A stretch of DNA of 64,000 nt from Anaerolineaceae bacterium oral taxon 439 (GTDB lineage Bacteria; Chloroflexota; Anaerolineae; Anaerolineales; Anaerolineaceae), in contig CP017039.1 of assembly GCA_001717545.1 (NCBI GenBank), forward strand, positions 2,542,001-2,606,000, written 5' to 3'. Positions within the stretch are counted from its first letter, which is position 1, and each line of letters starts with the position of its first letter. The notes beneath the pieces are model-generated. The model searched no databases and was not told the origin of the DNA. It saw only the letters and a list, made by a program, of their open reading frames with translations. Shown here piece after piece: positions 1 through 64,000 of the stretch. The translations under genes and the position numbers were made by a program.

Positions 1-368
1 TATTCTTCAAGGACCCGCCAGGCCGCGTACACGTTGCCAAACGGCCAATGCAGCAGGACAAGATCCAGATAATCCATCCCCAGCTTCCGCAGCGACCCGT
101 CCAGGCTCGCGCGGCAATCCTCCGTTTCGAAACTCCGGAACCAGACCTTCGTCGTAACGAACAGCTCCTCGCGGGCGACGCCGCAATTCTTAATCGCCGC
201 GCCCACCGCCGCTTCGTTATCATAAAATTGCGCCGTGTCGATCAGGCGGTACCCGGCCCCGATCGCAGTCGTCACGCTCCGTTCGCATTCGGCCGGGTCT
301 TTCACTTTATACGTTCCAAATCCAAAAACCGGCATCTCTACGCCGTTATTCAATTTAATTTTTTCCAT
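1..368 (-). CDS. aldo/keto reductase (3'-truncated by the window edge)
   Basis: This is the N-terminal 122 residues of an NAD(P)H-dependent aldo/keto reductase, a cytoplasmic TIM-barrel enzyme that reduces aldehydes or ketones. The visible part has the family's catalytic tetrad in order: Asp44 and Tyr49 in DTAQFYDNE, Lys74 in TTKVW and His107 in LLHWP. The start at 368 is supported by an AAGGAG ribosome-binding site about 12 bases upstream (minus strand) and by the conserved opening with NNGVEMPVFGFGTY. The rest of the gene lies beyond base 1. The substrate cannot be told from the sequence; the closest general type is the 2,5-diketo-gluconate/glyoxal reductase branch of the family. Confidence 0.9.
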   Translation of the reverse strand, partial: MEKIKLNNGVEMPVFGFGTYKVKDPAECERSVTTAIGAGYRLIDTAQFYDNEAAVGAAIKNCGVAREELFVTTKVWFRSFETEDCRASLDGSLRKLGMDYLDLVLLHWPFGNVYAAWRVLEE

Positions 369-590
369 CCTGTAAATATTCTCCTTTTTCAAAATCCGCG
401 CGGTCGTAAGCTGATTATACCCTCCGCGCGCCGCTAAACGCCGAACCGGACCAAATCGGCAGAACGGGACCTGAGATTCGTCTATACTTTACGTGACTTT
501 CATTAGGGAATGCGGATTTTTGACGCAATCTTAGCTATAATTAAGCTGAAAGCACGGCCAATCACTATTTCAGACCAGAAAGGAAATCTT

Positions 591-2156
591 ATGAAAAATC
601 GAATACTCTCTATTGTTCTCGTCGTTGTTCTTCTCGCCGCGACAGTCCTGACCGTCAGCGCACAGGACCTTGAACCGATTACGCTCACGATCATAGGGAC
701 CAACGACATACACGCCAACTATGCTGAAACGCCGGATCGGGTCGACGAAGGCCAGGTCGCCACGACCGGGAAGATCGGCTACGCAAAAATCAGCGCCTAT
801 AAGAAAGCGCTTGAGGAAAACGGGCCGGTCCTTCTCCTCGACGGCGGCGATACGACGCATGGACAGGTCTTCGCGACGCTCATGCAGGGCGAATCGATTA
901 TCATGCTCATGAACGAAGCCGGATACGACGCGATGGTTCCCGGGAATCATGACTTCAATTATGGCTATGAGCAGCTGCGCGAGCTCGAATACATGGCGGA
1001 GTTCCCGATCCTGGCGGCGAACGTTGTTTTCGCCGATACCGGGATGAGCCTGCTCCCCGAATATTCGATCCTGGCGATCGACGGGATCAAAGTCGGCGTC
1101 TTCGGTATCGCCACGCCGGAAACGCTGTATAAGAGCTCGCCGATTAATACGAAAGGCCTCGAATTCCTCGACCCGGCTGAAACCGCCGCGAAAATGGCCG
1201 AATTCCTCGATCCGCATGTCGACGTCGTCGTCTGCCTGACGCATATGGGGATCGACGAAGGAAGCGAATTCGTCAGCACCGATATCGCGGAAGCGACCGA
1301 TAAAATTGACGTTATTATCGACGGCCATAGCCACACGAAGCTTGAAAAACCGATTATGATCGGAGACACCATGATCGTTCAGGCGGGCGAACACGGCCGT
1401 TTCCTGGATCAGGTTGAAATCGAGCTCCAGCCGGCGTCCGAGCGAACCGGACGCATGGAAATCCTGAATAAAAGCGCCAGGCTGGTCTCGTTTGAAGACC
1501 TGCTCGATCTTGAGCCCGATCCGGAGATCGTCGAAACGATCGCGGCGATCGATAAATTGATCGACGAGGTCGCGAGCGTCGTCGTCGGAGAATCGGCGAT
1601 CGATCTCGACGGAGAACGCGAAACGAACCGGGCGAGCGAAACCAATTTAGGAGACCTGACGACCGACGCCATGCTCGAAGCGACCGGCGCCGACGTCGCG
1701 ATTACGAACGGCGGCGGTATCCGCGCGTCGATCCCCGCCGGCGATATCACGGTCGGTCAGATTATTACGACCTTCCCGTTCGGGAATTACGTCGTAACCC
1801 TCGAAACGACGGGGCAGGATCTCCTCGACGCCATGGAACATGGGCTAAGGGTTTATCCTGAACCGAACGGCGGCTTCCCACAGATCGCCGGAATGACCGT
1901 CAAGTTTGATCCCGCCAGGGAACCCGGCTCCCGTGTCGTTGAACTCCTCGTCAACGGCGAACCGGTCGATCCGGAAAAGACCTATATCATGGCGACAAAT
2001 AACTTCCTTGCCGTCGGCGGCGATCAGTACGAAATGTTCACGGATAATAAAATCGCGGGCGAATTCAACGCGCTTGACGAGATCTTAGCGGATTACCTGA
2101 GCGCGCATGAAATCAGCGAGATTCCGGTCGGCGAACGGATCATCGCCATCGAATAA
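591..2156 (+). CDS. secreted 5'-nucleotidase / UDP-sugar hydrolase family phosphoesterase
   Basis: A 521-residue exported metallophosphoesterase likely to dephosphorylate nucleotides outside the cell for nucleoside and phosphate salvage. Residues 1-24 form a signal peptide (MKN, hydrophobic core, SA-Q). The metallophosphatase domain has the ordered metal motifs TNDIH (Asp39, His41), GGDTTHGQ near 85, GNHDFNYG near 117, and DGHSH near 245. The C-terminal 5'-nucleotidase domain has TNGGGIR near 372 and GGDQY near 476, which bind the nucleotide base and sugar. The start at 591 is chosen because AAAGGAAAT precedes it and the signal peptide begins there; an in-frame upstream ATG at 510 would add 27 uncharacteristic residues. 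A TATAAT box at 536-541 may be its -10 element, but no properly spaced -35 is seen. A hairpin terminator follows. Confidence 0.93.
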   Translation: MKNRILSIVLVVVLLAATVLTVSAQDLEPITLTIIGTNDIHANYAETPDRVDEGQVATTGKIGYAKISAYKKALEENGPVLLLDGGDTTHGQVFATLMQGESIIMLMNEAGYDAMVPGNHDFNYGYEQLRELEYMAEFPILAANVVFADTGMSLLPEYSILAIDGIKVGVFGIATPETLYKSSPINTKGLEFLDPAETAAKMAEFLDPHVDVVVCLTHMGIDEGSEFVSTDIAEATDKIDVIIDGHSHTKLEKPIMIGDTMIVQAGEHGRFLDQVEIELQPASERTGRMEILNKSARLVSFEDLLDLEPDPEIVETIAAIDKLIDEVASVVVGESAIDLDGERETNRASETNLGDLTTDAMLEATGADVAITNGGGIRASIPAGDITVGQIITTFPFGNYVVTLETTGQDLLDAMEHGLRVYPEPNGGFPQIAGMTVKFDPAREPGSRVVELLVNGEPVDPEKTYIMATNNFLAVGGDQYEMFTDNKIAGEFNALDEILADYLSAHEISEIPVGERIIAIE

Positions 2157-2172
2157 ACAATTCTTTATTGAC

Positions 2173-2240
2173 GGGAGAAAGCGATTTTCCTCGCTTTCTC
2201 CCAACCAATAAGCCGCGTTCCTGAACGCGGTCTGGTTTTC
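2173..2240 (+). terminator. paired hairpins after the 5'-nucleotidase gene
   Basis: A perfect 12-bp inverted repeat (GGGAGAAAGCGA at 2173-2184, matching arm at 2191-2202, 6-base loop) is followed by a second hairpin (CCGCGTT at 2213-2219, AACGCGG at 2224-2230) and a short T-rich stretch ending TTTTC. The second hairpin looks like the functional terminator; the first lacks a T tract. Confidence 0.6.
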
Positions 2241-2285
2241 GGCGATTCTGCCGCTTCTTCCCTGAAACCCTATTAAAATTATGGC

Positions 2286-3875
2286 ATGAACATAAATATT
2301 TTCTCTCAAAAGTCAGATCAACCTGACTCCGGTTGGGAACGGGCCCGGATCGACGAAGTCACACGACGGCGGGAAGCAGCGCGTCTCGGCGGCGGTCAGG
2401 CCCGTATCGATAAGCAGCACGCGTCCGGAAAGCTCACGGCACGGGAACGGATCGACCTTCTTTTCGACCCGGGGACGTTTATTGAGCTGAACGACCTGAT
2501 GATTTCCCGGATTACCGATTTCGGCATGGACCAGAAGGCGCATCCGGGCGACGGCGTCGTTACCGGCTACGGAAAGATCGACGGGCGTCTCGTTTTCGTC
2601 TCTTCGCAGGATTTCACGGTATCAGGCGGCAGCCTCGGCGAATATCACGCGAAACGTATTACCAACGTCATGGATAAGGCGATCGAGGTCGGCGCGCCGT
2701 TTATCACGATCAACGACAGCGGCGGCGCGCGAATCGAAGAGGGGCTCGACGGGCTCCTCGGGTACAGCGAAATCTTCAAACGCAATACCTGGGCGTCCGG
2801 CGTCATTCCGCAGATCGCGGTCATTATGGGCCCATGCGCCGGTGGCGCCTGTTACTCGCCTGCGATCTGCGACTTTATCTTTATGACCGAGGCCCATGCG
2901 CAAATGTACATCACCGGTCCGGCGGTCGTCAAGACGGTCACCGGCGAGGAAATCACGATGCAGGAGCTTGGCGGCGCAGCGGTTCACATGGAAAAAAGCG
3001 GCGTCGCGCATTTCGCCTGTGAAGACGACCGCGCCTGCCTCGAAGGAGTACGCCGCCTGCTGTCCTATCTTCCGCGGAACTGCCGCGAAACGCCGGCCGC
3101 GATCGATCCCGCAGGATCGGACCTGAGCGCGAGGCTGGAACGGATCATCCCGGAAGATAAGTCGACCCCATACAATATTAAAGACGTTATCGCCGCGCTC
3201 GCCGACGAAGACAGCTTTCTCGAAGTTCAGCCGTCGTTCGCGCTGAATATCGTCGTGGGCTTCGCCCGGCTGAACGGAAAAACGATCGGAATAGTCGCCA
3301 ACCAGCCGAACTTCATGGCCGGGGCGATCGATTATCATGCTTCCGATAAGGCCGCCCGCTTTATCCGCTTCTGCGACTGCTTCAATATTCCGCTCCTGAC
3401 GCTCGTCGACGTTCCCGCTTTTCTTCCCGGAAGCGATCAGGAACATAACGGGATTATCCGCCACGGCGCGAAGCTCCTTTACGCGTACGCCGAAGCGACC
3501 GTCGCGAAAATCAGTCTCATCTTGCGCAAGGGCTACGGCGGCGCGCTCCTGGCAATGAACTCAAAGACGATCGGCGCGGATGTCGTTTACGCGTTGCCGA
3601 CCGCGGAAATGGCAGTCATGGGCGCTGAAGGCGCGGTCAACATCGTTTTCAGGAAGGATATCAGCGCTGCGTCCGACCCCACCGCGAAACGCGCGGAATT
3701 CGTCGAAGCGTACGAGAAAAAGTTCCTGAACCCGTATCGCGCCGCTGCGCGCGGATTCGTCGACGAAGTCATCCTGCCGGGCGAATCGCGGAGCCGCCTG
3801 ATCGCCGCGTTTGAGATGCTGAAAAATAAGCGCCAGTCCCGCCCCGAGAAAAAGCACGGGAATATCCCGTTGTAA
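2286..3875 (+). CDS. acyl-CoA carboxylase carboxyltransferase subunit (propionyl/methylmalonyl-CoA type)
   Basis: A 529-residue carboxyltransferase of the PccB/MmdA family, which moves CO2 between biotin and an acyl-CoA. Recognisable parts are the N-terminal GKLTARERIDLLFDPGTF block, the crotonase-fold N half with SSQDFTVSGGSLGE and GPCAGGACYSPA (oxyanion-hole glycines), the C half with KGYGGA, and the classic KHGNIPL C-terminus. Length is normal for the family. No biotin carboxylase or biotin carrier gene is next to it, so partner subunits must be elsewhere. It could serve propionyl-CoA carboxylation or a Na+-pumping methylmalonyl-CoA decarboxylase; the sequence alone does not decide. No Shine-Dalgarno is visible, and a -10-like TAAAAT at 2274-2279 ends six bases before the ATG, so the mRNA may be leaderless. 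Confidence 0.92.
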   Translation: MNINIFSQKSDQPDSGWERARIDEVTRRREAARLGGGQARIDKQHASGKLTARERIDLLFDPGTFIELNDLMISRITDFGMDQKAHPGDGVVTGYGKIDGRLVFVSSQDFTVSGGSLGEYHAKRITNVMDKAIEVGAPFITINDSGGARIEEGLDGLLGYSEIFKRNTWASGVIPQIAVIMGPCAGGACYSPAICDFIFMTEAHAQMYITGPAVVKTVTGEEITMQELGGAAVHMEKSGVAHFACEDDRACLEGVRRLLSYLPRNCRETPAAIDPAGSDLSARLERIIPEDKSTPYNIKDVIAALADEDSFLEVQPSFALNIVVGFARLNGKTIGIVANQPNFMAGAIDYHASDKAARFIRFCDCFNIPLLTLVDVPAFLPGSDQEHNGIIRHGAKLLYAYAEATVAKISLILRKGYGGALLAMNSKTIGADVVYALPTAEMAVMGAEGAVNIVFRKDISAASDPTAKRAEFVEAYEKKFLNPYRAAARGFVDEVILPGESRSRLIAAFEMLKNKRQSRPEKKHGNIPL

Positions 3876-3941
3876 CGCAGTTCTCCCTCTACCACAACCT
3901 CCCGAATTTTGCAACAGACATTTCGCCCATGCGCGAAAGCA

Positions 3942-3950
3942 TGCTATAAT
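3942..3950 (+). promoter_or_regulatory. extended -10 promoter of rpoB
   Basis: TGCTATAAT (TATAAT at 3945-3950 preceded by TGn) lies about 100 bases upstream of the rpoB start, with no good -35 at the usual distance, so it resembles an extended -10 promoter. The roughly 90-base leader contains no clear hairpin with a T tract. Confidence 0.55.
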
Positions 3951-4047
3951 AGTTTTCCTGTCGGTATGACTTTCCATCGTGCGGGTCGTTTTGTTGCGCC
4001 GAAACTGTCCTCGACTATCGGAAATCTTTTATCAGGAGGCTTGTTCC

Positions 4048-7995
<3,948 letters not shown>

Positions 7996-8014
7996 CACCG
8001 ACGTCGTCTGAAGA

Positions 8015-8048
8015 AAAAAATGGGGCTCTGTACGGAGCCTCATTTTTT
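8015..8048. terminator. bidirectional terminator between rpoB and the convergent epimerase gene
   Basis: Arms 8021-8028 and 8035-8042 pair over 8 bp (one G-T) around a 6-base loop and are flanked by A6 (8015-8020) and T6 (8043-8048), so the structure terminates in both directions. It overlaps the last base of the minus-strand epimerase stop codon at 8048-8050. Confidence 0.9.
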
Positions 8049-9064
8049 CAGATCTCGTTCTTTTCCAGCTTCCGCGTCAGCCAGGCGATCGTATCCCGCG
8101 CCGTTTCCTCAAGGCTCCGCGTCGTGTACCCCAGTTCGGACGCGGCTTTCGCGTGAGAAAAAAGCGCGTTCTGCGACAGCGTGTAAAGCGAATAGCGGGT
8201 AAACAGCGGCGACGACTTCCGAATCCTGGAAATCAGCGTAACCAGCGGAATGAACAGTCTCGTAAACCGGATCGGTAAATAAATCCGCGTCCGCGCCTTC
8301 CCAGCCGCCGCGGCGAGCGCGTCCAAAAACTCGCGGATCATATAGAACCGTCCGGTCAACAGGTATGTCTCCCCGCCCCGTCCGCTTCGCAGCGCGCCGA
8401 GAATTCCTTTAGCGACGTCGCGAACGTCGACGAAATCGAACCCGCCGCGGACCGCAATCGGCATCTTCCCTTTGAAGAAATCAACCGCCAATTTCATCAT
8501 CTTCCCGCTCATCGGCGAATCCGGTCCGATAATTCCCGACGGATGAACGACGAGCGCGTCCATCCCCGACGACGCCTCGTCCAGGACCGCCTGCGTCGCG
8601 ATCGCTTTCGTCCGGGCGTAATCCCCGACGACCTGACTCGGATCGAAACGCGAAATTTCGGTCTGAACCGTTCCTTTCGGAAGCTCGGGAAGCGCATGAA
8701 CCGAGGAAACGTAGACGAACCGGCGGACCGCGGCGTCCTTCGCCGCCGCCAGCAGCGTCTTCGTCCCATTAACGTTGACATCGTACACGCGCGGATCGTC
8801 GCGATCCGCGATCGAAATCAGCCCGGCGCAATGAATCACGTTCATCTCTGTACCGCTATCGCGCGTCAGCAGCGCGTCGACGTCGGCCCGATCGCGAATA
8901 TCGCCATAGTATATTTCCGGCGCCGACTTCGAGCCGTCCGGATTAACGTACGTTTCTCCCGAAAGCAGGAGCGCACGTACCTTCTCTCCAGCCGCCATTA
9001 AGTAACTGACGACGAACCTGCCTAAATGACCCGCCGCTCCGGTGACGGCGATAATCCGATTCAT
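8048..9064 (-). CDS. NAD(P)-dependent epimerase/dehydratase family protein
   Basis: A 338-residue extended short-chain dehydrogenase acting on a nucleotide-sugar, dihydroflavonol-like or steroid-like substrate. The N-terminal Rossmann fold has TGAAGHLG (residues 7-14), the GxxGxxG NAD(P) motif. Around 120-150 it carries YVSSVHALPE and then DYARTKA, the catalytic Tyr-x3-Lys. The sequence resembles dihydroflavonol-4-reductase/3-beta-HSD-like members rather than GalE. The start at 9064 has AGGAGG a few bases upstream; an upstream in-frame start at 9109 has none. The gene converges on rpoB and shares its terminator. Substrate unknown. Confidence 0.85.
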   Translation of the reverse strand: MNRIIAVTGAAGHLGRFVVSYLMAAGEKVRALLLSGETYVNPDGSKSAPEIYYGDIRDRADVDALLTRDSGTEMNVIHCAGLISIADRDDPRVYDVNVNGTKTLLAAAKDAAVRRFVYVSSVHALPELPKGTVQTEISRFDPSQVVGDYARTKAIATQAVLDEASSGMDALVVHPSGIIGPDSPMSGKMMKLAVDFFKGKMPIAVRGGFDFVDVRDVAKGILGALRSGRGGETYLLTGRFYMIREFLDALAAAAGKARTRIYLPIRFTRLFIPLVTLISRIRKSSPLFTRYSLYTLSQNALFSHAKAASELGYTTRSLEETARDTIAWLTRKLEKNEI

Positions 9065-9259
9065 AGCGCCTCCTCTCCGAAACAGCCTGGGACTACCTCC
9101 TGTTTTCAAGCGTCTTCCTGATCCCGCAGCTCAACCTGTCGCTTATCTGGAAAGCCCTCGAAAAAACCGGAAGCCGCCCCGAGCCGCCCGGATCATATTC
9201 ATCAATATCGCATTTGGATTATAACATTTTATCGCCCCGGATCAATCTATTCGAACGTG

Positions 9260-11368
9260 TCATTCAGCTGTATCAATCGAAATCGGGCAGCAGCATTTCT
9301 CAGGGACATACGTTTTCCGCTCGCTGAATTCACGCGCCTTCCCGTCGTTCCAGTTCCGAACCGGACGATAATATCCGGTAATCCGGCTGTAAACCTCGGT
9401 CGCCATCCCGCAGATCGGACAATGCGCATGTTCCCCCTTCAGATAGCCATGCTCCGCGCAGATCGAATATGTCGGCGACAGCGTATAGTAGGGCAGCGAA
9501 TAATTTTCCGCGATCGTCCGGACGAGCGATTTCGTCGCCTGCCAGTCGGGCATCTTCTCGCCAAGAAAAACGTGAAAGACCGTCCCCGACGTATACAGCG
9601 GCTGAAGCTCATCCTGCAAATCGAGCGCGGCGAAAACGTCGTCGCTGAACGAAACCGGCAGGTGCGAGCTGTTCGTGTAATATGGGGCGTCGGACCCCTC
9701 GCCCGCCGTCCGAATTCCCGGGTACCGCTCCTTGTCATGCTTCGCGAATCGATACGCGGTCGATTCCGCCGGCGTCGCTTCCAGGTTATATAAATCGCCG
9801 TATCGCACCTGATACGTCTGGAGCCGCGCACGCATGAAGTTCAGCACCCGTTTCGCAAAGTCCATCGATTCCCGACGGCTCAGGTCAACCCCAATCCACC
9901 CCGCGTTCAGGCAAGCCTCGTTCATTCCGACAATCCCGATCGTCGAAAAATGATTCCGGAGCGTCCCCAGATAGCGCTTCGTATACGGATAAAAATCCGC
10001 GTTCATCAAGTCGGTAACGACCTTCCGCTTGATCGACAACGACCGTGCCGCGATATCCATCCGCGCCGCCAGCAGCTCGAAAAACGCCGTCTCATCCGCT
10101 GAAATAAACGCGATCTGAGGCAGATTGATCGTGACGACGCCGACCGAACCGGTATTTTCGCCGCTCCCGAAAAATCCGCCGCTCTTCTTCCGCAGCTCGC
10201 GTAAATCAAGCCGCAGCCGGCAGCACATGCTGCGAATGTCGCTCGGCTGCATGTCGCTGTTGACGTAGTTCGAGAAGTACGGCGTCCCGTATTTCCCGGC
10301 CAGTTCAAACAGCAGCCGCTGGTTATCATTTCGCGCCAGCTCGAATTCTTTCGTAATCGAATAGGTCGGGATCGGATACTGGAAGCCGCGGCCGTTCGCG
10401 TCCCCATCGAGCATCGTCTCCAGAAACGCGCGGTTGACCATATCCATTTCAGGCTGACAGTCGCCATAAGTAAAATCCATCATTTTCCCGCCGACGACCG
10501 CGGGCTGGTCCGCCTGATCCTCCGGGACGATCCAGTCCAGCGTGATATTTGAAAAAGGCGCCTGCGTCCCCCATCGGCTCGGCGTATTCACGCCGTAAAC
10601 GAACGACTCAATACATTTCTTAACCTGATCATACGAAAGGCGGTCGGTACGGACGAACGGCGCGAGAAAGGTATCGAACGAAGAAAACGCCTGCGCCCCG
10701 GCCCATTCATTCTGCATGATACCCAGAAAATTGACCATCTGGTTGCAGAGGACCGAAAGGTGCTTCGCAGGCGAAGAAGTAATCTTGCCCTCGATTCCGC
10801 CCAGCCCCTCCGAGATCAGCTGTTTCAGCGACCAGCCGGCGCAGTACCCGGTCAGCATCGACAGATCATGCAGGTGAATCGCGCAGGAACGATGCGCGTC
10901 GGAGATCTCCTGATCATAAATTTCTGAGAGCCAATAATTTGCGGTAATCGTCCCCGAATTACTCAAAATCAGCCCGCCGACCGAGTACGTCACCGTCGAA
11001 TTTTCCTTTACCCGCCAATCCGCGACCTTCAGATAATCGTCGACCGTCTTTTTATAGTCCAGCAGCGTTGACGCGGCCGAACGGATATTCGCGTGCTGTT
11101 TCCTGTAAAGGATGTAAGCCCGCGCGACTTCAACGAAACCGGATTGCATCAGGACCCTTTCGACGCTGTCCTGAATCGTTTCCACCGAAATCCTGCAATC
11201 CTCGCTCCGTTCGACAAAATCAGCGACCACGCGCAGCGTCAGCAGCTCCAGAACGTCGCCGCTGACCGCCGTTCCGGTCGAAACGAACGCCTTCTCCATG
11301 GCCGTCTGAATCTTCTGCGAATCGAAGTCAACGGTCGACCCGTCTCTTTTTTCAATCATGAATTTCAT
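9260..11368 (-). CDS. nrdD: anaerobic (class III) ribonucleoside-triphosphate reductase
   Basis: A 702-residue glycyl-radical enzyme that reduces ribonucleoside triphosphates to deoxyribonucleotides for DNA synthesis without oxygen. Residues 1-90 form an ATP-cone allosteric domain (IEKRDGSTVDFD at the start). The C-terminal zinc site has Cys637, Cys650 and Cys653 with nearby histidines (GYLKGEHAHCPICG). The radical glycine is Gly665 in SRITGYYRPV. The ending KCCCP is Cys-rich. The start at 11368 is supported by GGAG eight bases upstream. The gene begins 3 bases after the nrdG stop, so the two are co-transcribed (nrdG first) and share the cobalamin-riboswitch leader. It needs NrdG and S-adenosylmethionine for activation and is destroyed by oxygen. 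Confidence 0.98.
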   Translation of the reverse strand: MKFMIEKRDGSTVDFDSQKIQTAMEKAFVSTGTAVSGDVLELLTLRVVADFVERSEDCRISVETIQDSVERVLMQSGFVEVARAYILYRKQHANIRSAASTLLDYKKTVDDYLKVADWRVKENSTVTYSVGGLILSNSGTITANYWLSEIYDQEISDAHRSCAIHLHDLSMLTGYCAGWSLKQLISEGLGGIEGKITSSPAKHLSVLCNQMVNFLGIMQNEWAGAQAFSSFDTFLAPFVRTDRLSYDQVKKCIESFVYGVNTPSRWGTQAPFSNITLDWIVPEDQADQPAVVGGKMMDFTYGDCQPEMDMVNRAFLETMLDGDANGRGFQYPIPTYSITKEFELARNDNQRLLFELAGKYGTPYFSNYVNSDMQPSDIRSMCCRLRLDLRELRKKSGGFFGSGENTGSVGVVTINLPQIAFISADETAFFELLAARMDIAARSLSIKRKVVTDLMNADFYPYTKRYLGTLRNHFSTIGIVGMNEACLNAGWIGVDLSRRESMDFAKRVLNFMRARLQTYQVRYGDLYNLEATPAESTAYRFAKHDKERYPGIRTAGEGSDAPYYTNSSHLPVSFSDDVFAALDLQDELQPLYTSGTVFHVFLGEKMPDWQATKSLVRTIAENYSLPYYTLSPTYSICAEHGYLKGEHAHCPICGMATEVYSRITGYYRPVRNWNDGKAREFSERKTYVPEKCCCPISIDTAE

Positions 11369-11371
11369 TTC

Positions 11372-12127
11372 TCATTCTCCTGTCTGTTCATGAATCACGT
11401 CATCGGCGAGGAATTCGCCGCGGAGCCTGACGTTCAGTCGTCCGGATCCCCGGATCCGCCCGACAATCGCGCGCAGCTCTTCCCGCGAATAGGCGCTGAG
11501 GCCCGGACGAATGACGTTCGGATTCGCTTCATACGACGAAAAAACGATCGGTTCCGCTCCAAGGCCCCAGTCCGCAATCGCGATCAGGTCTGCTTCACGA
11601 TGAAAATCGCGGACAACGGTCGTCCGGAATTCCGTCTGGACGCCGCTCCCGAGGAGCAGCCCGATCGATTCCGCGATCCGGGCCAGATCCATCGTCTCCA
11701 TTCCGCAGCTCTCGGCATAGCGCGCCGGGCAGTTCTTGATATCCATCGCGACACAGTCAACCAGCTCTTCGGAAAGAACCTCGCTCAGGCGCTCCGGGTA
11801 ATATCCGTTCGTATCCAGCTTGACTTCCACGTCCAACGCGCGAACCGCTCGCAGCAGCTCGATCCCAGCTTCGGCGGCCAACGGCTCCCCGCCGGTGACG
11901 CAGACCGCCCCCAGCGTCGCGCGCCGCTTCTCGATAAAGCGCCGAACCGTTTCCCAATCGATCCCCTCGCGATTCAGCGCGATCCGTTCCGGAAGAACCA
12001 GATCGCGGTTATAGCAGAAAGGACAGCGAAACGGACAGCCGGCGCAAAATAACACGCTACACGGACGTCCGGGGAAATCGTTGAGCGAAACCTTTTGCCA
12101 GCCTGCCAGATGAAATCCTTTCGCCAT
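11372..12127 (-). CDS. nrdG: anaerobic ribonucleotide reductase activating protein (radical SAM)
   Basis: A 251-residue radical-SAM activase that installs the glycyl radical on NrdD. The [4Fe-4S] motif Cys31-x3-Cys35-x2-Cys38 lies in CAGCPFRCPFCYNRD, and the SAM-binding GGEPL follows (VTGGEPL). The start at 12127 (MAKGFHLAGW) is chosen because it matches the family N-terminus. The frame stays open up to 12304, but that stretch is the terminator and riboswitch, not protein. The upstream GAAAGGGA is a moderate ribosome-binding site. At this length and with this domain it is closer to the NrdG2/pyruvate-formate-lyase-activase-like branch than to the 154-residue E. coli NrdG. It is first in the nrdG-nrdD operon. 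Confidence 0.94.
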   Translation of the reverse strand: MAKGFHLAGWQKVSLNDFPGRPCSVLFCAGCPFRCPFCYNRDLVLPERIALNREGIDWETVRRFIEKRRATLGAVCVTGGEPLAAEAGIELLRAVRALDVEVKLDTNGYYPERLSEVLSEELVDCVAMDIKNCPARYAESCGMETMDLARIAESIGLLLGSGVQTEFRTTVVRDFHREADLIAIADWGLGAEPIVFSSYEANPNVIRPGLSAYSREELRAIVGRIRGSGRLNVRLRGEFLADDVIHEQTGE

Positions 12128-12150
12128 TCGTCCCTTTCTTCCAGATTCAT

Positions 12151-12183
12151 AAAAAAAACCATGTCCCGACCATCGAAACATGG
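12151..12183 (-). terminator. intrinsic terminator of the cobalamin-riboswitch leader
   Basis: On the minus strand CCATGTTTCGA (12183-12173) pairs over 11 bp, with two G-T pairs, with TCGGGACATGG (12169-12159) around a TGG loop and is followed by T8. It sits between the riboswitch aptamer and the nrdG start, where an OFF-switch terminator is expected. Confidence 0.9.
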
Positions 12184-12239
12184 ATAGAAAGCAAGCTTTC
12201 ACAGCATGACTTCTTTGGTTCGAAGAAGCATTCTCGATC

Positions 12240-12330
12240 GCAATTCGACAGGTAATCGGACTTCCGGATAACCGGTCACCGTAGCGCCACTGTGCGGGAT
12301 TCACACCCGCTTCCCCCGATTCGAATCGGT
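12240..12330 (-). promoter_or_regulatory. cobalamin (B12) riboswitch controlling nrdG-nrdD
   Basis: Read on the minus strand the segment has the conserved cobalamin aptamer core: GGGAAGCGGGTGTGAATCCC, then GCACAGTGGCGC, then TACGGTGACC, and the B12-box-like AGTCCGATTACCTGTCG (12262-12246). Helices close as expected: ATTCGA (12326-12321) with TCGAAT (12248-12243), and ATCGG (12320-12316) with CCGAT (12259-12255). The aptamer is compact (about 85 nt), like the smaller variant class. It lies directly downstream of a consensus promoter and upstream of an 11-bp terminator, so ligand binding should stop transcription of the B12-independent reductase when B12 is available. Confidence 0.92.
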
Positions 12331-12345
12331 AAAATTGATACCGCG

Positions 12346-12374
12346 ATTATCGCCGATTCCGCTGAAACCGTCAA
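12346..12374 (-). promoter_or_regulatory. sigma70-type promoter of the nrdG-nrdD leader
   Basis: On the minus strand TTGACG (12374-12369), a 17-base spacer and GATAAT (12351-12346) form a near-consensus promoter. The predicted transcript start near 12339 falls just before the cobalamin aptamer. The bases from here to 12572 hold no gene I can support. Confidence 0.82.
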
Positions 12375-12572
12375 ACCGTGAAATACACGAAAGAAACGGA
12401 ATATCTGCCGATTTGAACAGGATTTATGAGCCTTTCTTCCGCCATTGGGCCCGGACAGATTTTAAAACTGGTGACGGACCTTTTGAAACGCGAGCTCGGA
12501 CGATAAAAACGGCCGGCTCAGAAAAAGAAAAGTAAGCAAGCGACAATTTTATCTATATCTATATTATTTTGA

Positions 12573-12613
12573 TATCAATAAATATTGATAAGTCTAAGAG
12601 GTATTGGTATACT
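12573..12613 (+). promoter_or_regulatory. promoter with overlapping palindromic operator candidate, sugar-phosphate transporter operon
   Basis: TTGATA (12585-12590), 17 bases and TATACT (12608-12613, preceded by TGG) make a strong promoter. A perfect inverted repeat TATCAATA-AA-TATTGATA (12573-12590) covers the -35 box, and a second overlapping palindrome TTGATATCAA lies at 12569-12578. A repressor bound here would block RNA polymerase. The regulator is not in the window. Confidence 0.75.
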
Positions 12614-12696
12614 TTTTTTGCCAAGTTAGAAAACGTAAAAAGTCTGCGTTTTTTAAATAAAATTCCATAAGAGAAAACAGAAAGGACTTTAGCAAC

Positions 12697-14001
12697 ATGA
12701 AGAAATTAATGTATGTCGTATTTTTGTTGTGCCTCGCCCTGTTGGTTGCCGGATGCAGCAAGACTGAACCAAGCCAGGCGAACCAAACAGATTCGACGTC
12801 GGAAGAAGCGGCGCCGGTCGCAGAAGCCGAGAAATCCGCCGTTGAAACAGCGATCGAAAAAGCTGAAAAAATGACCCTGGAAGAACTCGAAGCCGCGGCG
12901 AAAGCAGAATTAGAGGCGAATCCCTCGTTGACCTTCAACGCGGATTCGTTGACGTCTGGCGTCAAGAAAGCGTTAGCGGCTTTCGAAGAAAGATACGAAT
13001 GGGCCGCCGGCAGGACCGAATACAACAGCAAAAAAGGAAGCGAATATCAGCCGAAACTCATCGCGGCTCAGAAAGCCAACAGCTATATCGCCGACTTCGT
13101 CATGTTCCAGGACGCGTCGTTTCTCAAAAACGCGATGCTGGATACCGGATTTCTTCTAAGCTACGTCCCGAACGGAGATGAGTTCAAAATTGCTGAAAGC
13201 GACCAGCAGCCTCTCGTCGGCGTAACTTTCAATAAAGTCTTCATCTATTACAACGCCAAAGTCGGCAAGGATCAGCTCCAAAACGTTTGGCAAATGACCG
13301 GCGCGGACGGAGAAAGTTTAAAAGGACTGAAAAACGTCTCTTACCAGAATCCGTTAGGCGAAGACATCAACATGAACTTCCTGATCATGCTGACCAGCGA
13401 CGGAGCCTGCGAACGATTAACCGCCGCCTATAAAGAGTACTTCGGCGTCGACTACGATCCTGCGGCTGAGGAAGTCGAATACCAGAATATTGGCTATAAA
13501 TTCATCGCCGAATTTATCAGGAACGTCGGCTATTGGCATAGCTCCGACACGAGTGAAATCAAAGAAATCAACAACTACGAAGAAGACGGACGGATTATTT
13601 TCGCAGGTCTCAATAAATTAAAAGACTACGAATATTATAAAGACGAATACGCAGAGACGGATCAGTACTATACGAAAACGATATCAGCGTCCGGCTGGAA
13701 TACCGAAGTCCAGGGCTTCAACGGTTTCGTCTACAACATGTGGGCGTTGATCCCGCGAACGGCCCGCCTTCCTTATACGTCGAGCCTGTTCATCCGATAC
13801 CTGCTTTCAGAAGAGGGCTTCAACAAGGGATGGGGCGGAATTCTCGGATATTATTCGCCGAACCAGCTGATTCCATCCGCCGAAGGCGATCTCCCGTTAG
13901 CGTCATGGAAAGAATCCTGCATCGTCGAAGACGTTAATTATATCGACGCTTCGTACGCGACGGTGATTAAGTTTATCAACATGCAACTCGCGGGGAACTA
14001 A
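12697..14001 (+). CDS. ABC transporter substrate-binding lipoprotein (ferric/sugar-phosphate type)
   Basis: A 434-residue extracellular solute-binding protein. Residues 1-20 are a lipoprotein signal with lipobox VAGC (Cys20 lipidated), followed by an acidic, Ser/Ala/Glu-rich linker to about residue 60. The remainder resembles family 1 binding proteins that work with two-domain FbpB/AfuB permeases. It starts at 12697 after GAAAGGA and is first in a four-gene operon with permease, ATPase and aldolase. Systems of this architecture were once all called ferric transporters, but Actinobacillus AfuABC takes up sugar phosphates; the aldolase at the end of this operon favours a phosphorylated sugar here. 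A hairpin in the 71-base gap after the gene (CCCCG at 14003-14007 with CGGGG at 14020-14024) may raise its expression over the permease. Confidence 0.85.
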   Translation: MKKLMYVVFLLCLALLVAGCSKTEPSQANQTDSTSEEAAPVAEAEKSAVETAIEKAEKMTLEELEAAAKAELEANPSLTFNADSLTSGVKKALAAFEERYEWAAGRTEYNSKKGSEYQPKLIAAQKANSYIADFVMFQDASFLKNAMLDTGFLLSYVPNGDEFKIAESDQQPLVGVTFNKVFIYYNAKVGKDQLQNVWQMTGADGESLKGLKNVSYQNPLGEDINMNFLIMLTSDGACERLTAAYKEYFGVDYDPAAEEVEYQNIGYKFIAEFIRNVGYWHSSDTSEIKEINNYEEDGRIIFAGLNKLKDYEYYKDEYAETDQYYTKTISASGWNTEVQGFNGFVYNMWALIPRTARLPYTSSLFIRYLLSEEGFNKGWGGILGYYSPNQLIPSAEGDLPLASWKESCIVEDVNYIDASYATVIKFINMQLAGN

Positions 14002-14072
14002 CCCCCGCTTCAGTCCCTTCGGGGCAGCCAATCATTGCAGAAAGGTAAAGCTTCTGAAAGGGGGGCCTCCTT

Positions 14073-15917
14073 ATGGAAAATAGTAACGTTCAACGATTCA
14101 GGATCGGGAACGATATCCGGTCGTATCTTTCAAAACCAGCCAACGTCATTACGATCGTTTTTCTCGTCGTGCTGATCGCGGCGGTCGTGATCCCATTGTT
14201 CACCCTGCTGATCGGTTCGTTCAGGATCAACGGGAACCAGGAAGCTATCTACGTAGGCGGGGATCTCGTGGACGGAAGCTTTACCTTGAATCATTGGAAA
14301 GAGCTTCTGACAAGCCGCGACTTCAACTACGCAGTCATTAAATTCTGGCGCCCGTTAAGGCAATCAATCGCAATGGCCCTGTTAGCCTGCGCAATCGCGG
14401 TCGGTTTCGGCGGGATCATCGCCTGGTTCATCACCCGGTCGGACCTCGCCGGGAAAAAATTTATTTCAACGATTTTTATTTTCCCGTATATCATGCCAAG
14501 CTGGTCGATGGCCATGTTTTGGGAAAATTTTTTCAAAAATACAAGTATCAACGCGGGGAAAGGCATTTTAGAAACATTAACAGGAATTTGCGTACCTGAG
14601 CCGATCGTTTACGGCCTTTTCCCCTGCGCGATGAGTCTGGGGCTGCATTACGCCCCCTTCGCCTATATCCTGATCGGCGGTATTTTACGCAACATGGACG
14701 CTAACCTCGAAGAAGCGGCGCTCGTCCTGAAAGCGAGCCGCCTGAAGATTCTATATAAAGTCACGCTCCCGATCGTTTTTCCAGCGCTGATCTCCACCGT
14801 GCTCTTAGTTTTTTCGAGCAGTATCAGCAGCTTCGCCGTGCCTTTTTTCCTGAATAAAAGCAGTATCGACAGCGGGAATAACTTCATTTCCATATCGGTC
14901 CAAATGCGAAGCCTGATCAATTCGGGATTCACAAAAGGCCAGGGATACGTCGTCGCGATCGTTCTCATGATCTTCTCCATCATCATCTTAACCATGAACA
15001 ATCGATTAACCGGCGCGCGAAAATCCTTCACGACGGTAACCGGGAAATCGGGACAGGTCTCGCTCGTAAAGCTCGGGAAAGCCAGAACCTTCCTCACAGT
15101 CTTTCTGATCCTGCTGACGGCCTTCTTTGCGTTCGCTCCGCTTCTCTCGTTCGCGATCGAAAGCTTTTTAGAAATCCCCGGCGACTGGTCTACGTTTACG
15201 CTCCGCTATTGGCTTTCTTCCGATCCGTTCGAAGGAAGCCTGAAAGGAGATACGATCGGTATCCTGAAAAGCGTGATCATGTGGAAAGCGCTCGGGCGAA
15301 GCTTAGGGCTTTCGGTTCTGGTTTCGCTGCTCGCCGGAACGTTCGGTATTTTTATCGGATACGCCGTAGCTTCAAAACGCGGAAGCAGAACGACCATGCT
15401 CGTGTCGAATCTGGCGTTCTTACCTTACCTGATTCCGTCGATGAGTTTCGGCGCGGTTTATTTAGCGCTGTCGTATACGAAAGGCTTCACCTGGTTAGAC
15501 GGTTCGATGCTGTTGCTGCTTCTGGTCGGGTCAATTAAATTCATGCCGTTCGCGTCAAGGACGGCGACCGGAGCGATGATGCAGCTGTCCGGAGAGATCG
15601 AGGAAGCCGCGATTATTTTAGGCGTTCCCTGGTGGAAACGCATGGTCCGCGTCCTGTTCCCGATCCAGAAGGCGAGCTTTATCAGCGGGTTCCTGCTGCC
15701 CTTCGTTTCCTGCATGCGGGAATTATCGTTATTCGTCCTTTTAGCGGCGAGCTATACAACCCTGATTACCACCGTTCTGCAGGAATACAGCCGAACCGGA
15801 TTGTCGCAGGCAGCTAACGCAATCAATTTATTGATCATTCTGCTCGTATTAATAATTCAATTTACCATCAGCAAAGTTACCGGCGCAAGCATTGACAGAG
15901 GCGTAGGAGGAAATTAA
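14073..15917 (+). CDS. ABC transporter permease, fused two-domain FbpB/AfuB type
   Basis: A 614-residue inner-membrane permease containing two copies of the six-helix binding-protein-dependent transport domain in one chain. Each half has its EAA coupling loop: EEAALVLKASRLKILYKVTLP near residues 212-232 and EEAAIILGVPWWKRMVRVLFP near 510-530 (both given by position and outline), which contact the ATPase. Halves are separated by a linker around 300-345. The start at 14073 follows a G-rich ribosome-binding site (AAAGGGGGG). The gene ends one base before the ATPase start. The single-chain double permease is typical of ferric, thiamine and sugar-phosphate importers. Confidence 0.92.
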   Translation: MENSNVQRFRIGNDIRSYLSKPANVITIVFLVVLIAAVVIPLFTLLIGSFRINGNQEAIYVGGDLVDGSFTLNHWKELLTSRDFNYAVIKFWRPLRQSIAMALLACAIAVGFGGIIAWFITRSDLAGKKFISTIFIFPYIMPSWSMAMFWENFFKNTSINAGKGILETLTGICVPEPIVYGLFPCAMSLGLHYAPFAYILIGGILRNMDANLEEAALVLKASRLKILYKVTLPIVFPALISTVLLVFSSSISSFAVPFFLNKSSIDSGNNFISISVQMRSLINSGFTKGQGYVVAIVLMIFSIIILTMNNRLTGARKSFTTVTGKSGQVSLVKLGKARTFLTVFLILLTAFFAFAPLLSFAIESFLEIPGDWSTFTLRYWLSSDPFEGSLKGDTIGILKSVIMWKALGRSLGLSVLVSLLAGTFGIFIGYAVASKRGSRTTMLVSNLAFLPYLIPSMSFGAVYLALSYTKGFTWLDGSMLLLLLVGSIKFMPFASRTATGAMMQLSGEIEEAAIILGVPWWKRMVRVLFPIQKASFISGFLLPFVSCMRELSLFVLLAASYTTLITTVLQEYSRTGLSQAANAINLLIILLVLIIQFTISKVTGASIDRGVGGN

Positions 15918-15918
15918 A

Positions 15919-17058
15919 ATGCCGAAAATAACGTTAGAACACGTTGAAAAACGATTTGATAAATTCGTCGCCGTAAAAGATTTAAATATGGTTATCGACG
16001 ATCGGGATTTTATTACGCTCTTAGGACCGTCCGGCTGTGGAAAGACGACGACGCTGCGAATGATCGCAGGGTTAGAATCCCCAACCGAAGGGAAAATTAC
16101 GATCGGAGACAAGGTCGTTTTCGACGCCGCGGCAGGGATCGATATTTCGCCGGCGAAACGCGAGATCGGATTTTTATTTCAGAACTATGCGCTCTGGCCG
16201 CATATGACCGTTTTTCAGAATATCGCGTTCGGCCTGCAGAATCTGAAATGGTCGAAGCCCGAAATCCGTAAAAGAGTCGATGAGATGCTGACGATGCTGA
16301 AAATCGAACAGTTTGAACACCGATACCCGGGCGAGCTATCCGGCGGACAGCAGCAGCGCGTCGCGATCGCCAGGACGCTCGCGCCGAGACCGAAGGTTTT
16401 GTTTATGGACGAACCGTTATCCAACCTTGACGCGAAGCTTCGTCTCGAGATGCGAACGGAGCTGAAACGGCTTCATTCAGAAACGGATTCCACCTTTCTA
16501 TACGTCACGCATGATCAGTTAGAGGCGATGACGCTGGCGACAAAAATCTGCCTGCTAAAAGAAGGCGTCATGCAGCAATACGACGCGCCGCTCGATATTT
16601 ATAATGCGCCGAACAATATTTTCGTCGCCGATTTCGTCGGCAATCCAACCATGAATTTCATTCCGGCGCAAGTCAGGTTGCTGGACGCGCTGCACGCGGA
16701 AATCCAGGCTCTCGGGACGTCGTTCGTACTCAAAAGTAAGATTCCCCTGAATCCGATCGGCGAAAATTCCGCCGGGACGAACGCTGTCTTAGGCGTACGT
16801 CCGGAATTCCTGCACCTTGGATCCGGTCCGCATAAAGGAAAAGTCTACGCGACGCTTCCCGCCGGGATGGAAACAACCGTCAAAATAGATATGAATGATC
16901 TTATCCTGACTTCGGTAGAATTCGGCAGCGTTGACTATGAGCCCGACAGTGAAATCAATTTCGCTATTCACGGAAGCGAGATCATCCTGTTCGACGCCCA
17001 GACAGGGAATAAAATCGGCAAAGGAAAAGTCAGGTACGGCAATGAAGAGCTTCATTAA
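15919..17058 (+). CDS. ABC transporter ATP-binding protein
   Basis: A 379-residue ATPase that powers the preceding permease. Walker A is GPSGCGKTT (36-44), the signature is LSGGQQQR, Walker B is VLFMDEPLSN, and the switch His is in YVTHDQLEA. The region after about residue 235 is a TOBE-type regulatory/coupling domain as in MalK and FbpC. A strong TAGGAGG sits before the ATG, and the stop of the permease gene is one base upstream, so translation is probably coupled. Confidence 0.95.
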   Translation: MPKITLEHVEKRFDKFVAVKDLNMVIDDRDFITLLGPSGCGKTTTLRMIAGLESPTEGKITIGDKVVFDAAAGIDISPAKREIGFLFQNYALWPHMTVFQNIAFGLQNLKWSKPEIRKRVDEMLTMLKIEQFEHRYPGELSGGQQQRVAIARTLAPRPKVLFMDEPLSNLDAKLRLEMRTELKRLHSETDSTFLYVTHDQLEAMTLATKICLLKEGVMQQYDAPLDIYNAPNNIFVADFVGNPTMNFIPAQVRLLDALHAEIQALGTSFVLKSKIPLNPIGENSAGTNAVLGVRPEFLHLGSGPHKGKVYATLPAGMETTVKIDMNDLILTSVEFGSVDYEPDSEINFAIHGSEIILFDAQTGNKIGKGKVRYGNEELH

Positions 17059-17112
17059 GCCCGCCGCCTGTTTTTTATACTCTTTTATTATTAAGGATTC
17101 AGAAAAAAATAA

Positions 17113-17970
17113 ATGGCACTCGTAACGTTAGCATCAATTTTAAGTAGTACGCGGAAACAAAGCTACGCGGTCGGCGCTTTCAACTTCAACGGGATTGAGG
17201 ATTCAAGAGGGATCTTAGACGCCGCGATTCAAAAGAAATCCCCTGTTATCCTGATGGCGAGCGTCAGCGCGGTAGCGTACTTCGGCGGACCAGAAGCGAT
17301 CGCCGGATTCGTTCAGGGAATAACCCGATCGCTGGAAATCCCCGTCGCGCTGCATTTGGATCACGCCGAAGAACTCGATCTGATTTTCAGCTGCGTCGAC
17401 GCCGGATTTACTTCGGTCATGATCGACGCGTCAAAAAAATCGTATGAAGAAAATATCGCGATCACGCGCGAAGTCGTCCAGTATGCGCATGAACAGAGCG
17501 TCTCGGTTGAAGCCGAATTAGGAAAAATCGGCGGAAGAGAAGAGAATATATCCGTATCGGCAAGAGAAGCTTCCATGACCGATCCGAAAGCTGTTCCCGA
17601 GTTCATTTCCCGGACGGGAATCGACGCATTAGCGGTCGCGATCGGAACCGCGCATGGTTTTTATAAGGAAGATCCCCTGTTGGATTTTGAGCGCCTGGAA
17701 AAAATCCGTTCGCTGACCGACACTCCGCTTGTCCTTCATGGCGGAACCGGACTGACCGAAGCGGATTTCATTCACTGCGTAAAATCCGGCATCAGCAAAA
17801 TCAACGTTGGCACGGAGCTTAAATACTGCTGCAGCCAGACGGTCCGGAAAAGCGTCGAAACGCAGCCGGATCAGATCGATATCCGAAAATTGGTCGGGCC
17901 CGCGCGTAAAAACTGCGAAGAGATCGTTTTGAAGAAAATCGAGCTGTTCGGAAGCGCGAATAAAGGGTAA
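17113..17970 (+). CDS. class II ketose-bisphosphate aldolase (fructose/tagatose-bisphosphate type)
   Basis: A 285-residue zinc-dependent class II aldolase that cleaves a ketose-1,6-bisphosphate to dihydroxyacetone phosphate and an aldehyde. Visible features are GAFNFN near 21-26, HLDHAEE with Asp83 and zinc ligand His84, zinc ligand His in GTAHGFYK near 181, and the third in LHGGTGL near 213, followed by the phosphate-binding ISKINVGTEL. The size and motifs fit the KbaY/GatY/FbaA branch. AAGGA precedes the ATG. It is the last gene of the AfuABC-like operon, suggesting the imported compound is converted to, or already is, a ketose phosphate. The sugar epimer cannot be read from sequence. Confidence 0.88.
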   Translation: MALVTLASILSSTRKQSYAVGAFNFNGIEDSRGILDAAIQKKSPVILMASVSAVAYFGGPEAIAGFVQGITRSLEIPVALHLDHAEELDLIFSCVDAGFTSVMIDASKKSYEENIAITREVVQYAHEQSVSVEAELGKIGGREENISVSAREASMTDPKAVPEFISRTGIDALAVAIGTAHGFYKEDPLLDFERLEKIRSLTDTPLVLHGGTGLTEADFIHCVKSGISKINVGTELKYCCSQTVRKSVETQPDQIDIRKLVGPARKNCEEIVLKKIELFGSANKG

Positions 17971-18002
17971 GCTTACCGCTTTACCTTGACAATCTGATTA
18001 TC

Positions 18003-18032
18003 GAAAACCTCCTGCGAAAATCAGGAGGTTTC
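18003..18032 (+). terminator. terminator of the transporter-aldolase operon
   Basis: AAACCTCCTG (18005-18014) and CAGGAGGTTT (18022-18031) pair perfectly around a 7-base loop. The T tract is short. The element, with upstream TCTGATTATC, closely resembles the attenuator terminator before argG. From here to 18230 I see no gene. Confidence 0.7.
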
Positions 18033-18230
18033 AGTATAAAAATCCGCCGCGCCCTGATTCGCTCTATTAACAAAATTCATAAACTGCCGCTCAAAAAAGG
18101 ACTCCTGCTTTCAACAATTGAAGCCCGGTAAATTTGCCTTAAAGCAATATAGACAGGCAAGAAAAAAAGTGGCAAACTCTTAATCTAAGCGCAGGACAAT
18201 CCTGTTCATAGCTCAGAGAAAGGAGATATC

Positions 18231-18836
18231 ATGAGCAACGATAAACCTTCAAGGACCATTCTTTTAGCCGCATTCGTTCTCTTCACCCTTTTATTCGCCT
18301 TTAACGCCGCGACCGCAGATCAGGGCGCTGTCCAGCTGAAATCGCTGACGACAGATGAAAAGCTCTTTTCCGCGACAGCCTGCGTCGAGCTTCCATCGAT
18401 TGACCCATGGTGGCCGGAGGTCGCCTTAGAGATCGACGGTGAACCCATGCCCGAAATCGGAATCACGCTCATCGACGCGAAGAAGCCGGAAACAATGCGC
18501 AGCAGGAATCGCTGTTACCTGTTTGAAATCCCGATTCAGCCGCGGGCGGAAAGAATCGGAACCGCCGTTTTCAGAATCGTCAGCGTCCTCCTGGACCGCC
18601 AGCCTGACCTCGCGAGCGAGGCGTACATAAGCACGCTGAAAAACCACGTTCAGAAAACCGTCCCAGAACTGGATTTCAAAATCGAAACGGTTCAGGCGGA
18701 AATGGGCGGCGGAATCAAGCTGACGATCAGCGCCAAACCGGACGATATGACGGAAGAAGAAGCCACCCGAATCATCCGGCAGGCCGCAAACCTCGAATTT
18801 CCGATCAATTGGGAGCTTCCGGTCCATGTTTACTAA
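18231..18836 (+). CDS. secreted or membrane-anchored protein of unknown function
   Basis: A 201-residue protein I do not recognise. Residues 9-29 form a signal peptide or single membrane anchor (ILLAAFVLFTLLFAFNAATA), so the rest is outside the membrane. Two cysteines in the mature part (in TACVELP and NRCYLFE) could form a disulphide. The C-terminal half alternates charged and hydrophobic residues (KIETVQAEMGGGIKLTISA) as in a small alpha/beta domain. A strong AAAGGAG lies before the ATG. It stands alone between the transporter operon terminator and the argG leader. I infer no function. Confidence 0.75.
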   Translation: MSNDKPSRTILLAAFVLFTLLFAFNAATADQGAVQLKSLTTDEKLFSATACVELPSIDPWWPEVALEIDGEPMPEIGITLIDAKKPETMRSRNRCYLFEIPIQPRAERIGTAVFRIVSVLLDRQPDLASEAYISTLKNHVQKTVPELDFKIETVQAEMGGGIKLTISAKPDDMTEEEATRIIRQAANLEFPINWELPVHVY

Positions 18837-18884
18837 GGCGGGAGGCAATCGAGAGCTGGGAATACCGGATTTCACCCGCCAAAC

Positions 18885-18912
18885 TTGACAGCTTTCCAAA
18901 CAACCCTATAAT
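18885..18912 (+). promoter_or_regulatory. consensus promoter of the argGH leader
   Basis: TTGACA (18885-18890), a 16-base spacer and TATAAT (18907-18912) are both perfect consensus hexamers. The expected transcript start, seven to eight bases on, coincides with the ATG of the leader peptide at 18920. Confidence 0.9.
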
Positions 18913-18919
18913 TAGCTCC

Positions 18920-18988
18920 ATGAATCAAGAGCAGATCCACCACAGCATCCGACGACGAATCCGAATTCAAAATCATCCGCGGAGTTAA
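18920..18988 (+). CDS. arginine-rich attenuator leader peptide
   Basis: A 22-codon reading frame beginning at the predicted transcript start. Arginine occupies positions 11, 12, 13, 15 and 21 (codons CGA, CGA, CGA, CGA, CGG), that is 5 of 22 residues with an RRRIR core. It lies between a consensus promoter and an intrinsic terminator just before argG, the layout of ribosome-mediated attenuators such as those of the his, trp and phe operons. No Shine-Dalgarno is present; the ATG would be at the 5' end of the mRNA, so leaderless initiation is inferred. A ribosome stalled on codons 11-15 would leave bases 18979-18992 free; one reaching the stop (18986-18988) would cover them. Confidence 0.8.
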   Translation: MNQEQIHHSIRRRIRIQNHPRS

Positions 18989-18992
18989 CGGG
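18979..18992 (+). promoter_or_regulatory. antiterminator arm of the argGH leader
   Basis: Bases 18979-18992 (GCGGAGTTAACGGG) can pair with 19022-19035 (CTCCTGAATTCCGC) at 12 of 14 positions, including an unbroken 8-bp run 18979-18986 with 19028-19035. The partner covers the loop and most of the 5' arm of the terminator, so the two structures exclude each other. A weaker 5-bp pairing of 18964-18968 with 18982-18986 could sequester this arm. Confidence 0.65.
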
Positions 18993-19015
18993 TTCGTTTA
19001 ATCTATCTGGTTATC

Positions 19016-19048
19016 AAAGACCTCCTGAATTCCGCAGGAGGTCTTTTT
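19016..19048 (+). terminator. attenuator terminator before argG
   Basis: AAAGACCTCCTG (19016-19027) pairs perfectly over 12 bp with CAGGAGGTCTTT (19035-19046) around a 7-base loop and runs into T5. It lies 27 bases upstream of the argG start with no full gene before it, so it serves to block entry into argGH rather than to end a gene. Confidence 0.9.
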
Positions 19049-19074
19049 ATATAAAAAAACAGGAGCCATTGAAC

Positions 19075-20316
19075 ATGTCGCAGAAATTGAACAAAGTTGT
19101 TTTAGCGTATTCGGGCGGATTAGACACTTCCGCAATTATTCCCTGGCTGATCGAAACGTACGGCTGCGAAGTGGTTTGCGCCTGCGCCAACGTCGGACAG
19201 GAAGAAGAACTCGCCGGACTGGAAGAGCGCGCGAAAGCCTCGGGGGCCTCGAAGCTGTACGTTCAGGACCTGACGGACGAGCTCTGCGAATCGTATATCT
19301 GGCCGATGATCAAGTCGGGAGCGGTCTACGAGAAAAACTACCTGCTCGGGACGTCGATCGCGCGCCCGATCGTCGCGAAATGGCTGGTTGAGATCGCTGA
19401 AAAAGAAAACGCCGACGCGATTGCGCATGGCTGTACCGGAAAAGGCAACGATCAGGTCCGCTTCGAAAACACGATTCAGGCGCTCAATCCGAATTTAGAC
19501 GTCATCGCGCCGTGGCGCGTCTGGAATTTTACTTCGCGCGAGGACCTGATCGCGTATATCGAATCGAAAAACCTCCCCTATCCGGACACGGCGCGCAACC
19601 CGAAGCTGTTCAGCCGCGACCGCAACATCTGGCACATTTCGCATGAAGGCGGGCCGATCGAAGCGATCGACGCCGAACCGGACGAAGCCTGGTACGTGCT
19701 GACCGTGTCGCCGGAAGCCGCGCCGGATCAGGCCGAAACCGTCGGGATCGAGTTCGTCGCCGGAGAAGCCGTCGCGCTGAACGGAAAGAAAATGAAACCC
19801 GCCGAGCTCCTCCGCGAGCTGAATCGAATCGGCGGACGGCACGGGATCGGACGCACGAATATCGTCGAGAACCGGCTTGTCGGAATGAAATCGCATGGCC
19901 TGTACGAAAATCCGGGCGGCTCGATCCTCTACGAGGCGCATACACAGCTTGAATCGATTACGCTCGACCGCGACACGCAGCATTTTAAAGAGATGGCCGC
20001 CGTCCGCTATAGCGAGCTGATCTACAACGGCCAGTGGTTTTCGCCGCTCTGCGATTCGCTGAACGCTTTTTTCGCGGAAAGCAACCGCAGCGTTACCGGC
20101 ATGGTAAAGCTCAAGCTGTACAAAGGCAATATCATCCCGGTCGGCATCTCGTCGCCCTTCTCCCTTTATTCCGAAAAAATCGCGTCCTTCGGGGACGTCA
20201 CCCTCTACGACCACAAAGACGCGACCGGCTTTATCCGCTGTTTCACGCTTCCGAGCCGCGTCCGCTCCGCAATGGAAAAAGGTCAGGGTAAAGCGATTTC
20301 AGCCGATCTAAACTGA
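19075..20316 (+). CDS. argG: argininosuccinate synthase
   Basis: A 413-residue enzyme that joins citrulline and aspartate with ATP to give argininosuccinate, the penultimate step of arginine synthesis. The N-terminal P-loop VLAYSGGLDTS is the ATP-binding signature; GCTGKGNDQVRFE follows near residue 120. Length is normal. The ATG at 19075 is chosen because AGGAG (19061-19065) is nine bases upstream; an in-frame TTG at 19069 would be only three bases from it. argH follows after 57 bases. Expression is predicted to depend on the Arg leader peptide and terminator upstream. Confidence 0.98.
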   Translation: MSQKLNKVVLAYSGGLDTSAIIPWLIETYGCEVVCACANVGQEEELAGLEERAKASGASKLYVQDLTDELCESYIWPMIKSGAVYEKNYLLGTSIARPIVAKWLVEIAEKENADAIAHGCTGKGNDQVRFENTIQALNPNLDVIAPWRVWNFTSREDLIAYIESKNLPYPDTARNPKLFSRDRNIWHISHEGGPIEAIDAEPDEAWYVLTVSPEAAPDQAETVGIEFVAGEAVALNGKKMKPAELLRELNRIGGRHGIGRTNIVENRLVGMKSHGLYENPGGSILYEAHTQLESITLDRDTQHFKEMAAVRYSELIYNGQWFSPLCDSLNAFFAESNRSVTGMVKLKLYKGNIIPVGISSPFSLYSEKIASFGDVTLYDHKDATGFIRCFTLPSRVRSAMEKGQGKAISADLN

Positions 20317-20373
20317 AGCTCACGGGCTTTCCGGCGAAAACCGAACGACAGTCAGCAGAGACAAGGGGTAAAC

Positions 20374-21762
20374 ATGCAGGAAAAAACAATCTGGTCAGGC
20401 GGACGGCTCAGCGCCGATCTCGACATCGATCTTTCAGCGCTGAATCAGTCCTTATCGATCGACCAGCGCATGGCGCAGCAGGATATTCAGGGAAGCCGCG
20501 CCTGGTGCAAGGCGATCGCGCAGGCCGGAATCCTTACGGAAGAAGAATTCCGACAGATCGACGCCGGCTTAGCGAAATCAGGCGCCGATTTAGCCGACGG
20601 AACCTTCCAATTCCGGCCGGACGACGAAGATATTCATTCCGCCGTCGAACGTCAGCTCAGCGAAGAAATCGGACCTGTCGCCGGAAAGCTTCATACCGGA
20701 CGCAGCCGCAACGATCAGGTCGCGACCGATTTCAGGTTATGGTTAAAGGATCAGATCCCCGATCTCATCTCGGAAATCCTGCGGCTGGAAAGCGTCCTCG
20801 TCGATCGCGCCGAGTCCGACCAGGGGATCATTCTCCCGGGCTACACGCACTTCCAACAGGCCCAGCCGATCCTGCTCAGCCATTGGTGGCTCGCGCATTT
20901 CTGGGCATTCGAACGCGACCGCCGCCGCTTCATTGAAACGCTTGAACGGCTCGACGTCTGTCCGCTGGGGTCCGGGGCGCTCGCGGGAACGACCGTCCCG
21001 ATCGATCGTTTCGCGCTCGCCGCCGACCTTGGCTTCCGTCAGCCCGCGGAGAACAGTCTCGACGCCGTTTCCGACCGCGATTTCGCCGTCGATTTCCTGT
21101 ATAGCTGCGCGATGATCGCGACGCATCTCAGCCGACTCGCTGAAGCGCTCATCCTGTACACAACCGTCGAATATGGATACCTGACGCTCTCCGACCGCTT
21201 TTCGACCGGGTCCAGTCTCATGCCGCAGAAGAAGAACCCCGATTCGCTCGAGCTCGTCCGCGCGCAGGCCGGAATTCAGCAGGGACGATTAACCGCGCTG
21301 ATGGCGGTATTGAAGGGACTGCCGTCTGCATATGATAAGGACCTTCAGGAAGATAAGCGGCTGACGTTCGAGGCATTCGATACCGCGGTCCTGACGCTGA
21401 AAGTCATGCGCGGCGCGATCGCAACGCTGACTGTCAACGCGGACCGCACCCGAGCCGCGCTGCGTCCGGACGCCTACGCGACCGACGCCGCCGATTACCT
21501 CGTCCGAAAAGGCGTCCCCTTCCGCGAGGCGCATCATATCATCGGGAAGCTCGTCAGACGGGCTGAACTCGCCGGAACGACGCTGGAACGGCTCCCGCTG
21601 GCGGACTGGCGAACCGAATCCGAACGTTTCGAAGCCGACGTATTTTCAATCTTTACGCCGGAAGCCGCCGTCGCCGCAAGGTCCGCGTTCGGCGGGACCG
21701 CGCCGGCGCGTGTCCGGGAAGGGATCCTGTTGGCTAAAGCCGCTCTTTCCGAACCGCTTTAG
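20374..21762 (+). CDS. argH: argininosuccinate lyase
   Basis: A 462-residue enzyme of the fumarase/aspartase superfamily that splits argininosuccinate into arginine and fumarate. The signature GSSLMPQKKNPD is near residues 279-290; HTGRSRNDQVATD near 108-120 and THFQQAQP near 157-164 (catalytic His) are also intact. AAGGGG precedes the ATG. It is co-transcribed with argG and so under the same leader. An inverted repeat after the gene may end the operon. Confidence 0.98.
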   Translation: MQEKTIWSGGRLSADLDIDLSALNQSLSIDQRMAQQDIQGSRAWCKAIAQAGILTEEEFRQIDAGLAKSGADLADGTFQFRPDDEDIHSAVERQLSEEIGPVAGKLHTGRSRNDQVATDFRLWLKDQIPDLISEILRLESVLVDRAESDQGIILPGYTHFQQAQPILLSHWWLAHFWAFERDRRRFIETLERLDVCPLGSGALAGTTVPIDRFALAADLGFRQPAENSLDAVSDRDFAVDFLYSCAMIATHLSRLAEALILYTTVEYGYLTLSDRFSTGSSLMPQKKNPDSLELVRAQAGIQQGRLTALMAVLKGLPSAYDKDLQEDKRLTFEAFDTAVLTLKVMRGAIATLTVNADRTRAALRPDAYATDAADYLVRKGVPFREAHHIIGKLVRRAELAGTTLERLPLADWRTESERFEADVFSIFTPEAAVAARSAFGGTAPARVREGILLAKAALSEPL

Positions 21763-21790
21763 CTCCAGAGGCTCAGGCGGATCGACAATT

Positions 21791-21848
21791 CCGAACGGGC
21801 CAGGCCGGGATCAGGCGATCTTTTTCTCAGCCCGTTCGGTAGCTTTTT
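21791..21848 (+). terminator. probable argGH operon terminator
   Basis: CCGAACGGGC (21791-21800) and GCCCGTTCGG (21830-21839) form a perfect 10-bp stem around a 29-base loop, followed by TAGCTTTTTC. The 3' part overlaps the end of the convergent MATE gene. Confidence 0.6.
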
Positions 21849-23172
21849 CTTTATACAGGAACAGCCCGATGAACATCAGGCCGGTCACGACCCAGGATAT
21901 CGGATAGCAGGCCAAAGCCGTCATCAACGTCGGATGAATCGGAACAACGAGAAAAATCCAAAGAACGCGAAAGATACAGATCCCCAACAAACTCACCATC
22001 ATCGGCAAAACCGTATCCCCCTGACCACGGATCGCGCCGGCGAGAACGTCGCAAAAGACATACGCGGCGTATAACGGCGAGATGAAGCGTAAAATCCGCC
22101 CTGTCAATTCGATCACATCGAGATCGTCAACCAGAAAAGTGGCTAACGGTTCGCCCCAGAGGTAAAGAACCGCGCTGATCGTCAGGATCAACAGGCATGC
22201 CATTCCTAAGCCGGCGCGAGTCGCCGACCGCGCGCGGCCGAACTTTTCCGCGCCGACGTTCTGCGCGACGAAGGTCGAAACGGCGATCCCGAACGCGTCT
22301 GAAATCGTCCAGATCAGGAAATCCAACTTTCCGGAAATCCCCCAGGCGGCAATGCTATTGACGCCGAAGGCGTTGATCCCGGTCTGAACGACAGTATTCG
22401 AAATCGGATACAGCGCAGATTGGATCCCGACCGGCAACCCCAACCTGAATATCGACGCCAGCTGACCGCGATGAAACCGGAGCCGGTTCAGCGCGATCCG
22501 GCAGGGCAGTTCCGTCCGGGTCAATTCCATCAGCAGCAGGACCGCGCAGATGAGCTGCGAAAGCACGGTAGCGATCGCCGCTCCCACGACCCCCAGCCGC
22601 AGCGCGGCGACGAACAGCAAATCCAACCCAACGTTCAGGAAATTCGCAACCACAAGATACAGGAAAGGCTGCCGCGAATTTCCTAACGCGCGGAGAATTC
22701 CCGAAGCCACGTTGAAAACGAGCGACGCGGCTATCCCCGCGTAATAGATCAGCAAATACCGCCGCGCATCTCCGGCAATCGCCGCCGGAACCTGAACACA
22801 ACGTATCGAAACCGGCGCCAACACGCAGCCAAGAATCGCGAGCACGATTCCGCCGAGCGCCGCAAACAGGATCGCGGTATGGCTCGCTTCCGAGACCTCC
22901 CGATACTTTTTCGCGCCATAGCTTTGAGAAAGGAGGATCGTCGCCCCCGTCGCAATCCCCATAAATAAATTTACCGGGAGCCGCGTCAGCGTAAAAACCG
23001 ATTCGATCGCCGCGAGCGCCGCTTTTCCTCCGTATCGACCGACGATCATCGCGTCAGCGGTCGTGTAGAACGACTGGAAGAGCGTCCCTGAAAAGATCGG
23101 CGCCGCATATTTCAGCATTTTCACCCATACGACCCCGTCGGTTAAATCAGTTTTCCTTAAAGATGTGTTCAT
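21811..23172 (-). CDS. MATE family efflux transporter
   Basis: A 453-residue, 12-helix membrane antiporter of the MATE family (DinF/NorM-like branch), exporting organic cations or drugs in exchange for Na+ or H+. Two homologous six-helix halves are visible: LKYAAPIFSGTLFQSFYTTADAMIVGRYGG opens the first (residues about 20-49), and LGLPVGIQSALYPISNTVVQTGINAFG opens the second (about 243-269). Both carry the family pattern of a helix start followed by a D/N-x-x-hydrophobic segment. The ribosome-binding site is weak (GAGAATGAG). It converges on argH. Substrate unknown. Confidence 0.9.
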   Translation of the reverse strand: MNTSLRKTDLTDGVVWVKMLKYAAPIFSGTLFQSFYTTADAMIVGRYGGKAALAAIESVFTLTRLPVNLFMGIATGATILLSQSYGAKKYREVSEASHTAILFAALGGIVLAILGCVLAPVSIRCVQVPAAIAGDARRYLLIYYAGIAASLVFNVASGILRALGNSRQPFLYLVVANFLNVGLDLLFVAALRLGVVGAAIATVLSQLICAVLLLMELTRTELPCRIALNRLRFHRGQLASIFRLGLPVGIQSALYPISNTVVQTGINAFGVNSIAAWGISGKLDFLIWTISDAFGIAVSTFVAQNVGAEKFGRARSATRAGLGMACLLILTISAVLYLWGEPLATFLVDDLDVIELTGRILRFISPLYAAYVFCDVLAGAIRGQGDTVLPMMVSLLGICIFRVLWIFLVVPIHPTLMTALACYPISWVVTGLMFIGLFLYKEKATERAEKKIA

Positions 23173-23365
23173 GCGATCAACTCATTCTCGCCCCCGGGAA
23201 CAGGGGCAAAGACAATTCTCCCCGGACCGCGCTAAATAGCGGCAGTTAAACCGGCAACGAGTCAGCCGCTCCGATCTGCGAACCGTCCTCGTCGCCGCGA
23301 CTGTCGGAAAAGCCCCGGAGCCGATCCGGACGGGAACGGGCGGGACTTCTTCAATATCGCTTCTT

Positions 23366-25018
23366 CTATTTTGCGTATTCGATTGCGCGGCTCTCGCGGA
23401 TAACCGTGACTTTAATCTGCCCGGGATACTGCATCGTTTCTTCGATCTGATGGGCGATGTCGCGCGCCATATACGTCGCCGCCAGATCGTCGACCTCCTC
23501 CGGCGTCACGATAATCCGAACCTCGCGGCCCGCCTGAATCGCGAACGAGTTCTCAACGCCTTTATAGGAATTCGCGATTTCCTCGAGCGTCCGGAGCCGC
23601 TTAATATAGAATTCAAGATCCTCGCGCCGCGCGCCGGGACGAGCGCCTGAGATCGCGTCCGCGGCCTCGACGACGACGGCTTCGATCGAATCCTGATCGA
23701 CTTCATGATGATGCGCTTCAATAATATTGACGACCTTCATATTCGTACCATACCGTTTACAAAAATCCGCGCCGATCTTCGCGTGCGTTCCCTCGGTATT
23801 ATGGTCCATGGCCTTTCCGATATCATGAAGCAGCGCGCCCTTCCGCGCCGTCTCAACGTCCGCCCCCAATTCAGAAGCGATAACGGAAGCCAGCTTCGCC
23901 GTCTCAACCGAATGCGCCAGCTGGTTCTGGCCAAACGAAGTACGGTACTTGAGCCGTCCAAGGACCTTGATAATTTCCGGATGCAGCCCCACGACGCCCG
24001 CCTGGAACGCGGCCTCCTCGCCGGCCTCAACGATCAGCTTCTGGACCTCTTTTTCCTCGTCCCGAAGGATTTTCTCGATATTCGCCGGATGAATCCTCCC
24101 GTCCAGGATCAACCGATCGAGCGCCCGTTTCGCGATCTCACGGCGAACGGGATCAAAACAGGAAATCATGACCGCTTCCGGCGTATCGTCAACGATGACG
24201 TCAACCCCGGCGGCCTGCTCAAACGCGCGGATATTCCGACCGTTCCGTCCGACGATCCGCCCTTTCATCTCTTCGCCGGGAAGATTCACCGTCGACGTCG
24301 TCACTTCAGCGACCTGATCCGACGCGACGCGCTGGATCGCCGTGACAATAATTTCACGCGCTTTCTTTTCGCCTTCGGATCGGGCCTCCTGTTCGACCTG
24401 CCGGATAATCCGCGCCATTTCGTTCCGGGAATCCTTTTCAACGGCCGCCATCAGCTCCGCCTTGGCCTCCTCGACCGTCATCGAGGCCACCCGCTGGAGC
24501 TCGTCGAGCTGTTTGGACGCCATCTTATCGATTTCGTTCGAGCGCTTATCGAGATTGCTCTGCCGTTTGCTGAGCGCCGATTCGCGCTGTTCGATTTTTT
24601 CAACGCGCGTTTCGAGCTCGTTCCGGCGCTTCTGAACGCGGTCGGACTCGCGCGAAACTTCGTTCCGGCGCTTCTGAAGCTCTTCTTCGCCTTCGTTGAT
24701 CGTCTTAAGCGCTTTATCCATCGCTTCCGTTTCGATCTGCTGAGCGCGCTGTTTCGCGACGAGAATAATATTTTCCGCGTCCAGCTGCTGTTCGCGGACG
24801 AAACGGCTGTTCAGCATGCGCGTAAATAAAAAGACCGCCAACACGATCACCGCGACGACAACAATAACGGACAGAACAATCATCCACCATGTCAAACCAA
24901 CCGAAGGATCCGGAACTTCCGGGAGGCCTTCGCCGCCGATTATGATGGACTGCGCTAATGCTTGCGAACGGTAGAGCGAGAAGGAAACGCTCTCCATCCC
25001 TTTCGACAAAATTTCCAT
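23366..25018 (-). CDS. rny: ribonuclease Y
   Basis: A 550-residue membrane-anchored endoribonuclease that initiates mRNA decay. Order of parts: membrane segment (about 43-66, WWMIVLSVIVVVAVIVLAVFLF), a long charged coiled coil (about 80-230, rich in Gln, Glu, Lys and Arg), a KH RNA-binding domain with GRNGRNIRAFE near 256, and an HD phosphohydrolase domain with HDIGKAMDH near 397. Most RNase Y proteins begin with the membrane helix, whereas this one has about 40 residues before it. The start at 25018 is the only choice that keeps the whole frame; a start at residue 8 is possible. It follows recX by 23 bases. Confidence 0.95.
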   Translation of the reverse strand: MEILSKGMESVSFSLYRSQALAQSIIIGGEGLPEVPDPSVGLTWWMIVLSVIVVVAVIVLAVFLFTRMLNSRFVREQQLDAENIILVAKQRAQQIETEAMDKALKTINEGEEELQKRRNEVSRESDRVQKRRNELETRVEKIEQRESALSKRQSNLDKRSNEIDKMASKQLDELQRVASMTVEEAKAELMAAVEKDSRNEMARIIRQVEQEARSEGEKKAREIIVTAIQRVASDQVAEVTTSTVNLPGEEMKGRIVGRNGRNIRAFEQAAGVDVIVDDTPEAVMISCFDPVRREIAKRALDRLILDGRIHPANIEKILRDEEKEVQKLIVEAGEEAAFQAGVVGLHPEIIKVLGRLKYRTSFGQNQLAHSVETAKLASVIASELGADVETARKGALLHDIGKAMDHNTEGTHAKIGADFCKRYGTNMKVVNIIEAHHHEVDQDSIEAVVVEAADAISGARPGARREDLEFYIKRLRTLEEIANSYKGVENSFAIQAGREVRIIVTPEEVDDLAATYMARDIAHQIEETMQYPGQIKVTVIRESRAIEYAK

Positions 25019-25041
25019 TTCTCAAATTCCCTGTTCTCTGT

Positions 25042-25686
25042 TTAAATTCCGGTTTCGCCGTCGGCGTTGATCCCGTTCCAGGCCGCCCGAACTGCGCTGC
25101 GAATTACGTCGTACGTAAAACCGCGCCGGGCCAAATATCCGCTTAACCGGTTCCGAAAGGTCTCGCGATCCAATCCGCGCAACCGGCGCGAATACCGTTC
25201 CGCACATGCGAAAGCAGCCTCCCGATCGTCAACGTCCGCCAACGATTCCCTGATTACCGTTTCGTCTACGCCTTTTCGTTTTAATTCATACCGGAGCATC
25301 CGCACGCCGCGCGGCCTGAACTCGTTCCGATCCCGGATCCAATTCTCCGCGAACGCGCGATCGTTGAGATAGCCGAGCTCCCTGACCCGATCGATCGCCC
25401 GCGTTATCCGCTCTTCGGAATACCCTTTCAGCGCCAGCTTCCCGCGAAGCTCCGCTTCCGAATAATCGCGGCGGGCTAAATATTCGAACGCTTTTTTTAA
25501 CGCCGACTCATCCTGAGCCCCGTCGCGAATTCGTTCAAGCTCCGCTTCGCTGAGTTCCTGACCCACCGACAGTTCCGCCGCCGCACGCATCGAAAGTCCG
25601 AAAGCGAATTCGCCGTCGATATCGACGCTGACACGGGAGGGATCGTACTTCTGCGGCTGGATCCGCGTGATTCGCCTCATGCTCAT
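25042..25686 (-). CDS. recX: regulatory protein RecX
   Basis: A 214-residue protein made of repeated three-helix modules that binds RecA filaments and limits recombination. The family pattern is visible in ALKKAFEYLARRDYSEAELRGKL, ERITRAIDRVRELGYLNDRAFAE and GVRMLRYELKRKGV (residues about 60-145). Starts at 25686 and 25680 are both possible because the ribosome-binding site is poor; the difference is two residues. It is upstream of rny on the same strand. recA, its usual partner, is not in the window. A terminator-like hairpin lies in its long leader. Confidence 0.88.
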   Translation of the reverse strand: MSMRRITRIQPQKYDPSRVSVDIDGEFAFGLSMRAAAELSVGQELSEAELERIRDGAQDESALKKAFEYLARRDYSEAELRGKLALKGYSEERITRAIDRVRELGYLNDRAFAENWIRDRNEFRPRGVRMLRYELKRKGVDETVIRESLADVDDREAAFACAERYSRRLRGLDRETFRNRLSGYLARRGFTYDVIRSAVRAAWNGINADGETGI

Positions 25687-25824
25687 AAATTAAAACAACC
25701 ATCCAGCTTCACGTCCGGAAAGCGCGGCGGCTGGATCGAGCGAAAAAAAGGGAATTCGGGCGGAGCCGCGAGCGGAAAGCTGAAAATCCGTCTTTGCCAT
25801 GCGGCTTAAAGGGTTCATTTTCTC

Positions 25825-25855
25825 AAAAAAACGAGCTAAGCGAGCGTTCTCGCTC
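25825..25855 (-). terminator. terminator-like hairpin inside the recX leader
   Basis: On the minus strand AGCGAG (25854-25849) and CTCGCT (25844-25839) form a hairpin with loop AACG. It is followed by TAGCTCG and T7. It lies about 140 bases upstream of recX and about 80 bases downstream of the likely promoter, so it may be an attenuator or end a short RNA. Confidence 0.45.
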
Positions 25856-25944
25856 AAAAATATCCATCGAACGTCCGAAACGCGCCTCTATGCTATCGGC
25901 TGCCACGGTTTCCGGCGGTAATCATATTCAATTTTGCGTATATC

Positions 25945-25953
25945 ATTGTACCA
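25945..25953 (-). promoter_or_regulatory. possible extended -10 promoter of recX-rny
   Basis: TGGTACAAT on the minus strand has the TGn-TACAAT form of an extended -10. No good -35 is present. Bases 25687-26080 hold no supported gene; they contain only this element and the hairpin at 25825-25855. Confidence 0.4.
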
Positions 25954-26080
25954 TCAACCGGAACAATCTGCGAGATTTCATTCCCTGAATCTTTTGCAGA
26001 GCAGTCATCCGCACAACCAAATCACAATCCGTTAAGAAGGAATCAGGAGCTTACCCAGATTCCTTCCTGCCATTCCACCC

Positions 26081-26620
26081 ATTCCGACGATCCTGCCCGA
26101 TCATTTTCAACCGTCCGGAGCGATCGCTTACAACGGGTCGATCTTTCTCCCCTCCGATTCAGCGATCGCCAGATAGGCAAGAATGCCTTTGAAAGAATAA
26201 TCTTCCGTCTCGATCGATTCTTTCGAAACCCCGCGCGCAAGGCCGATCTCAATGCTGAGCCGCTGCGAATTGGAAGCGTAGAAACCGGTTTTCTCTTCGA
26301 AAAGAACGTGAATAAATCCGTCTGCTCCCCACGAAAGATCCGGTTCATCATAATAGGCCCGGCTCTTTTCGTTCTGTACAATCTTATACAGCACGAACGA
26401 CATTTCTTCCGGCTTCCATATCGCTTTCTGGTTATAAACACAATGAAAAGCATTGAACCGCGCCGCGTTCATCTGCCCGGCCGTGATATCCTTTTCGCCA
26501 ATTTCCTCGATATCCAATCTGGATTTCAATTTCTCAACCAGCTCCGCGACCGACAGCGGTCCAATCGGAATCAGGTCCCTGTACGCTTCTACCTGTTCCG
26601 GATACGATTTCATCACGCCC
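26081..26620 (-). repeat. tandem duplication, copy nearer the gene 3' end
   Basis: This 540-base unit is nearly identical to 26623-27169. The offset is 542 bases at its low-coordinate edge. It differs by scattered substitutions, one missing base near 26132 and a 6-base deletion near 26597. The missing base shifts the frame and gives the stop codon at 26128-26130. Confidence 0.95.
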
Positions 26621-27162
26621 TCATTCCGACGATCCTGCCCAATCATTTTCAACCGTCCGGAACGATCGCTTACAAACGGATCGATCTTTCTCCCTTCCCA
26701 TTCAGCGATCGCCAGATGGGCAAGAATGCCTCTGAAAGAATAATCTTCCGTCTCGATCGATTCTTTCGAAACCCCGCGCGCAAGGCCGATCTCGATGTTG
26801 AGCCGCTGCGAATTGGAAGCGTAGAAACCGGTTTTCTCTTCGAAAAGAACGTGAATAAATCCGTCTATCCCCCACGAAAGATCCGGTTCATCATAATAGG
26901 CCCGGCTCTTTTCGTTCTGTACAATCTTATACAGCACGAACGACATTTCTTCCGGCTTCCATATCGCTTTCTGGTTATAAACACAATGAAAAGCGTTGAA
27001 CCGCGCCGCGTTCATCTGTCCGGCCGTGATATCCTTTTCGCCAATTTCCTCGATATCCAATCTGGCTCTCAATTTCTCAACCAGCTCCGCGACCGACAGC
27101 GGTCCGATCGGAATCAGGTCCCTGTACGCTTTCACCTGCTCCGGCTCCGGATACGATATCAT
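26128..27162 (-). CDS. internally duplicated protein of unknown function
   Basis: A 344-residue protein made of two nearly identical halves of about 165-180 residues, each beginning near AYRDLIPIGPLSVAELVEKL and containing ARFNAFHCVYNQKAIW, FVLYKIVQNEKSRAYYDEP and GLARGVSKESIETEDYS (given in pieces). I do not recognise the domain. It has no signal peptide, membrane segment or obvious catalytic motif; each half has one Cys and one His close together (FHCVYNQK). The halves reflect a recent DNA duplication. The second half stops early at KIDPL because one base was lost in the distal copy, so the original single-unit protein probably ended further on, beyond KIDPFVSDRSGRLKMIG. The start at 27162 is chosen because the same GTGATG context opens both units. 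It lies 16 bases after the upstream gene, so the two may be co-transcribed. Confidence 0.75.
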   Translation of the reverse strand: MISYPEPEQVKAYRDLIPIGPLSVAELVEKLRARLDIEEIGEKDITAGQMNAARFNAFHCVYNQKAIWKPEEMSFVLYKIVQNEKSRAYYDEPDLSWGIDGFIHVLFEEKTGFYASNSQRLNIEIGLARGVSKESIETEDYSFRGILAHLAIAEWEGRKIDPFVSDRSGRLKMIGQDRRNEGVMKSYPEQVEAYRDLIPIGPLSVAELVEKLKSRLDIEEIGEKDITAGQMNAARFNAFHCVYNQKAIWKPEEMSFVLYKIVQNEKSRAYYDEPDLSWGADGFIHVLFEEKTGFYASNSQRLSIEIGLARGVSKESIETEDYSFKGILAYLAIAESEGRKIDPL

Positions 27163-27169
27163 CACGCCC
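26623..27169 (-). repeat. tandem duplication, copy nearer the gene 5' end
   Basis: The 547-base partner of 26081-26620. It retains the extra base near 26675 that keeps the frame open into the next unit. Confidence 0.95.
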
Positions 27170-27178
27170 AAACCGGCC

Positions 27179-28690
27179 TCATTCGCTCTCGCTGAACGGC
27201 GTATACACGAAGCCGATCGCGTCGATCGGAAATTCGCCGACAGCCCCCGCGTCAATCTCCAGCGTCAGGCCGATCTTCCGCGGCCGTTCGTAATATTTAT
27301 CCGTCGTCCAGGAGCCGATCTCGACCCACTGCGCCGGGAGATTCGCCGGCACGGTTACCGAAACGGTCTCGGTTCCGGCGTCCGACGCGATCAGCTGCCG
27401 ATCGACGGTCAGCGAATAATTCCCGGTGATACCGCCCTTCGTCGTCGGCATCCAGGCGTACAGGCGGTATGTCCCGATCGGCCATGGCTCGACCCCGGGC
27501 AGCGTAAATTTCACCTTTTCCTTCGGGTTCAGGACCCGCTGAAAAGACCCGTCCCAGGCGTCGTCGCTCCGCTCGCGCATCGCGTAATCCTTCCCAATCG
27601 TATCGCCGGCCAAATCGTCGCGGACATAGCGCGTCGAGCCGGAAGGCAGCGCGTTCAGCATGGCGATATCCGCCGATCTGCGCGGCACGATCAGGAGCCG
27701 ATCCATCGAAACAATCGTATATTCGTCGCGTTCTTCCCAGGACGTCGTTACCGTCAAAACCGAATCGGACGGCTGGATATAGTAAAGGCCCAGGCTGCGC
27801 CAGGTATCGTACGCCTGGACCGGATCGTATTGACTCGTCATATAAACGACGTCGGACGATCCCGCCAGCGGCGTCAGCGGCTGGTCGCCGAGCTGAACCG
27901 TGAACGAGAGCGTCCCGCCTGACGAGAAAACCGTATCCATCATATACAGCTCGTACAGCCCCGCGCGCAGCGGCCGGTCCATGAACCAGCGAATCCAGCC
28001 CGCCGAATACGTCGCGTACCATTCCTCCTGATACAGCGCTTTCCCCAGGTCCGCCGCAATCTGCTTCGACCCGGTCCAAAGCTCGCTGTCCAGCGGCGGG
28101 TTGATTTCTGCGCTTGAATCGACATGCAGCTCGATAACGCCGTCCGGGGAATCCGGAACGGCCGGATCGATCTCGCCGCCGTCCGCGATCCACCAGGTTG
28201 AAAGCGGCTCCGGCGTATTCGTCGGGATCGGCGTTACCGTATTCGTCGCCAGCGGCGTAATCGTCGCCGTCGCGGCCGCGGTCGGCGACGGCGTAACCGG
28301 CGTCGGCGTATTCGTCGGCCACCAGACCATCTGGTTCCGGATCGCCGGAGCGTATAACCAGCCGAAATAAACCGCCAGGAAAGCGGCCAGCATGGAAGTA
28401 ATCGTCCGCCCGATCAGGTTATACCAATCGATCGATCGACGCGGCCTGGACGGCTGCGCCGGGGCCGGGGCCTGCGGCGAAGAGCCCTGCGGCGCCGTCA
28501 TTCCAGCCGGCGGGACCGGCGGAATATAAGGGGCACCCGGATCAGAGGCGGAGCGGCGCTGCGCCGGGTACGGCTGCGATCCGGGCGACGGGATCTTCTG
28601 TCTTATCGGATACCCCGCGCCGCCCGGACGGCGTGCGTCCGAGCCGGGGTTCGCGTCCGGATGATTCAGGTTGGAAGAATCGGAGTTCAT
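27179..28690 (-). CDS. membrane-anchored surface protein with golvesin-like C-terminal domain
   Basis: A 503-residue single-pass membrane protein of unknown role. Residues 1-88 are Pro/Gly/Ser-rich and cytoplasmic, about 92-117 is the membrane helix, about 120-165 is a Thr/Pro linker (repeated TPTP/TNTP), and the rest is extracellular. The last ~150 residues resemble the golvesin C-terminal/xylan-binding-like beta sandwich: GTYRLYAWMP, YSLTVD, QWVEIGSW, and an ending with IDAIGFVY. An earlier segment (about 165-330) has a similar beta pattern and could be a second such domain. The promoter TGTTATAAT lies divergently from the glycosyltransferase gene. A role in surface binding or cell-envelope assembly is inferred only. 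Confidence 0.7.
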   Translation of the reverse strand: MNSDSSNLNHPDANPGSDARRPGGAGYPIRQKIPSPGSQPYPAQRRSASDPGAPYIPPVPPAGMTAPQGSSPQAPAPAQPSRPRRSIDWYNLIGRTITSMLAAFLAVYFGWLYAPAIRNQMVWWPTNTPTPVTPSPTAAATATITPLATNTVTPIPTNTPEPLSTWWIADGGEIDPAVPDSPDGVIELHVDSSAEINPPLDSELWTGSKQIAADLGKALYQEEWYATYSAGWIRWFMDRPLRAGLYELYMMDTVFSSGGTLSFTVQLGDQPLTPLAGSSDVVYMTSQYDPVQAYDTWRSLGLYYIQPSDSVLTVTTSWEERDEYTIVSMDRLLIVPRRSADIAMLNALPSGSTRYVRDDLAGDTIGKDYAMRERSDDAWDGSFQRVLNPKEKVKFTLPGVEPWPIGTYRLYAWMPTTKGGITGNYSLTVDRQLIASDAGTETVSVTVPANLPAQWVEIGSWTTDKYYERPRKIGLTLEIDAGAVGEFPIDAIGFVYTPFSESE

Positions 28691-28767
28691 CAGTTTTTCT
28701 ACTCTGCCTCGGTTCAGAAGTTCAAAAAAGGTTCCCGTGGAAAACCGTCCAGCGGCAGCCTCAGGAA

Positions 28768-28793
28768 ATTATAACAAAGAAAAATAGTATAAT
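28768..28793. promoter_or_regulatory. divergent promoter pair
   Basis: TATAAT at 28788-28793 (plus) ends eight bases before the glycosyltransferase ATG, implying a leaderless message. On the minus strand TGTTATAAT (28776-28768) is an extended -10 for the golvesin-like protein gene. The two overlap back to back. Confidence 0.55.
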
Positions 28794-28801
28794 TCTTGCA
28801 T

Positions 28802-30784
28802 ATGAAACGGCTCCGCCAACCCCGAACCTCAATCCGCGCCGCGGCGTTGCCCGCGCTGATTCTCGCGGCGGGAATCGGACTCGCGTTTTATCAGCTGACG
28901 CCCGGGAGCGAACTGACGCTGAAGCTGAAAATATCGCTGGCCGGAGTCGTCGTGATTTCCGCGCTCGCGCTGACGTTCCTGATCCGGGGGCTGATCGAAC
29001 GACTCCGGCTCTCCCGCGTCCAATGGTCCTTCGCAATTGGCGCGTCGGTCGCGCTGACGATCTTCCTCGTTTTCTGGTTCGGCCTCAGCCTGCCGCATAA
29101 AAAAATCACGCTGCCCGAAAAAACGATCACGCTCTCGATTGATGCGTCGGGAATTCCGCAGCGATCGAAACGCCGCTACGTCTTCCTCTCGCTGCACGAC
29201 GGATTCCAGGGCGTCCCGCTTTCCGCGTTCAGCGCCAGCGGCGCATGGCGGCGCGAAAACGACCGGCTGACGCTGGAAATATCGGCGACGGAAAGCGCCG
29301 CGCTCCAGTTCACCGGCAAAGTCGGTCATGAAATCGCGATTTTCGCGGAACAGCGCCCGGACAGCGGTATCCTGACCGTCGACTGGGGGGACGGGCTCGC
29401 GCAGGAGATCGATTTGTCCGACGCTCCCGGCGGCGCCGAGCCGATCCGCGTCGCGCATCGCTACGGGAGCGAAACGCTTTTTTTTGAGCGGGTCGATTTC
29501 GGATTGAACCTGCTGTCCGCGATCGTCCTGATCAGCGCGTTTTTCGTGCTTTATTTCGCACTGACGTTTTCTTTCGTCGCGCGGCGCAGCCCGTCCTTCC
29601 GCGCCGTCTTTCTCCTGATCAGCGCGGCCGCCGTCGCCATGCGGATTTTTAATATTTTCAATCTCCCGCTCGACTGGGACGAGGGAACGTACTCCCGCGC
29701 CGCGATGCGCTACGCGGATAAGGTCCTGACGCTGAAGCTCGCGGATATTCCCGCGATCGAATACAACCATGAGCATCCCGCGCTGGTGAAGCTCGCGTTT
29801 TCCGTCCCGATCGTTCTCGACGGGCGCGAATCGTTCGAACGGATCGGACTGCCGTTGAACGAAAAAGCGCAGCTCCAGCGCGAGGACCATGCGATTTTTA
29901 CTTCCCGATTTGTCAGCGCCTTTTTCAACGTCCTGACGGCGCAGGCGCTGAGCAGCCTGATCCATCCGGTCGCGGCGTTCTTTTTCATGATCCATTCGAT
30001 GATGTCGGAGATGGGGTCGACGGCACGGCTGGAAGCGATCCCGGCGTTCTTCTCGTTCCTTTCCATTATTTTCGCCTGGCGGGCGCTCAGGGAACAGATC
30101 TGCGCGCGTCCGTCCGAAGACGCGGTCTTCGACCGGAAGAGCTGGCTGCTTTCGTCTGCCTGCCTGGGCGCAACCGCGGCGTCGAAGGTCATCTACTGCG
30201 TCGTCGCGTTCGCGATCGGGACCGCGCTCCTGACCGCTTTTTTCCGTGCGCCGCGCCGCCGCGCCGAGCTCCTTTGGACGTCGATTCTTTACGCGCTGAT
30301 CGCGCTCGCGGCGTTTTTCGCGCTGAACCCGTCGCTTTGGTATGATCCGCTCGGGCGAATCGCCGGCATGTTCAATTTTCACAGGAATTACCAAACCGAT
30401 CATAACAGCCTCCACCCGGCGTATCAGCCGCTGATCTGGATTTTCCGCTCCGTCCCGCTGGCGAAGCCGGGAGGAGGGATCCTGAGCCCGGTCCAGCGCA
30501 ACCCGTTCGGCCTGATTTTCGCCGCGGACGAGCTGATTCTGATGCTGGCGATAGCCGGACTGCCGCGGCTTTGGAAACGGTCCTCGATTTTTATCGGCTG
30601 GCTTGCCGCCGGCGTCGCGTTCATGTTCGTCTGGGGAACGAAATGGCAGCATTACACCTGTATTATTACGGTTCCGATCTGCGTCGCCGCGATGTATGGG
30701 GTTTTCGCGTTCCAGGAAAAACTCGGGCGGTATAACGCGGTTCCCGGGAACAACCGTGGCGGCCAAACGCCGGATGATTTTTGA
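28802..30784 (+). CDS. membrane glycosyltransferase, GT39/ArnT-like
   Basis: A 660-residue polytopic membrane protein. After two or three N-terminal helices there is an extracytoplasmic region to about residue 230 with a PKD-like strand (LTVDWGDG), then the glycosyltransferase core. NLPLDWDEGTYSRAA near residues 287-301 carries the acidic DE pair expected in the first extracytoplasmic loop of polyprenyl-phosphate-sugar-dependent enzymes (GT39, GT83). EYNHEHPALVKL near 320 is the typical His-rich follow-up. It would move a sugar from a lipid carrier to a protein or glycan outside the membrane. The ATG at 28802 is used; there is no ribosome-binding site and the -10 box is eight bases upstream. 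Confidence 0.82.
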   Translation: MKRLRQPRTSIRAAALPALILAAGIGLAFYQLTPGSELTLKLKISLAGVVVISALALTFLIRGLIERLRLSRVQWSFAIGASVALTIFLVFWFGLSLPHKKITLPEKTITLSIDASGIPQRSKRRYVFLSLHDGFQGVPLSAFSASGAWRRENDRLTLEISATESAALQFTGKVGHEIAIFAEQRPDSGILTVDWGDGLAQEIDLSDAPGGAEPIRVAHRYGSETLFFERVDFGLNLLSAIVLISAFFVLYFALTFSFVARRSPSFRAVFLLISAAAVAMRIFNIFNLPLDWDEGTYSRAAMRYADKVLTLKLADIPAIEYNHEHPALVKLAFSVPIVLDGRESFERIGLPLNEKAQLQREDHAIFTSRFVSAFFNVLTAQALSSLIHPVAAFFFMIHSMMSEMGSTARLEAIPAFFSFLSIIFAWRALREQICARPSEDAVFDRKSWLLSSACLGATAASKVIYCVVAFAIGTALLTAFFRAPRRRAELLWTSILYALIALAAFFALNPSLWYDPLGRIAGMFNFHRNYQTDHNSLHPAYQPLIWIFRSVPLAKPGGGILSPVQRNPFGLIFAADELILMLAIAGLPRLWKRSSIFIGWLAAGVAFMFVWGTKWQHYTCIITVPICVAAMYGVFAFQEKLGRYNAVPGNNRGGQTPDDF

Positions 30785-30871
30785 AAAACCGCGGATCAGG
30801 GGTCAAAATACCCCCGCCGGTCCGCAGCGCAGCATTAATGAAATCGTTAATGAAAGAAGGAAGAAGGTACC

Positions 30872-32137
30872 ATGGCAATTAACAAGGAAGCAGCACTCGA
30901 ATATCATCACCGCAACGGCGTTCCGGGGAAGCTCTCCGTCACGCCGACCAAGCCGCTTGACACGTTTATCGACCTCAGTCTCGCTTACTCGCCGGGCGTC
31001 GCCTATCCGGTTCTCGAAATCGAAAAGGACCCCGCCGACGCGTACCGGTATACCAATAAGGGCAATCTGGTCGCCGTTATTTCCAACGGGACCGCGATCT
31101 TAGGACTGGGCAGTCGCGGCGCGCTTGCCTCGAAACCGGTCATGGAGGGAAAAGGCGTTCTCTTTAAGAAGTTCGCCGGCGTCGACGTTTTCGATATCGA
31201 GGTAGACACGACCGATCCGCAGCGGTTCATTGACGCCGTCGCCGCGATCGGGAACACGTTCGGCGGCATCAATCTTGAGGATATCAAAGCGCCGGAATGC
31301 TTCCTGATCGAAAAAACGCTTCAGGAAACGCTCGATATCCCGGTTTTCCATGACGACCAGCACGGAACGGCGATTATCCTCGCCGCCGGTCTCCTGAACG
31401 CGGCCGAAATCGCCGGGAAGAAAATCGGCGAGCTGAAAGTCGTGATGAACGGCGCGGGCGCGGCCGGGATCTCCTGCGCAAGGCACCTGATCCGGATCGG
31501 CGCCGACCCCAAGAAAATTTACCTTTGCGACTCGGCCGGGCTGATTTATCAGGGACGAACGGAGAAGATGACGCCGGAGAAGCGCGAGTTCATGAACGGC
31601 GCGGGCCCGGCAGCGTTGGCCGACATCCTCCCCGGCGCGGATGTCTTTATCGGACTGTCGATCGCGGATATCCTGACCGAAGAAATGGTTAAAAGCATGG
31701 CGGAGAATCCGTTTATATTCGCTCTCGCGAATCCCAACCCGGAAATCAAGGTCGAAACGGCGAAGCGCGTCCGCCCTGACGCGATTATCGCGACCGGACG
31801 GTCGGATTACGCGAACCAGATCAATAACGTCCTCGGCTTCCCGTATATTTTCCGCGGAGCGCTCGACGTCCGCGCGAAACGGATCAATGAAGAAATGAAA
31901 CTGGCGGCGTCATACGCGCTGGCGGAGCTGACAAAGCTTCCGGTTCCGGATTCCGTCCTGAAATCCTACGCGCTGGATAGCTTATCGTTCGGACGCGATT
32001 ATATCGTCCCGAAAGCGTTCGACCCACGCGCGAAATGGATGGTCTCGTCGGCGGTCGCCCAGGCCGCGATATCAAGCGGCGTCGCCCAAAGTCCAATCGA
32101 TATCGACGAATATCAGGCGCGGCTTGGGAAAATGTAA
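30872..32137 (+). CDS. NAD(P)-dependent malic enzyme (oxaloacetate-decarboxylating)
   Basis: A 421-residue short-form malic enzyme that converts malate to pyruvate and CO2 with reduction of NAD(P)+. Motifs in order: SPGVAYPV near 47, the GNLVAVISNGTAILGLG block near 64-80 with KPVMEGKGVLFK following (catalytic Lys), FHDDQHGTA near 160 (metal-binding Asp pair), the Rossmann GAGAAG near 193, and ALANPNPE near 287. It lacks the C-terminal phosphotransacetylase-like domain of the long forms. AGAAGG precedes the start. Cofactor preference is not evident. Confidence 0.95.
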   Translation: MAINKEAALEYHHRNGVPGKLSVTPTKPLDTFIDLSLAYSPGVAYPVLEIEKDPADAYRYTNKGNLVAVISNGTAILGLGSRGALASKPVMEGKGVLFKKFAGVDVFDIEVDTTDPQRFIDAVAAIGNTFGGINLEDIKAPECFLIEKTLQETLDIPVFHDDQHGTAIILAAGLLNAAEIAGKKIGELKVVMNGAGAAGISCARHLIRIGADPKKIYLCDSAGLIYQGRTEKMTPEKREFMNGAGPAALADILPGADVFIGLSIADILTEEMVKSMAENPFIFALANPNPEIKVETAKRVRPDAIIATGRSDYANQINNVLGFPYIFRGALDVRAKRINEEMKLAASYALAELTKLPVPDSVLKSYALDSLSFGRDYIVPKAFDPRAKWMVSSAVAQAAISSGVAQSPIDIDEYQARLGKM

Positions 32138-32173
32138 CCCGCCTGCGATTAATATGGAACCCGGGGAGAGCGG

Positions 32174-32200
32174 ACGGGAACCCGCTTTTCCCGTTCTTCG
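32174..32200 (+). terminator. probable terminator after malic enzyme
   Basis: ACGGGAA (32174-32180) pairs with TTCCCGT (32188-32194) around a 7-base loop, followed by TCTTCGTT. The T tract is imperfect. Confidence 0.5.
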
Positions 32201-32217
32201 TTCCGGACGTTCTACGA

Positions 32218-32223
32218 TATAAT
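32218..32223 (+). promoter_or_regulatory. -10 element for the small membrane protein operon
   Basis: A perfect TATAAT about 42 bases before the ATG at 32265; no recognisable -35. Confidence 0.5.
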
Positions 32224-32264
32224 TTGAAGCGACAGACACGAAAGAAGGGGATCGATCGGACCAG

Positions 32265-32726
32265 ATGACGCAGCAATTCCAAAGTACCGCCGAAATCCAG
32301 GCGCAGGCCGAATCCGCGCGAAAGCGCGAAATTGACTTCCCGATGACGCTGATCGGCGCGGGCTGCGTGCTCGGCTGCGGTGCGCTGATCTGGGCCGGAT
32401 TCGCCAATCCGGACGCATTCGGCCGCCTGAGCGACAGTCTGGTCACGCTCTTCTTCATAGCCGCGACGCTGCTGACGCTGGCGATGACGATCCTGAACGT
32501 CGCGCTGATATCGCTGACCGCAGGACTCCGCCGGACGCTCCCCGAAAAGCTCGGCGCGGCGAACGAAAAGGTTCAAAGCGCAGGCCCGATCGTCCTGGAA
32601 GCGATGAACCGGCTCGCTGATCCGCTCATTCGGCTGATCGCGAATTACAGCGCCGTCGCCGCGCTGTTGAAGCGCAAAAAAGCCGCTGCCGACGCAACGC
32701 CAGGGGAAGAAGACAGATCGCTATGA
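32265..32726 (+). CDS. small membrane protein of unknown function
   Basis: A 153-residue protein I do not recognise. Two hydrophobic segments (about 27-46, TLIGAGCVLGCGALIWAGFA, and 58-85) suggest a hairpin in the membrane, followed by an amphipathic helix to about 130 and a charged tail. It looks like a small Chloroflexota phage-holin-like or envelope protein, but no motif supports a specific name. Its stop overlaps the next gene's start (ATGA), so translation is coupled, and the PfkB-like gene follows on the same strand. Confidence 0.65.
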   Translation: MTQQFQSTAEIQAQAESARKREIDFPMTLIGAGCVLGCGALIWAGFANPDAFGRLSDSLVTLFFIAATLLTLAMTILNVALISLTAGLRRTLPEKLGAANEKVQSAGPIVLEAMNRLADPLIRLIANYSAVAALLKRKKAAADATPGEEDRSL

Positions 32727-32911
32727 AAGACGATAACCTGAGATTGAAAACGATTCTTTACGGAGGCCTGATCGGCCTGTTCGTCGGCCTCGCTTCCGCG
32801 TTGATCAAGGTCAGGCGCGCCGAAGAAAAAGGTCAAACCATTTCGTTCTCATCGAAGGATTCGGTTCGGCTCGGCTCGGCGATTTTCGACCTGATCAGCC
32901 GCCTTTCCTGA
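32723..32911 (+). CDS. small membrane protein, partner of the preceding gene
   Basis: A 62-residue protein with one membrane segment (about 10-28, ILYGGLIGLFVGLASALI) and a basic then Ser-rich tail. The ATGA overlap with the upstream gene argues that it is real and made in a fixed ratio to it. The opening resembles YtxH-like small membrane proteins but is too short to assign. Confidence 0.65.
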   Translation: MKDDNLRLKTILYGGLIGLFVGLASALIKVRRAEEKGQTISFSSKDSVRLGSAIFDLISRLS

Positions 32912-32930
32912 AAATCCAGACGGGACTACC

Positions 32931-33992
32931 GTGACGATCGCGCCGTTCTTACCAGTTATCCTGATCGGTGGATTCCGGATCGACTATATTATTTCGCCGA
33001 AAGGCGAAGCGTTTAACCACGTTCCCGGCGGACATCTTTTTTACAGCGCCATCGGCCAGCAGTTCTCCGACCGCCAATTCGGCCTCATTTCCCGCGTCGG
33101 GCGCGATTATCCGGAAGCGTTTCTTGCCTCGCTTTCAGCGCTCGGGATCGATCTCCGCGGCGTCAAACGCGCGATCGAGGCGTTCGATCAGCGCTTTTTT
33201 ATTCATTATGACGCGAATCATGAAAAAGACTATGCGCATCCGTTAGCTCACTTCGCGTCCGAACGCCTTCCGCTCCCGAAAGCGCTGCTCGGATATGAAT
33301 TCAGGCAGCCAACCTTTTCGCAGCTCACTCTCCGCAGCGACGAAACGATCATCCCCCGCGATATTCCACCGGATTATCTGGACGCGACGATGATTCATCT
33401 CTGCCCGCAGGATTTCCTGACGCATACCATCATCCCGCAGGAATTCCGTCAACAAGGCGCGAAGCGTATCACGCTGCGGGTCAATCCGGATTACATGATC
33501 CCGCAGTTTCTCCCGAAGATTGAATCGCTGGTCGGCGGACTGCATGTGCTCTTCTGCGACGAGAGCGACCTCCAATCGCTTTTCAGCAACTCGCCCATAC
33601 GGGAGCTCCCCGACCAGCTTCGAACGATCTGCGGCATTGGCGTCGACGCGGCAGCCGTTTTCCGAAATGACGACGTTTATCTCCATGATCAGAGACGCGG
33701 CGAAGCGCTGAAGATCCCGACGGGCTTTGGAAAGGCGGAGAACCGGACCGGACTGAAAGACGCGTTCTGCGGTGGAATGGTCGGGGTCCTCGCAAAAACG
33801 TATCAGTTCGCTCCGGCGCTCGCCGGCGGCGTGGCGGCGGCTTCGGTCGTCGCTGAATCGCCGGATCCGCTCTTCGCGTTTGAATCGATTCCCGGTCTCT
33901 TCGACGCGCGCGCGAAGCATCTCCTTTCCTCGGTGGAAAAAGTCGTTCCGGTCAAGCCTCCGCGGAAATGGCGTCGGAGCCCAACGCGCTGA
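32931..33992 (+). CDS. PfkB/ribokinase-fold sugar kinase-like protein
   Basis: A 353-residue protein with the PfkB fold. The N-terminal GG (ILIGGFRIDYI) and GGHLFYSAIGQQF (about 33-45) match the substrate-binding side, and TGLKDAFCGGMVGVL near 280-294 matches the C-terminal signature, with Asp as the likely catalytic base. The usual GAGDAF is altered to GLKDAF, so the anion hole differs from classical kinases; activity is plausible but not certain. It begins with GTG at 32931, 19 bases after the preceding gene, with no strong ribosome-binding site, so the start is uncertain. Substrate unknown. Confidence 0.7.
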   Translation: MTIAPFLPVILIGGFRIDYIISPKGEAFNHVPGGHLFYSAIGQQFSDRQFGLISRVGRDYPEAFLASLSALGIDLRGVKRAIEAFDQRFFIHYDANHEKDYAHPLAHFASERLPLPKALLGYEFRQPTFSQLTLRSDETIIPRDIPPDYLDATMIHLCPQDFLTHTIIPQEFRQQGAKRITLRVNPDYMIPQFLPKIESLVGGLHVLFCDESDLQSLFSNSPIRELPDQLRTICGIGVDAAAVFRNDDVYLHDQRRGEALKIPTGFGKAENRTGLKDAFCGGMVGVLAKTYQFAPALAGGVAAASVVAESPDPLFAFESIPGLFDARAKHLLSSVEKVVPVKPPRKWRRSPTR

Positions 33993-34160
33993 TCAACGGC
34001 ATTCTTCATCGTTTCATCCAACGCGGCTCATGAAAACCAAAGAATCGATTAAAATGATTTCAAAGACTTGAAAAACTTTTTTAGTTTTCCACAAATAAGG
34101 TTATAAAAAGATCGAAAATTAACTCGCTTTAAAAAAAACCAGAAAAAGGAGCCCAACGAC

Positions 34161-34370
34161 ATGAAACAACTCGCGAAACTGTTTTCCGGAATTGTTATCG
34201 GATCGATCGCCGGGATCGCGGCAACGATCATTTTCTCGCCGAAAAAACGGACGGAATGGTTCGACGAGATTCAGGATCGGACCCAGGACGTTCTATCCGA
34301 ATTCAATAAAGCCGCGGAAGCCTATAAAACTGAAATGCAGAACGATTTAGCCGAACGCCGCCAGAATTAA
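34161..34370 (+). CDS. YtxH-like small membrane protein
   Basis: A 69-residue protein with one N-terminal membrane helix containing Gly repeats (FSGIVIGSIAGIAATIIFSP) followed by KKRTEWFDEIQDR and an amphipathic helix, the layout of YtxH/gas-vesicle-like stress proteins. AAAAAGGAG lies before the ATG, and a terminator follows at once. Function is not established for the family beyond a general stress link. Confidence 0.75.
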   Translation: MKQLAKLFSGIVIGSIAGIAATIIFSPKKRTEWFDEIQDRTQDVLSEFNKAAEAYKTEMQNDLAERRQN

Positions 34371-34372
34371 CG

Positions 34373-34393
34373 CCCCGCAGCGCGGGGAATTTT
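34373..34393 (+). terminator. terminator after the YtxH-like gene
   Basis: CCCCGC (34373-34378), loop AGC, GCGGGG (34382-34387), then AATTTT. It sits between two convergent genes 27 bases apart. Confidence 0.75.
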
Positions 34394-34397
34394 CGTC

Positions 34398-36362
34398 TCA
34401 ATCAGAAATATCCGCTTCGCGGGAGATTTCAATCGTGAATTTTCCCGCCACGCGCGACGCACGGTTCATCGATGTCACGCCGAAGACGCAGGGCTCCTCC
34501 TCCCCGTCAGAACCGGCAAACGAACAGTCAAATCGAACCGGAACGTCGGGAGCGGATCTTTCCGTCCAATACAGCGGATCTTTTTTATTTTCGATCAGCT
34601 CCAACGCTGAATCCGCCGCCCCGGCGGGCAGGACGCGGCCCACCACTCCAAACGGAAGCGGGAGCCGGTTTTCCGCGACGATAAACCCGTCCCGCGACGT
34701 CCTCCAGCCCGTTTTTCCGGTTTCACCCACCTCTACCGTGTCTTCATAGCCAATCGCATCGATCCGAAAATCGTCCAGAAGAACCCCGTCGCCGCTGACC
34801 GCCTGGTCCGTGATAACGTCGAATCGAAGCGTCAGCCGCTCCCCGGCGAACTCGCTGATATCGAGCTCCATCCGTTCCCAGTCTCCGTTCCGTCCGCTCA
34901 ATCCGTTCCCCAAACTGAATTCGGCAGTCCGGTCCTCCTGTCCGCCCGGAAGCGGAAGAACCCGCCAGTTCGCCCCATCGTCAATCGACGCCAACAGGTA
35001 TAAATAATCATAATCCGGTTCCAGGTCATAACGGATCGAGAACGAGAAGCGGATCGGCACGGCGTCCCCCGGAAGATTGAAGACGCGTTCCAGGGACGCA
35101 ACCGAATTGTTTTCCGCCCCGGACCAGAAGAAAGGTCCATCGTTCGATTCGGCGATCGCGGTCAGAGGGACCGTCGGCTCGAACGCAACGCTGATCCGCG
35201 CGCCGCCATCGCGGCAGCCCACGCTGAAAAAACGGGTTCCATACGGAAGCGTCTCGCCCGAAATCGTCCCGTTTTCACAGCTCAGCTCCGTTATCGACGC
35301 CGCACGGTCGGGAACCGGCGCGCGATCGAGCGAAAGGTAGCCGTTCTCCGTCCGCTCTTCGAAGAGCAGCGCCAGATTCGCCTTGACCCAGTCCAGATAG
35401 ACGTCGTCGGCGCTTAGCTCCGAGCCGACCGCCGCCAGCGCTTCGTCCAGACCGTCCAGGTTATTCCCCTGCGCCAGGGCCCAGGGGCGCAGGAATTCAA
35501 CGCCGAATCGTTCGCTCACGTATTTAACGAACAGGTACGACGCGCCATAGTTGGGGATCGCCGACGGTTCCGTCCGCCAGAGCGTCATCGACGTATCCGG
35601 ATTGCGGAAGAACGCGTTCTCGTACATGTCGCTGAACCGTTCGCCCGTAAACGCTTCGGCGAAGCCGGAAAAGCCCTCGTCGATATTCGAGCCTTCGTTC
35701 GCATCCTGAAAAAAATGGATCATGTGCTGGAACTCATGGCTCAGCGTATTCACGATTCGCGCTCCGTCATAACGGAGAAGCTCGTCGCTCAGCATGAACA
35801 TCTCCATCCCGTTCGATTTCGGGACGATATCCGGATGAACCGTGTCGCGCGAAGAGAAATAGCCTAAGATCCCGCGCCCGAGCTTATTCGTAATCAGCGC
35901 ATGAATTCGCCGATCGCCGTCAATTCCGGGAGACGCTTCCGACCCAAAAACCTGATGCATCAGCGGAACTACCCGCTCGTCAAAATCGCGCAGCCCCTCC
36001 ACAATCGTTTCCGGAAGCTTCCGGCTCAAATCCCGATCGAGCCAGACGACGAGCGAATCGCCGATCCAGACAATCTCGCCGTCAGCCTCGACCGTTTCCG
36101 AGTTATCAGAGTCGATAATGTAGAAAATGCGCCGGTCTCCGATTTTCCAGTCCGGCGGAACGAGCGTCCGCAGCGGGACCGTCGTTTTCCCATAACGAAG
36201 CGCAAGATCTTCCCAATCAAACGCCCCGTCGCTCTCCGACGCCGCCGGAAAAACCGCGGCGGGACGATCCCATGCGGCCGAAACAGACCGGCCCTCCGTC
36301 AGTCCCAGGGCCCGGCAGCAAATCAGCGCCATCAGAACCGCCGCGCCACGCCGAAGCTTCAT
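34398..36362 (-). CDS. secreted zinc metalloprotease (M6/immune-inhibitor-A-like)
   Basis: A 654-residue exported protease. Residues 1-29 form a signal peptide. The zinc motif HEFQHMIHF is near residue 209, with a third-ligand candidate Glu in NIDEGFSGFAE about 17 residues on. The C-terminal half has beta-sandwich segments (DYDYLYLLASIDDGANW, RLTLRFDVITD, VLLDDFRID) of the kind seen in the M6 peptidase jelly-roll domains. The start at 36362 has GGAGGG upstream and overlaps the stop of the polymerase gene (ATGA); a longer frame to 36434 would be overlap only. It is third in an operon with chain-length and polymerase genes, suggesting a role in the cell surface. Confidence 0.85.
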   Translation of the reverse strand: MKLRRGAAVLMALICCRALGLTEGRSVSAAWDRPAAVFPAASESDGAFDWEDLALRYGKTTVPLRTLVPPDWKIGDRRIFYIIDSDNSETVEADGEIVWIGDSLVVWLDRDLSRKLPETIVEGLRDFDERVVPLMHQVFGSEASPGIDGDRRIHALITNKLGRGILGYFSSRDTVHPDIVPKSNGMEMFMLSDELLRYDGARIVNTLSHEFQHMIHFFQDANEGSNIDEGFSGFAEAFTGERFSDMYENAFFRNPDTSMTLWRTEPSAIPNYGASYLFVKYVSERFGVEFLRPWALAQGNNLDGLDEALAAVGSELSADDVYLDWVKANLALLFEERTENGYLSLDRAPVPDRAASITELSCENGTISGETLPYGTRFFSVGCRDGGARISVAFEPTVPLTAIAESNDGPFFWSGAENNSVASLERVFNLPGDAVPIRFSFSIRYDLEPDYDYLYLLASIDDGANWRVLPLPGGQEDRTAEFSLGNGLSGRNGDWERMELDISEFAGERLTLRFDVITDQAVSGDGVLLDDFRIDAIGYEDTVEVGETGKTGWRTSRDGFIVAENRLPLPFGVVGRVLPAGAADSALELIENKKDPLYWTERSAPDVPVRFDCSFAGSDGEEEPCVFGVTSMNRASRVAGKFTIEISREADISD

Positions 36363-37819
36363 GCGTCGTCCCTCCGATCCAGGGCGGGACAAGCGGCGAG
36401 CGACGCCCCGGCGCTGATCCCGACGCTGACCCAAAGGTACGGGAGCGCGAACGTATCGACGCTGAACCCCTCGATTAAAAACGCGATCAGCGTAAAACAG
36501 GCGGCCAATCCCACAGACCGCAAAATGGGCGCCGCGTTCCTGGACAGCCGCCGCGCCGCCGCGAACGACGAGATCAGCCAGCTCGCAAACAAGGCGAACC
36601 CGATCACGCCGGTTTCCGCCAGCAGCCGGATCCAGAAGCTCTTGATATTCAGCAGCGTTTCAGATCGAAAAAGCAGGTCCCGAACTTCAACAAGCCGCAG
36701 CGCAGTCGGCGAAAGCACGTCCGAAATATAGAACCCCGCCTGTCCCAGCCCTGCGCCCATGATCGGTTTTTCCGAGAAAACGTTCCAGCCAGCTTCCCAA
36801 TACACGAAGCGCGAAGCCAGGCTCAGTTTCTCAGCCAAATACGCCGCCGCGTCGGACCGCCCGCTCAAATTCAGCGTAAACAGCTCGCGCATTCGATAAT
36901 CGAGCCGCGTCAGCGTCCAAAGCACAAGAAAGCCAACGGCCGGAAGCAGGACGATCAACGCCAGGACGCGCAGCCGCCGCCGTCTTCTCGCCGCCAGATC
37001 GGGAACCCGACCGGACGAAAAAGAGCTCCGTCCAATCGCGAGCGCGCTCAGGACCAGCGCAAACGCCGCCAGTCCGACCCGCGACAACGTCAGGTACAGC
37101 ACCACCGCGCCGAGGCCCAGCAGGATCGTTTCAATCGTCATCCGCCCGCGCCGCCAGTCATGCGCGGTTGTTCCCTGAACCGTCGCCGCCAGCCACCAAG
37201 GCAGGTACAACAGGTTCAGCTGATGCGCCAGCCAGGACGGCTCCAGCGTAAATCCGACGAAACGCTGGCGGAAAAGCGTTCCGACCGAAAAAACCGACTG
37301 CGCCTGACGCATCCAACCCGGATAGCCCTGACGCGTATACCAGAAAGCTGCCTGAAGCAGCGTCCAGATCAGGACGATGACCCCGCTCCAATTGATCCAA
37401 CGCATCGCAGCGCGAATCCGATCCGGCGTCTGGCAATATGCCATTGCCGTCAGAAAAAAGATCAATCCAATCGCTAACGTCAGCGACGCGTTCAGCGCGC
37501 TGCGCAGCGGGGACGCGTTTTTATAAAAAACTCCTTCCGAGCCGGGGAACCGCGCGAACGTCAGCGCCACGGCGACGAGCGCGAACAGGAAAATCGGCGC
37601 CGCGGTTGAAGCGAATTTCAAGCGCCCGTTGATCCAACGCGGAAACAGCCACCCAATCAGCAACACCCCCGCGATCAGCCCGGAAGGCGCGGCGACAACG
37701 TCCGACCCAACCAGCCGAACGATCAGCGGCATGGAGGTCACCGGCAACAGCAGGAAAAAAGACGCCCAGACGATCGGCCACAGCCGGCTCCAGCGAACAA
37801 CAAAAGTTCGACCGTTCAT
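36359..37819 (-). CDS. O-antigen ligase/polymerase (Wzy/WaaL-like) membrane protein
   Basis: A 486-residue polytopic membrane protein with about a dozen hydrophobic segments and one large hydrophilic loop (about residues 325-375) containing the conserved R-x-x-YW-x-A-G-x-x-F-x-x-P-I-x-G-x-G-x-G outline (RFVYWEAGWNVF, then KPIMGAGLG). That is the O-antigen ligase (PF04932) signature region. It would polymerise or attach lipid-linked glycans outside the membrane. Both ends overlap neighbours by ATGA, with the chain-length gene before and the metalloprotease after, so the three form a tight operon. The start at 37819 is set by that overlap. Confidence 0.85.
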   Translation of the reverse strand: MNGRTFVVRWSRLWPIVWASFFLLLPVTSMPLIVRLVGSDVVAAPSGLIAGVLLIGWLFPRWINGRLKFASTAAPIFLFALVAVALTFARFPGSEGVFYKNASPLRSALNASLTLAIGLIFFLTAMAYCQTPDRIRAAMRWINWSGVIVLIWTLLQAAFWYTRQGYPGWMRQAQSVFSVGTLFRQRFVGFTLEPSWLAHQLNLLYLPWWLAATVQGTTAHDWRRGRMTIETILLGLGAVVLYLTLSRVGLAAFALVLSALAIGRSSFSSGRVPDLAARRRRRLRVLALIVLLPAVGFLVLWTLTRLDYRMRELFTLNLSGRSDAAAYLAEKLSLASRFVYWEAGWNVFSEKPIMGAGLGQAGFYISDVLSPTALRLVEVRDLLFRSETLLNIKSFWIRLLAETGVIGFALFASWLISSFAAARRLSRNAAPILRSVGLAACFTLIAFLIEGFSVDTFALPYLWVSVGISAGASLAACPALDRRDDA

Positions 37820-38577
37820 GCGCCCGTCCGCAGCTCCCGTTCGCGCCGGATCAGCGAAGCGATCCAGGCGACGGCAGCCGCAGCCACCGCGCCGAGAATC
37901 GCGCCGCAAAGCGCGAAGACCGCGCGCGTTCCCGTCAGCCGCCGTATTCGAATCCCGTCAAAATCCGGCGTTCCAAACCGAAGCGCCGATGAAACCCCCG
38001 CGCTAAGCCGTTCATAATCCGCCGCCTCCGCGCTCAACCGTTCGATCTCCCGGTCCAACGCCGCGCCGCTCAGGTCGCAGCGTTTCGAGGAGGGTTCCGC
38101 GGCTAAATCCAGCCCGCAGCGGACTATCCCCGCCAAAGCCGAACGTGCGGCGTCGGCTTGAAGCGCAGAGCGAACCTTCGCCGCCAGCACCGCCGACGTC
38201 GATTCCAGCCAGAGCTGCGCCCGAACCAACGCTTCAACCTCGGACGAGCCTCGAACTGACAGGATCATGCGGTCGTTCGTACGCTGAACCGAGGCGATCG
38301 CCCGAAAAGCGGCCGGCTGGAGCCCCGTTTTCGCGGACACGCCATTCAAAACCTCCGCCGAAACCGCGACATCTTCACAGGCGGCGATCATACGATCGAC
38401 GTCCAGATCGGAAAGCGCCCCAGTCGCCGAAAAATCGACCGAAAGCGACTGCGCCGCGCTCGCGAGATAAACCGGAGCGGATAAATCTGAAAGAAAGACG
38501 CCGGCGATCCCGCCAACCGCGATCAGCAGCGCCGTCAGCCACCAACGTTTTACGAAGAAATTCAACAGATATTCCAT
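37816..38577 (-). CDS. polysaccharide chain-length determinant (Wzz-like) protein
   Basis: A 253-residue protein with two membrane helices at the ends (about 11-31 and 220-243) and a periplasm-side helical region between, the Wzz/polysaccharide co-polymerase topology. The N-terminus MEYLLNFFVKRWWLTALLI is typical of that class. The cytoplasmic tyrosine kinase domain of longer co-polymerases is absent, and the typical Pro-rich motif before the second helix is not obvious. Its first base is about seven bases from a TATAAT box, so the transcript is probably leaderless, with GGGAG in between. It is first in the operon with the polymerase and metalloprotease. Confidence 0.72.
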   Translation of the reverse strand: MEYLLNFFVKRWWLTALLIAVGGIAGVFLSDLSAPVYLASAAQSLSVDFSATGALSDLDVDRMIAACEDVAVSAEVLNGVSAKTGLQPAAFRAIASVQRTNDRMILSVRGSSEVEALVRAQLWLESTSAVLAAKVRSALQADAARSALAGIVRCGLDLAAEPSSKRCDLSGAALDREIERLSAEAADYERLSAGVSSALRFGTPDFDGIRIRRLTGTRAVFALCGAILGAVAAAAVAWIASLIRRERELRTGA

Positions 38578-38584
38578 GCTCCCA

Positions 38585-38590
38585 ATTATA
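38585..38590 (-). promoter_or_regulatory. -10 element of the chain-length/polymerase operon
   Basis: TATAAT on the minus strand ends seven bases before the ATG at 38577, so the start codon should lie at or next to the mRNA 5' end. No -35 match. Confidence 0.55.
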
Positions 38591-38683
38591 GCCGCTTCTT
38601 ACACACGTTTTTCTACTCGCTTTTATCCGGGAAAGACCGATCGGACGAATCATAATCGCGGTTCTGCACGCTTCGGTCGGATT

Positions 38684-38689
38684 TATAAT
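38684..38689 (+). promoter_or_regulatory. -10 element of the potassium transporter gene
   Basis: TATAAT 117 bases upstream of the transporter start, leaving an A/G-rich leader (38695-38806). I looked for a c-di-AMP (ydaO) riboswitch there and do not see one. Confidence 0.5.
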
Positions 38690-38806
38690 GGATTGAAAGA
38701 ACAGGTTGAAATCCGGCGAAAAAGGGAAAAAACCGCGAAAATCCGCCGGAAATTGAAAAAAAAGCGAAAAAGAAAGGGCTTTTTCCCGGCATTCCGGGGT
38801 AAAAAC

Positions 38807-40753
38807 ATGAATAAAACCGAAAATCAGCTGTCAGAAGCGACAGCGGAAAAACCGCGCCCGTTCGCGATCATCGAACGGCTCCTCATCGGGAAGCCGTTAG
38901 CGACCGAAGCGTTGGCGCATGAGACGATCGGGAAAGGCGTCGGCCTGGCCGTCTTCGCTTCCGACGCGTTATCGTCCATGGCGTATTCGACGCAGGAGAT
39001 GATGTTCGTGCTGGCGGCGGCGGGAACGGCGGGATTCAATTTCATCATGCCGCTGACACTGCTGACCGTCGCGCTGCTGGCGTTGCTGACAATTTCGTAT
39101 GAACAGACGATCCACGCCTATCCGAACGGAGGCGGCGCCTATATCGTTTCCCGCGATAACCTGGGCGACGTTCCGGCGATGATCGCCGCGGCCGCGCTGC
39201 TGACCGATTATATTCTGACCGTCGCGGTCTCGATCTCCTCCGGCGTCTCGCAAATTACTTCGATCTTTCCCGAATATTACGCGTACCGCGTCTGGATCGC
39301 CGTTGTCTTCGTCCTGATCGTCATGCTCATCAATTTACGCGGAGTCAAGGAAGCCGGAATCGTCTTCGCGATCCCGACGTATATCTTTTTAGGCGCGATT
39401 GCCCTGATGGTCCTGATCGGATTCTTCCGATTTTTTACCGGATCGCTGGGGACGGTCGTCGATCCGCCGCGGCTGGAAATCGACGGCGGGTTTCAGGCGG
39501 TCAGCCTTTTCCTGATCCTGAAGGCGTTCGCGACCGGAACGACCGCGCTGACCGGCGTTGAAGCGATTTCGAACGGGATCACCGCGTTTAAAGAACCGCG
39601 GACGAAAAACGCAGGCCAGACGCTGATGATGATGTCGACGATTTTAGGCGTGCTGCTGATCGCGGTTTCCTTCCTGAGTTTCCGCGCGCAGGCCGTTCCT
39701 TCCGAATTGGAAGGAAATATTTCGCAGCTCGCGCGCACGGTCTACGGCTCAAAAAACCTGCTCTACCTGATTACCGTCGGGGCCACGATGATTATTCTGG
39801 TCATGGCGGCGAATACGGCGTTCGCCGGGTTTCCGCGGTTGAGCGCGATCCTCGCGCAGGACGGATTCCTCCCGCGCCGGTTCGCCTGGAAAGGAACGCG
39901 CCTCGTCTTCACGTCCGGAATTATTTTCCTGTCGATCGTCGCGATCGCGCTGATCCTCTTCTTTCAGGCCAGCGTCAACCGCCTGATCCCGCTGTACGCG
40001 GTCGGCGTTTTCTTCTCGTTCACGCTTTCGCAGTTCGGCATGGCGAAGCGATGGCGAAAGAGCGGGCGGCTTTCCAGCGGCGAATCGATCGAGACGCATG
40101 GGAATCCGTTGACGTACGATCCAAAATGGGCGTTCAAAATGATCGCCAACGGTGTCGGCGCGGCCGCCTCCGCAGCGATCGCGCTCGTTTTCGCCATTAC
40201 AAAATTTACCTCGGGCGCATGGGTGATCCTGATCCTGACGCCGCTCCTCGTTGTCCTCTTCGCGCGGATCAAACGTCATTATGACTGGGTCGCGCGCAGC
40301 CTGTCCCTGAGCCATGGGGTATCGCGATCGGTCGAGATTAATAAGAATCATATGATCCTGCTCCTGAGCGGCGTGCATCAGTCTTCGCTGAAAGCGTATC
40401 ATTACGCGAAAACCTTAGCGCCGGAGCTGGAAGTCGTTCATGTCGAAATCGACCCGGAAAAAACCGAAAAAATGCGCCAAAGCTGGGAGAAATGGAGCGA
40501 CGGCGATCCGCTGATCGTGCTGCCCTCGCCGTATCGGCACTTGCTCACGCCGATCCTGAAATTTATCACCGACCGCGCCAACGCGTTAGCTCCCGACGAA
40601 GTCCTTACGGTTCTCGTCCCGCGTTTTATCAGCGACGCCGTCGGCGGCTCGCTTCTCCACGCGAATAACGCGGACGTGCTGCGAAAGGCGCTGATCGGGT
40701 TCCCGAAAATCGTCGTTACCGAAATTCCGTTTAACCTGAACGAAATTAAATAG
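38807..40753 (+). CDS. kimA: KimA-type potassium transporter (APC superfamily)
   Basis: A 648-residue membrane protein matching the KimA/YdaO K+/H+ symporter family along its length. Near residues 50-64 it has FASDALSSMAYSTQE, then YEQTIHAYPNGGGAYIVSRDNLG, TDYILTVAVSISSGVSQITS, and ALTGVEAISNGITAFKEP (the last two near 125-145 and 245-262). Twelve helices are followed by a cytoplasmic domain from about residue 505 (HMILLLSGVHQSSLKAYHYAK), which in Bacillus subtilis KimA binds c-di-AMP and shuts uptake. The start at 38807 is preceded by GGGGTAAAAAC and gives the family N-terminus; the frame is open to 38576, but that part is Lys/Arg-rich and unlike the family. It takes up potassium at low concentration. 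Confidence 0.88.
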   Translation: MNKTENQLSEATAEKPRPFAIIERLLIGKPLATEALAHETIGKGVGLAVFASDALSSMAYSTQEMMFVLAAAGTAGFNFIMPLTLLTVALLALLTISYEQTIHAYPNGGGAYIVSRDNLGDVPAMIAAAALLTDYILTVAVSISSGVSQITSIFPEYYAYRVWIAVVFVLIVMLINLRGVKEAGIVFAIPTYIFLGAIALMVLIGFFRFFTGSLGTVVDPPRLEIDGGFQAVSLFLILKAFATGTTALTGVEAISNGITAFKEPRTKNAGQTLMMMSTILGVLLIAVSFLSFRAQAVPSELEGNISQLARTVYGSKNLLYLITVGATMIILVMAANTAFAGFPRLSAILAQDGFLPRRFAWKGTRLVFTSGIIFLSIVAIALILFFQASVNRLIPLYAVGVFFSFTLSQFGMAKRWRKSGRLSSGESIETHGNPLTYDPKWAFKMIANGVGAAASAAIALVFAITKFTSGAWVILILTPLLVVLFARIKRHYDWVARSLSLSHGVSRSVEINKNHMILLLSGVHQSSLKAYHYAKTLAPELEVVHVEIDPEKTEKMRQSWEKWSDGDPLIVLPSPYRHLLTPILKFITDRANALAPDEVLTVLVPRFISDAVGGSLLHANNADVLRKALIGFPKIVVTEIPFNLNEIK

Positions 40754-40822
40754 CCGGTTTATCCAAGGAAAAATTGGCTGTCATATTCTTTCCGCCGGGA
40801 GGAATCTTTTATCGGAATAAAG

Positions 40823-40831
40823 TGATATAAA
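40823..40831 (+). promoter_or_regulatory. extended -10 promoter of the phenylalanine leader
   Basis: TGATATAAA (40823-40831) ends seven bases before the leader-peptide ATG at 40839, the same spacing as in the argGH leader. No good -35. Confidence 0.5.
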
Positions 40832-40838
40832 CGGAGAC

Positions 40839-40919
40839 ATGAACAAATCGATCGCATTCGCACATTTCTTTTTCTTTTTTGGCTTTGATCGCCGGCTGAA
40901 ACCTGTGCAGCGCGGATAG
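40839..40919 (+). CDS. phenylalanine-rich attenuator leader peptide
   Basis: A 26-residue reading frame with Phe at positions 7, 10-14 and 16 (core HFFFFFGF), 7 of 26 residues. GGAG lies four bases before its ATG. It is followed within 26 bases by an intrinsic terminator and then by two genes for TrpX-family binding proteins. Composition and layout match the pheL and pheST leader peptides of enteric bacteria. A ribosome stalled at codons 10-16 would disrupt the hairpin 40892-40915 and free the antiterminator arm 40902-40910; a ribosome at the stop (40917-40919) would cover it. This makes Phe-tRNA charging the likely signal. Confidence 0.85.
   Translation: MNKSIAFAHFFFFFGFDRRLKPVQRG
40892..40915 (+). 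promoter_or_regulatory. protector hairpin and antiterminator arm of the Phe leader
   Basis: GCTG (40895-40898) pairs with CAGC (40908-40911), extended by CCG (40892-40894) with CGG (40913-40915). In the alternative fold CCTGTGCAG (40902-40910) pairs over 9 bp with CTGCACGGG (40950-40958), one G-T pair, which takes up part of the terminator 5' arm and its loop. The two folds are mutually exclusive. Confidence 0.7.
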
Positions 40920-40944
40920 ATTTGCTCGTCCAACCGGATAAGCG

Positions 40945-40972
40945 ACCTCCTGCACGGGCAGGAGGTTTTTTT
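40945..40972 (+). terminator. attenuator terminator before the TrpX-family genes
   Basis: ACCTCCTGC (40945-40953), loop ACGG, GCAGGAGGT (40958-40966), then T7. It stands 38 bases before the first binding-protein ATG and shares the CCTCCTG/CAGGAGG core with the argG attenuator. Confidence 0.92.
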
Positions 40973-41010
40973 ATTCCGGGAACCGATTCCGTTCAATAGA
41001 GGAGAGAACC

Positions 41011-42000
41011 ATGTTAAAGAAGAGAATTTTATCTGTGTTGATTGTCGTTTTGACGCTTTCGCTGTCCGCCGGTCTCGCCAGCGCACGGGACGCTGAATCG
41101 CGCTTCAGCGTCGGCGTCCTGCAGCTCGTTGAACACGCGTCGTTGGACGCCGCCTACGAAGGCTTCGTCGCAGGATTGGCGGAAGCCGGATTTGTCGTGG
41201 ACGAAAACCTGACGATCGATTTTCAGAACGCCCAGGCCGACCAGTCGAACATGGTCACGATCAGCGAACGTTTCGTCAAGAATAAGGTCGACCTGATCCT
41301 CGCGATCGCGACCCCGGCCGCTCAGGCGGTCGCCGCCGCTACGACCGAAATCCCGATCGTTTTCACGGCCGTTACCGATCCGGTCGAAGCCCGTCTCGTC
41401 GAAACGCTCGAAGCGCCGGGAACGAATATCACGGGCGTCAGCGACGCTGGCCCGATCGATGAGCAAATCGAACTCATCGCCGCGCTCGTTCCCAAGGCTA
41501 AAACGATCGGGATTTTGTACAATTCATCGGAGGTCAATTCAGAAATCCAGGCCAAACAGGCGGAAGCGGCCGCCAGGCGGATCGGACTGGAAGTAAAGTT
41601 CGGGACGGTCGCCTCGGTCAACGATATCGAGCAGGTCTTAACGTCGATTTCGGACGACGTCGAAGCGATTTACCTGCCAACCGATAATACCTTCGCCTCG
41701 GCGATGGCGAATGTCGCCAAGGTCACAGAAGCGAAAAAGCTCCCGGTCATCGCCGGAGCGCAGAGCATGGTCGAAGAAGGCGGACTGGCCACGATCGGGC
41801 TCGATTACTATAAGCTGGGCTTGCAGACGGGCGCGATGGCGGCGAAGATCCTGAACGGTGAAAGCGAACCTGCGACGACGCCGGTTGAGACGCTTCAGGA
41901 TACCGATCTGATGATCAATTTTGATACCGCGAAAGCGATCGGCTATACTTTCCCGCCCGAAATTCTCGCGGAAGCCACGATCAGAATCGGGAAAGAATAG
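41011..42000 (+). CDS. ABC transporter substrate-binding protein, TrpX-like (PF04392), copy 1
   Basis: A 329-residue exported binding protein with a signal peptide (residues 1-25, ending ASA-R). The mature part matches the ABC_sub_bind (PF04392) family: VGVLQLVEHASLDAAYEGF, NAQADQSN, DLILAIATPAAQA, FTAVTDPVEA, GILYNSSEVNSE and YLPTDNT mark the two lobes. Streptococcal TrpX of this family binds an aromatic amino acid. With the Phe-rich leader upstream, phenylalanine or another aromatic amino acid is the likely ligand; this is inference. GAGGAG precedes the start. The paralogue follows, but no permease or ATPase gene is nearby. Confidence 0.88.
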   Translation: MLKKRILSVLIVVLTLSLSAGLASARDAESRFSVGVLQLVEHASLDAAYEGFVAGLAEAGFVVDENLTIDFQNAQADQSNMVTISERFVKNKVDLILAIATPAAQAVAAATTEIPIVFTAVTDPVEARLVETLEAPGTNITGVSDAGPIDEQIELIAALVPKAKTIGILYNSSEVNSEIQAKQAEAAARRIGLEVKFGTVASVNDIEQVLTSISDDVEAIYLPTDNTFASAMANVAKVTEAKKLPVIAGAQSMVEEGGLATIGLDYYKLGLQTGAMAAKILNGESEPATTPVETLQDTDLMINFDTAKAIGYTFPPEILAEATIRIGKE

Positions 42001-42107
42001 TTAAATAAAAGCGCCCGCGCGGATCGGATCGAAGATTCAGTCCTGACGCTTTAGCGCTTTGCACTGTAACGCTTTATGGTGGTAAAATAAGGGAAACGAA
42101 TCGTTAA

Positions 42108-42134
42108 GCGGGAACGCTTCGCGCGCCCGCATTT
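42108..42134 (+). terminator. hairpin between the two binding-protein genes
   Basis: GCGGG (42108-42112) and CCCGC (42126-42130) enclose a CGC-TTC-GCG mini-hairpin and are followed by ATTTTAC. It may partly end the first transcript. TAAAAT at 42083-42088 is a possible -10. Confidence 0.4.
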
Positions 42135-42163
42135 TACAAGTTCATCTTTTCAGGAGCTACGTT

Positions 42164-43135
42164 ATGAAAAAAGCTGTCTTTACCCTGATTCTCGCGCTCT
42201 GCCTCGCGATCCTGACCCCGTTCGCGTCGTTCGCCCAGACCGACGCTATCCAAATCGGCGTCCTTCAGCTCGTTGAACATCCGGCGCTGGACGCCGCATA
42301 CAAAGGATTCGTCGACGGGTTAGCCGAAGCCGGATTCGTCGACGGCGAAAATATCGAAATCGACTTCCGCAACGCGCAAGCCGACCAGTCGAATCTGATG
42401 ACGATGAGCGATCGTTTCGTTAAGAATAACGTCGACCTGATCCTCGCGATCGCGACGCCCGCGACGCAGTCCGTCGCCTCGGCGACCAGCACGATTCCGA
42501 TCCTGTTCACCGCTGTAACCGATCCGGTCGCAGCGCGCCTCGTCGAGAGCTGGGAAAAGCCGGGACTGAACGTGACCGGCGTCTCCGATATCGGCCCGAT
42601 CGAAGATCAGATTAACCTCTGCCGGCGACTCCTCCCGGAAGCGAAAACGATCGGGATCATCTATAACTCGTCCGAAGTCAATTCGGAGGTCCAGGCCAAA
42701 GAGGCCGAAAAGTACGCGAAAGAAGCGGGCTTCAAAGTCGAATTCGGGACCGTAACTTCGGTCAACGACATCGAGCAGGTCGCGACTTCGTTAGCCGCGA
42801 AATCGGATATCTTCTACGTCCCGACCGATAATACGATCGCCTCAGCGATTCCCAACCTCGTCCAGGTCGCACAGGAAAAAGGACTCCTGATCGTCGGCGG
42901 CGAAGAAGGCCAGGTTGAGTCCGGCGCCGCCGCCACGATCAGTATCAGCTACTATAAATTAGGCCTGCAAACGGCAGCGATGGCGGTCAGGATCCTGAAA
43001 GACGGAGCAACCCCGGCGGATCTTCCCGTCGAAAAGCTTGAAGATACCGACCTGATTATCAATCAGGCTTACGCCGATGAAATCGGCTACACGTATCCGA
43101 AGGAGATCCTCGACGCCGCGAATACGGTTTACTGA
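42164..43135 (+). CDS. ABC transporter substrate-binding protein, TrpX-like (PF04392), copy 2
   Basis: A 323-residue paralogue of the preceding protein, with signal peptide 1-24 (FASFA-Q) and the same blocks: GVLQLVEHPALDAAYKGF, NAQADQSN, FTAVTDPVAARLVE, GIIYNSSEVNSE, FYVPTDNT, YYKLGLQTAAMA. The two proteins are similar along their whole length, so they arose by tandem duplication and then diverged. AGGAG precedes the ATG. The gene ends overlapping the 3' end of the convergent ribonuclease Z gene by 7 bases. The ligands may differ slightly; both probably use the same permease encoded elsewhere. Confidence 0.88.
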   Translation: MKKAVFTLILALCLAILTPFASFAQTDAIQIGVLQLVEHPALDAAYKGFVDGLAEAGFVDGENIEIDFRNAQADQSNLMTMSDRFVKNNVDLILAIATPATQSVASATSTIPILFTAVTDPVAARLVESWEKPGLNVTGVSDIGPIEDQINLCRRLLPEAKTIGIIYNSSEVNSEVQAKEAEKYAKEAGFKVEFGTVTSVNDIEQVATSLAAKSDIFYVPTDNTIASAIPNLVQVAQEKGLLIVGGEEGQVESGAAATISISYYKLGLQTAAMAVRILKDGATPADLPVEKLEDTDLIINQAYADEIGYTYPKEILDAANTVY

Positions 43136-44109
43136 TTTGAAATCGCCGGGGAAGGCCGGTCCGATTCAGACGATCGGTCGCTGTCTTCCGCGCCTTTCGG
43201 AACTCGAAAAGTATCGAAATCACGCGCGACGACCGTATTCGGAAAAACCGCCGCCGCTTCCCGGAGGATATTGCGGTCGCGGTACCGGCGCGAAACATGC
43301 GTCAGGAAGAGCCGACCGACCCCGGCGTCCTTCGCCAGCTGCGCGCTCATGCGCGCGGTCAAATGCGAATAATGCTTCGCCATATCGGCGTCTTCTTCAA
43401 GGTAGGTCGCCTCGATAACGAGCGCGTCCGCGCCGCGAACAATATCGACGAGCCGACGCGGCTCGCCGCAGTCGCCAACGACGACCAGCCGCGTCCCAGG
43501 GATTTCGTCGCCTAAAACCTCCGTCCCGGAGATGACCCGTCCGTCCGGAAGCGTAACCGAGTTTCCCAGCGCCAATTCGCGCCGCCAGGGTCCCGGCGGG
43601 ATCGAAAGCGCTTCCGCCCGTTCGGGTAAAAACGGTCGCCGGCTCTTGCGCTCGAAAATATAGCCGAACGAATCCGTGCCGCGATGCACCACCGGGAAAC
43701 AGGACAGACAGAAATCCGCCGTTTCCAGGATCGGACGATCCGGGTCAACTTCATTGAATTGAATCATCGCCGGGACGCGCGTCCCGCGGCAGACGATTTT
43801 CGTCACCAGGTCATTAACCCGAGCCAGCGTCTCGCGTCCGCCATACAGATGAATCGCGTCCATCGATTCCCAGCGGATCATCGTCGAGAGCAGCCCCGCG
43901 ACGCCCAGAATATGATCCAGATGCCCATGTGTCAGTAAAATTCTATTCAGGTTCCGGAATCCCAACCCGGACATCAGGATCTGCCGCTGCGTCCCCTCGC
44001 CGCAATCCACTAAAAACCGATTCTCCGCATAGCGGATCATCAACGCCGGCAAGGACCGCTGAATCGAAGGCGCGGATGCCGATGTGCCTAAAAATGTCAG
44101 TTCAAACAA
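43129..44109 (-). CDS. rnz: ribonuclease Z
   Basis: A 326-residue metallo-beta-lactamase-fold endonuclease that trims the 3' ends of tRNA precursors. The zinc motif THGHLDH has His61, His63, Asp65 and His66; further ligands are in FPVVHRGTDSFGY near 142, VVGDCGE near 214 and the C-terminal LTHVSRRY near 276. FLGTSASAPS at the N-terminus is the family opening. The start is TTG at 44109, the only one that keeps this motif. The last ~20 residues (from GAEDSD) are an acidic/Ser tail. It overlaps the binding-protein gene tail to tail. Confidence 0.93.
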   Translation of the reverse strand: MFELTFLGTSASAPSIQRSLPALMIRYAENRFLVDCGEGTQRQILMSGLGFRNLNRILLTHGHLDHILGVAGLLSTMIRWESMDAIHLYGGRETLARVNDLVTKIVCRGTRVPAMIQFNEVDPDRPILETADFCLSCFPVVHRGTDSFGYIFERKSRRPFLPERAEALSIPPGPWRRELALGNSVTLPDGRVISGTEVLGDEIPGTRLVVVGDCGEPRRLVDIVRGADALVIEATYLEEDADMAKHYSHLTARMSAQLAKDAGVGRLFLTHVSRRYRDRNILREAAAVFPNTVVARDFDTFRVPKGAEDSDRSSESDRPSPAISNQ

Positions 44110-44219
44110 GCCGATTTTCTCTGCTTTCCGATATTTTTCTCAATAGCTCTCGCCGTTTATTGTACCAAAGACGGTATCCGGCGCCGCGGGCCCGGGCCGA
44201 TTCCCGATATATAAAACGC

Positions 44220-44323
44220 GGGGACTCCGCCTTGCGCGGAATCCCCAGATCATTTACAATTTAACCGGGCAACGGCTTCTCGGGTGACCCCCTCATCCGG
44301 AATGTCCGGATTGCCCATTTTTT
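44220..44323. other. structured intergenic region, possible small RNA or tail structure
   Basis: The 230-base gap between rnz and the toxin gene contains a hairpin GGGGACTCCGC (44220-44230) with GCGGAATCCCC (44236-44246), then GGGCAA (44267-44272) pairing with TTGCCC (44311-44316) around an inner hairpin ATCCGGA-ATG-TCCGGAT (44295-44311), ending in T6 (44318-44323). On the plus strand it reads like a ~100-nt RNA with terminator, with TATATA at 44208; on the minus strand the first hairpin (followed by GCGTTTTAT) would end the toxin-antitoxin transcript. Strand and role are unresolved. Confidence 0.4.
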
Positions 44324-44338
44324 ATTGACTGACGCACG

Positions 44339-44602
44339 TTACCGACCGCCGTAATGCGTCCCGCACTGCGCGATCTTAAGCGTATCGTCCGCGATCCAAA
44401 AAACAAGCCGGTTCTTCTCGTCGATCCGAACGCTCCAAAGCCCCGATAAGTCGCCTTTCAACAGTTCCGGCTTTCCGATTCCGTGCGTCCCGTTCCGCTC
44501 GATATCCAGAATGAGCTTATTAATCCGTTTCAGCGTCTTCCGATCCTGCGCCTGCCAATACAGATACTCCTCCCAAGATTCATCCGACCAGACTTTTTTC
44601 AT
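44339..44602 (-). CDS. yoeB: YoeB family toxin (type II toxin-antitoxin)
   Basis: An 87-residue ribosome-dependent mRNA endonuclease of the Txe/YoeB family. WSDESWEEYLYWQAQDRKTLKRIN opens as in YoeB (by outline), followed by KPELLKGDLSGLWSVRIDEKNRLVF and ending in THYGGR. The catalytic Glu, Arg and His of YoeB correspond to residues in GKPELLKG, KNRLVF and THY. Its ATG overlaps the antitoxin stop (ATGA), the usual coupled order with antitoxin first. When free it cleaves mRNA at the ribosome and stops growth. Confidence 0.93.
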   Translation of the reverse strand: MKKVWSDESWEEYLYWQAQDRKTLKRINKLILDIERNGTHGIGKPELLKGDLSGLWSVRIDEKNRLVFWIADDTLKIAQCGTHYGGR

Positions 44603-44856
44603 ATGACATCAACATCGATCAATTCATGCACGATGCCTCTGCCAGATTCTATCTGAGAAATTGATTTCTTTAATCTCGCCATGTTTTCCGGACTGTAAAA
44701 CGGATCGGCGGAGACCTCGAACGGGATCCGCATTTCGTTCCCAAGCTTCACTAAAAAGATATTGATCGCAGTCGTCATCGACATCCCAATCGCCGCACAC
44801 GCGTTCTCCGCGTTCCGTTTAACCGTTTCGTCCACCCGAATATTAATCTGCGCCAT
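44599..44856 (-). CDS. RelB/DinJ family antitoxin
   Basis: An 85-residue ribbon-helix-helix antitoxin. INIRVDETVKRNAENACAAIGMSMTTAINIF (residues 4-34, by outline) is the DNA-binding and dimer domain of RelB/DinJ proteins; the C-terminal part, rich in acidic residues, would wrap the toxin. YoeB is more often paired with a YefM/Phd antitoxin, so this is a mixed pair. The start at 44856 is set by AAAGGAG eight bases upstream; the open frame to 44937 adds residues unlike the family. Two TATAAT boxes on the minus strand (44889-44884 and 44899-44894) lie in the promoter, where the complex would repress. Confidence 0.9.
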   Translation of the reverse strand: MAQINIRVDETVKRNAENACAAIGMSMTTAINIFLVKLGNEMRIPFEVSADPFYSPENMARLKKSISQIESGRGIVHELIDVDVI

Positions 44857-44961
44857 CGCTGCGCTCCTTTCTACTACGCCAGAATTATAAAAAATTATAG
44901 CTTTTGTAAACAGAAACACTACAATATTTCTATACAATCGAATGAGGGCTCGCGCTGCCCG

Positions 44962-46326
44962 TCAATCCGCTCGGAACCGCAGGAAGCGCCGCCAGAAGCC
45001 CATTTTATAATACGCGCCGACGAAAACGCTGCAAAGCGTCCAGGCGATCACGATCGATAAAAAGACCATTCGATAATCCTGATGAATCCTGACCAGCGTA
45101 TACGCGGCCGACACGCGGATAACGACGTTGCAGGTAAAACTCGCCATCAGCGGCGCGACCGAATCGCCCATTCCGCGGACGGCGCCGCTCAACACGACGT
45201 AGGTATTGACGAGGACGTAACCGATCGACAGGACGCGCAGGATTTCCAGCCCGACCTGAATGACCTCCTGATCGCCGGTAAACATGTACATCAGATTATC
45301 GCCGAAGAAGAAAATCAGGAGCGCCAGAACCAGCGTCACGCCCTGACTCAGGATCAGCGTCATTTTAATCCCATGCTTCGCGCGGTCGAGCCGTTTCGCG
45401 CCGATATTCTGACCCACGAACGTCGTGATCGCGATCGCAAACGAGTTCATCGGCAGCATGACGAATTGATCCATGCGGGTGACGGCGGAATAAGCGGCGA
45501 TAACTGTCGAGCCGAACTGATTGATCAGGTTCTGCTGAAGGAGAAAGCCAACTGAGAAAATCGACGTCTGCAGCCCCGCCGGCATTCCGATTTCCAGGAT
45601 CCGCCGCCCCAGCGCCCAGTTCAGCCGATAACCGCGGAGCCGAATATCGTAATCCTTCTGCTTGACTGCGAGATGAATAAACGTTGTAACCGCGGCGATC
45701 AGCTGCGCGCTGACGGTCGCCCAGGCCGCGCCCTCGATCCCCATCTTCAACCCGAACACGAAAAGGATCAGCAGCCCGATATTTATAACGTTCGAAATAA
45801 TTAAATAGACGACAGGCGAAAACGAATCGCCGATTCCGCGGAAAATCCCCGAAAGAATATTGAACAGGAACATCGGCAGCAGGCCCATGAACATGATCCG
45901 CGTATACGTCGTCGCCATCGCCATAATGTTTTCCGGCGTCCCGGTCCAGATCAGCAGCGTTTTTGAAAATAAAGCGCCGACAATCGTCGCGAAGATCCCG
46001 CCGCTGACCGTCAGCACGAGCGATATCAGAATCGACTCGTTCAGCTTTTTCCGATCGCCGGCGCCGAAATTCTGCGACACGACGACGGTCGCGCCGGTCG
46101 AAATCCCCGTGAACAGCCCGATCAGCAGGTTATTAATCGGGTTATAGACGCCAATCGCCGCGAGCGCTTCGCTTCCGACGCGATTCCCCAGAATAATCGC
46201 GTTAACCGTGTTATACAGCTGCTGAAAGACATTGCCGACGATAAGCGGGAGACAGAAATTGAGAATATGCCGAAGCGGCGCGCCCTCGGCCATCGAATGA
46301 TCCGGTTTTTTAATCATCAGGTTCAT
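44962..46326 (-). CDS. MATE family efflux transporter (second copy type)
   Basis: A 454-residue, 12-helix MATE antiporter, distinct from the one next to argH. Opening PLRHILNFCLPLIVGNVFQQLYNTVNAIILG (residues 16-46, by outline) and the second-half EIGMPAGLQTSIFSVGFLLQQNLINQFG region are of the DinF-like branch. GGGAG lies before the ATG at 46326. It is separated from the toxin-antitoxin promoter by about 100 bases and is not obviously in an operon. Substrate unknown. Confidence 0.9.
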   Translation of the reverse strand: MNLMIKKPDHSMAEGAPLRHILNFCLPLIVGNVFQQLYNTVNAIILGNRVGSEALAAIGVYNPINNLLIGLFTGISTGATVVVSQNFGAGDRKKLNESILISLVLTVSGGIFATIVGALFSKTLLIWTGTPENIMAMATTYTRIMFMGLLPMFLFNILSGIFRGIGDSFSPVVYLIISNVINIGLLILFVFGLKMGIEGAAWATVSAQLIAAVTTFIHLAVKQKDYDIRLRGYRLNWALGRRILEIGMPAGLQTSIFSVGFLLQQNLINQFGSTVIAAYSAVTRMDQFVMLPMNSFAIAITTFVGQNIGAKRLDRAKHGIKMTLILSQGVTLVLALLIFFFGDNLMYMFTGDQEVIQVGLEILRVLSIGYVLVNTYVVLSGAVRGMGDSVAPLMASFTCNVVIRVSAAYTLVRIHQDYRMVFLSIVIAWTLCSVFVGAYYKMGFWRRFLRFRAD

Positions 46327-46423
46327 CGCAGGCTCCCAGCAGGTCTGTCCAGGCCGGATCCGTCTGAACGATTTTTACGCCGCGCTATTGCGCCGCGATC
46401 ATCGTCAGCACGGAATATCAAAA

Positions 46424-47167
46424 TCAACTGTCAAAAATCGGCAGATCGATCACGGTCGTCCAGAAAAACGCGATCATCGCCAACAGGTAGCGCAGGTTCT
46501 CCCGATCGTCCGCCACAGCGACCGGCATATCGATCTGGTTCAGGATCGATTCCGATTTCTTACTCGGCGAAAACATGGCTTCCAGACGGCTGCGAAAGTC
46601 CATTTCTTTCTGCTGCAGCCCGTATGAAAACCGCAGCTCCGCCTTCCCGGCTTCCTCCGCCTCGCGCATCTCGTCAAACGAATATGACCGCTCCCAATCA
46701 AAATCCTTCGCGCAGGAATACACGCATTTCCGATGCCGCGCCGGCTGAAAATGCGCAATGCCGACCCGAGTCCCCGCCGCGTCGAAAATCCGGTTCGGAT
46801 ACGTCGTTACGAAGCGAAAAAGGCGATGGTTCGGATAGAGAACTTCGACCGCCCCGAGCGGTTCTTCGTCCGCCGAATACAGGTGGACCCGCCGCGCGGT
46901 CAGGTTGCGTTTTTTATCGAGAAGAACCTTCTTCGACTCATCTTCCGGGATAAAGCTTCCGTAAATTTCCTCCGGCGTATTGATGTCCGGGTTGAACGGG
47001 TTGTACCTCGCGACCAGGAATGCGCCTTTTTTCTGATATTCCGCAGGCTGCTGATAGACGAAGGGGCTGACGAACGAGAAAGCGTATTGATGAAATGTAT
47101 CCGAGAAATGGACGATCCGATTCACCGTTCCCTCGACAGGGAACCGGATAGCGTTAAAATCGATCAT
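46424..47167 (-). CDS. conserved hypothetical protein
   Basis: A 247-residue soluble-looking protein that I do not recognise. It has no signal peptide; a single hydrophobic stretch near the C-terminus (YLLAMIAFFWTTVIDLPIF) may be a membrane anchor or core helix. The middle contains HLYSADEEPLGAVEVLYPNHRLFRFVTTYPNRIFDAAG (by outline, about 95-135), reminiscent of tubby/LURP-type beta-barrel proteins that follow a membrane environment, but the likeness is weak. The start at 47167 is favoured over 47176 because AGGAAA is then 9-11 bases upstream rather than touching the ATG. Confidence 0.6.
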   Translation of the reverse strand: MIDFNAIRFPVEGTVNRIVHFSDTFHQYAFSFVSPFVYQQPAEYQKKGAFLVARYNPFNPDINTPEEIYGSFIPEDESKKVLLDKKRNLTARRVHLYSADEEPLGAVEVLYPNHRLFRFVTTYPNRIFDAAGTRVGIAHFQPARHRKCVYSCAKDFDWERSYSFDEMREAEEAGKAELRFSYGLQQKEMDFRSRLEAMFSPSKKSESILNQIDMPVAVADDRENLRYLLAMIAFFWTTVIDLPIFDS

Positions 47168-47454
47168 GATAATCATTTCCTATTCTTACTCAAGTAGTTT
47201 TTTCTGACGCATTTCTTACACACATCTTCCCTTTTGATTATAACCCGCGAATCCACCATAATCCAAAACTCCCCCAACCGCATTCGCGTCATGCCAGTCG
47301 GAGGTTCCTCCGGAAGCGCGGGTGCGTTTCGAGCCGAAAGCGGACGAACGCCGCGTTGGCGTAAACCTTGCACAAATGAGGATGAATCAGCCGGCTCGCG
47401 CGAAACCCAGTTCCGAGGCTGAAGCTTAAGGCAGTTGGAGGCACTGACGATCCG
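47168..47454. other. divergent intergenic region
   Basis: This 287-base gap separates two divergent genes. It contains a minus-strand frame of ~100 codons with no ribosome-binding site and no recognisable product, which I do not call. No clear promoter or RNA structure is visible. Confidence 0.5.
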
Positions 47455-49851
47455 TTGTTCAATATCAACATTCTCCCGATACATCTCGTATATGGACGCA
47501 ACTTAGGCGAACTCCCCGGACTCAAGGTTCATCCTGCGCCGAAAAACGCCGTACGATCGCGGGCGAGCGATCTCCTGATCGTCCTGATATCGATTGAAAA
47601 CGGGAAAGTCGGCGCGGAAACGCTCGCCGAATGGAACGAGCTGATCGCTGCGTCCTATTTTACCGCTCGCGGTTCGTTTACAATGGGATTCACCGCCGCG
47701 GTCAGATCGTTCGCGGACACGCTGCAAAAAGAGTTCCGCGATCGCGAAGCGCCAAACGTGCTTCTGAATCTGGCCGTCATTCGCGATCGGACAATGCTCG
47801 TCGGGCATTCGGGTCCGGTAACGACGACAGTGGTCTGCTCGGATCATGTTCAGAATTTTCAGGACATGTCGTCGGAAGGCGCTCGTCAGGCAACGGAAGG
47901 GCTCCGCTTTTTTCAAATCGAACTTCATTCCGGCGATATTATTTTCCTGTCCCCGTTCGTCCCGAGCGGCTGGACGAACCAGTCAATCCTTGAAGCGATG
48001 AGCTCGTCGCCGGTCAACGTCATACGGTACCTGCTGAATCAGGCGAACGGGAATCTGCAATGCGCCGTTATTCAGGTTAAGGTCGGGCACGGCGAAATCA
48101 GCTACCGGTACAAATCGCCGATCGTCGCCAGGGTTGAACTCGGCGGCGCCGGTCCGGACGAGGACGACGTTTACCAGCCGACCCCTGAAGAGATCAGCGA
48201 AATCGAGGACCGGATCCGCGCCGCCGAAGAACCGGCCAGAGCGCCAGAGAACGGGCCCGCCGTCCCTGCGTCCTCCAACCGACCGCTTTTCCGTCTTCGC
48301 GTCCCCGCCGACCCGTTCCCGTTTACGATCCAGAAAAGACCGCTTCCCGAAAATAACGCGGCGTCCGACGAAGAAAACCGCCGAACGCGCCTTGAAGCGA
48401 TGGGGAAAGTTGAGATTCCGACGTTTATCGGCGAGAGCGAAGCGCGCCGCCGATCGGAAATCAACGAACCGGAGACGCGCTTGGAAGAAACTGGCCCGAG
48501 CGAAACGCCGGACGAAGAAACCGGAGCGCCGTTCCAGAGCGCCCGCGAACGCGTCCGGGCCGAACGGAGGAAACGCGGAACGTGTCCCGCCGCCCCGCCC
48601 GCCGCTCGCGGGCCCAAGCCGAAGCGAAAACGCGTCCCGCTGAAAAACGTCCTTTTCGTTCTCGCGCTGACGATCCTGATCCCCGCGATCGTCGGGGTCG
48701 TCGTGATCGGGTGGTACGTGTCGAACTCGAATCAGAGTTCCTACCGCGTCAACTTAAGCGGCGCGGTATCTTCCGCTAAAATCGCGCTCGCTTACGACGA
48801 TCCGACGCTGAAACGAGCCGCCTGGGAAAAGGTTATCGAATTTTTAGACGAGGCGAAAAAATTCGGTTCGTCAAACGCGGCGTCCGAGCTTCGCGCCCAG
48901 GCGAACGAATCGATCGACCAGCTCGATAACGGCATCCCGATTCGCTACTATTACGCGCTGGCTGCGTTCCTTCCCGCCGAAACCAACCTGATTAAATTAG
49001 AAGCCGCCGGCGATTTCCTCTATGGGCTCGACGGGACGAGCGGCGGGATTTTACGCTTCGCCCGAAGCGATAAAGGCTTTCTCGCAGATCGTACGTTCCG
49101 CTGCGGCCCCGGAACGTACCCTTCGTACGCTGATCCCGAAGAAAACGATCCGATTTCGGTTGGGAAGATCGTCGATTTTACCATCCTCCCGATCGAAAAC
49201 GCGCTCGATCGAATCCTGATCGGCGTCGACCGGACGGCGAACGTTCTCTACTGTTCGCAGAATCTTCAAGGCGCGGCGGGGACGATCCATCCCCCTGTCG
49301 GCGGGTGGGGCGAAATCAGCGCGATTCAATTCGAAAACAGGCGGCTGTACCTTCTCGACGCCGGGAAAAACGCGATTCAAAGCGTTCCTTACCTTGGAAA
49401 AAGCGGCGTCGGGTCAGACGCTGAATCGTACTTCGGCTCAAAGGGACCGCCGCTGTACGACGTAATCGATTTCAAGATCATCAAGACGGACGTTTTCCTG
49501 CTCCGAAAAAACGGCGGAATTGACGTCTGCGACTATAAGGGATATGCGCCGGACTGCGATTTCGTCGAAACGGTCAGCTCGGCGGACGGGCTCCGGACAT
49601 TCCGGATCGCCGACCGCGGCTTCTTCGATATCCAGGTCAACAACGCGCCGGACACTTCGCTTTATCTTTTCGACCGCAGCCGGCAATCGATGATCAATCT
49701 GACGCTGAAGCTTAACCTCGTTCGTTACCTCGTTCCCGACCGCTTTAAGAGCGACGCCACGGACGAAACCGCGACCGCTTTTACCTTCTTTGACCGGGCG
49801 ACGCCGATATGGGCGGCCGGGAACCGGCTTTTCGTTGGGACGCTTCCCTGA
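47455..49851 (+). CDS. membrane protein with PP2C-like N-terminal domain and extracellular propeller-like region
   Basis: A 798-residue protein in three parts. Residues 1-235 look like a PPM/PP2C-fold phosphatase domain: FTMGFTAAVRSFADTLQKEF, LNLAVIRDRTMLVGHSGPVTTTVV, and LHSGDIIFLSP correspond to the phosphatase core strands, but the usual metal-binding Asp of GD motifs are not obvious (VGHSGP), so it may be a degenerate phosphatase. Residues 240-390 are a Pro/Glu/Arg-rich linker. About 395-420 is one membrane helix (VLFVLALTILIPAIVGVVVIGWYV). The rest (about 480-798) has repeated beta blocks (GDFLYGLDGTSGGILRF, RRLYLLDAGKNAIQSV) like a beta-propeller. It starts with TTG at 47455 after GGAGG; the start is uncertain. 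A role in surface sensing is inferred. Confidence 0.6.
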   Translation: MFNINILPIHLVYGRNLGELPGLKVHPAPKNAVRSRASDLLIVLISIENGKVGAETLAEWNELIAASYFTARGSFTMGFTAAVRSFADTLQKEFRDREAPNVLLNLAVIRDRTMLVGHSGPVTTTVVCSDHVQNFQDMSSEGARQATEGLRFFQIELHSGDIIFLSPFVPSGWTNQSILEAMSSSPVNVIRYLLNQANGNLQCAVIQVKVGHGEISYRYKSPIVARVELGGAGPDEDDVYQPTPEEISEIEDRIRAAEEPARAPENGPAVPASSNRPLFRLRVPADPFPFTIQKRPLPENNAASDEENRRTRLEAMGKVEIPTFIGESEARRRSEINEPETRLEETGPSETPDEETGAPFQSARERVRAERRKRGTCPAAPPAARGPKPKRKRVPLKNVLFVLALTILIPAIVGVVVIGWYVSNSNQSSYRVNLSGAVSSAKIALAYDDPTLKRAAWEKVIEFLDEAKKFGSSNAASELRAQANESIDQLDNGIPIRYYYALAAFLPAETNLIKLEAAGDFLYGLDGTSGGILRFARSDKGFLADRTFRCGPGTYPSYADPEENDPISVGKIVDFTILPIENALDRILIGVDRTANVLYCSQNLQGAAGTIHPPVGGWGEISAIQFENRRLYLLDAGKNAIQSVPYLGKSGVGSDAESYFGSKGPPLYDVIDFKIIKTDVFLLRKNGGIDVCDYKGYAPDCDFVETVSSADGLRTFRIADRGFFDIQVNNAPDTSLYLFDRSRQSMINLTLKLNLVRYLVPDRFKSDATDETATAFTFFDRATPIWAAGNRLFVGTLP

Positions 49852-49863
49852 AGCTCCGGAGCG

Positions 49864-50622
49864 CTACGGGACGAAGATATTGTACTCAAATTCGCAGAAT
49901 GTCTCCTGATCGTTTTTCAGCGCATACGCCGACGTAAACTTCCCGTCGCCCCCGACCTCGTCCGGCGCAACCATAACGATCGAATATTCGATTTCGTCGT
50001 CGATCGCGACGGTTCCCTGCGGAAGGGCGTAGGCGTAAATCGGCGTTTTTTCCGCTTTCAGCCCGGAAACCCATTCCATCATGACTTCGTTCCCCCACTC
50101 TTTCGACCCGGTATTCCGAATTCGAATCGTAAAGTTAAACTCAGCGCCGCGGCTGAATTCGCCGTAATAATACGGGCTCAGCAGCGTCGTTTCGCAGTCA
50201 TATCCGGACGGATTCGGCGTCCGCGTCGGCGTCAGCGTAGGCTGCTGCGTGCCCTCCGGGACCGGGGTCACGGTTGGGAACCGCGCTAACGCTTCGAGGG
50301 CATCCAGCCGTTCCGACAGCTCGGTAATTTCCGCCCGCAGCGCCGCGTTTTCCTCCTCCAACGCTTTCAGGCGGTCTTCGAGCAGCGAAGCCGCCTGCTC
50401 CACGATTTTATCCAGATCGATTGACAGCGGCTCGATCACGTCCAAGTCCGGCTCAGCAAACGTCGGAACCGTTGGAGTCCTCAATAACGGGATCGAATTC
50501 GGTGTTGCGTCCGTTTGTGAATAGACCGGCGAATGGCGAATGAGCCCGACGAAGGGCGCGGCCGCGATCAGGATTCCGATCAGGACGCGTCCAGCCAAGG
50601 CAGATTTTTTTCTTTGGTTCAT
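49864..50622 (-). CDS. secreted protein with coiled coil and NBR1-like Ig domain
   Basis: A 252-residue exported protein. Residues 9-36 are a signal peptide or anchor ending at SPVYSQ. Residues about 60-110 form a coiled coil (VEQAASLLEDRLKALEEENAALRAEITELSERL, by outline), then a Thr/Pro linker (TVTPVPEGTQQPTLTPTRTP), then an NBR1-like Ig-fold domain (residues about 140-252: FNFTIRIRNTGSKEWGNEVMMEW, then PQGTVAIDDEIEYSIVMVAP). Such domains are common on the surface of Anaerolineae. The start at 50622 is certain from AAAGGAGG. A hairpin GGAATGA-TCATTCC (50636-50655) lies just upstream of the ribosome-binding site. Function unknown; probably a structural or adhesive surface protein. Confidence 0.75.
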   Translation of the reverse strand: MNQRKKSALAGRVLIGILIAAAPFVGLIRHSPVYSQTDATPNSIPLLRTPTVPTFAEPDLDVIEPLSIDLDKIVEQAASLLEDRLKALEEENAALRAEITELSERLDALEALARFPTVTPVPEGTQQPTLTPTRTPNPSGYDCETTLLSPYYYGEFSRGAEFNFTIRIRNTGSKEWGNEVMMEWVSGLKAEKTPIYAYALPQGTVAIDDEIEYSIVMVAPDEVGGDGKFTSAYALKNDQETFCEFEYNIFVP

Positions 50623-50818
50623 GTTGACCTCCTTTGGAATGAAAAAAATCATTCCTGAATTTAAGTGTACCTGGAATCCGGTTGAATTTTTCCTCCCAGC
50701 CGCTCTCTTTTCGTGAACGGTCATGACTTTTCGCGCTTCCGGAACCGAACGAAGCGAAATCCCGGTAAAATAATTTTATCGCTTTAGTTCGTTAGCGCAA
50801 TAAATGAAAGGAGTTCGT

Positions 50819-51583
50819 ATGAAAAAGTCAACCTTATGGGCGATTATACTGGTCATCTTATCCGTTTTTTCAATCGCGGGCTGCGCCGGAGAAAAGGGCG
50901 CTGAAAAGGTTACTTACCGAGTCGCGACCGATCCTGTCTGGCCTCCGTTCCAGATGATCGACGAGGAAACGAAAGAAATTATCGGATTCGAGACCGATCT
51001 CGTCCGAGAAATCGGCGCAGCCGCCGGCTTCGACGTCGAATTCGTTAACGTCAGCTTCGACGCGCTGATCGCCGGAATTTCCACCTGCCAGTATGATATC
51101 GCCGCCTCGACGATCACGATCACGGAAGAGCGAAAGAAAACGACGCTGTTCTCGGATCCGCTCGTCAAGCTCGGACAGGTCATGACCGTCGGCGACGGTT
51201 CCGATCTCGCGGAAAAAGACGATTTCGCCGGAAAGATCGTCGGCGGGCAGACCGGGACGACCGGCGCAATCATGGCGCAGGAATGGGAAGCCGAAGGTGT
51301 GAGCGTTTACCGTGGGTACGATTCGATCGATCTGGCGTTCCTTGACGTCAAGAACGGACAGCTCGACGGCGTCCTCTCGGATAATACGATGGCCGAAAGC
51401 TACGTTAAGACGCTGGGCGGACTGAAAATCGTCGGGCCGCTCTACTCCGAAGAGGAAATTGCGATCGCGATCTGCCGAAGTAAGCCGGAAATCGCGGAAA
51501 AGATCAACGAAGCGCTGAAAAAACTTCACGAGAACGGGAAATTCGACGAGCTCTATCGTAAGTACTTCGACTCCGAAACGTAA
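50819..51583 (+). CDS. polar amino-acid ABC transporter substrate-binding lipoprotein
   Basis: A 254-residue family 3 solute-binding protein. The lipobox is SIAGC (Cys22), followed by the mature domain opening YRVATDPVWPPFQMID, then GFETDLVREIGAAAG, DIAASTITITEERKKT and the second-lobe block GGQTGTTGAIMAQEW. These are the HisJ/GlnH/ArtJ-type markers. The start at 50819 is chosen over 50804 because AAAGGAG lies between them. A paralogue follows and the matching permease and ATPase are 2 kb away on the other strand. Ligand is likely a polar amino acid; which one cannot be read directly. Confidence 0.9.
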   Translation: MKKSTLWAIILVILSVFSIAGCAGEKGAEKVTYRVATDPVWPPFQMIDEETKEIIGFETDLVREIGAAAGFDVEFVNVSFDALIAGISTCQYDIAASTITITEERKKTTLFSDPLVKLGQVMTVGDGSDLAEKDDFAGKIVGGQTGTTGAIMAQEWEAEGVSVYRGYDSIDLAFLDVKNGQLDGVLSDNTMAESYVKTLGGLKIVGPLYSEEEIAIAICRSKPEIAEKINEALKKLHENGKFDELYRKYFDSET

Positions 51584-51656
51584 CGATCGAGGCGAAGGAC
51601 GCAGGAGCGAATGTACGGAATCTTCGACGCAGTGCGAGCGCTAAGCGGTTTCTCGT

Positions 51657-51662
51657 TATAAT
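51657..51662 (+). promoter_or_regulatory. -10 element of the second amino-acid binding-protein gene
   Basis: TATAAT 38 bases before the ATG at 51700. No clear -35. It suggests the two binding-protein genes have separate promoters. Confidence 0.45.
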
Positions 51663-51699
51663 AAAACGCGGAAACGAATCACGCAGGAGATATTTAAAA

Positions 51700-52467
51700 A
51701 TGAAAAAAGGTTTAATTACGACGCTGATTATCCTTGCCGTCATCGCGGTTATCGCTGGAATCTGGTTCTTCACGCAGCCGAAAGAAACCGTCTATCGCGT
51801 TGGAACGGAGCCGACCTGGCCGCCATTCGAAATGATCGACGAAACGACGAAGGAAGAAACCGGGTTTGACATCGAGCTGATCAAAGCGATCGCCGACATA
51901 CAGGGCTTCAAAATCGAAATTGAAAGCACGAGTTTCGACGGCCTGATTACCGGAATCGCAAACGGAACGTTCGATATCGGCGCCTCCGCGATTACGATTA
52001 CCGAGGAACGCAAGGCGCAGATGCTCTTCTCCGAACCGTACATTTCAATCGGGCAGATCATGACCGTCCGCGAAGATTCTGAATGGGTTGAAAAAGCGGA
52101 TTTTACCGGAAAGGTCATCGGCGCGCAGCTCGGTACGACAGGCGCGATCCTGGCTCAGGAATGGGTCGACGCTGGCGACGGCCCGGCGGAAGTTAAGAAA
52201 TATGATACGATCGACCTGGCTTATCTGGACCTGAAAAACGGCCAGATCGACGGCGTATTAGCCGACGACACGATGGCGGCCGGATACATCAAATCCCTCG
52301 GCGGGCTGAAGACGGTCGGCAAACCGTATTCAGGCGAAGACCTCGGTTTCGCCGTCGCCCCGGGACATGAAGACCTGGTCAGGCTGATCAATGAAGGCGT
52401 CGCGAAATTAAAGGGAAACGGCGAGTATCAGAAACTCTTCGACAAGTATTTCACCGACGCGCAATAA
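51700..52467 (+). CDS. polar amino-acid ABC transporter substrate-binding protein, paralogue
   Basis: A 255-residue family 3 binding protein closely similar to its neighbour: YRVGTEPTWPPFEMID, GFDIELIKAIADIQG, DIGASAITITEERKAQ, GAQLGTTGAILAQEW, and GQIDGVLADDTMA. Residues 1-25 are a hydrophobic anchor (LITTLIILAVIAVIAGIWFF) with no lipobox cysteine, so it may stay tethered by an uncleaved helix or be cut by another peptidase. GCAGGAG precedes the ATG. A strong terminator follows. Differences in the pocket may give a different amino acid specificity from the first copy. Confidence 0.9.
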   Translation: MKKGLITTLIILAVIAVIAGIWFFTQPKETVYRVGTEPTWPPFEMIDETTKEETGFDIELIKAIADIQGFKIEIESTSFDGLITGIANGTFDIGASAITITEERKAQMLFSEPYISIGQIMTVREDSEWVEKADFTGKVIGAQLGTTGAILAQEWVDAGDGPAEVKKYDTIDLAYLDLKNGQIDGVLADDTMAAGYIKSLGGLKTVGKPYSGEDLGFAVAPGHEDLVRLINEGVAKLKGNGEYQKLFDKYFTDAQ

Positions 52468-52498
52468 AAGTTAAAAAGACTGGTTCCGAACAAGAGAG

Positions 52499-52525
52499 AA
52501 AGCGGGTTTTCACCCGCTTTTTTTT
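52499..52525 (+). terminator. terminator after the second amino-acid binding-protein gene
   Basis: AAAGCGGGT (52499-52507), loop TTTC, ACCCGCTTT (52512-52520) and T8 (52518-52525). Confidence 0.95.
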
Positions 52526-52546
52526 ACTTCACCCATATTATCAATT

Positions 52547-52564
52547 CCCGTACGCGCGTACGGG
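52547..52564. repeat. 18-bp perfect palindrome
   Basis: CCCGTACGCGCGTACGGG is fully self-complementary and lies one base beyond the stop codon of the DDAH-family gene. It may form a hairpin at the 3' end of that message; it lacks a T tract. Confidence 0.7.
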
Positions 52565-52565
52565 T

Positions 52566-53360
52566 TCAGAAAGACAACGACGGAAGGCGCAGCGATAAGC
52601 AGCTCAGGCCGCCGTCCTGTTTCCTGAACTCGCTGACCTGAATCGTCGTCACTTTAAATCCGGCGTCAATGAGCAGCTGCCGCGTCTTTGGGAAGCCCTC
52701 CGGGAAGAGGACCGCGTCTCCTAAACGAATACAATTCGCCGCATATTCTTCTCCCGGATCGACGCTGATCCGGCGGTACGACGCAAAAGCCGGGTGCGCC
52801 AGAATCGCCTCCAAGCCGATCACCGTGCGATCGCCTATATAGCTTATCCCGGTTTTGAGATGCAGCAGGCCCTGAATCTCCAGAATGGATACGAAATCAT
52901 ACGTAAACCCGTACCGGGCTACGATCGCGGCCAGCTGATCCGCGCCGGCCCGGTTCGTTCGCTTTGAGATGCCGATAAAGAAATGATCCTCCGCCCGGCA
53001 GATATCGCCGCCCTCGAGCGTCCCCGGAGCCTCGATCCGTTCGATCCGATCGCCGTAGATTTCACGGATTGTCGGCTCGATCCGGGCGGTTTCGCCGTTC
53101 CGATTCTTTGTCGCAGGGTTCGTCAGGATCGCCACGCGATCCGTCACGATCGCCGGGTCTTCAACGAAGCAGCTGTCCGGGAAATCGTTCATCGCCGGCA
53201 GCGTTTTAACCGGAATTCCCGCCGCGTCAAACGCCGCGATATAGGCTGAATGCTGCGATTTCGCCAGAGCAGCGTCCGCTTTTCCAAGCAGCCCCGGGGT
53301 CAGGCCCTGCCAGAAGGAATCGGAAGGGGTCCGCACGATGGCTCGTTCAATGATATTCAT
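52566..53360 (-). CDS. dimethylargininase (DDAH)/arginine deiminase-superfamily enzyme
   Basis: A 264-residue amidinotransferase-fold hydrolase. Family landmarks are NDFPDSCFVEDPAIV (Asp62, Glu67, Asp68 around the substrate), GTLEGGDI near 113-120, catalytic His167 in LLHLKTG, and nucleophile Cys254 in KQDGGLSCLSLR. Size and motifs match N-omega,N-omega-dimethylarginine dimethylaminohydrolase, which yields citrulline and a methylamine; close relatives deiminate arginine or other guanidino compounds. AAAGGA precedes the ATG. It sits between two amino-acid binding-protein genes and the amino-acid permease/ATPase genes, so a guanidino amino acid could be the common substrate (inference). Its citrulline could feed argG. 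Confidence 0.88.
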   Translation of the reverse strand: MNIIERAIVRTPSDSFWQGLTPGLLGKADAALAKSQHSAYIAAFDAAGIPVKTLPAMNDFPDSCFVEDPAIVTDRVAILTNPATKNRNGETARIEPTIREIYGDRIERIEAPGTLEGGDICRAEDHFFIGISKRTNRAGADQLAAIVARYGFTYDFVSILEIQGLLHLKTGISYIGDRTVIGLEAILAHPAFASYRRISVDPGEEYAANCIRLGDAVLFPEGFPKTRQLLIDAGFKVTTIQVSEFRKQDGGLSCLSLRLPSLSF

Positions 53361-53449
53361 AAATCAGTTATCCTTTCTCTCCGCGTCGATTAAAAAACTA
53401 TCGCTATCTTACCATCATTCCTGAATCTTCGCGCTTTTTTCGCGATCCC

Positions 53450-53472
53450 CCGATCAGCCGTCCGCCTGATCG
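53450..53472. repeat. inverted repeat upstream of the DDAH-family gene
   Basis: CCGATCAG (53450-53457) and CTGATCGG (53465-53472) form a perfect 8-bp stem with a 7-base loop. It could be an operator or a hairpin after the ATPase gene. Confidence 0.5.
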
Positions 53473-53589
53473 GCGTTGACCGTCCCGGCGAAGATGCGTT
53501 CGAGAAGGCGGTGGAAGAGAAAAACAGATTTTTCGTAAGATGCGACAAATACAGACAGCGGCGCAGTCCACGCCGCCAAAGACAAGCAC

Positions 53590-53617
53590 CCTGGTTCCCT
53601 GAAATCGGGAAACCAGG
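53590..53617 (-). terminator. hairpin directly after the amino-acid ATPase gene
   Basis: On the minus strand CCTGGTTTCCC (53617-53607) pairs with GGGAACCAGG (53599-53590), with one bulged base, immediately after the stop codon at 53618. No T tract follows, so it is a tail hairpin rather than a classical terminator. Confidence 0.5.
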
Positions 53618-54364
53618 TTACAGAATTTTACTCAAGAATATTTTCGTCCGCTCCTCTTTTGGATTGGTAAACAGCTCGCCGCGCGGGCCTTCCTCAACGA
53701 TTTTTCCGGAATCCATCAGCACGCAGCGATCCGCCGCCTGCCGCGCGAAGCCCATTTCATGCGACACGACAACCATCGTCATCCCATCGTTCGCCAGCCG
53801 GACCATGACTTCAAGGACCTCCTGGATCATCTCCGGATCGAGCGCGCTCGTCGGTTCGTCGAACAGCATGATCTCCGGATCCATCGCCAACGCCCGGGCG
53901 ATCGCGACGCGCTGCTGCTGACCGCCGGAAAGCTGAAGGGGGAACGCGGACGCCTTCTCGTAGATCCCGACTTTATCCAATAGCGCCAGCGCTTTCTTCT
54001 CAGCCTCTTCCGCCGACCGGCCGAGAACGATTTTCTGCGCCAGCGCGACGTTCTCCAGGACGCTCAGATGTGGAAAGAGATTAAACTGCTGAAAGACCAT
54101 TCCGACCTTCATCCGCAGCCGATTGATATCCCAGTCATGCACAACCGAACGGTTATCGACGAGAATATCCCCCTCGTCGATCTTTTCGAGCCGGTTGATA
54201 CTTCGAAGAAGCGTCGATTTTCCCGATCCGGACGGGCCGATGATCATGACGACTTCGCCCGGATAAATATCAAGCGACACGCCGCGAAGCGCCTGAACGT
54301 CGTTTTTAAAATATTTATAAACGTCGCGAATACGGATAACAGGGTCAGCCGTTTTTTCCATCAT
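53618..54364 (-). CDS. polar amino-acid ABC transporter ATP-binding protein (GlnQ-like)
   Basis: A 248-residue ATPase of the polar amino-acid uptake family. Walker [10 protein letters not shown] is near 43-51, the Q-loop [10 protein letters not shown] near 90, the signature LSGGQQQR near 144, Walker [14 protein letters not shown] near 164-176, and switch His in VVVSHEMGF. The permease stop and this start share bases (TAATG), so translation is coupled. The permease is upstream; the two binding proteins on the opposite strand are the likely partners. Confidence 0.95.
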
Positions 54365-55200
54365 TATTTCTCCAATTTCGTCTTATTTTCGACGATCCTG
54401 GCGATCCGCGCCGAGATCAGCGTCATCAACAAGTACAACAGCGCCATCATCAGGTAAGTTTCAATCGGACGAGAGCTGAACGAGAGAAATTCCCGCCCGC
54501 GCCGCGTCAGATCCGCGACTGAGACGACCGAAATCAACGAAGAGTCCTTCAGGAGCGCGATAAACTCGTTGCCGATCGTCGGCATGATCGAACGGTACGC
54601 CTGCGGCAGGATCACATACCGCATCGATTGCGACTTGGTCATTCCCAGCGACCGCGCCGCTTCCATCTGCCCCGTTGGCAGCGCCTCAATTCCGGCGCGA
54701 ACGATTTCCGCCATGTACGCGGCGTAGCAGATCGAAATCCCGACAATCGCCATGACAATCGGATTAGCGAGGTACTGCTGAAACGGACGGAAATGAATCG
54801 CGTTCCCGACCTGAACGATCAGGGCCGGAACCGCAAAGTACCAGACCAGCAACTGAACCAGCAGCGGAATTCCGCGGATAATCTCAACGTAAACCGAAGT
54901 GACCCCGTAGATCACCCGGTTCTTCGATACGCGCCCCAGACCGCAGATCAATCCCAGAATCATCGTCAGGGCAAACGTCGTAATCGTTATAAAAATCGTC
55001 ACGACAATTCCGTCCTGAACGAAGGTTAAAATTCGTCCGTACGGATCGGGCCGAAAGATCACCAGCAACAGGATCAGGGCAAATACGACGGCGACCAGGC
55101 CCCACCACGCGTCGATCGCAGAGAGCTCGCCAGCCTGCGGGAGTTTCGCGATCTTGCCGGAAATCGGCTCGCTCGCTTCTTTTTTCGATTCATTGCTCAT
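54364..55200 (-). CDS. polar amino-acid ABC transporter permease (HisM/GlnP-like)
   Basis: A 278-residue inner-membrane permease with five or six helices. [25 protein letters not shown] (about 60-84, by outline) and [19 protein letters not shown] are the usual openings of His/Glu/Gln/Arg permeases, and [22 protein letters not shown] near 180-201 is the EAA loop that contacts the ATPase. A 40-residue cytoplasmic N-terminus is longer than usual. ATG at 55200 is used; an in-frame TTG at 55206 has GGAG at closer spacing and cannot be excluded. Confidence 0.92.
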
Positions 55201-55347
55201 TTTCAATCATTCTCCATCATGCGGTCAGGATCGGCGTCAATCGCGCCGCGCCGCTTAAAATCTGATTTCACCGTCCGGGAATGGATCAACGCAAATTTTA
55301 ACATATACCGGCTTGGGTAGATCGGTTTTCGGAACGCGCGCATGATT

Positions 55348-56574
55348 TTACCCGCGAAGATCCGCCGAGAGCGCGTCAAGCTCGGCTTCAAATTTCATTG
55401 CAGTTTTTTCCCGGGAGAAGTCGTTTCGGATCGCTTCTCTCCCGTTCCGCCCCATTCGCCGTCCGCGCTCACGATCGGCCGCCAGTTCGGACGCTGCGTC
55501 GGCCAACGCTTCCGCGCAACCCGGCGATACGAATATGCCGGCGTCATAGCGTTCGACGACGTCCCGGATCACGCCGTCAATCTGGCAGAGGACCGGTTTT
55601 CCAGCCGCCATGAAGTCGAAAACCTTATTCGGATAAGTCGTCGTAAATTCGGGAATTGCCTTTAAAATCGCCAGCCCGGCGTCAGCCGCAGCAATCAGGT
55701 TTTTAATTTCCGCTTTCGAAACCGGCGGAAGGAAGGTCACGTTCGCAAGCTTCAACGCCTCCGACAGCGCGACTAATCGCGCTTTTTCTTTCCCGCTCCC
55801 GACGAAAACGAAACGAATCGCCGCTCCGCGGTCCCTGAGGATCCGCGCGGCGGCCAGCGCAATATCGAGATCGTTCGCCGGCCCGTGCGCCCCGGTATAC
55901 ATGACGACAAATTCGTTCTCCTTCCGCCAGGAAGCGGTTCCAGCCAAGTCTACGTTTTCGTCAGCAGTAAACATCTCCACATCCGCGGCATTCGGGACAA
56001 GCGCCGGCGTTTTCCCGCTCAACCGCTGAACATGCGGAATGAAGCCGGGGGAATTGACAATGATCCTGTCCGCCTTCCGATACAGGAAACGTTCCAGAAG
56101 CCGCGCGCCCCAGATCAGGACAGGATTTTTCAGCACACCCATCCCAATCGCGAAATCAGGCCACAGGTCGCGGATTTCGAGAAGGAACCGCGCCCGTTTC
56201 CGCCGCGCCGCCGCCCAGGCCGAAAGCGCCTGAAACAGGTTCGGGGACGTTCCCCATACGACGTCAACGTCCGCGACCGACAACGCGAGGCGATACGATG
56301 AGAACATGAACGAAAAAAACGCAAACAGCCGCTGAACGAACCCCCGGTGCAGTCCGGATGAAGTCGGAGCGTACAGGATCCGGATTCGATCGACCGTCTC
56401 TTCGCGAGGCGTATCCGTCCCGCGCTTCGCCTCGCCGGTCAGATAGCTGACCGGGGAAGTAATCACCGTGAGCCGGTATCCGCGCCGAATCAGCCAGCGC
56501 GCCAATTCGATATGCCGCGTTCCGCCGGCCTCGCCGGTCGTCACGAACGCCTGATGAATCAACAGAAGATGCAT
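55348..56574 (-). CDS. glycosyltransferase family 4 (WbuB/WcaI-like)
   Basis: A 408-residue GT-B glycosyltransferase. The N-terminal LLIHQAFVTTGEAGGTRHIELARWLIRRGY (by outline) is the WbuB/WcaI-type acceptor domain opening; the C-terminal donor domain has YTGAHGPANDLDIALAAA near 230, FVFVGSGKEK near 255 and the E-x7-E-like region KAIPEFTTTYPNKVFDFMAAGKPV near 305-328. It would add a sugar to a lipid-linked intermediate in exopolysaccharide synthesis. GGAG precedes the start. It is last in an operon with the heparinase-like and bi-domain oxidoreductase genes. Confidence 0.88.
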   Translation of the reverse strand: MHLLLIHQAFVTTGEAGGTRHIELARWLIRRGYRLTVITSPVSYLTGEAKRGTDTPREETVDRIRILYAPTSSGLHRGFVQRLFAFFSFMFSSYRLALSVADVDVVWGTSPNLFQALSAWAAARRKRARFLLEIRDLWPDFAIGMGVLKNPVLIWGARLLERFLYRKADRIIVNSPGFIPHVQRLSGKTPALVPNAADVEMFTADENVDLAGTASWRKENEFVVMYTGAHGPANDLDIALAAARILRDRGAAIRFVFVGSGKEKARLVALSEALKLANVTFLPPVSKAEIKNLIAAADAGLAILKAIPEFTTTYPNKVFDFMAAGKPVLCQIDGVIRDVVERYDAGIFVSPGCAEALADAASELAADRERGRRMGRNGREAIRNDFSREKTAMKFEAELDALSADLRG

Positions 56575-56597
56575 TGTCTTTCTCCGCTTCGACCTCT

Positions 56598-58559
56598 TTA
56601 TCCGTTCTCCCGCCGCGGGCGAACGTCAAGCCGAAAATCCGACCTGAGCGTAAACCTTCCGCTTGCGGCGACCGTGAAGACGAGCGAAACCGCCGGAAGG
56701 AGCGTCGCGTAAACCGGGGAAAACCATCCCATCAGCGCCGCCGCTTCCCATGGGATCGGACGAACGGCGCCAATTTCACGGAAAACCTTCCCTCCACGAA
56801 GAAGCGTCGCCCCAATTCCCAAAACGCGCTCGCCCTCGACGCAGAGACAAAGAGAAAACGCCGCGAATCGCGCACGGATTTTCCCGTTCTCGATCAGGAA
56901 CTCCACCGGCGCTTCGGGTAAAAGCCAATTGATCCGCGCGGTCCGTACGGCGTTCGAATCCGAACGGACACTGTCTTCGACGAGCCAGCCCGTATCGGCG
57001 CGGCTGAGCCGCCGCTTCGCCGTCGCGCCCATGGAACGATACGCGAAATGCTCCGCCATGACGGTCGCGGTTCCGGCTTCTAAAATCCGCGCCGAACGCC
57101 AGTCCAGCCAAAGGAATTTCCCCGCGTCGGTCATCGGCTCGATATCGTCGATCACGAGTCCGTTATGCAGCGAGGCAAGCTTCAAGCGGTTCTCAAAACC
57201 CGCCGCGCCGTTATAGCGGTAGGTCCCGGGGTCCAGAACGATCGGCTTTCCCTGCGCCCAGATGGATACGTGAAGCTGGTCAGACTGCGCCGGGCGATCG
57301 CGTCGAAAGGCTACCGCGCGTAAACTCGCCCATCCGTCCGCCCGCTCCAGCCTTAACGCCGTCCGATCCAGATAAGAAACCGGGAATTCAACGCCGATCA
57401 GGCTTTCAGGGAGCGGCTGCGCCCGGAGCCAGACGCCCAGCTCGTCCCATGGACCGGGGGCGAAAAAAGGCCGACCGAAAAAAACCCGCGCGCAGGCCTG
57501 AAGCGTCGGACGGTAATCGCCGAACGGGGAACCAAACGCAAAAAGCAGCGCGCCATCGTTATGACCCACGTTATTCGCGCCTCCGGACCATGAATCGACC
57601 TCGGCGGACAGTTTTCGGATCGACCGCCGCAGCGGCAAAATCAATTCCATCGGCCAGGTCATGCCGCGCTGCTGCAGCAGGAAATTCACCCAGAGGACCA
57701 GTTGAAGCGCGAAACGATGATAATTCGCGCTGTATTGAACGTATTCGCCGTCGGGAAGGAGCTGCGCCTTGAGGGCGGATTGAAAATCGCGCCAGCCGGT
57801 TCGGAAATAGCGCTCGCTTCGGCTCCCGTCCGGGAAAATCGCGCCGGCGGTCATCAGCCCCGCCGCTTCCGAGAGCCAGTGGTTATTATTCTGCGCAATT
57901 GCGTAATCGCGCGTCGTCAGGATCCGTTCCGCCGTGCAGCGCGCCATTCGTTCCAGAACCGGATCGGGGAAAGGCTCCCGCCCTGCGCTGAAAACTGAAA
58001 CCGTCAGCGCAACCTGGATCAGGCGCAGCGCGGTTTCCTGCGCCGAAAGCGCCTGAATTCCGTTAAACGGCGGATTTCCTTGAAGGAATCCGTTCAGGAT
58101 CGCTCCGAACGCCGTCGGATAACGAACGTCAGACGTCAGCGTCCATCCGCGCGCTAAATCTTCCGCCCAGCTGAACCGCGCGGCTTCCCAAAGATCCTTG
58201 ACGTCGCCGTCCCGCGGCGCCTGAACCCGGCTCCAATGTTGATCGGGGCAAAACACGGAAAAAAGCAGCGGCGTCCGCGCCCCGGTCCGATAGGGCCGAT
58301 AAAAGCCGGCGGCGATTTCGTCAGCCGAATCGATCGCGCGCGCCCGATTCGGACTCGCGAGCGCTCGAATCGCGGAAAAATCGAAACCAGCGAGCGGAAC
58401 AAACCGAGCCGCGCCAAGCGAAGAATCGATCGCTTTCCCGGCTCGCTCCTCACGAAGCCGCGCCAGCCCGCTCCACAGCGTCAGGCGGTAGCGAAAATAA
58501 TGAAAAAGCTTTCGCGACCCAAGCGCGCAAAGGATTTTTACCCCGGTCCGAAGATTCAT
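56598..58559 (-). CDS. heparinase II/III family polysaccharide lyase-like protein
   Basis: A 653-residue protein with an N-terminal alpha/alpha toroid and a C-terminal beta-sandwich. AQNNNHWLSEAAGL near 222-235 and YVQYSANYHRFALQL near 272-286 (Asn, His, Tyr catalytic candidates) are the lyase-core motifs; the C-terminal HVSIWAQGKPIVLDPGTYRYNG (by outline, about 430-450) is the heparinase II/III-like sandwich, PF07940. No signal peptide is obvious, and the start overlaps the stop of the preceding gene (ATGA). In such clusters the protein is thought to cut or edit uronic-acid-containing exopolysaccharide; that role is inference here. Confidence 0.85.
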   Translation of the reverse strand: MNLRTGVKILCALGSRKLFHYFRYRLTLWSGLARLREERAGKAIDSSLGAARFVPLAGFDFSAIRALASPNRARAIDSADEIAAGFYRPYRTGARTPLLFSVFCPDQHWSRVQAPRDGDVKDLWEAARFSWAEDLARGWTLTSDVRYPTAFGAILNGFLQGNPPFNGIQALSAQETALRLIQVALTVSVFSAGREPFPDPVLERMARCTAERILTTRDYAIAQNNNHWLSEAAGLMTAGAIFPDGSRSERYFRTGWRDFQSALKAQLLPDGEYVQYSANYHRFALQLVLWVNFLLQQRGMTWPMELILPLRRSIRKLSAEVDSWSGGANNVGHNDGALLFAFGSPFGDYRPTLQACARVFFGRPFFAPGPWDELGVWLRAQPLPESLIGVEFPVSYLDRTALRLERADGWASLRAVAFRRDRPAQSDQLHVSIWAQGKPIVLDPGTYRYNGAAGFENRLKLASLHNGLVIDDIEPMTDAGKFLWLDWRSARILEAGTATVMAEHFAYRSMGATAKRRLSRADTGWLVEDSVRSDSNAVRTARINWLLPEAPVEFLIENGKIRARFAAFSLCLCVEGERVLGIGATLLRGGKVFREIGAVRPIPWEAAALMGWFSPVYATLLPAVSLVFTVAASGRFTLRSDFRLDVRPRRENG

Positions 58560-60751
58560 TCGCCGCCGTTCAGGCTAATTTCCGAAAGACTTTCGACCGC
58601 CGGAACCTGAATACCGTCTTTTTGACGGATCGATTCAACCGCCGCAAAGCTCGCGAGCGACGCCGTGAAGATTTCGTCCAGCGGAATCGGCGCTGCCCCG
58701 CCGTTCACAGCCGCATCGACGAACGCTTTCCAGGAACGGCTATGCCCTTTGTCCATCCGGAGCCCAGCTTTCGTTTTTTTCATCTCGCCAGCGTTCCAGG
58801 TATCCAATTCACGGAAATCGCTGAGAATCGCGATTCGCCCGCCGCTGAAAGCCTCGATCCGCTCTTTCATGCAGGATCGGTCGCCGTTGGCCAGGTACTG
58901 AATCGTTCCAAACGATCCGTCGGCGAGCGCGATTTGAATCGCGGCGTTATCGTCCTGATAACGCCCTGAATTCGGAAGCGCCAGAGCCTGAACCGAGAGC
59001 GGAAGCGCCCCGGTCAGGTAAGTCAGGAAATCGATCATGTGGCAGGCTTCGCCGATAATCCGCCCGCCGCCAATTTCCGGGTCCTGCGTCCAGTGATTCC
59101 CCGGGAGAAAACCGGCGTTGACGATATAGTTGATCGCCAGCGGTTCGCCGCTTTCAGCCAGAAACGATTTCATTTTTTCAGCCAGCGGCGCAAAGCGGCG
59201 ATTATATCCGACCATGAGAAGCTGGTCCGGATTCTGCGCCGCCGCCAGGTACACGGAACGCAGTTCGTCGATCGTCAGCGCCAGCGGCTTTTCACAGTAA
59301 ACATGTTTTCCGGCGTTCAGCGCGCGCACCGTCAATCCGCTATGCGCATGATGACGCGTGAGGATCACGACCGCGTTAACGTCCGGATCCTGAATCACGG
59401 CGTCAGCGTCCGCGGCGACCTTTGAAAAACCGAATTTCTCGCCGGCCTCCCGCGCCGTTCCTCCGCGTTCCGACGCGATCGACGTCAGCGTCACCGGCGC
59501 GCCCTCGAGCCGCATCATCGGCAAAAAGGTCGCGTTTGCATAATTGCCGGCCCCGATCACGCCGACCGAAACCGGACCTGGCGCGATATCCGAACGGAGC
59601 GCGACCGCCTCCGCCGCGCCCGGCTCCTTCGCCGTCGGCTCATATTGAAGAAGGACGCCCAAATACGGTTCGCCGCTCTTTCCTTTAATAAGATCATACG
59701 CACGGACGCCCTCCTCGATCGGGATGCGATGCGAAATGAGCGGTTCGGTTCGAACCGCGCCGCGCGCGAGGAGCGAAACGAAACTTTCCATGTTCCGGCC
59801 TTCCGTCCAGCGAACGTACCCGATCGGATAATCCTGCCCCTTTTCCTCATACGCGGCGTCGTACCGGCCCGGACCGTAGGAACGCGAAACGGTAAAACGG
59901 ATTTCCTTTTCATAGTAAATCTTCCGCGGAATATTCAGCCCGACCGCGCCGATCGAAACGACCGTCCCGCGATCCCGGCAGAGTTCCCCCGCCAGCGCGA
60001 TCAGGTCACTTTCCTTCGACCCGGCGCAGATCAGCACATGATCAAAACCGCGCGCGCCGACGAGCTCCGCCGCTTTCGCTTTCACTGCGTCATTATGGCA
60101 GGCGTCCGCACCCAACTCTTTCGCCAGCGCGATTCGCGCTTCAGAGATATCGATCCCCAGCGTCACGCAGCCGGCCGCTTTGGCAATCTGAACCGTTAAC
60201 AGGCCGAGCAGCCCCAGCCCGATCACCAGAACCGATTCGTCGAGCCTTGCCTCCGACAGCCGGAAGCCATGCATCGCGACCGCGCCCAACGTCGTAAACG
60301 CCGCCGCTTCGTCCGAAACGGTATCGGGAAGCTTTACGAGTAAATTTTTCGGAACGAGTTCGTATTCCGCGTGAACCGCGTAAGATCCCCCGCCGCAGGC
60401 AACCCGATCGCCGACACTGAACCCTTTCAGCTCAGGCCCGACGGCGACGATCACGCCCGCCGATGAATATCCGGGGAACATCGGCTGATCCAGACGGTTA
60501 AACGCTGATTCGAGCGTTGGAAGCAGGCCCTCGCGTTTCGTTTTCTCCAGAACCTGTTTTACGAGGTCCGGACGCGCGATCGCTTTTGCGGCCAGATTTT
60601 TCTCGGCAAATTCAGACGTCGTTCGTTCCGTCCCAGCGGACACGAGCGAGAACGTCGTCCTCACCAAAGCGAAACCCTTTCCCGGACGCGGAATCGGTAC
60701 GTCCTTGACAAGAATAGAACCGCTGCGCATGTTTTGAATGAGTTGTTTCAT
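58556..60751 (-). CDS. bi-domain oxidoreductase (zinc alcohol dehydrogenase + Gfo/Idh/MocA)
   Basis: A 731-residue fusion. Residues 1-360 are a medium-chain, zinc-type dehydrogenase: GYSSAGVIVAVG near 93-105, FTTLGAVAMHGFR near 152, VIGLGLLGLLTVQIAKAAGC near 175-194 (Rossmann). Residues about 385-731 are a Gfo/Idh/MocA oxidoreductase: VGVIGAGNYANATFLP (Rossmann), GKHVYCEKPLALT (catalytic Lys), and EACHMIDFLTYLTGALP. Fusions of this type occur in exopolysaccharide clusters and are expected to oxidise or epimerise a sugar nucleotide. The start follows CGGAG. It is first in the operon and overlaps the heparinase-like gene by ATGA. Confidence 0.92.
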   Translation of the reverse strand: MKQLIQNMRSGSILVKDVPIPRPGKGFALVRTTFSLVSAGTERTTSEFAEKNLAAKAIARPDLVKQVLEKTKREGLLPTLESAFNRLDQPMFPGYSSAGVIVAVGPELKGFSVGDRVACGGGSYAVHAEYELVPKNLLVKLPDTVSDEAAAFTTLGAVAMHGFRLSEARLDESVLVIGLGLLGLLTVQIAKAAGCVTLGIDISEARIALAKELGADACHNDAVKAKAAELVGARGFDHVLICAGSKESDLIALAGELCRDRGTVVSIGAVGLNIPRKIYYEKEIRFTVSRSYGPGRYDAAYEEKGQDYPIGYVRWTEGRNMESFVSLLARGAVRTEPLISHRIPIEEGVRAYDLIKGKSGEPYLGVLLQYEPTAKEPGAAEAVALRSDIAPGPVSVGVIGAGNYANATFLPMMRLEGAPVTLTSIASERGGTAREAGEKFGFSKVAADADAVIQDPDVNAVVILTRHHAHSGLTVRALNAGKHVYCEKPLALTIDELRSVYLAAAQNPDQLLMVGYNRRFAPLAEKMKSFLAESGEPLAINYIVNAGFLPGNHWTQDPEIGGGRIIGEACHMIDFLTYLTGALPLSVQALALPNSGRYQDDNAAIQIALADGSFGTIQYLANGDRSCMKERIEAFSGGRIAILSDFRELDTWNAGEMKKTKAGLRMDKGHSRSWKAFVDAAVNGGAAPIPLDEIFTASLASFAAVESIRQKDGIQVPAVESLSEISLNGGE

Positions 60752-60800
60752 GAAAGCTCCGTTTCCGTTCGAAAATCAGGCAACCCGATTCCACGATCCA

Positions 60801-62150
60801 TCAGCTCCCAAACCGCGCTCCGCTCATGACGCCAGGAAGCGGGAGCCGAAGCCCTGAGATGATCCATCGCTGGGAATAGTTCCTGAAAATTCCGAAAATA
60901 ATCAAAAAGAGCAGCACCGCGCAAATAATCAGCGCTGCCAGAAACCAGATATCCTCGATCTTTCGTTTCGGACTTTCCGAAGGCGGCGGTCCCGGAATTT
61001 CAGGATCATCGCCCGTCGTCTGGTCATACTGATCGCGCATCGTCGTCAGCCAGCTCGCCTCTGGATTCAGCGTCTTTGTCGGCGAAATTTCCGTCGCCCG
61101 GAGCCGATAACGCTCCGTCATTCCGAAAATCGAGAGATCGCCGCTCGGGCGCGAATTCAGGATGAGCTTCTGGACATTTTCCGATTCATAAAGCGCGTCC
61201 GGCTTCGTCAGCGCGGCGATAAACTCCGCGATCGAGGCGAAGCGAAAAACGATCCTCGGCGACAACGCGCGCATGATTGCGTAATCGGCGTTATTCGGAA
61301 GCTGGCAGCCCAGCTGCGCAGGGGAACGCAGCTCGTCGTTCATCGCCCGCGTCGGCGCGTCGAGCGGGGTAATTCCGGTAATCGCCCGATAAATCGTCGC
61401 TCCCATCGCGTAAACGTCGCTCCAGGGCCCCTGAGCCGCCTGGCTGGTATACTGCTCCATCGGAGCGTACCCAGGCTTGACGATCGTTCGGACGCTCTTC
61501 GTCTCATCCTCGCGGCGAAAACGCGCCGCGCCGAAATCGATCAGCTTCGCAACGCCATCCGACGTGATAAAAATGTTATCCGGCGCGATATCGCGATGAA
61601 GCATGCCTTCATGATGGACCGTGTCAAGCGCTTCCATTGTCGGCAGCAACAGCGTCAACGCTTCCTGAAACGAGATCCGCCCGCCGCGAATCGCTAAATA
61701 ATCCTTCAGCGAGTTTCCTTCAAGGAATTCCATCACGAAATAACCGGTATTATTCTCAAAGAAAAACGAAATAACGTCGACGATATTTGGCTGACCGCTG
61801 AGTCGGGAAAGAATCTGCGCTTCCTTATTAAAAAGCTCCAGCCCGCGTCGGAAGAACGCGCCGTTATCCGGGTTTGTCGGCTGAACGCGGCTCCCGGCCC
61901 GAAGAACCGAACCGCTCGGGAAGTATTCTTTAATCGCGATACGGCGTTTGGAATGCAGCTCGTATCCCAGATAGGTAATTCCGAAGCCACCCTGACCAAG
62001 GACCCTGCCGACGAAAAACCCGTCGTGAAGGATCGTTCCCAGCGGAAGCGCCATTCCGCGGTCCCCTTCCGCCGCGTTATCATAACCGCAGACCGGACAC
62101 GGATTCGCCCCGTTTATTCCGGAAAAGCAATTATAACAAGTCTGCCCCAT
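60801..62150 (-). CDS. serine/threonine protein kinase with N-terminal zinc ribbon
   Basis: A 449-residue Hanks-type kinase. Residues 1-22 form a zinc ribbon (Cys5, Cys8, Cys18, Cys21). The kinase domain has the glycine loop GQGGFG (52-57), Lys74 in AIKEY, the HRD loop in LHRDIAPDN near 185, and DFG in IDFGAAR near 207, so it looks active. Next come a Ser/Thr/Pro-rich stretch (about 335-400) and one membrane helix (about 403-425), leaving a short outside tail. The ATG at 62150 is used because it puts the zinc ribbon at the N-terminus; an in-frame TTG at 62174 is possible. TAAAAT on the minus strand near 62200 may be the -10. It stands alone between the exopolysaccharide operon and enolase. 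Confidence 0.93.
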   Translation of the reverse strand: MGQTCYNCFSGINGANPCPVCGYDNAAEGDRGMALPLGTILHDGFFVGRVLGQGGFGITYLGYELHSKRRIAIKEYFPSGSVLRAGSRVQPTNPDNGAFFRRGLELFNKEAQILSRLSGQPNIVDVISFFFENNTGYFVMEFLEGNSLKDYLAIRGGRISFQEALTLLLPTMEALDTVHHEGMLHRDIAPDNIFITSDGVAKLIDFGAARFRREDETKSVRTIVKPGYAPMEQYTSQAAQGPWSDVYAMGATIYRAITGITPLDAPTRAMNDELRSPAQLGCQLPNNADYAIMRALSPRIVFRFASIAEFIAALTKPDALYESENVQKLILNSRPSGDLSIFGMTERYRLRATEISPTKTLNPEASWLTTMRDQYDQTTGDDPEIPGPPPSESPKRKIEDIWFLAALIICAVLLFLIIFGIFRNYSQRWIISGLRLPLPGVMSGARFGS

Positions 62151-62306
62151 CAGTCCCCGCGTTCCTTCCTTCAATACCCTCTCATGCTAATTTTATCATT
62201 GCAGAATACGTTCCAAGCGGAGGCTGCCTGAAATCTCGGCGTCCGGAGTTTCCGGCAATGTACCAAAGGCCAGCCGGGAGTTGGCTCGCAGCGGCAATAA
62301 ATCGAC

Positions 62307-62312
62307 TATAAT
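62307..62312 (+). promoter_or_regulatory. -10 element of the enolase gene
   Basis: TATAAT 49 bases before the start at 62361; TTGGCT at 62281-62286 is 20 bases upstream, too far for a good -35. Confidence 0.45.
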
Positions 62313-62315
62313 TGA

Positions 62316-63662
<1,347 letters not shown>

Positions 63663-63734
63663 ATCCGCCATGCGCGGGCGCAGCGCGGCCATCGTAAAAT
63701 GTCTCGCGCTGAATTAAAAATTCGTTTGAAATTG

Positions 63735-63784
63735 CTGGCGAATCCCGTTCTATTGTTGAGCGGCGATTCGCCAGTTTATTTTAT
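63735..63784 (+). terminator. enolase terminator
   Basis: CTGGCGAATC (63735-63744) and GATTCGCCAG (63765-63774) form a perfect 10-bp stem with a 20-base loop, followed by TTTATTTTAT. Confidence 0.8.
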
Positions 63785-64000
63785 ATCATTTTATTTCCAT
63801 TATATGCGGTTGATTTAATGAACTGCGATTTTATCGGTCGCTGTTTTCCCGGCCAAATCAATAACTTCGGAGCATAATTCCCAGCGAAAGACTATGAGAT
63901 ATATGGGATAGTTTTTACAGAGATAGACGGGGACAGCAACCCGCATCAGAAACCTTAATAATATAAAAGAAAGACCGAAGATATTATTTACAATTCACCG
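63785..64000. other. AT-rich region without a recognisable gene
   Basis: The last 216 bases are clearly more AT-rich than the rest and contain no open frame of note, no RNA signature and no inverted repeat with a T tract. A promoter for the next gene beyond the window could lie here. Confidence 0.6.

Follow-up and report, generated by a model that had tools for sequence, protein, structure and literature searches.

The enteric operons pheA and pheST are controlled by the leader-peptide attenuators pheL and pheM. For uptake genes, an amino-acid-specific RNA element is known in Streptococcus suis, where trpX is under T-box control (PMC9382623), and T-boxes have been used to predict the substrates of transporters (PMC2494555). 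ABC-leaders and leader peptides of Firmicutes have been predicted (PMC2965389), as well as His-leader attenuators in the same group (PMC9413887), so that, according to the accessible parts of both papers, attenuators may precede ABC transporter genes and leader peptides occur outside Proteobacteria and Actinobacteria.

The window analysed here is the whole stretch of 64,000 nucleotides taken from the single-contig 2.95 Mb genome of Anaerolineaceae bacterium oral taxon 439 (G000). In it, a short ORF with a run of Phe codons precedes two tandem genes of TrpX-like binding proteins, SBP1 and SBP2 (Table 1). The element is in all likelihood a ribosome-mediated transcription attenuator, through which the supply of charged tRNA-Phe would control the gene of SBP1, a putative phenylalanine-binding protein. 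Like pheL and pheM, it combines a Phe codon run, a protector, an antiterminator and a terminator with a presumed coupling of translation to transcription, whereas its targets are uptake binding proteins instead of biosynthesis or a synthetase, it belongs to another phylum, its leader mRNA is predicted to be near-leaderless, and in relatives a Tyr version is found beside the Phe leader. With the trpX T-box it shares the control of an uptake gene by an amino-acid-specific RNA element that points to the substrate, although a T-box reads tRNA directly and the SBP1 leader would depend on a ribosome translating the leader peptide. The predicted ABC-leaders and His-leaders concern other amino acids and phyla, and paralogue-specific leader pairs were not seen in the accessible parts of those papers (PMC2965389, PMC9413887), the first of which does not mention 'Chloroflexi' in that part. 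Among the matches listed for the open-access literature, none described an uptake gene with a Phe/Tyr leader, or a leader-peptide attenuator from Chloroflexota. The first-pass annotation, made from the sequence of the window, considered the attenuation of an uptake system by a Phe leader unusual; attenuators of ABC genes had been predicted before in other bacteria (PMC2965389). The element is very probably a genuine attenuator of a known kind, in a phylum and before a target for which no precedent was found in print, and it carries an amino acid code that runs paralogue by paralogue.

Table 1. Features of the phenylalanine leader, of the genes behind it and of other RNA elements in the window (positions are those of the 64 kb window)
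Feature	Position	Strand	Description and basis
Extended -10 promoter-like element	40823..40831	+	TGATATAAA; prediction; ends 7 bases before the leader ATG
Leader peptide ORF	40839..40919	+	MNKSIAFAHFFFFFGFDRRLKPVQRG, then stop; 26 codons, ATG to TAG
Regulatory Phe codons	40866..40886	+	TTC TTT TTC TTT TTT (GGC) TTT; five consecutive at 40866-40880, the sixth at 40884-40886 after a Gly, another Phe codon at 40857; Tyr codons here before Tyr-type paralogues
Protector hairpin	40892..40915	+	40892-40898 with 40908-40915; 7 pairs, one bulge
Antiterminator 5' strand	40902..40910	+	CCTGTGCAG; pairing and folding; 9 pairs with the 3' strand, two of them G-U
Antiterminator 3' strand	40950..40958	+	CTGCACGGG; within the terminator 5' arm and loop
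Intrinsic terminator	40945..40972	+	ACCTCCTGC-ACGG-GCAGGAGGT and T run; arms 40945-40953 with 40958-40966, T run ends at 40972; stem near-invariant in 14 leaders
SBP1	41011..42000	+	PF04392 / TrpX-like; Ala250 and Tyr266; predicted to bind phenylalanine; profile and alignment
SBP2	42164..43135	+	PF04392 / TrpX-like; Glu at the Ala250 position; without its own leader; profile and alignment
Arginine leader ORF before argG	18920..18988	+	MNQEQIHHSIRRRIRIQNHPRS, then stop; RNA-model hit in the window
Arginine-leader terminator	19018..19048	+	AGACCTCCTG-AATTCCG-CAGGAGGTCT, followed by a T run; its stem resembles the one in the Phe terminator
Candidate arginine attenuator region	18885..19048		
Arginine antiterminator	18979..18986 with 19028..19035		GCGGAGTT with AATTCCGC; 8 bp; by eye
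argG	19075..20316		
AdoCbl riboswitch	12200..12341	-	Rfam

The leader ORF, protector, antiterminator and terminator lie where the first-pass annotation had placed them and follow each other in the classical order; the antiterminator and the terminator overlap and are therefore mutually exclusive. Its statement that all parts fall within 150 bases of the first binding-protein gene was slightly off, as the ORF starts 172 bases upstream of the SBP1 start at 41011. The operon consists of the two tandem binding-protein genes and contains no permease or ATPase, since the next gene after SBP2, of the metallo-beta-lactamase/tRNase Z type, is located on the opposite strand. Upstream, an APC-type permease gene of the same strand ends at 40753, 85 bases before the leader ORF. 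An APC homologue followed by two TrkA-type genes precedes the binding proteins in five of eight relatives, while in G003 the two TrkA-type genes are found at the contig end, G001 has neither there, and the contig of G007 begins past the region (Pfam assignment of the neighbours was run on the G002 copies only).

The position of the permease gene might suggest that the hairpin is simply its terminator and that the Phe ORF arose by chance, but this is hardly credible. Another terminator-like hairpin is closer to the permease gene, at 40785-40805 (sites of this kind are no commoner than in shuffles), and in six genomes the leader and terminator precede the second tandem gene, behind another binding-protein gene. 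Moreover, the Phe/Tyr runs are kept while other residues of the peptide change, and the chance rate is low: the leader, with its terminator, is the window's sole short ORF in which Phe/Tyr residues form a run of at least four, compared with 0.47 such ORFs per 64 kb in 30 dinucleotide shuffles, and 0 with a terminator. The motif TTYTTYTTYTTYTTY was observed once, with 0.02 expected and presence in 2 of 100 shuffles. A simple terminator scan of 40700-43250 found four terminator-like sites against 4.4 in shuffles, the leader terminator having the most pairs (10) of the four. The fold of the whole leader (40823-41011) has a z of only -2.1, with 5 of 200 shuffles equally good; beside such modest fold statistics, it is the conservation in relatives that makes the predicted attenuator convincing.

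In total, 101 genomes were searched, and 16 of them encode a relative at E <= 1e-20. Binding proteins of the close type, with 59-66% identity to SBP1, are found in nine members of the genus including G000 and number 16 genes, a count that leaves out a third piece in G011 (C491, 115 aa). Fourteen of the 16 genes, spread over all nine genomes, are preceded by an aromatic leader together with a terminator of the same kind (ACCTCCTGCAC..CAGGAGGT or close to it); seven of these leaders are Phe, five Tyr and two mixed. Phe leaders precede SBP1 in G000, G001, G002 and G011, and SBP2 in G008, G003 and G007; Tyr leaders precede SBP2 in G001, G002 and G011, and SBP1 in G003 and G007, some of them (G001, G002, G011, G003) containing one or more Phe as well. 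The mixed leaders, FFFFGYYFY and YFFFGYYFY, belong to the single genes of G009 and G010. Thus five of the seven tandem pairs combine a Phe with a Tyr leader, in reversed order in G003 and G007. The upstream regions of SBP2 of G000 and SBP1 of G008 were read and contain no leader. A promoter-like box, TGATATAAA, is present upstream of SBP1 of G008 (L117 10740-10963) despite the absence of leader and terminator there.

The first-pass annotation had named the loss of the Phe run in close relatives that keep the genes as an argument against itself; the run is kept in all eight close-gene relatives, in two of them mixed with Tyr. Its main claim, that a Phe leader-peptide attenuator precedes binding proteins of the TrpX family, is supported by this retention of the aromatic leader and terminator. 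An RNA model found no comparable site in the five genus members that have no close genes (G004, G005, G006, G012 and G013; best E 0.03 to 1.06). It could also be supposed that the leader peptide is a functional small protein acting in trans, a role reported for one leader peptide, peTrpL, in the accessible part of PMC7298713. Between copies, however, the remaining peptide varies and little is shared outside the Phe/Tyr run, and this idea can be given next to no weight.

While the terminator stem hardly changes, its loop is variable, and in some copies the upstream antiterminator strand follows the loop. The antiterminator has been remade in other letters, for example GUUUGC:GCAAAC in G008 and CGGUGUG:CACACCG before SBP2 of G002, and is only 6 bp long in four copies. 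Because the register differs between copies, a swap test was chosen over column-by-column covariation, with the G011 copies, which are near-copies of those of G002, left out here and in the residue counts below. As to covariation in relatives, proposed earlier as a check, the changes appear partly compensating: among 12 distinct copies, cognate strands paired at a mean of -12.7 kcal/mol and swapped ones at -11.0 kcal/mol, with 3 of 20000 permutations as low, a result inflated by relatedness, but the own partner was best or equal best in only 3 of the 12. In some copies, the search for the longest pairing with the terminator gave a T-rich part of the ORF and not the antiterminator. A protector-like local hairpin is found at the same place in all 12 distinct copies, covering all or part of the antiterminator strand.

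Conserved terminators and antiterminators, together with the fact that translation of the leader is a prediction, would also be compatible with an RNA that binds Phe or Tyr directly, in the manner of a riboswitch, the ORF being incidental. This is very improbable, considering that conservation between the ORF and the terminator is limited to short stretches, that Rfam at the gathering threshold gave no match there, either in the window or in L004, L006, L008, L009 and L012, and that Phe- and Tyr-type copies differ in the codon run, in frame. In the whole window, Rfam at this threshold detected no leader family at all; its sole match was the AdoCbl riboswitch.

A -10-like box was found before all 14 leaders, ending 6-7 bases from the ATG in eight and 9-12 bases in six, a count that stands without a chance control and was obtained with a score rewarding TG before the box; some boxes are weak, such as TAAAAA (G008) and TATTCT (G007). 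A two-box scan of 40700-43250 revealed no two-box promoter at the leader and no convincing -35 element there. A Shine-Dalgarno-like GGAG between the box and the ATG occurs only in the window copy and in none of the other 13 leaders; AGGAG-like sites were seen by eye upstream of many of the binding-protein genes themselves. Given the proximity of the -10 box to the ATG and the lack of a Shine-Dalgarno sequence in 13 of 14 leaders, the leader mRNA is predicted to be leaderless or nearly so. If true, a ribosome could load once the 5' end emerges.

Regulation by the predicted attenuator would then proceed as follows. Transcription would start at or just before the leader AUG, with the ribosome trailing the polymerase. 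A shortage of Phe-tRNA would make the ribosome stall on the Phe run and leave 40902-40910 free to pair with 40950-40958, which would block the terminator and allow read-through into SBP1 and, probably, SBP2 behind it. When Phe-tRNA is plentiful, the ribosome would reach the stop codon at 40917 and cover 40902-40910, so that the terminator could form. The protector is presumed to have a role in this scheme.

Folding with and without a ribosome footprint, another check proposed earlier, gave a divided picture. With the footprint at the stop codon, the antiterminator is abolished (0 of 9 pairs on RNA to 40958) and the whole RNA forms 9 of 9 terminator pairs. If the footprint is placed instead on any of the six Phe codons, RNA to 40958 forms all 9 antiterminator pairs, but it does so without any ribosome too (9 of 9, with 0 protector pairs), as does 40880-40958, and once the RNA is complete, folding favours the terminator even if the ribosome is stalled. 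In the isolated fold of 40880-40935 the protector forms 7 of 7 pairs; other folds outcompete it in longer stretches. The folds therefore show how termination becomes possible with a ribosome at the stop codon, while the formation of the antiterminator without a ribosome means that folding implies neither a need for stalling nor a role of the protector; read-through would have to be settled by timing or by the ribosome at the stop codon.

SBP1 and SBP2 match PF04392 (ABC_sub_bind) with 295.6 and 306.1 bits (gathering cut-off 25.9), but score 375.2 and 359.2 bits with the TrpX equivalog NF041285, below its cut-off of 390, and are thus regarded as relatives and not called TrpX. The best three PDB sequence matches of SBP1 are CD0873, VC_1101 and SP1069, which in their published structures hold Tyr, Phe (3lkv) and Trp (3lft), respectively (PMC6816091). 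According to the accessible part of this source, the Tyr hydroxyl is bonded by Glu-263 in CD0873, where VC_1101 and SP1069 have Ala, the position of Tyr-279 is occupied by Gln in the Trp binder SP1069, and in a thermal shift assay with 20 amino acids Tyr stabilised CD0873. In the sequence alignment, SBP1 has Ala/Tyr at these two positions, as the Phe-binding VC_1101, and SBP2 has Glu/Tyr, as the Tyr-binding CD0873.

In the genus, the specificity residue (that aligned with Glu-263) agrees with the leader: it is Ala behind 6 of 6 Phe leaders, Glu behind 4 of 4 Tyr leaders and Glu behind both mixed ones, and both proteins without a leader carry Glu. G011 is not counted; its first protein has Ala and its second ends before this residue. 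Four ungapped columns separate Phe- from Tyr-leader proteins, one of them being the specificity residue. On a tree of 12 proteins, leader type and residue each need two changes, and both independent pairs agree, although two independent switches are too few for significance (p 0.5); when the tree is enlarged to 15 by the proteins without a leader, the residue needs four changes. Gene conversion within the tandems is possible. As the type of leader follows the Ala/Glu pocket residue, SBP1 is most likely for phenylalanine, and SBP2 is perhaps a Tyr binder, or one of Tyr and Phe, the prediction of Phe for SBP1 being well supported and that of Tyr for SBP2 less so. The earlier claim that both downstream proteins serve the uptake of Phe (or of aromatic amino acids) fits the Phe-type residue of SBP1, but SBP2 has the Tyr-type residue, so Phe is probably not the substrate of both.

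An attenuator could also stand before proteins that take Phe and Tyr alike, both in the tandems and behind the mixed leaders, with their differences due to drift or fine-tuning. Six clostridial relatives with Glu lie behind T-boxes read as TTC (Phe), the leaders of G009 and G010 are mixed, and the independent switches are only two; nevertheless, all 10 of the 10 proteins scored behind pure leaders carry the specificity residue, as published, that matches their leader type, and Tyr stabilised the Glu protein CD0873 (PMC6816091), which leaves such indifference unlikely, if well short of negligible. In other groups, the Glu and Tyr combination is found in most of the family members that were fetched. 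The clostridial T-boxes were located by Rfam (L042, L049, L056) or by a sequence pattern (L045, L051, L057, and a seventh locus, L061, whose specifier is not TTC); a further pattern matched no T-box at all. Their specifiers were read by eye as the codon after GAA, which we take to be the rule. The genome of the window also encodes a third PF04392 protein, 35% identical, with a linked permease and ATPase (G000:C1:2772132-2775989; L003; L114). Its gene follows a T-box with a specifier read as TGG (Trp); at 91.4 bits this T-box narrowly misses the gathering score of 93, which the counterpart in G008 passes. The pocket of this third protein (L003; L114; L031) has Glu and Tyr, unlike the published Trp binder. 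With Glu proteins behind T-boxes read as Phe in clostridia, and a Glu/Tyr protein behind one read as TGG, these readings indicate that Glu does not mean Tyr as a general rule. Taken together, the attenuator reading is strong and very probably correct, and the substrates are founded predictions.

The term transporter, used in the first-pass annotation, would suit the operon, which encodes no more than binding proteins, only if these work with an unlinked permease and ATPase. A likely candidate is the permease/ATPase pair at G000:C1:971000, which has no binding protein of its own and, by eye, is located among housekeeping-type genes; SBP1 and SBP2 would feed it. Relatives of this permease at 67-71% identity are present in five of the eight other close-gene genomes (G002, G008, G009, G010, G011) and in 0 of 5 genomes without close genes. 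G001, G003 and G007 have no relative at that level (in G007 and some others, 36 first-look candidates were scored). By eye, no convincing Phe/Tyr-run leader was seen at four unlinked permease/ATPase stretches.

The only other hit of the RNA model below E 0.001 in 14 genus genomes is the leader of argG in the window, with argG-argH downstream. Its peptide contains RRRIR with CGA codons, and TTGACA-N16-TATAAT ends 7 bases before the ATG; this is a candidate arginine leader-peptide attenuator, which most genus members share and which, as far as a loose test goes, recurs in the order. By this test, run without a control, an upstream ORF with at least three Arg is found in 26 of 30 argG loci, including 10 of 12 genus loci. 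In a promoter table of 24 loci (L206, L216, L219, L227, L228 and L229 left out; where several in-frame starts occurred one was picked, usually the inner), the distance from the end of TATAAT to the leader ATG is exactly 7 bases in 11 of 11 genus loci, as it is for TACAAT in L211, and 1 to 19 in the other 12. A class-wide covariance-model search of 396 genomes, drawn evenly and with stricter filters, gave 20 genomes at E <= 0.05, including G000. The 19 class-wide loci (L181-L199) and 11 weak genus hits (L170-L180) contain no convincing leader except the argG site, L170; since the single-residue-run scan applied to them was crude, the limits of the binding-protein element are provisional.

Genes of aromatic biosynthesis may have similar leaders. 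An aromatic ORF with a hairpin and T run was found in 4 of 30 prephenate dehydratase loci (L235, L240, L241, L246) and in none of the 14 genus loci (L244, L245, L247-L253, L255-L259; first copies, with flanks of 1.5 kb as far as the contig reaches). One such ORF (MYFFCRLIN...), with its hairpin and T run, is close to the prephenate dehydratase gene of G071 (L241 148). Aromatic leaders with a hairpin and T run precede chorismate mutase genes in G061, where the gene is fused to prephenate dehydratase, and in G015, and G075 has an aromatic leader before a similar chorismate mutase-type frame, judged by eye; these loci of other Anaerolineales are L240 918, L246 897 and L235 2371. Outside the phylum, four Vagococcus/Enterococcus loci (L050 3687-3911, L054 3615-3845, L055 3609-3852, L062 3716-3973) have aromatic leaders (e.g. 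MNIKSHLKLNSTNFFFSFFR) before a TrpX-family gene. Rfam sRNA_2410 (RF02863) begins at the end of this leader ORF, in three loci above the gathering score and in L062 just below it, so 'Enterococcus sRNA 2410' may belong to an attenuator leader instead of being an sRNA in its own right; the accessible part of PMC3166299 does not mention 2410.

A wider reading can be offered tentatively, as possible and somewhat short of probable: in Anaerolineaceae, and perhaps in much of Anaerolineales, leader-peptide attenuation on leaderless mRNAs would serve generally for the sensing of amino acids (Phe, Tyr, Arg, aromatic biosynthesis), the leader and the pocket of the binding-protein paralogues having switched together and so labelling their substrates. 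It is difficult to tell from its sequence what a binding protein binds, and the paralogues described here carry their own Phe or Tyr codon label, which within the genus agrees with the structurally known specificity residue and thus provides for a sharp binding test. If the attenuator is true, classical attenuation would extend to Chloroflexota and to binding-protein genes that stand apart from their permease, and possibly also to leaderless leader mRNAs.
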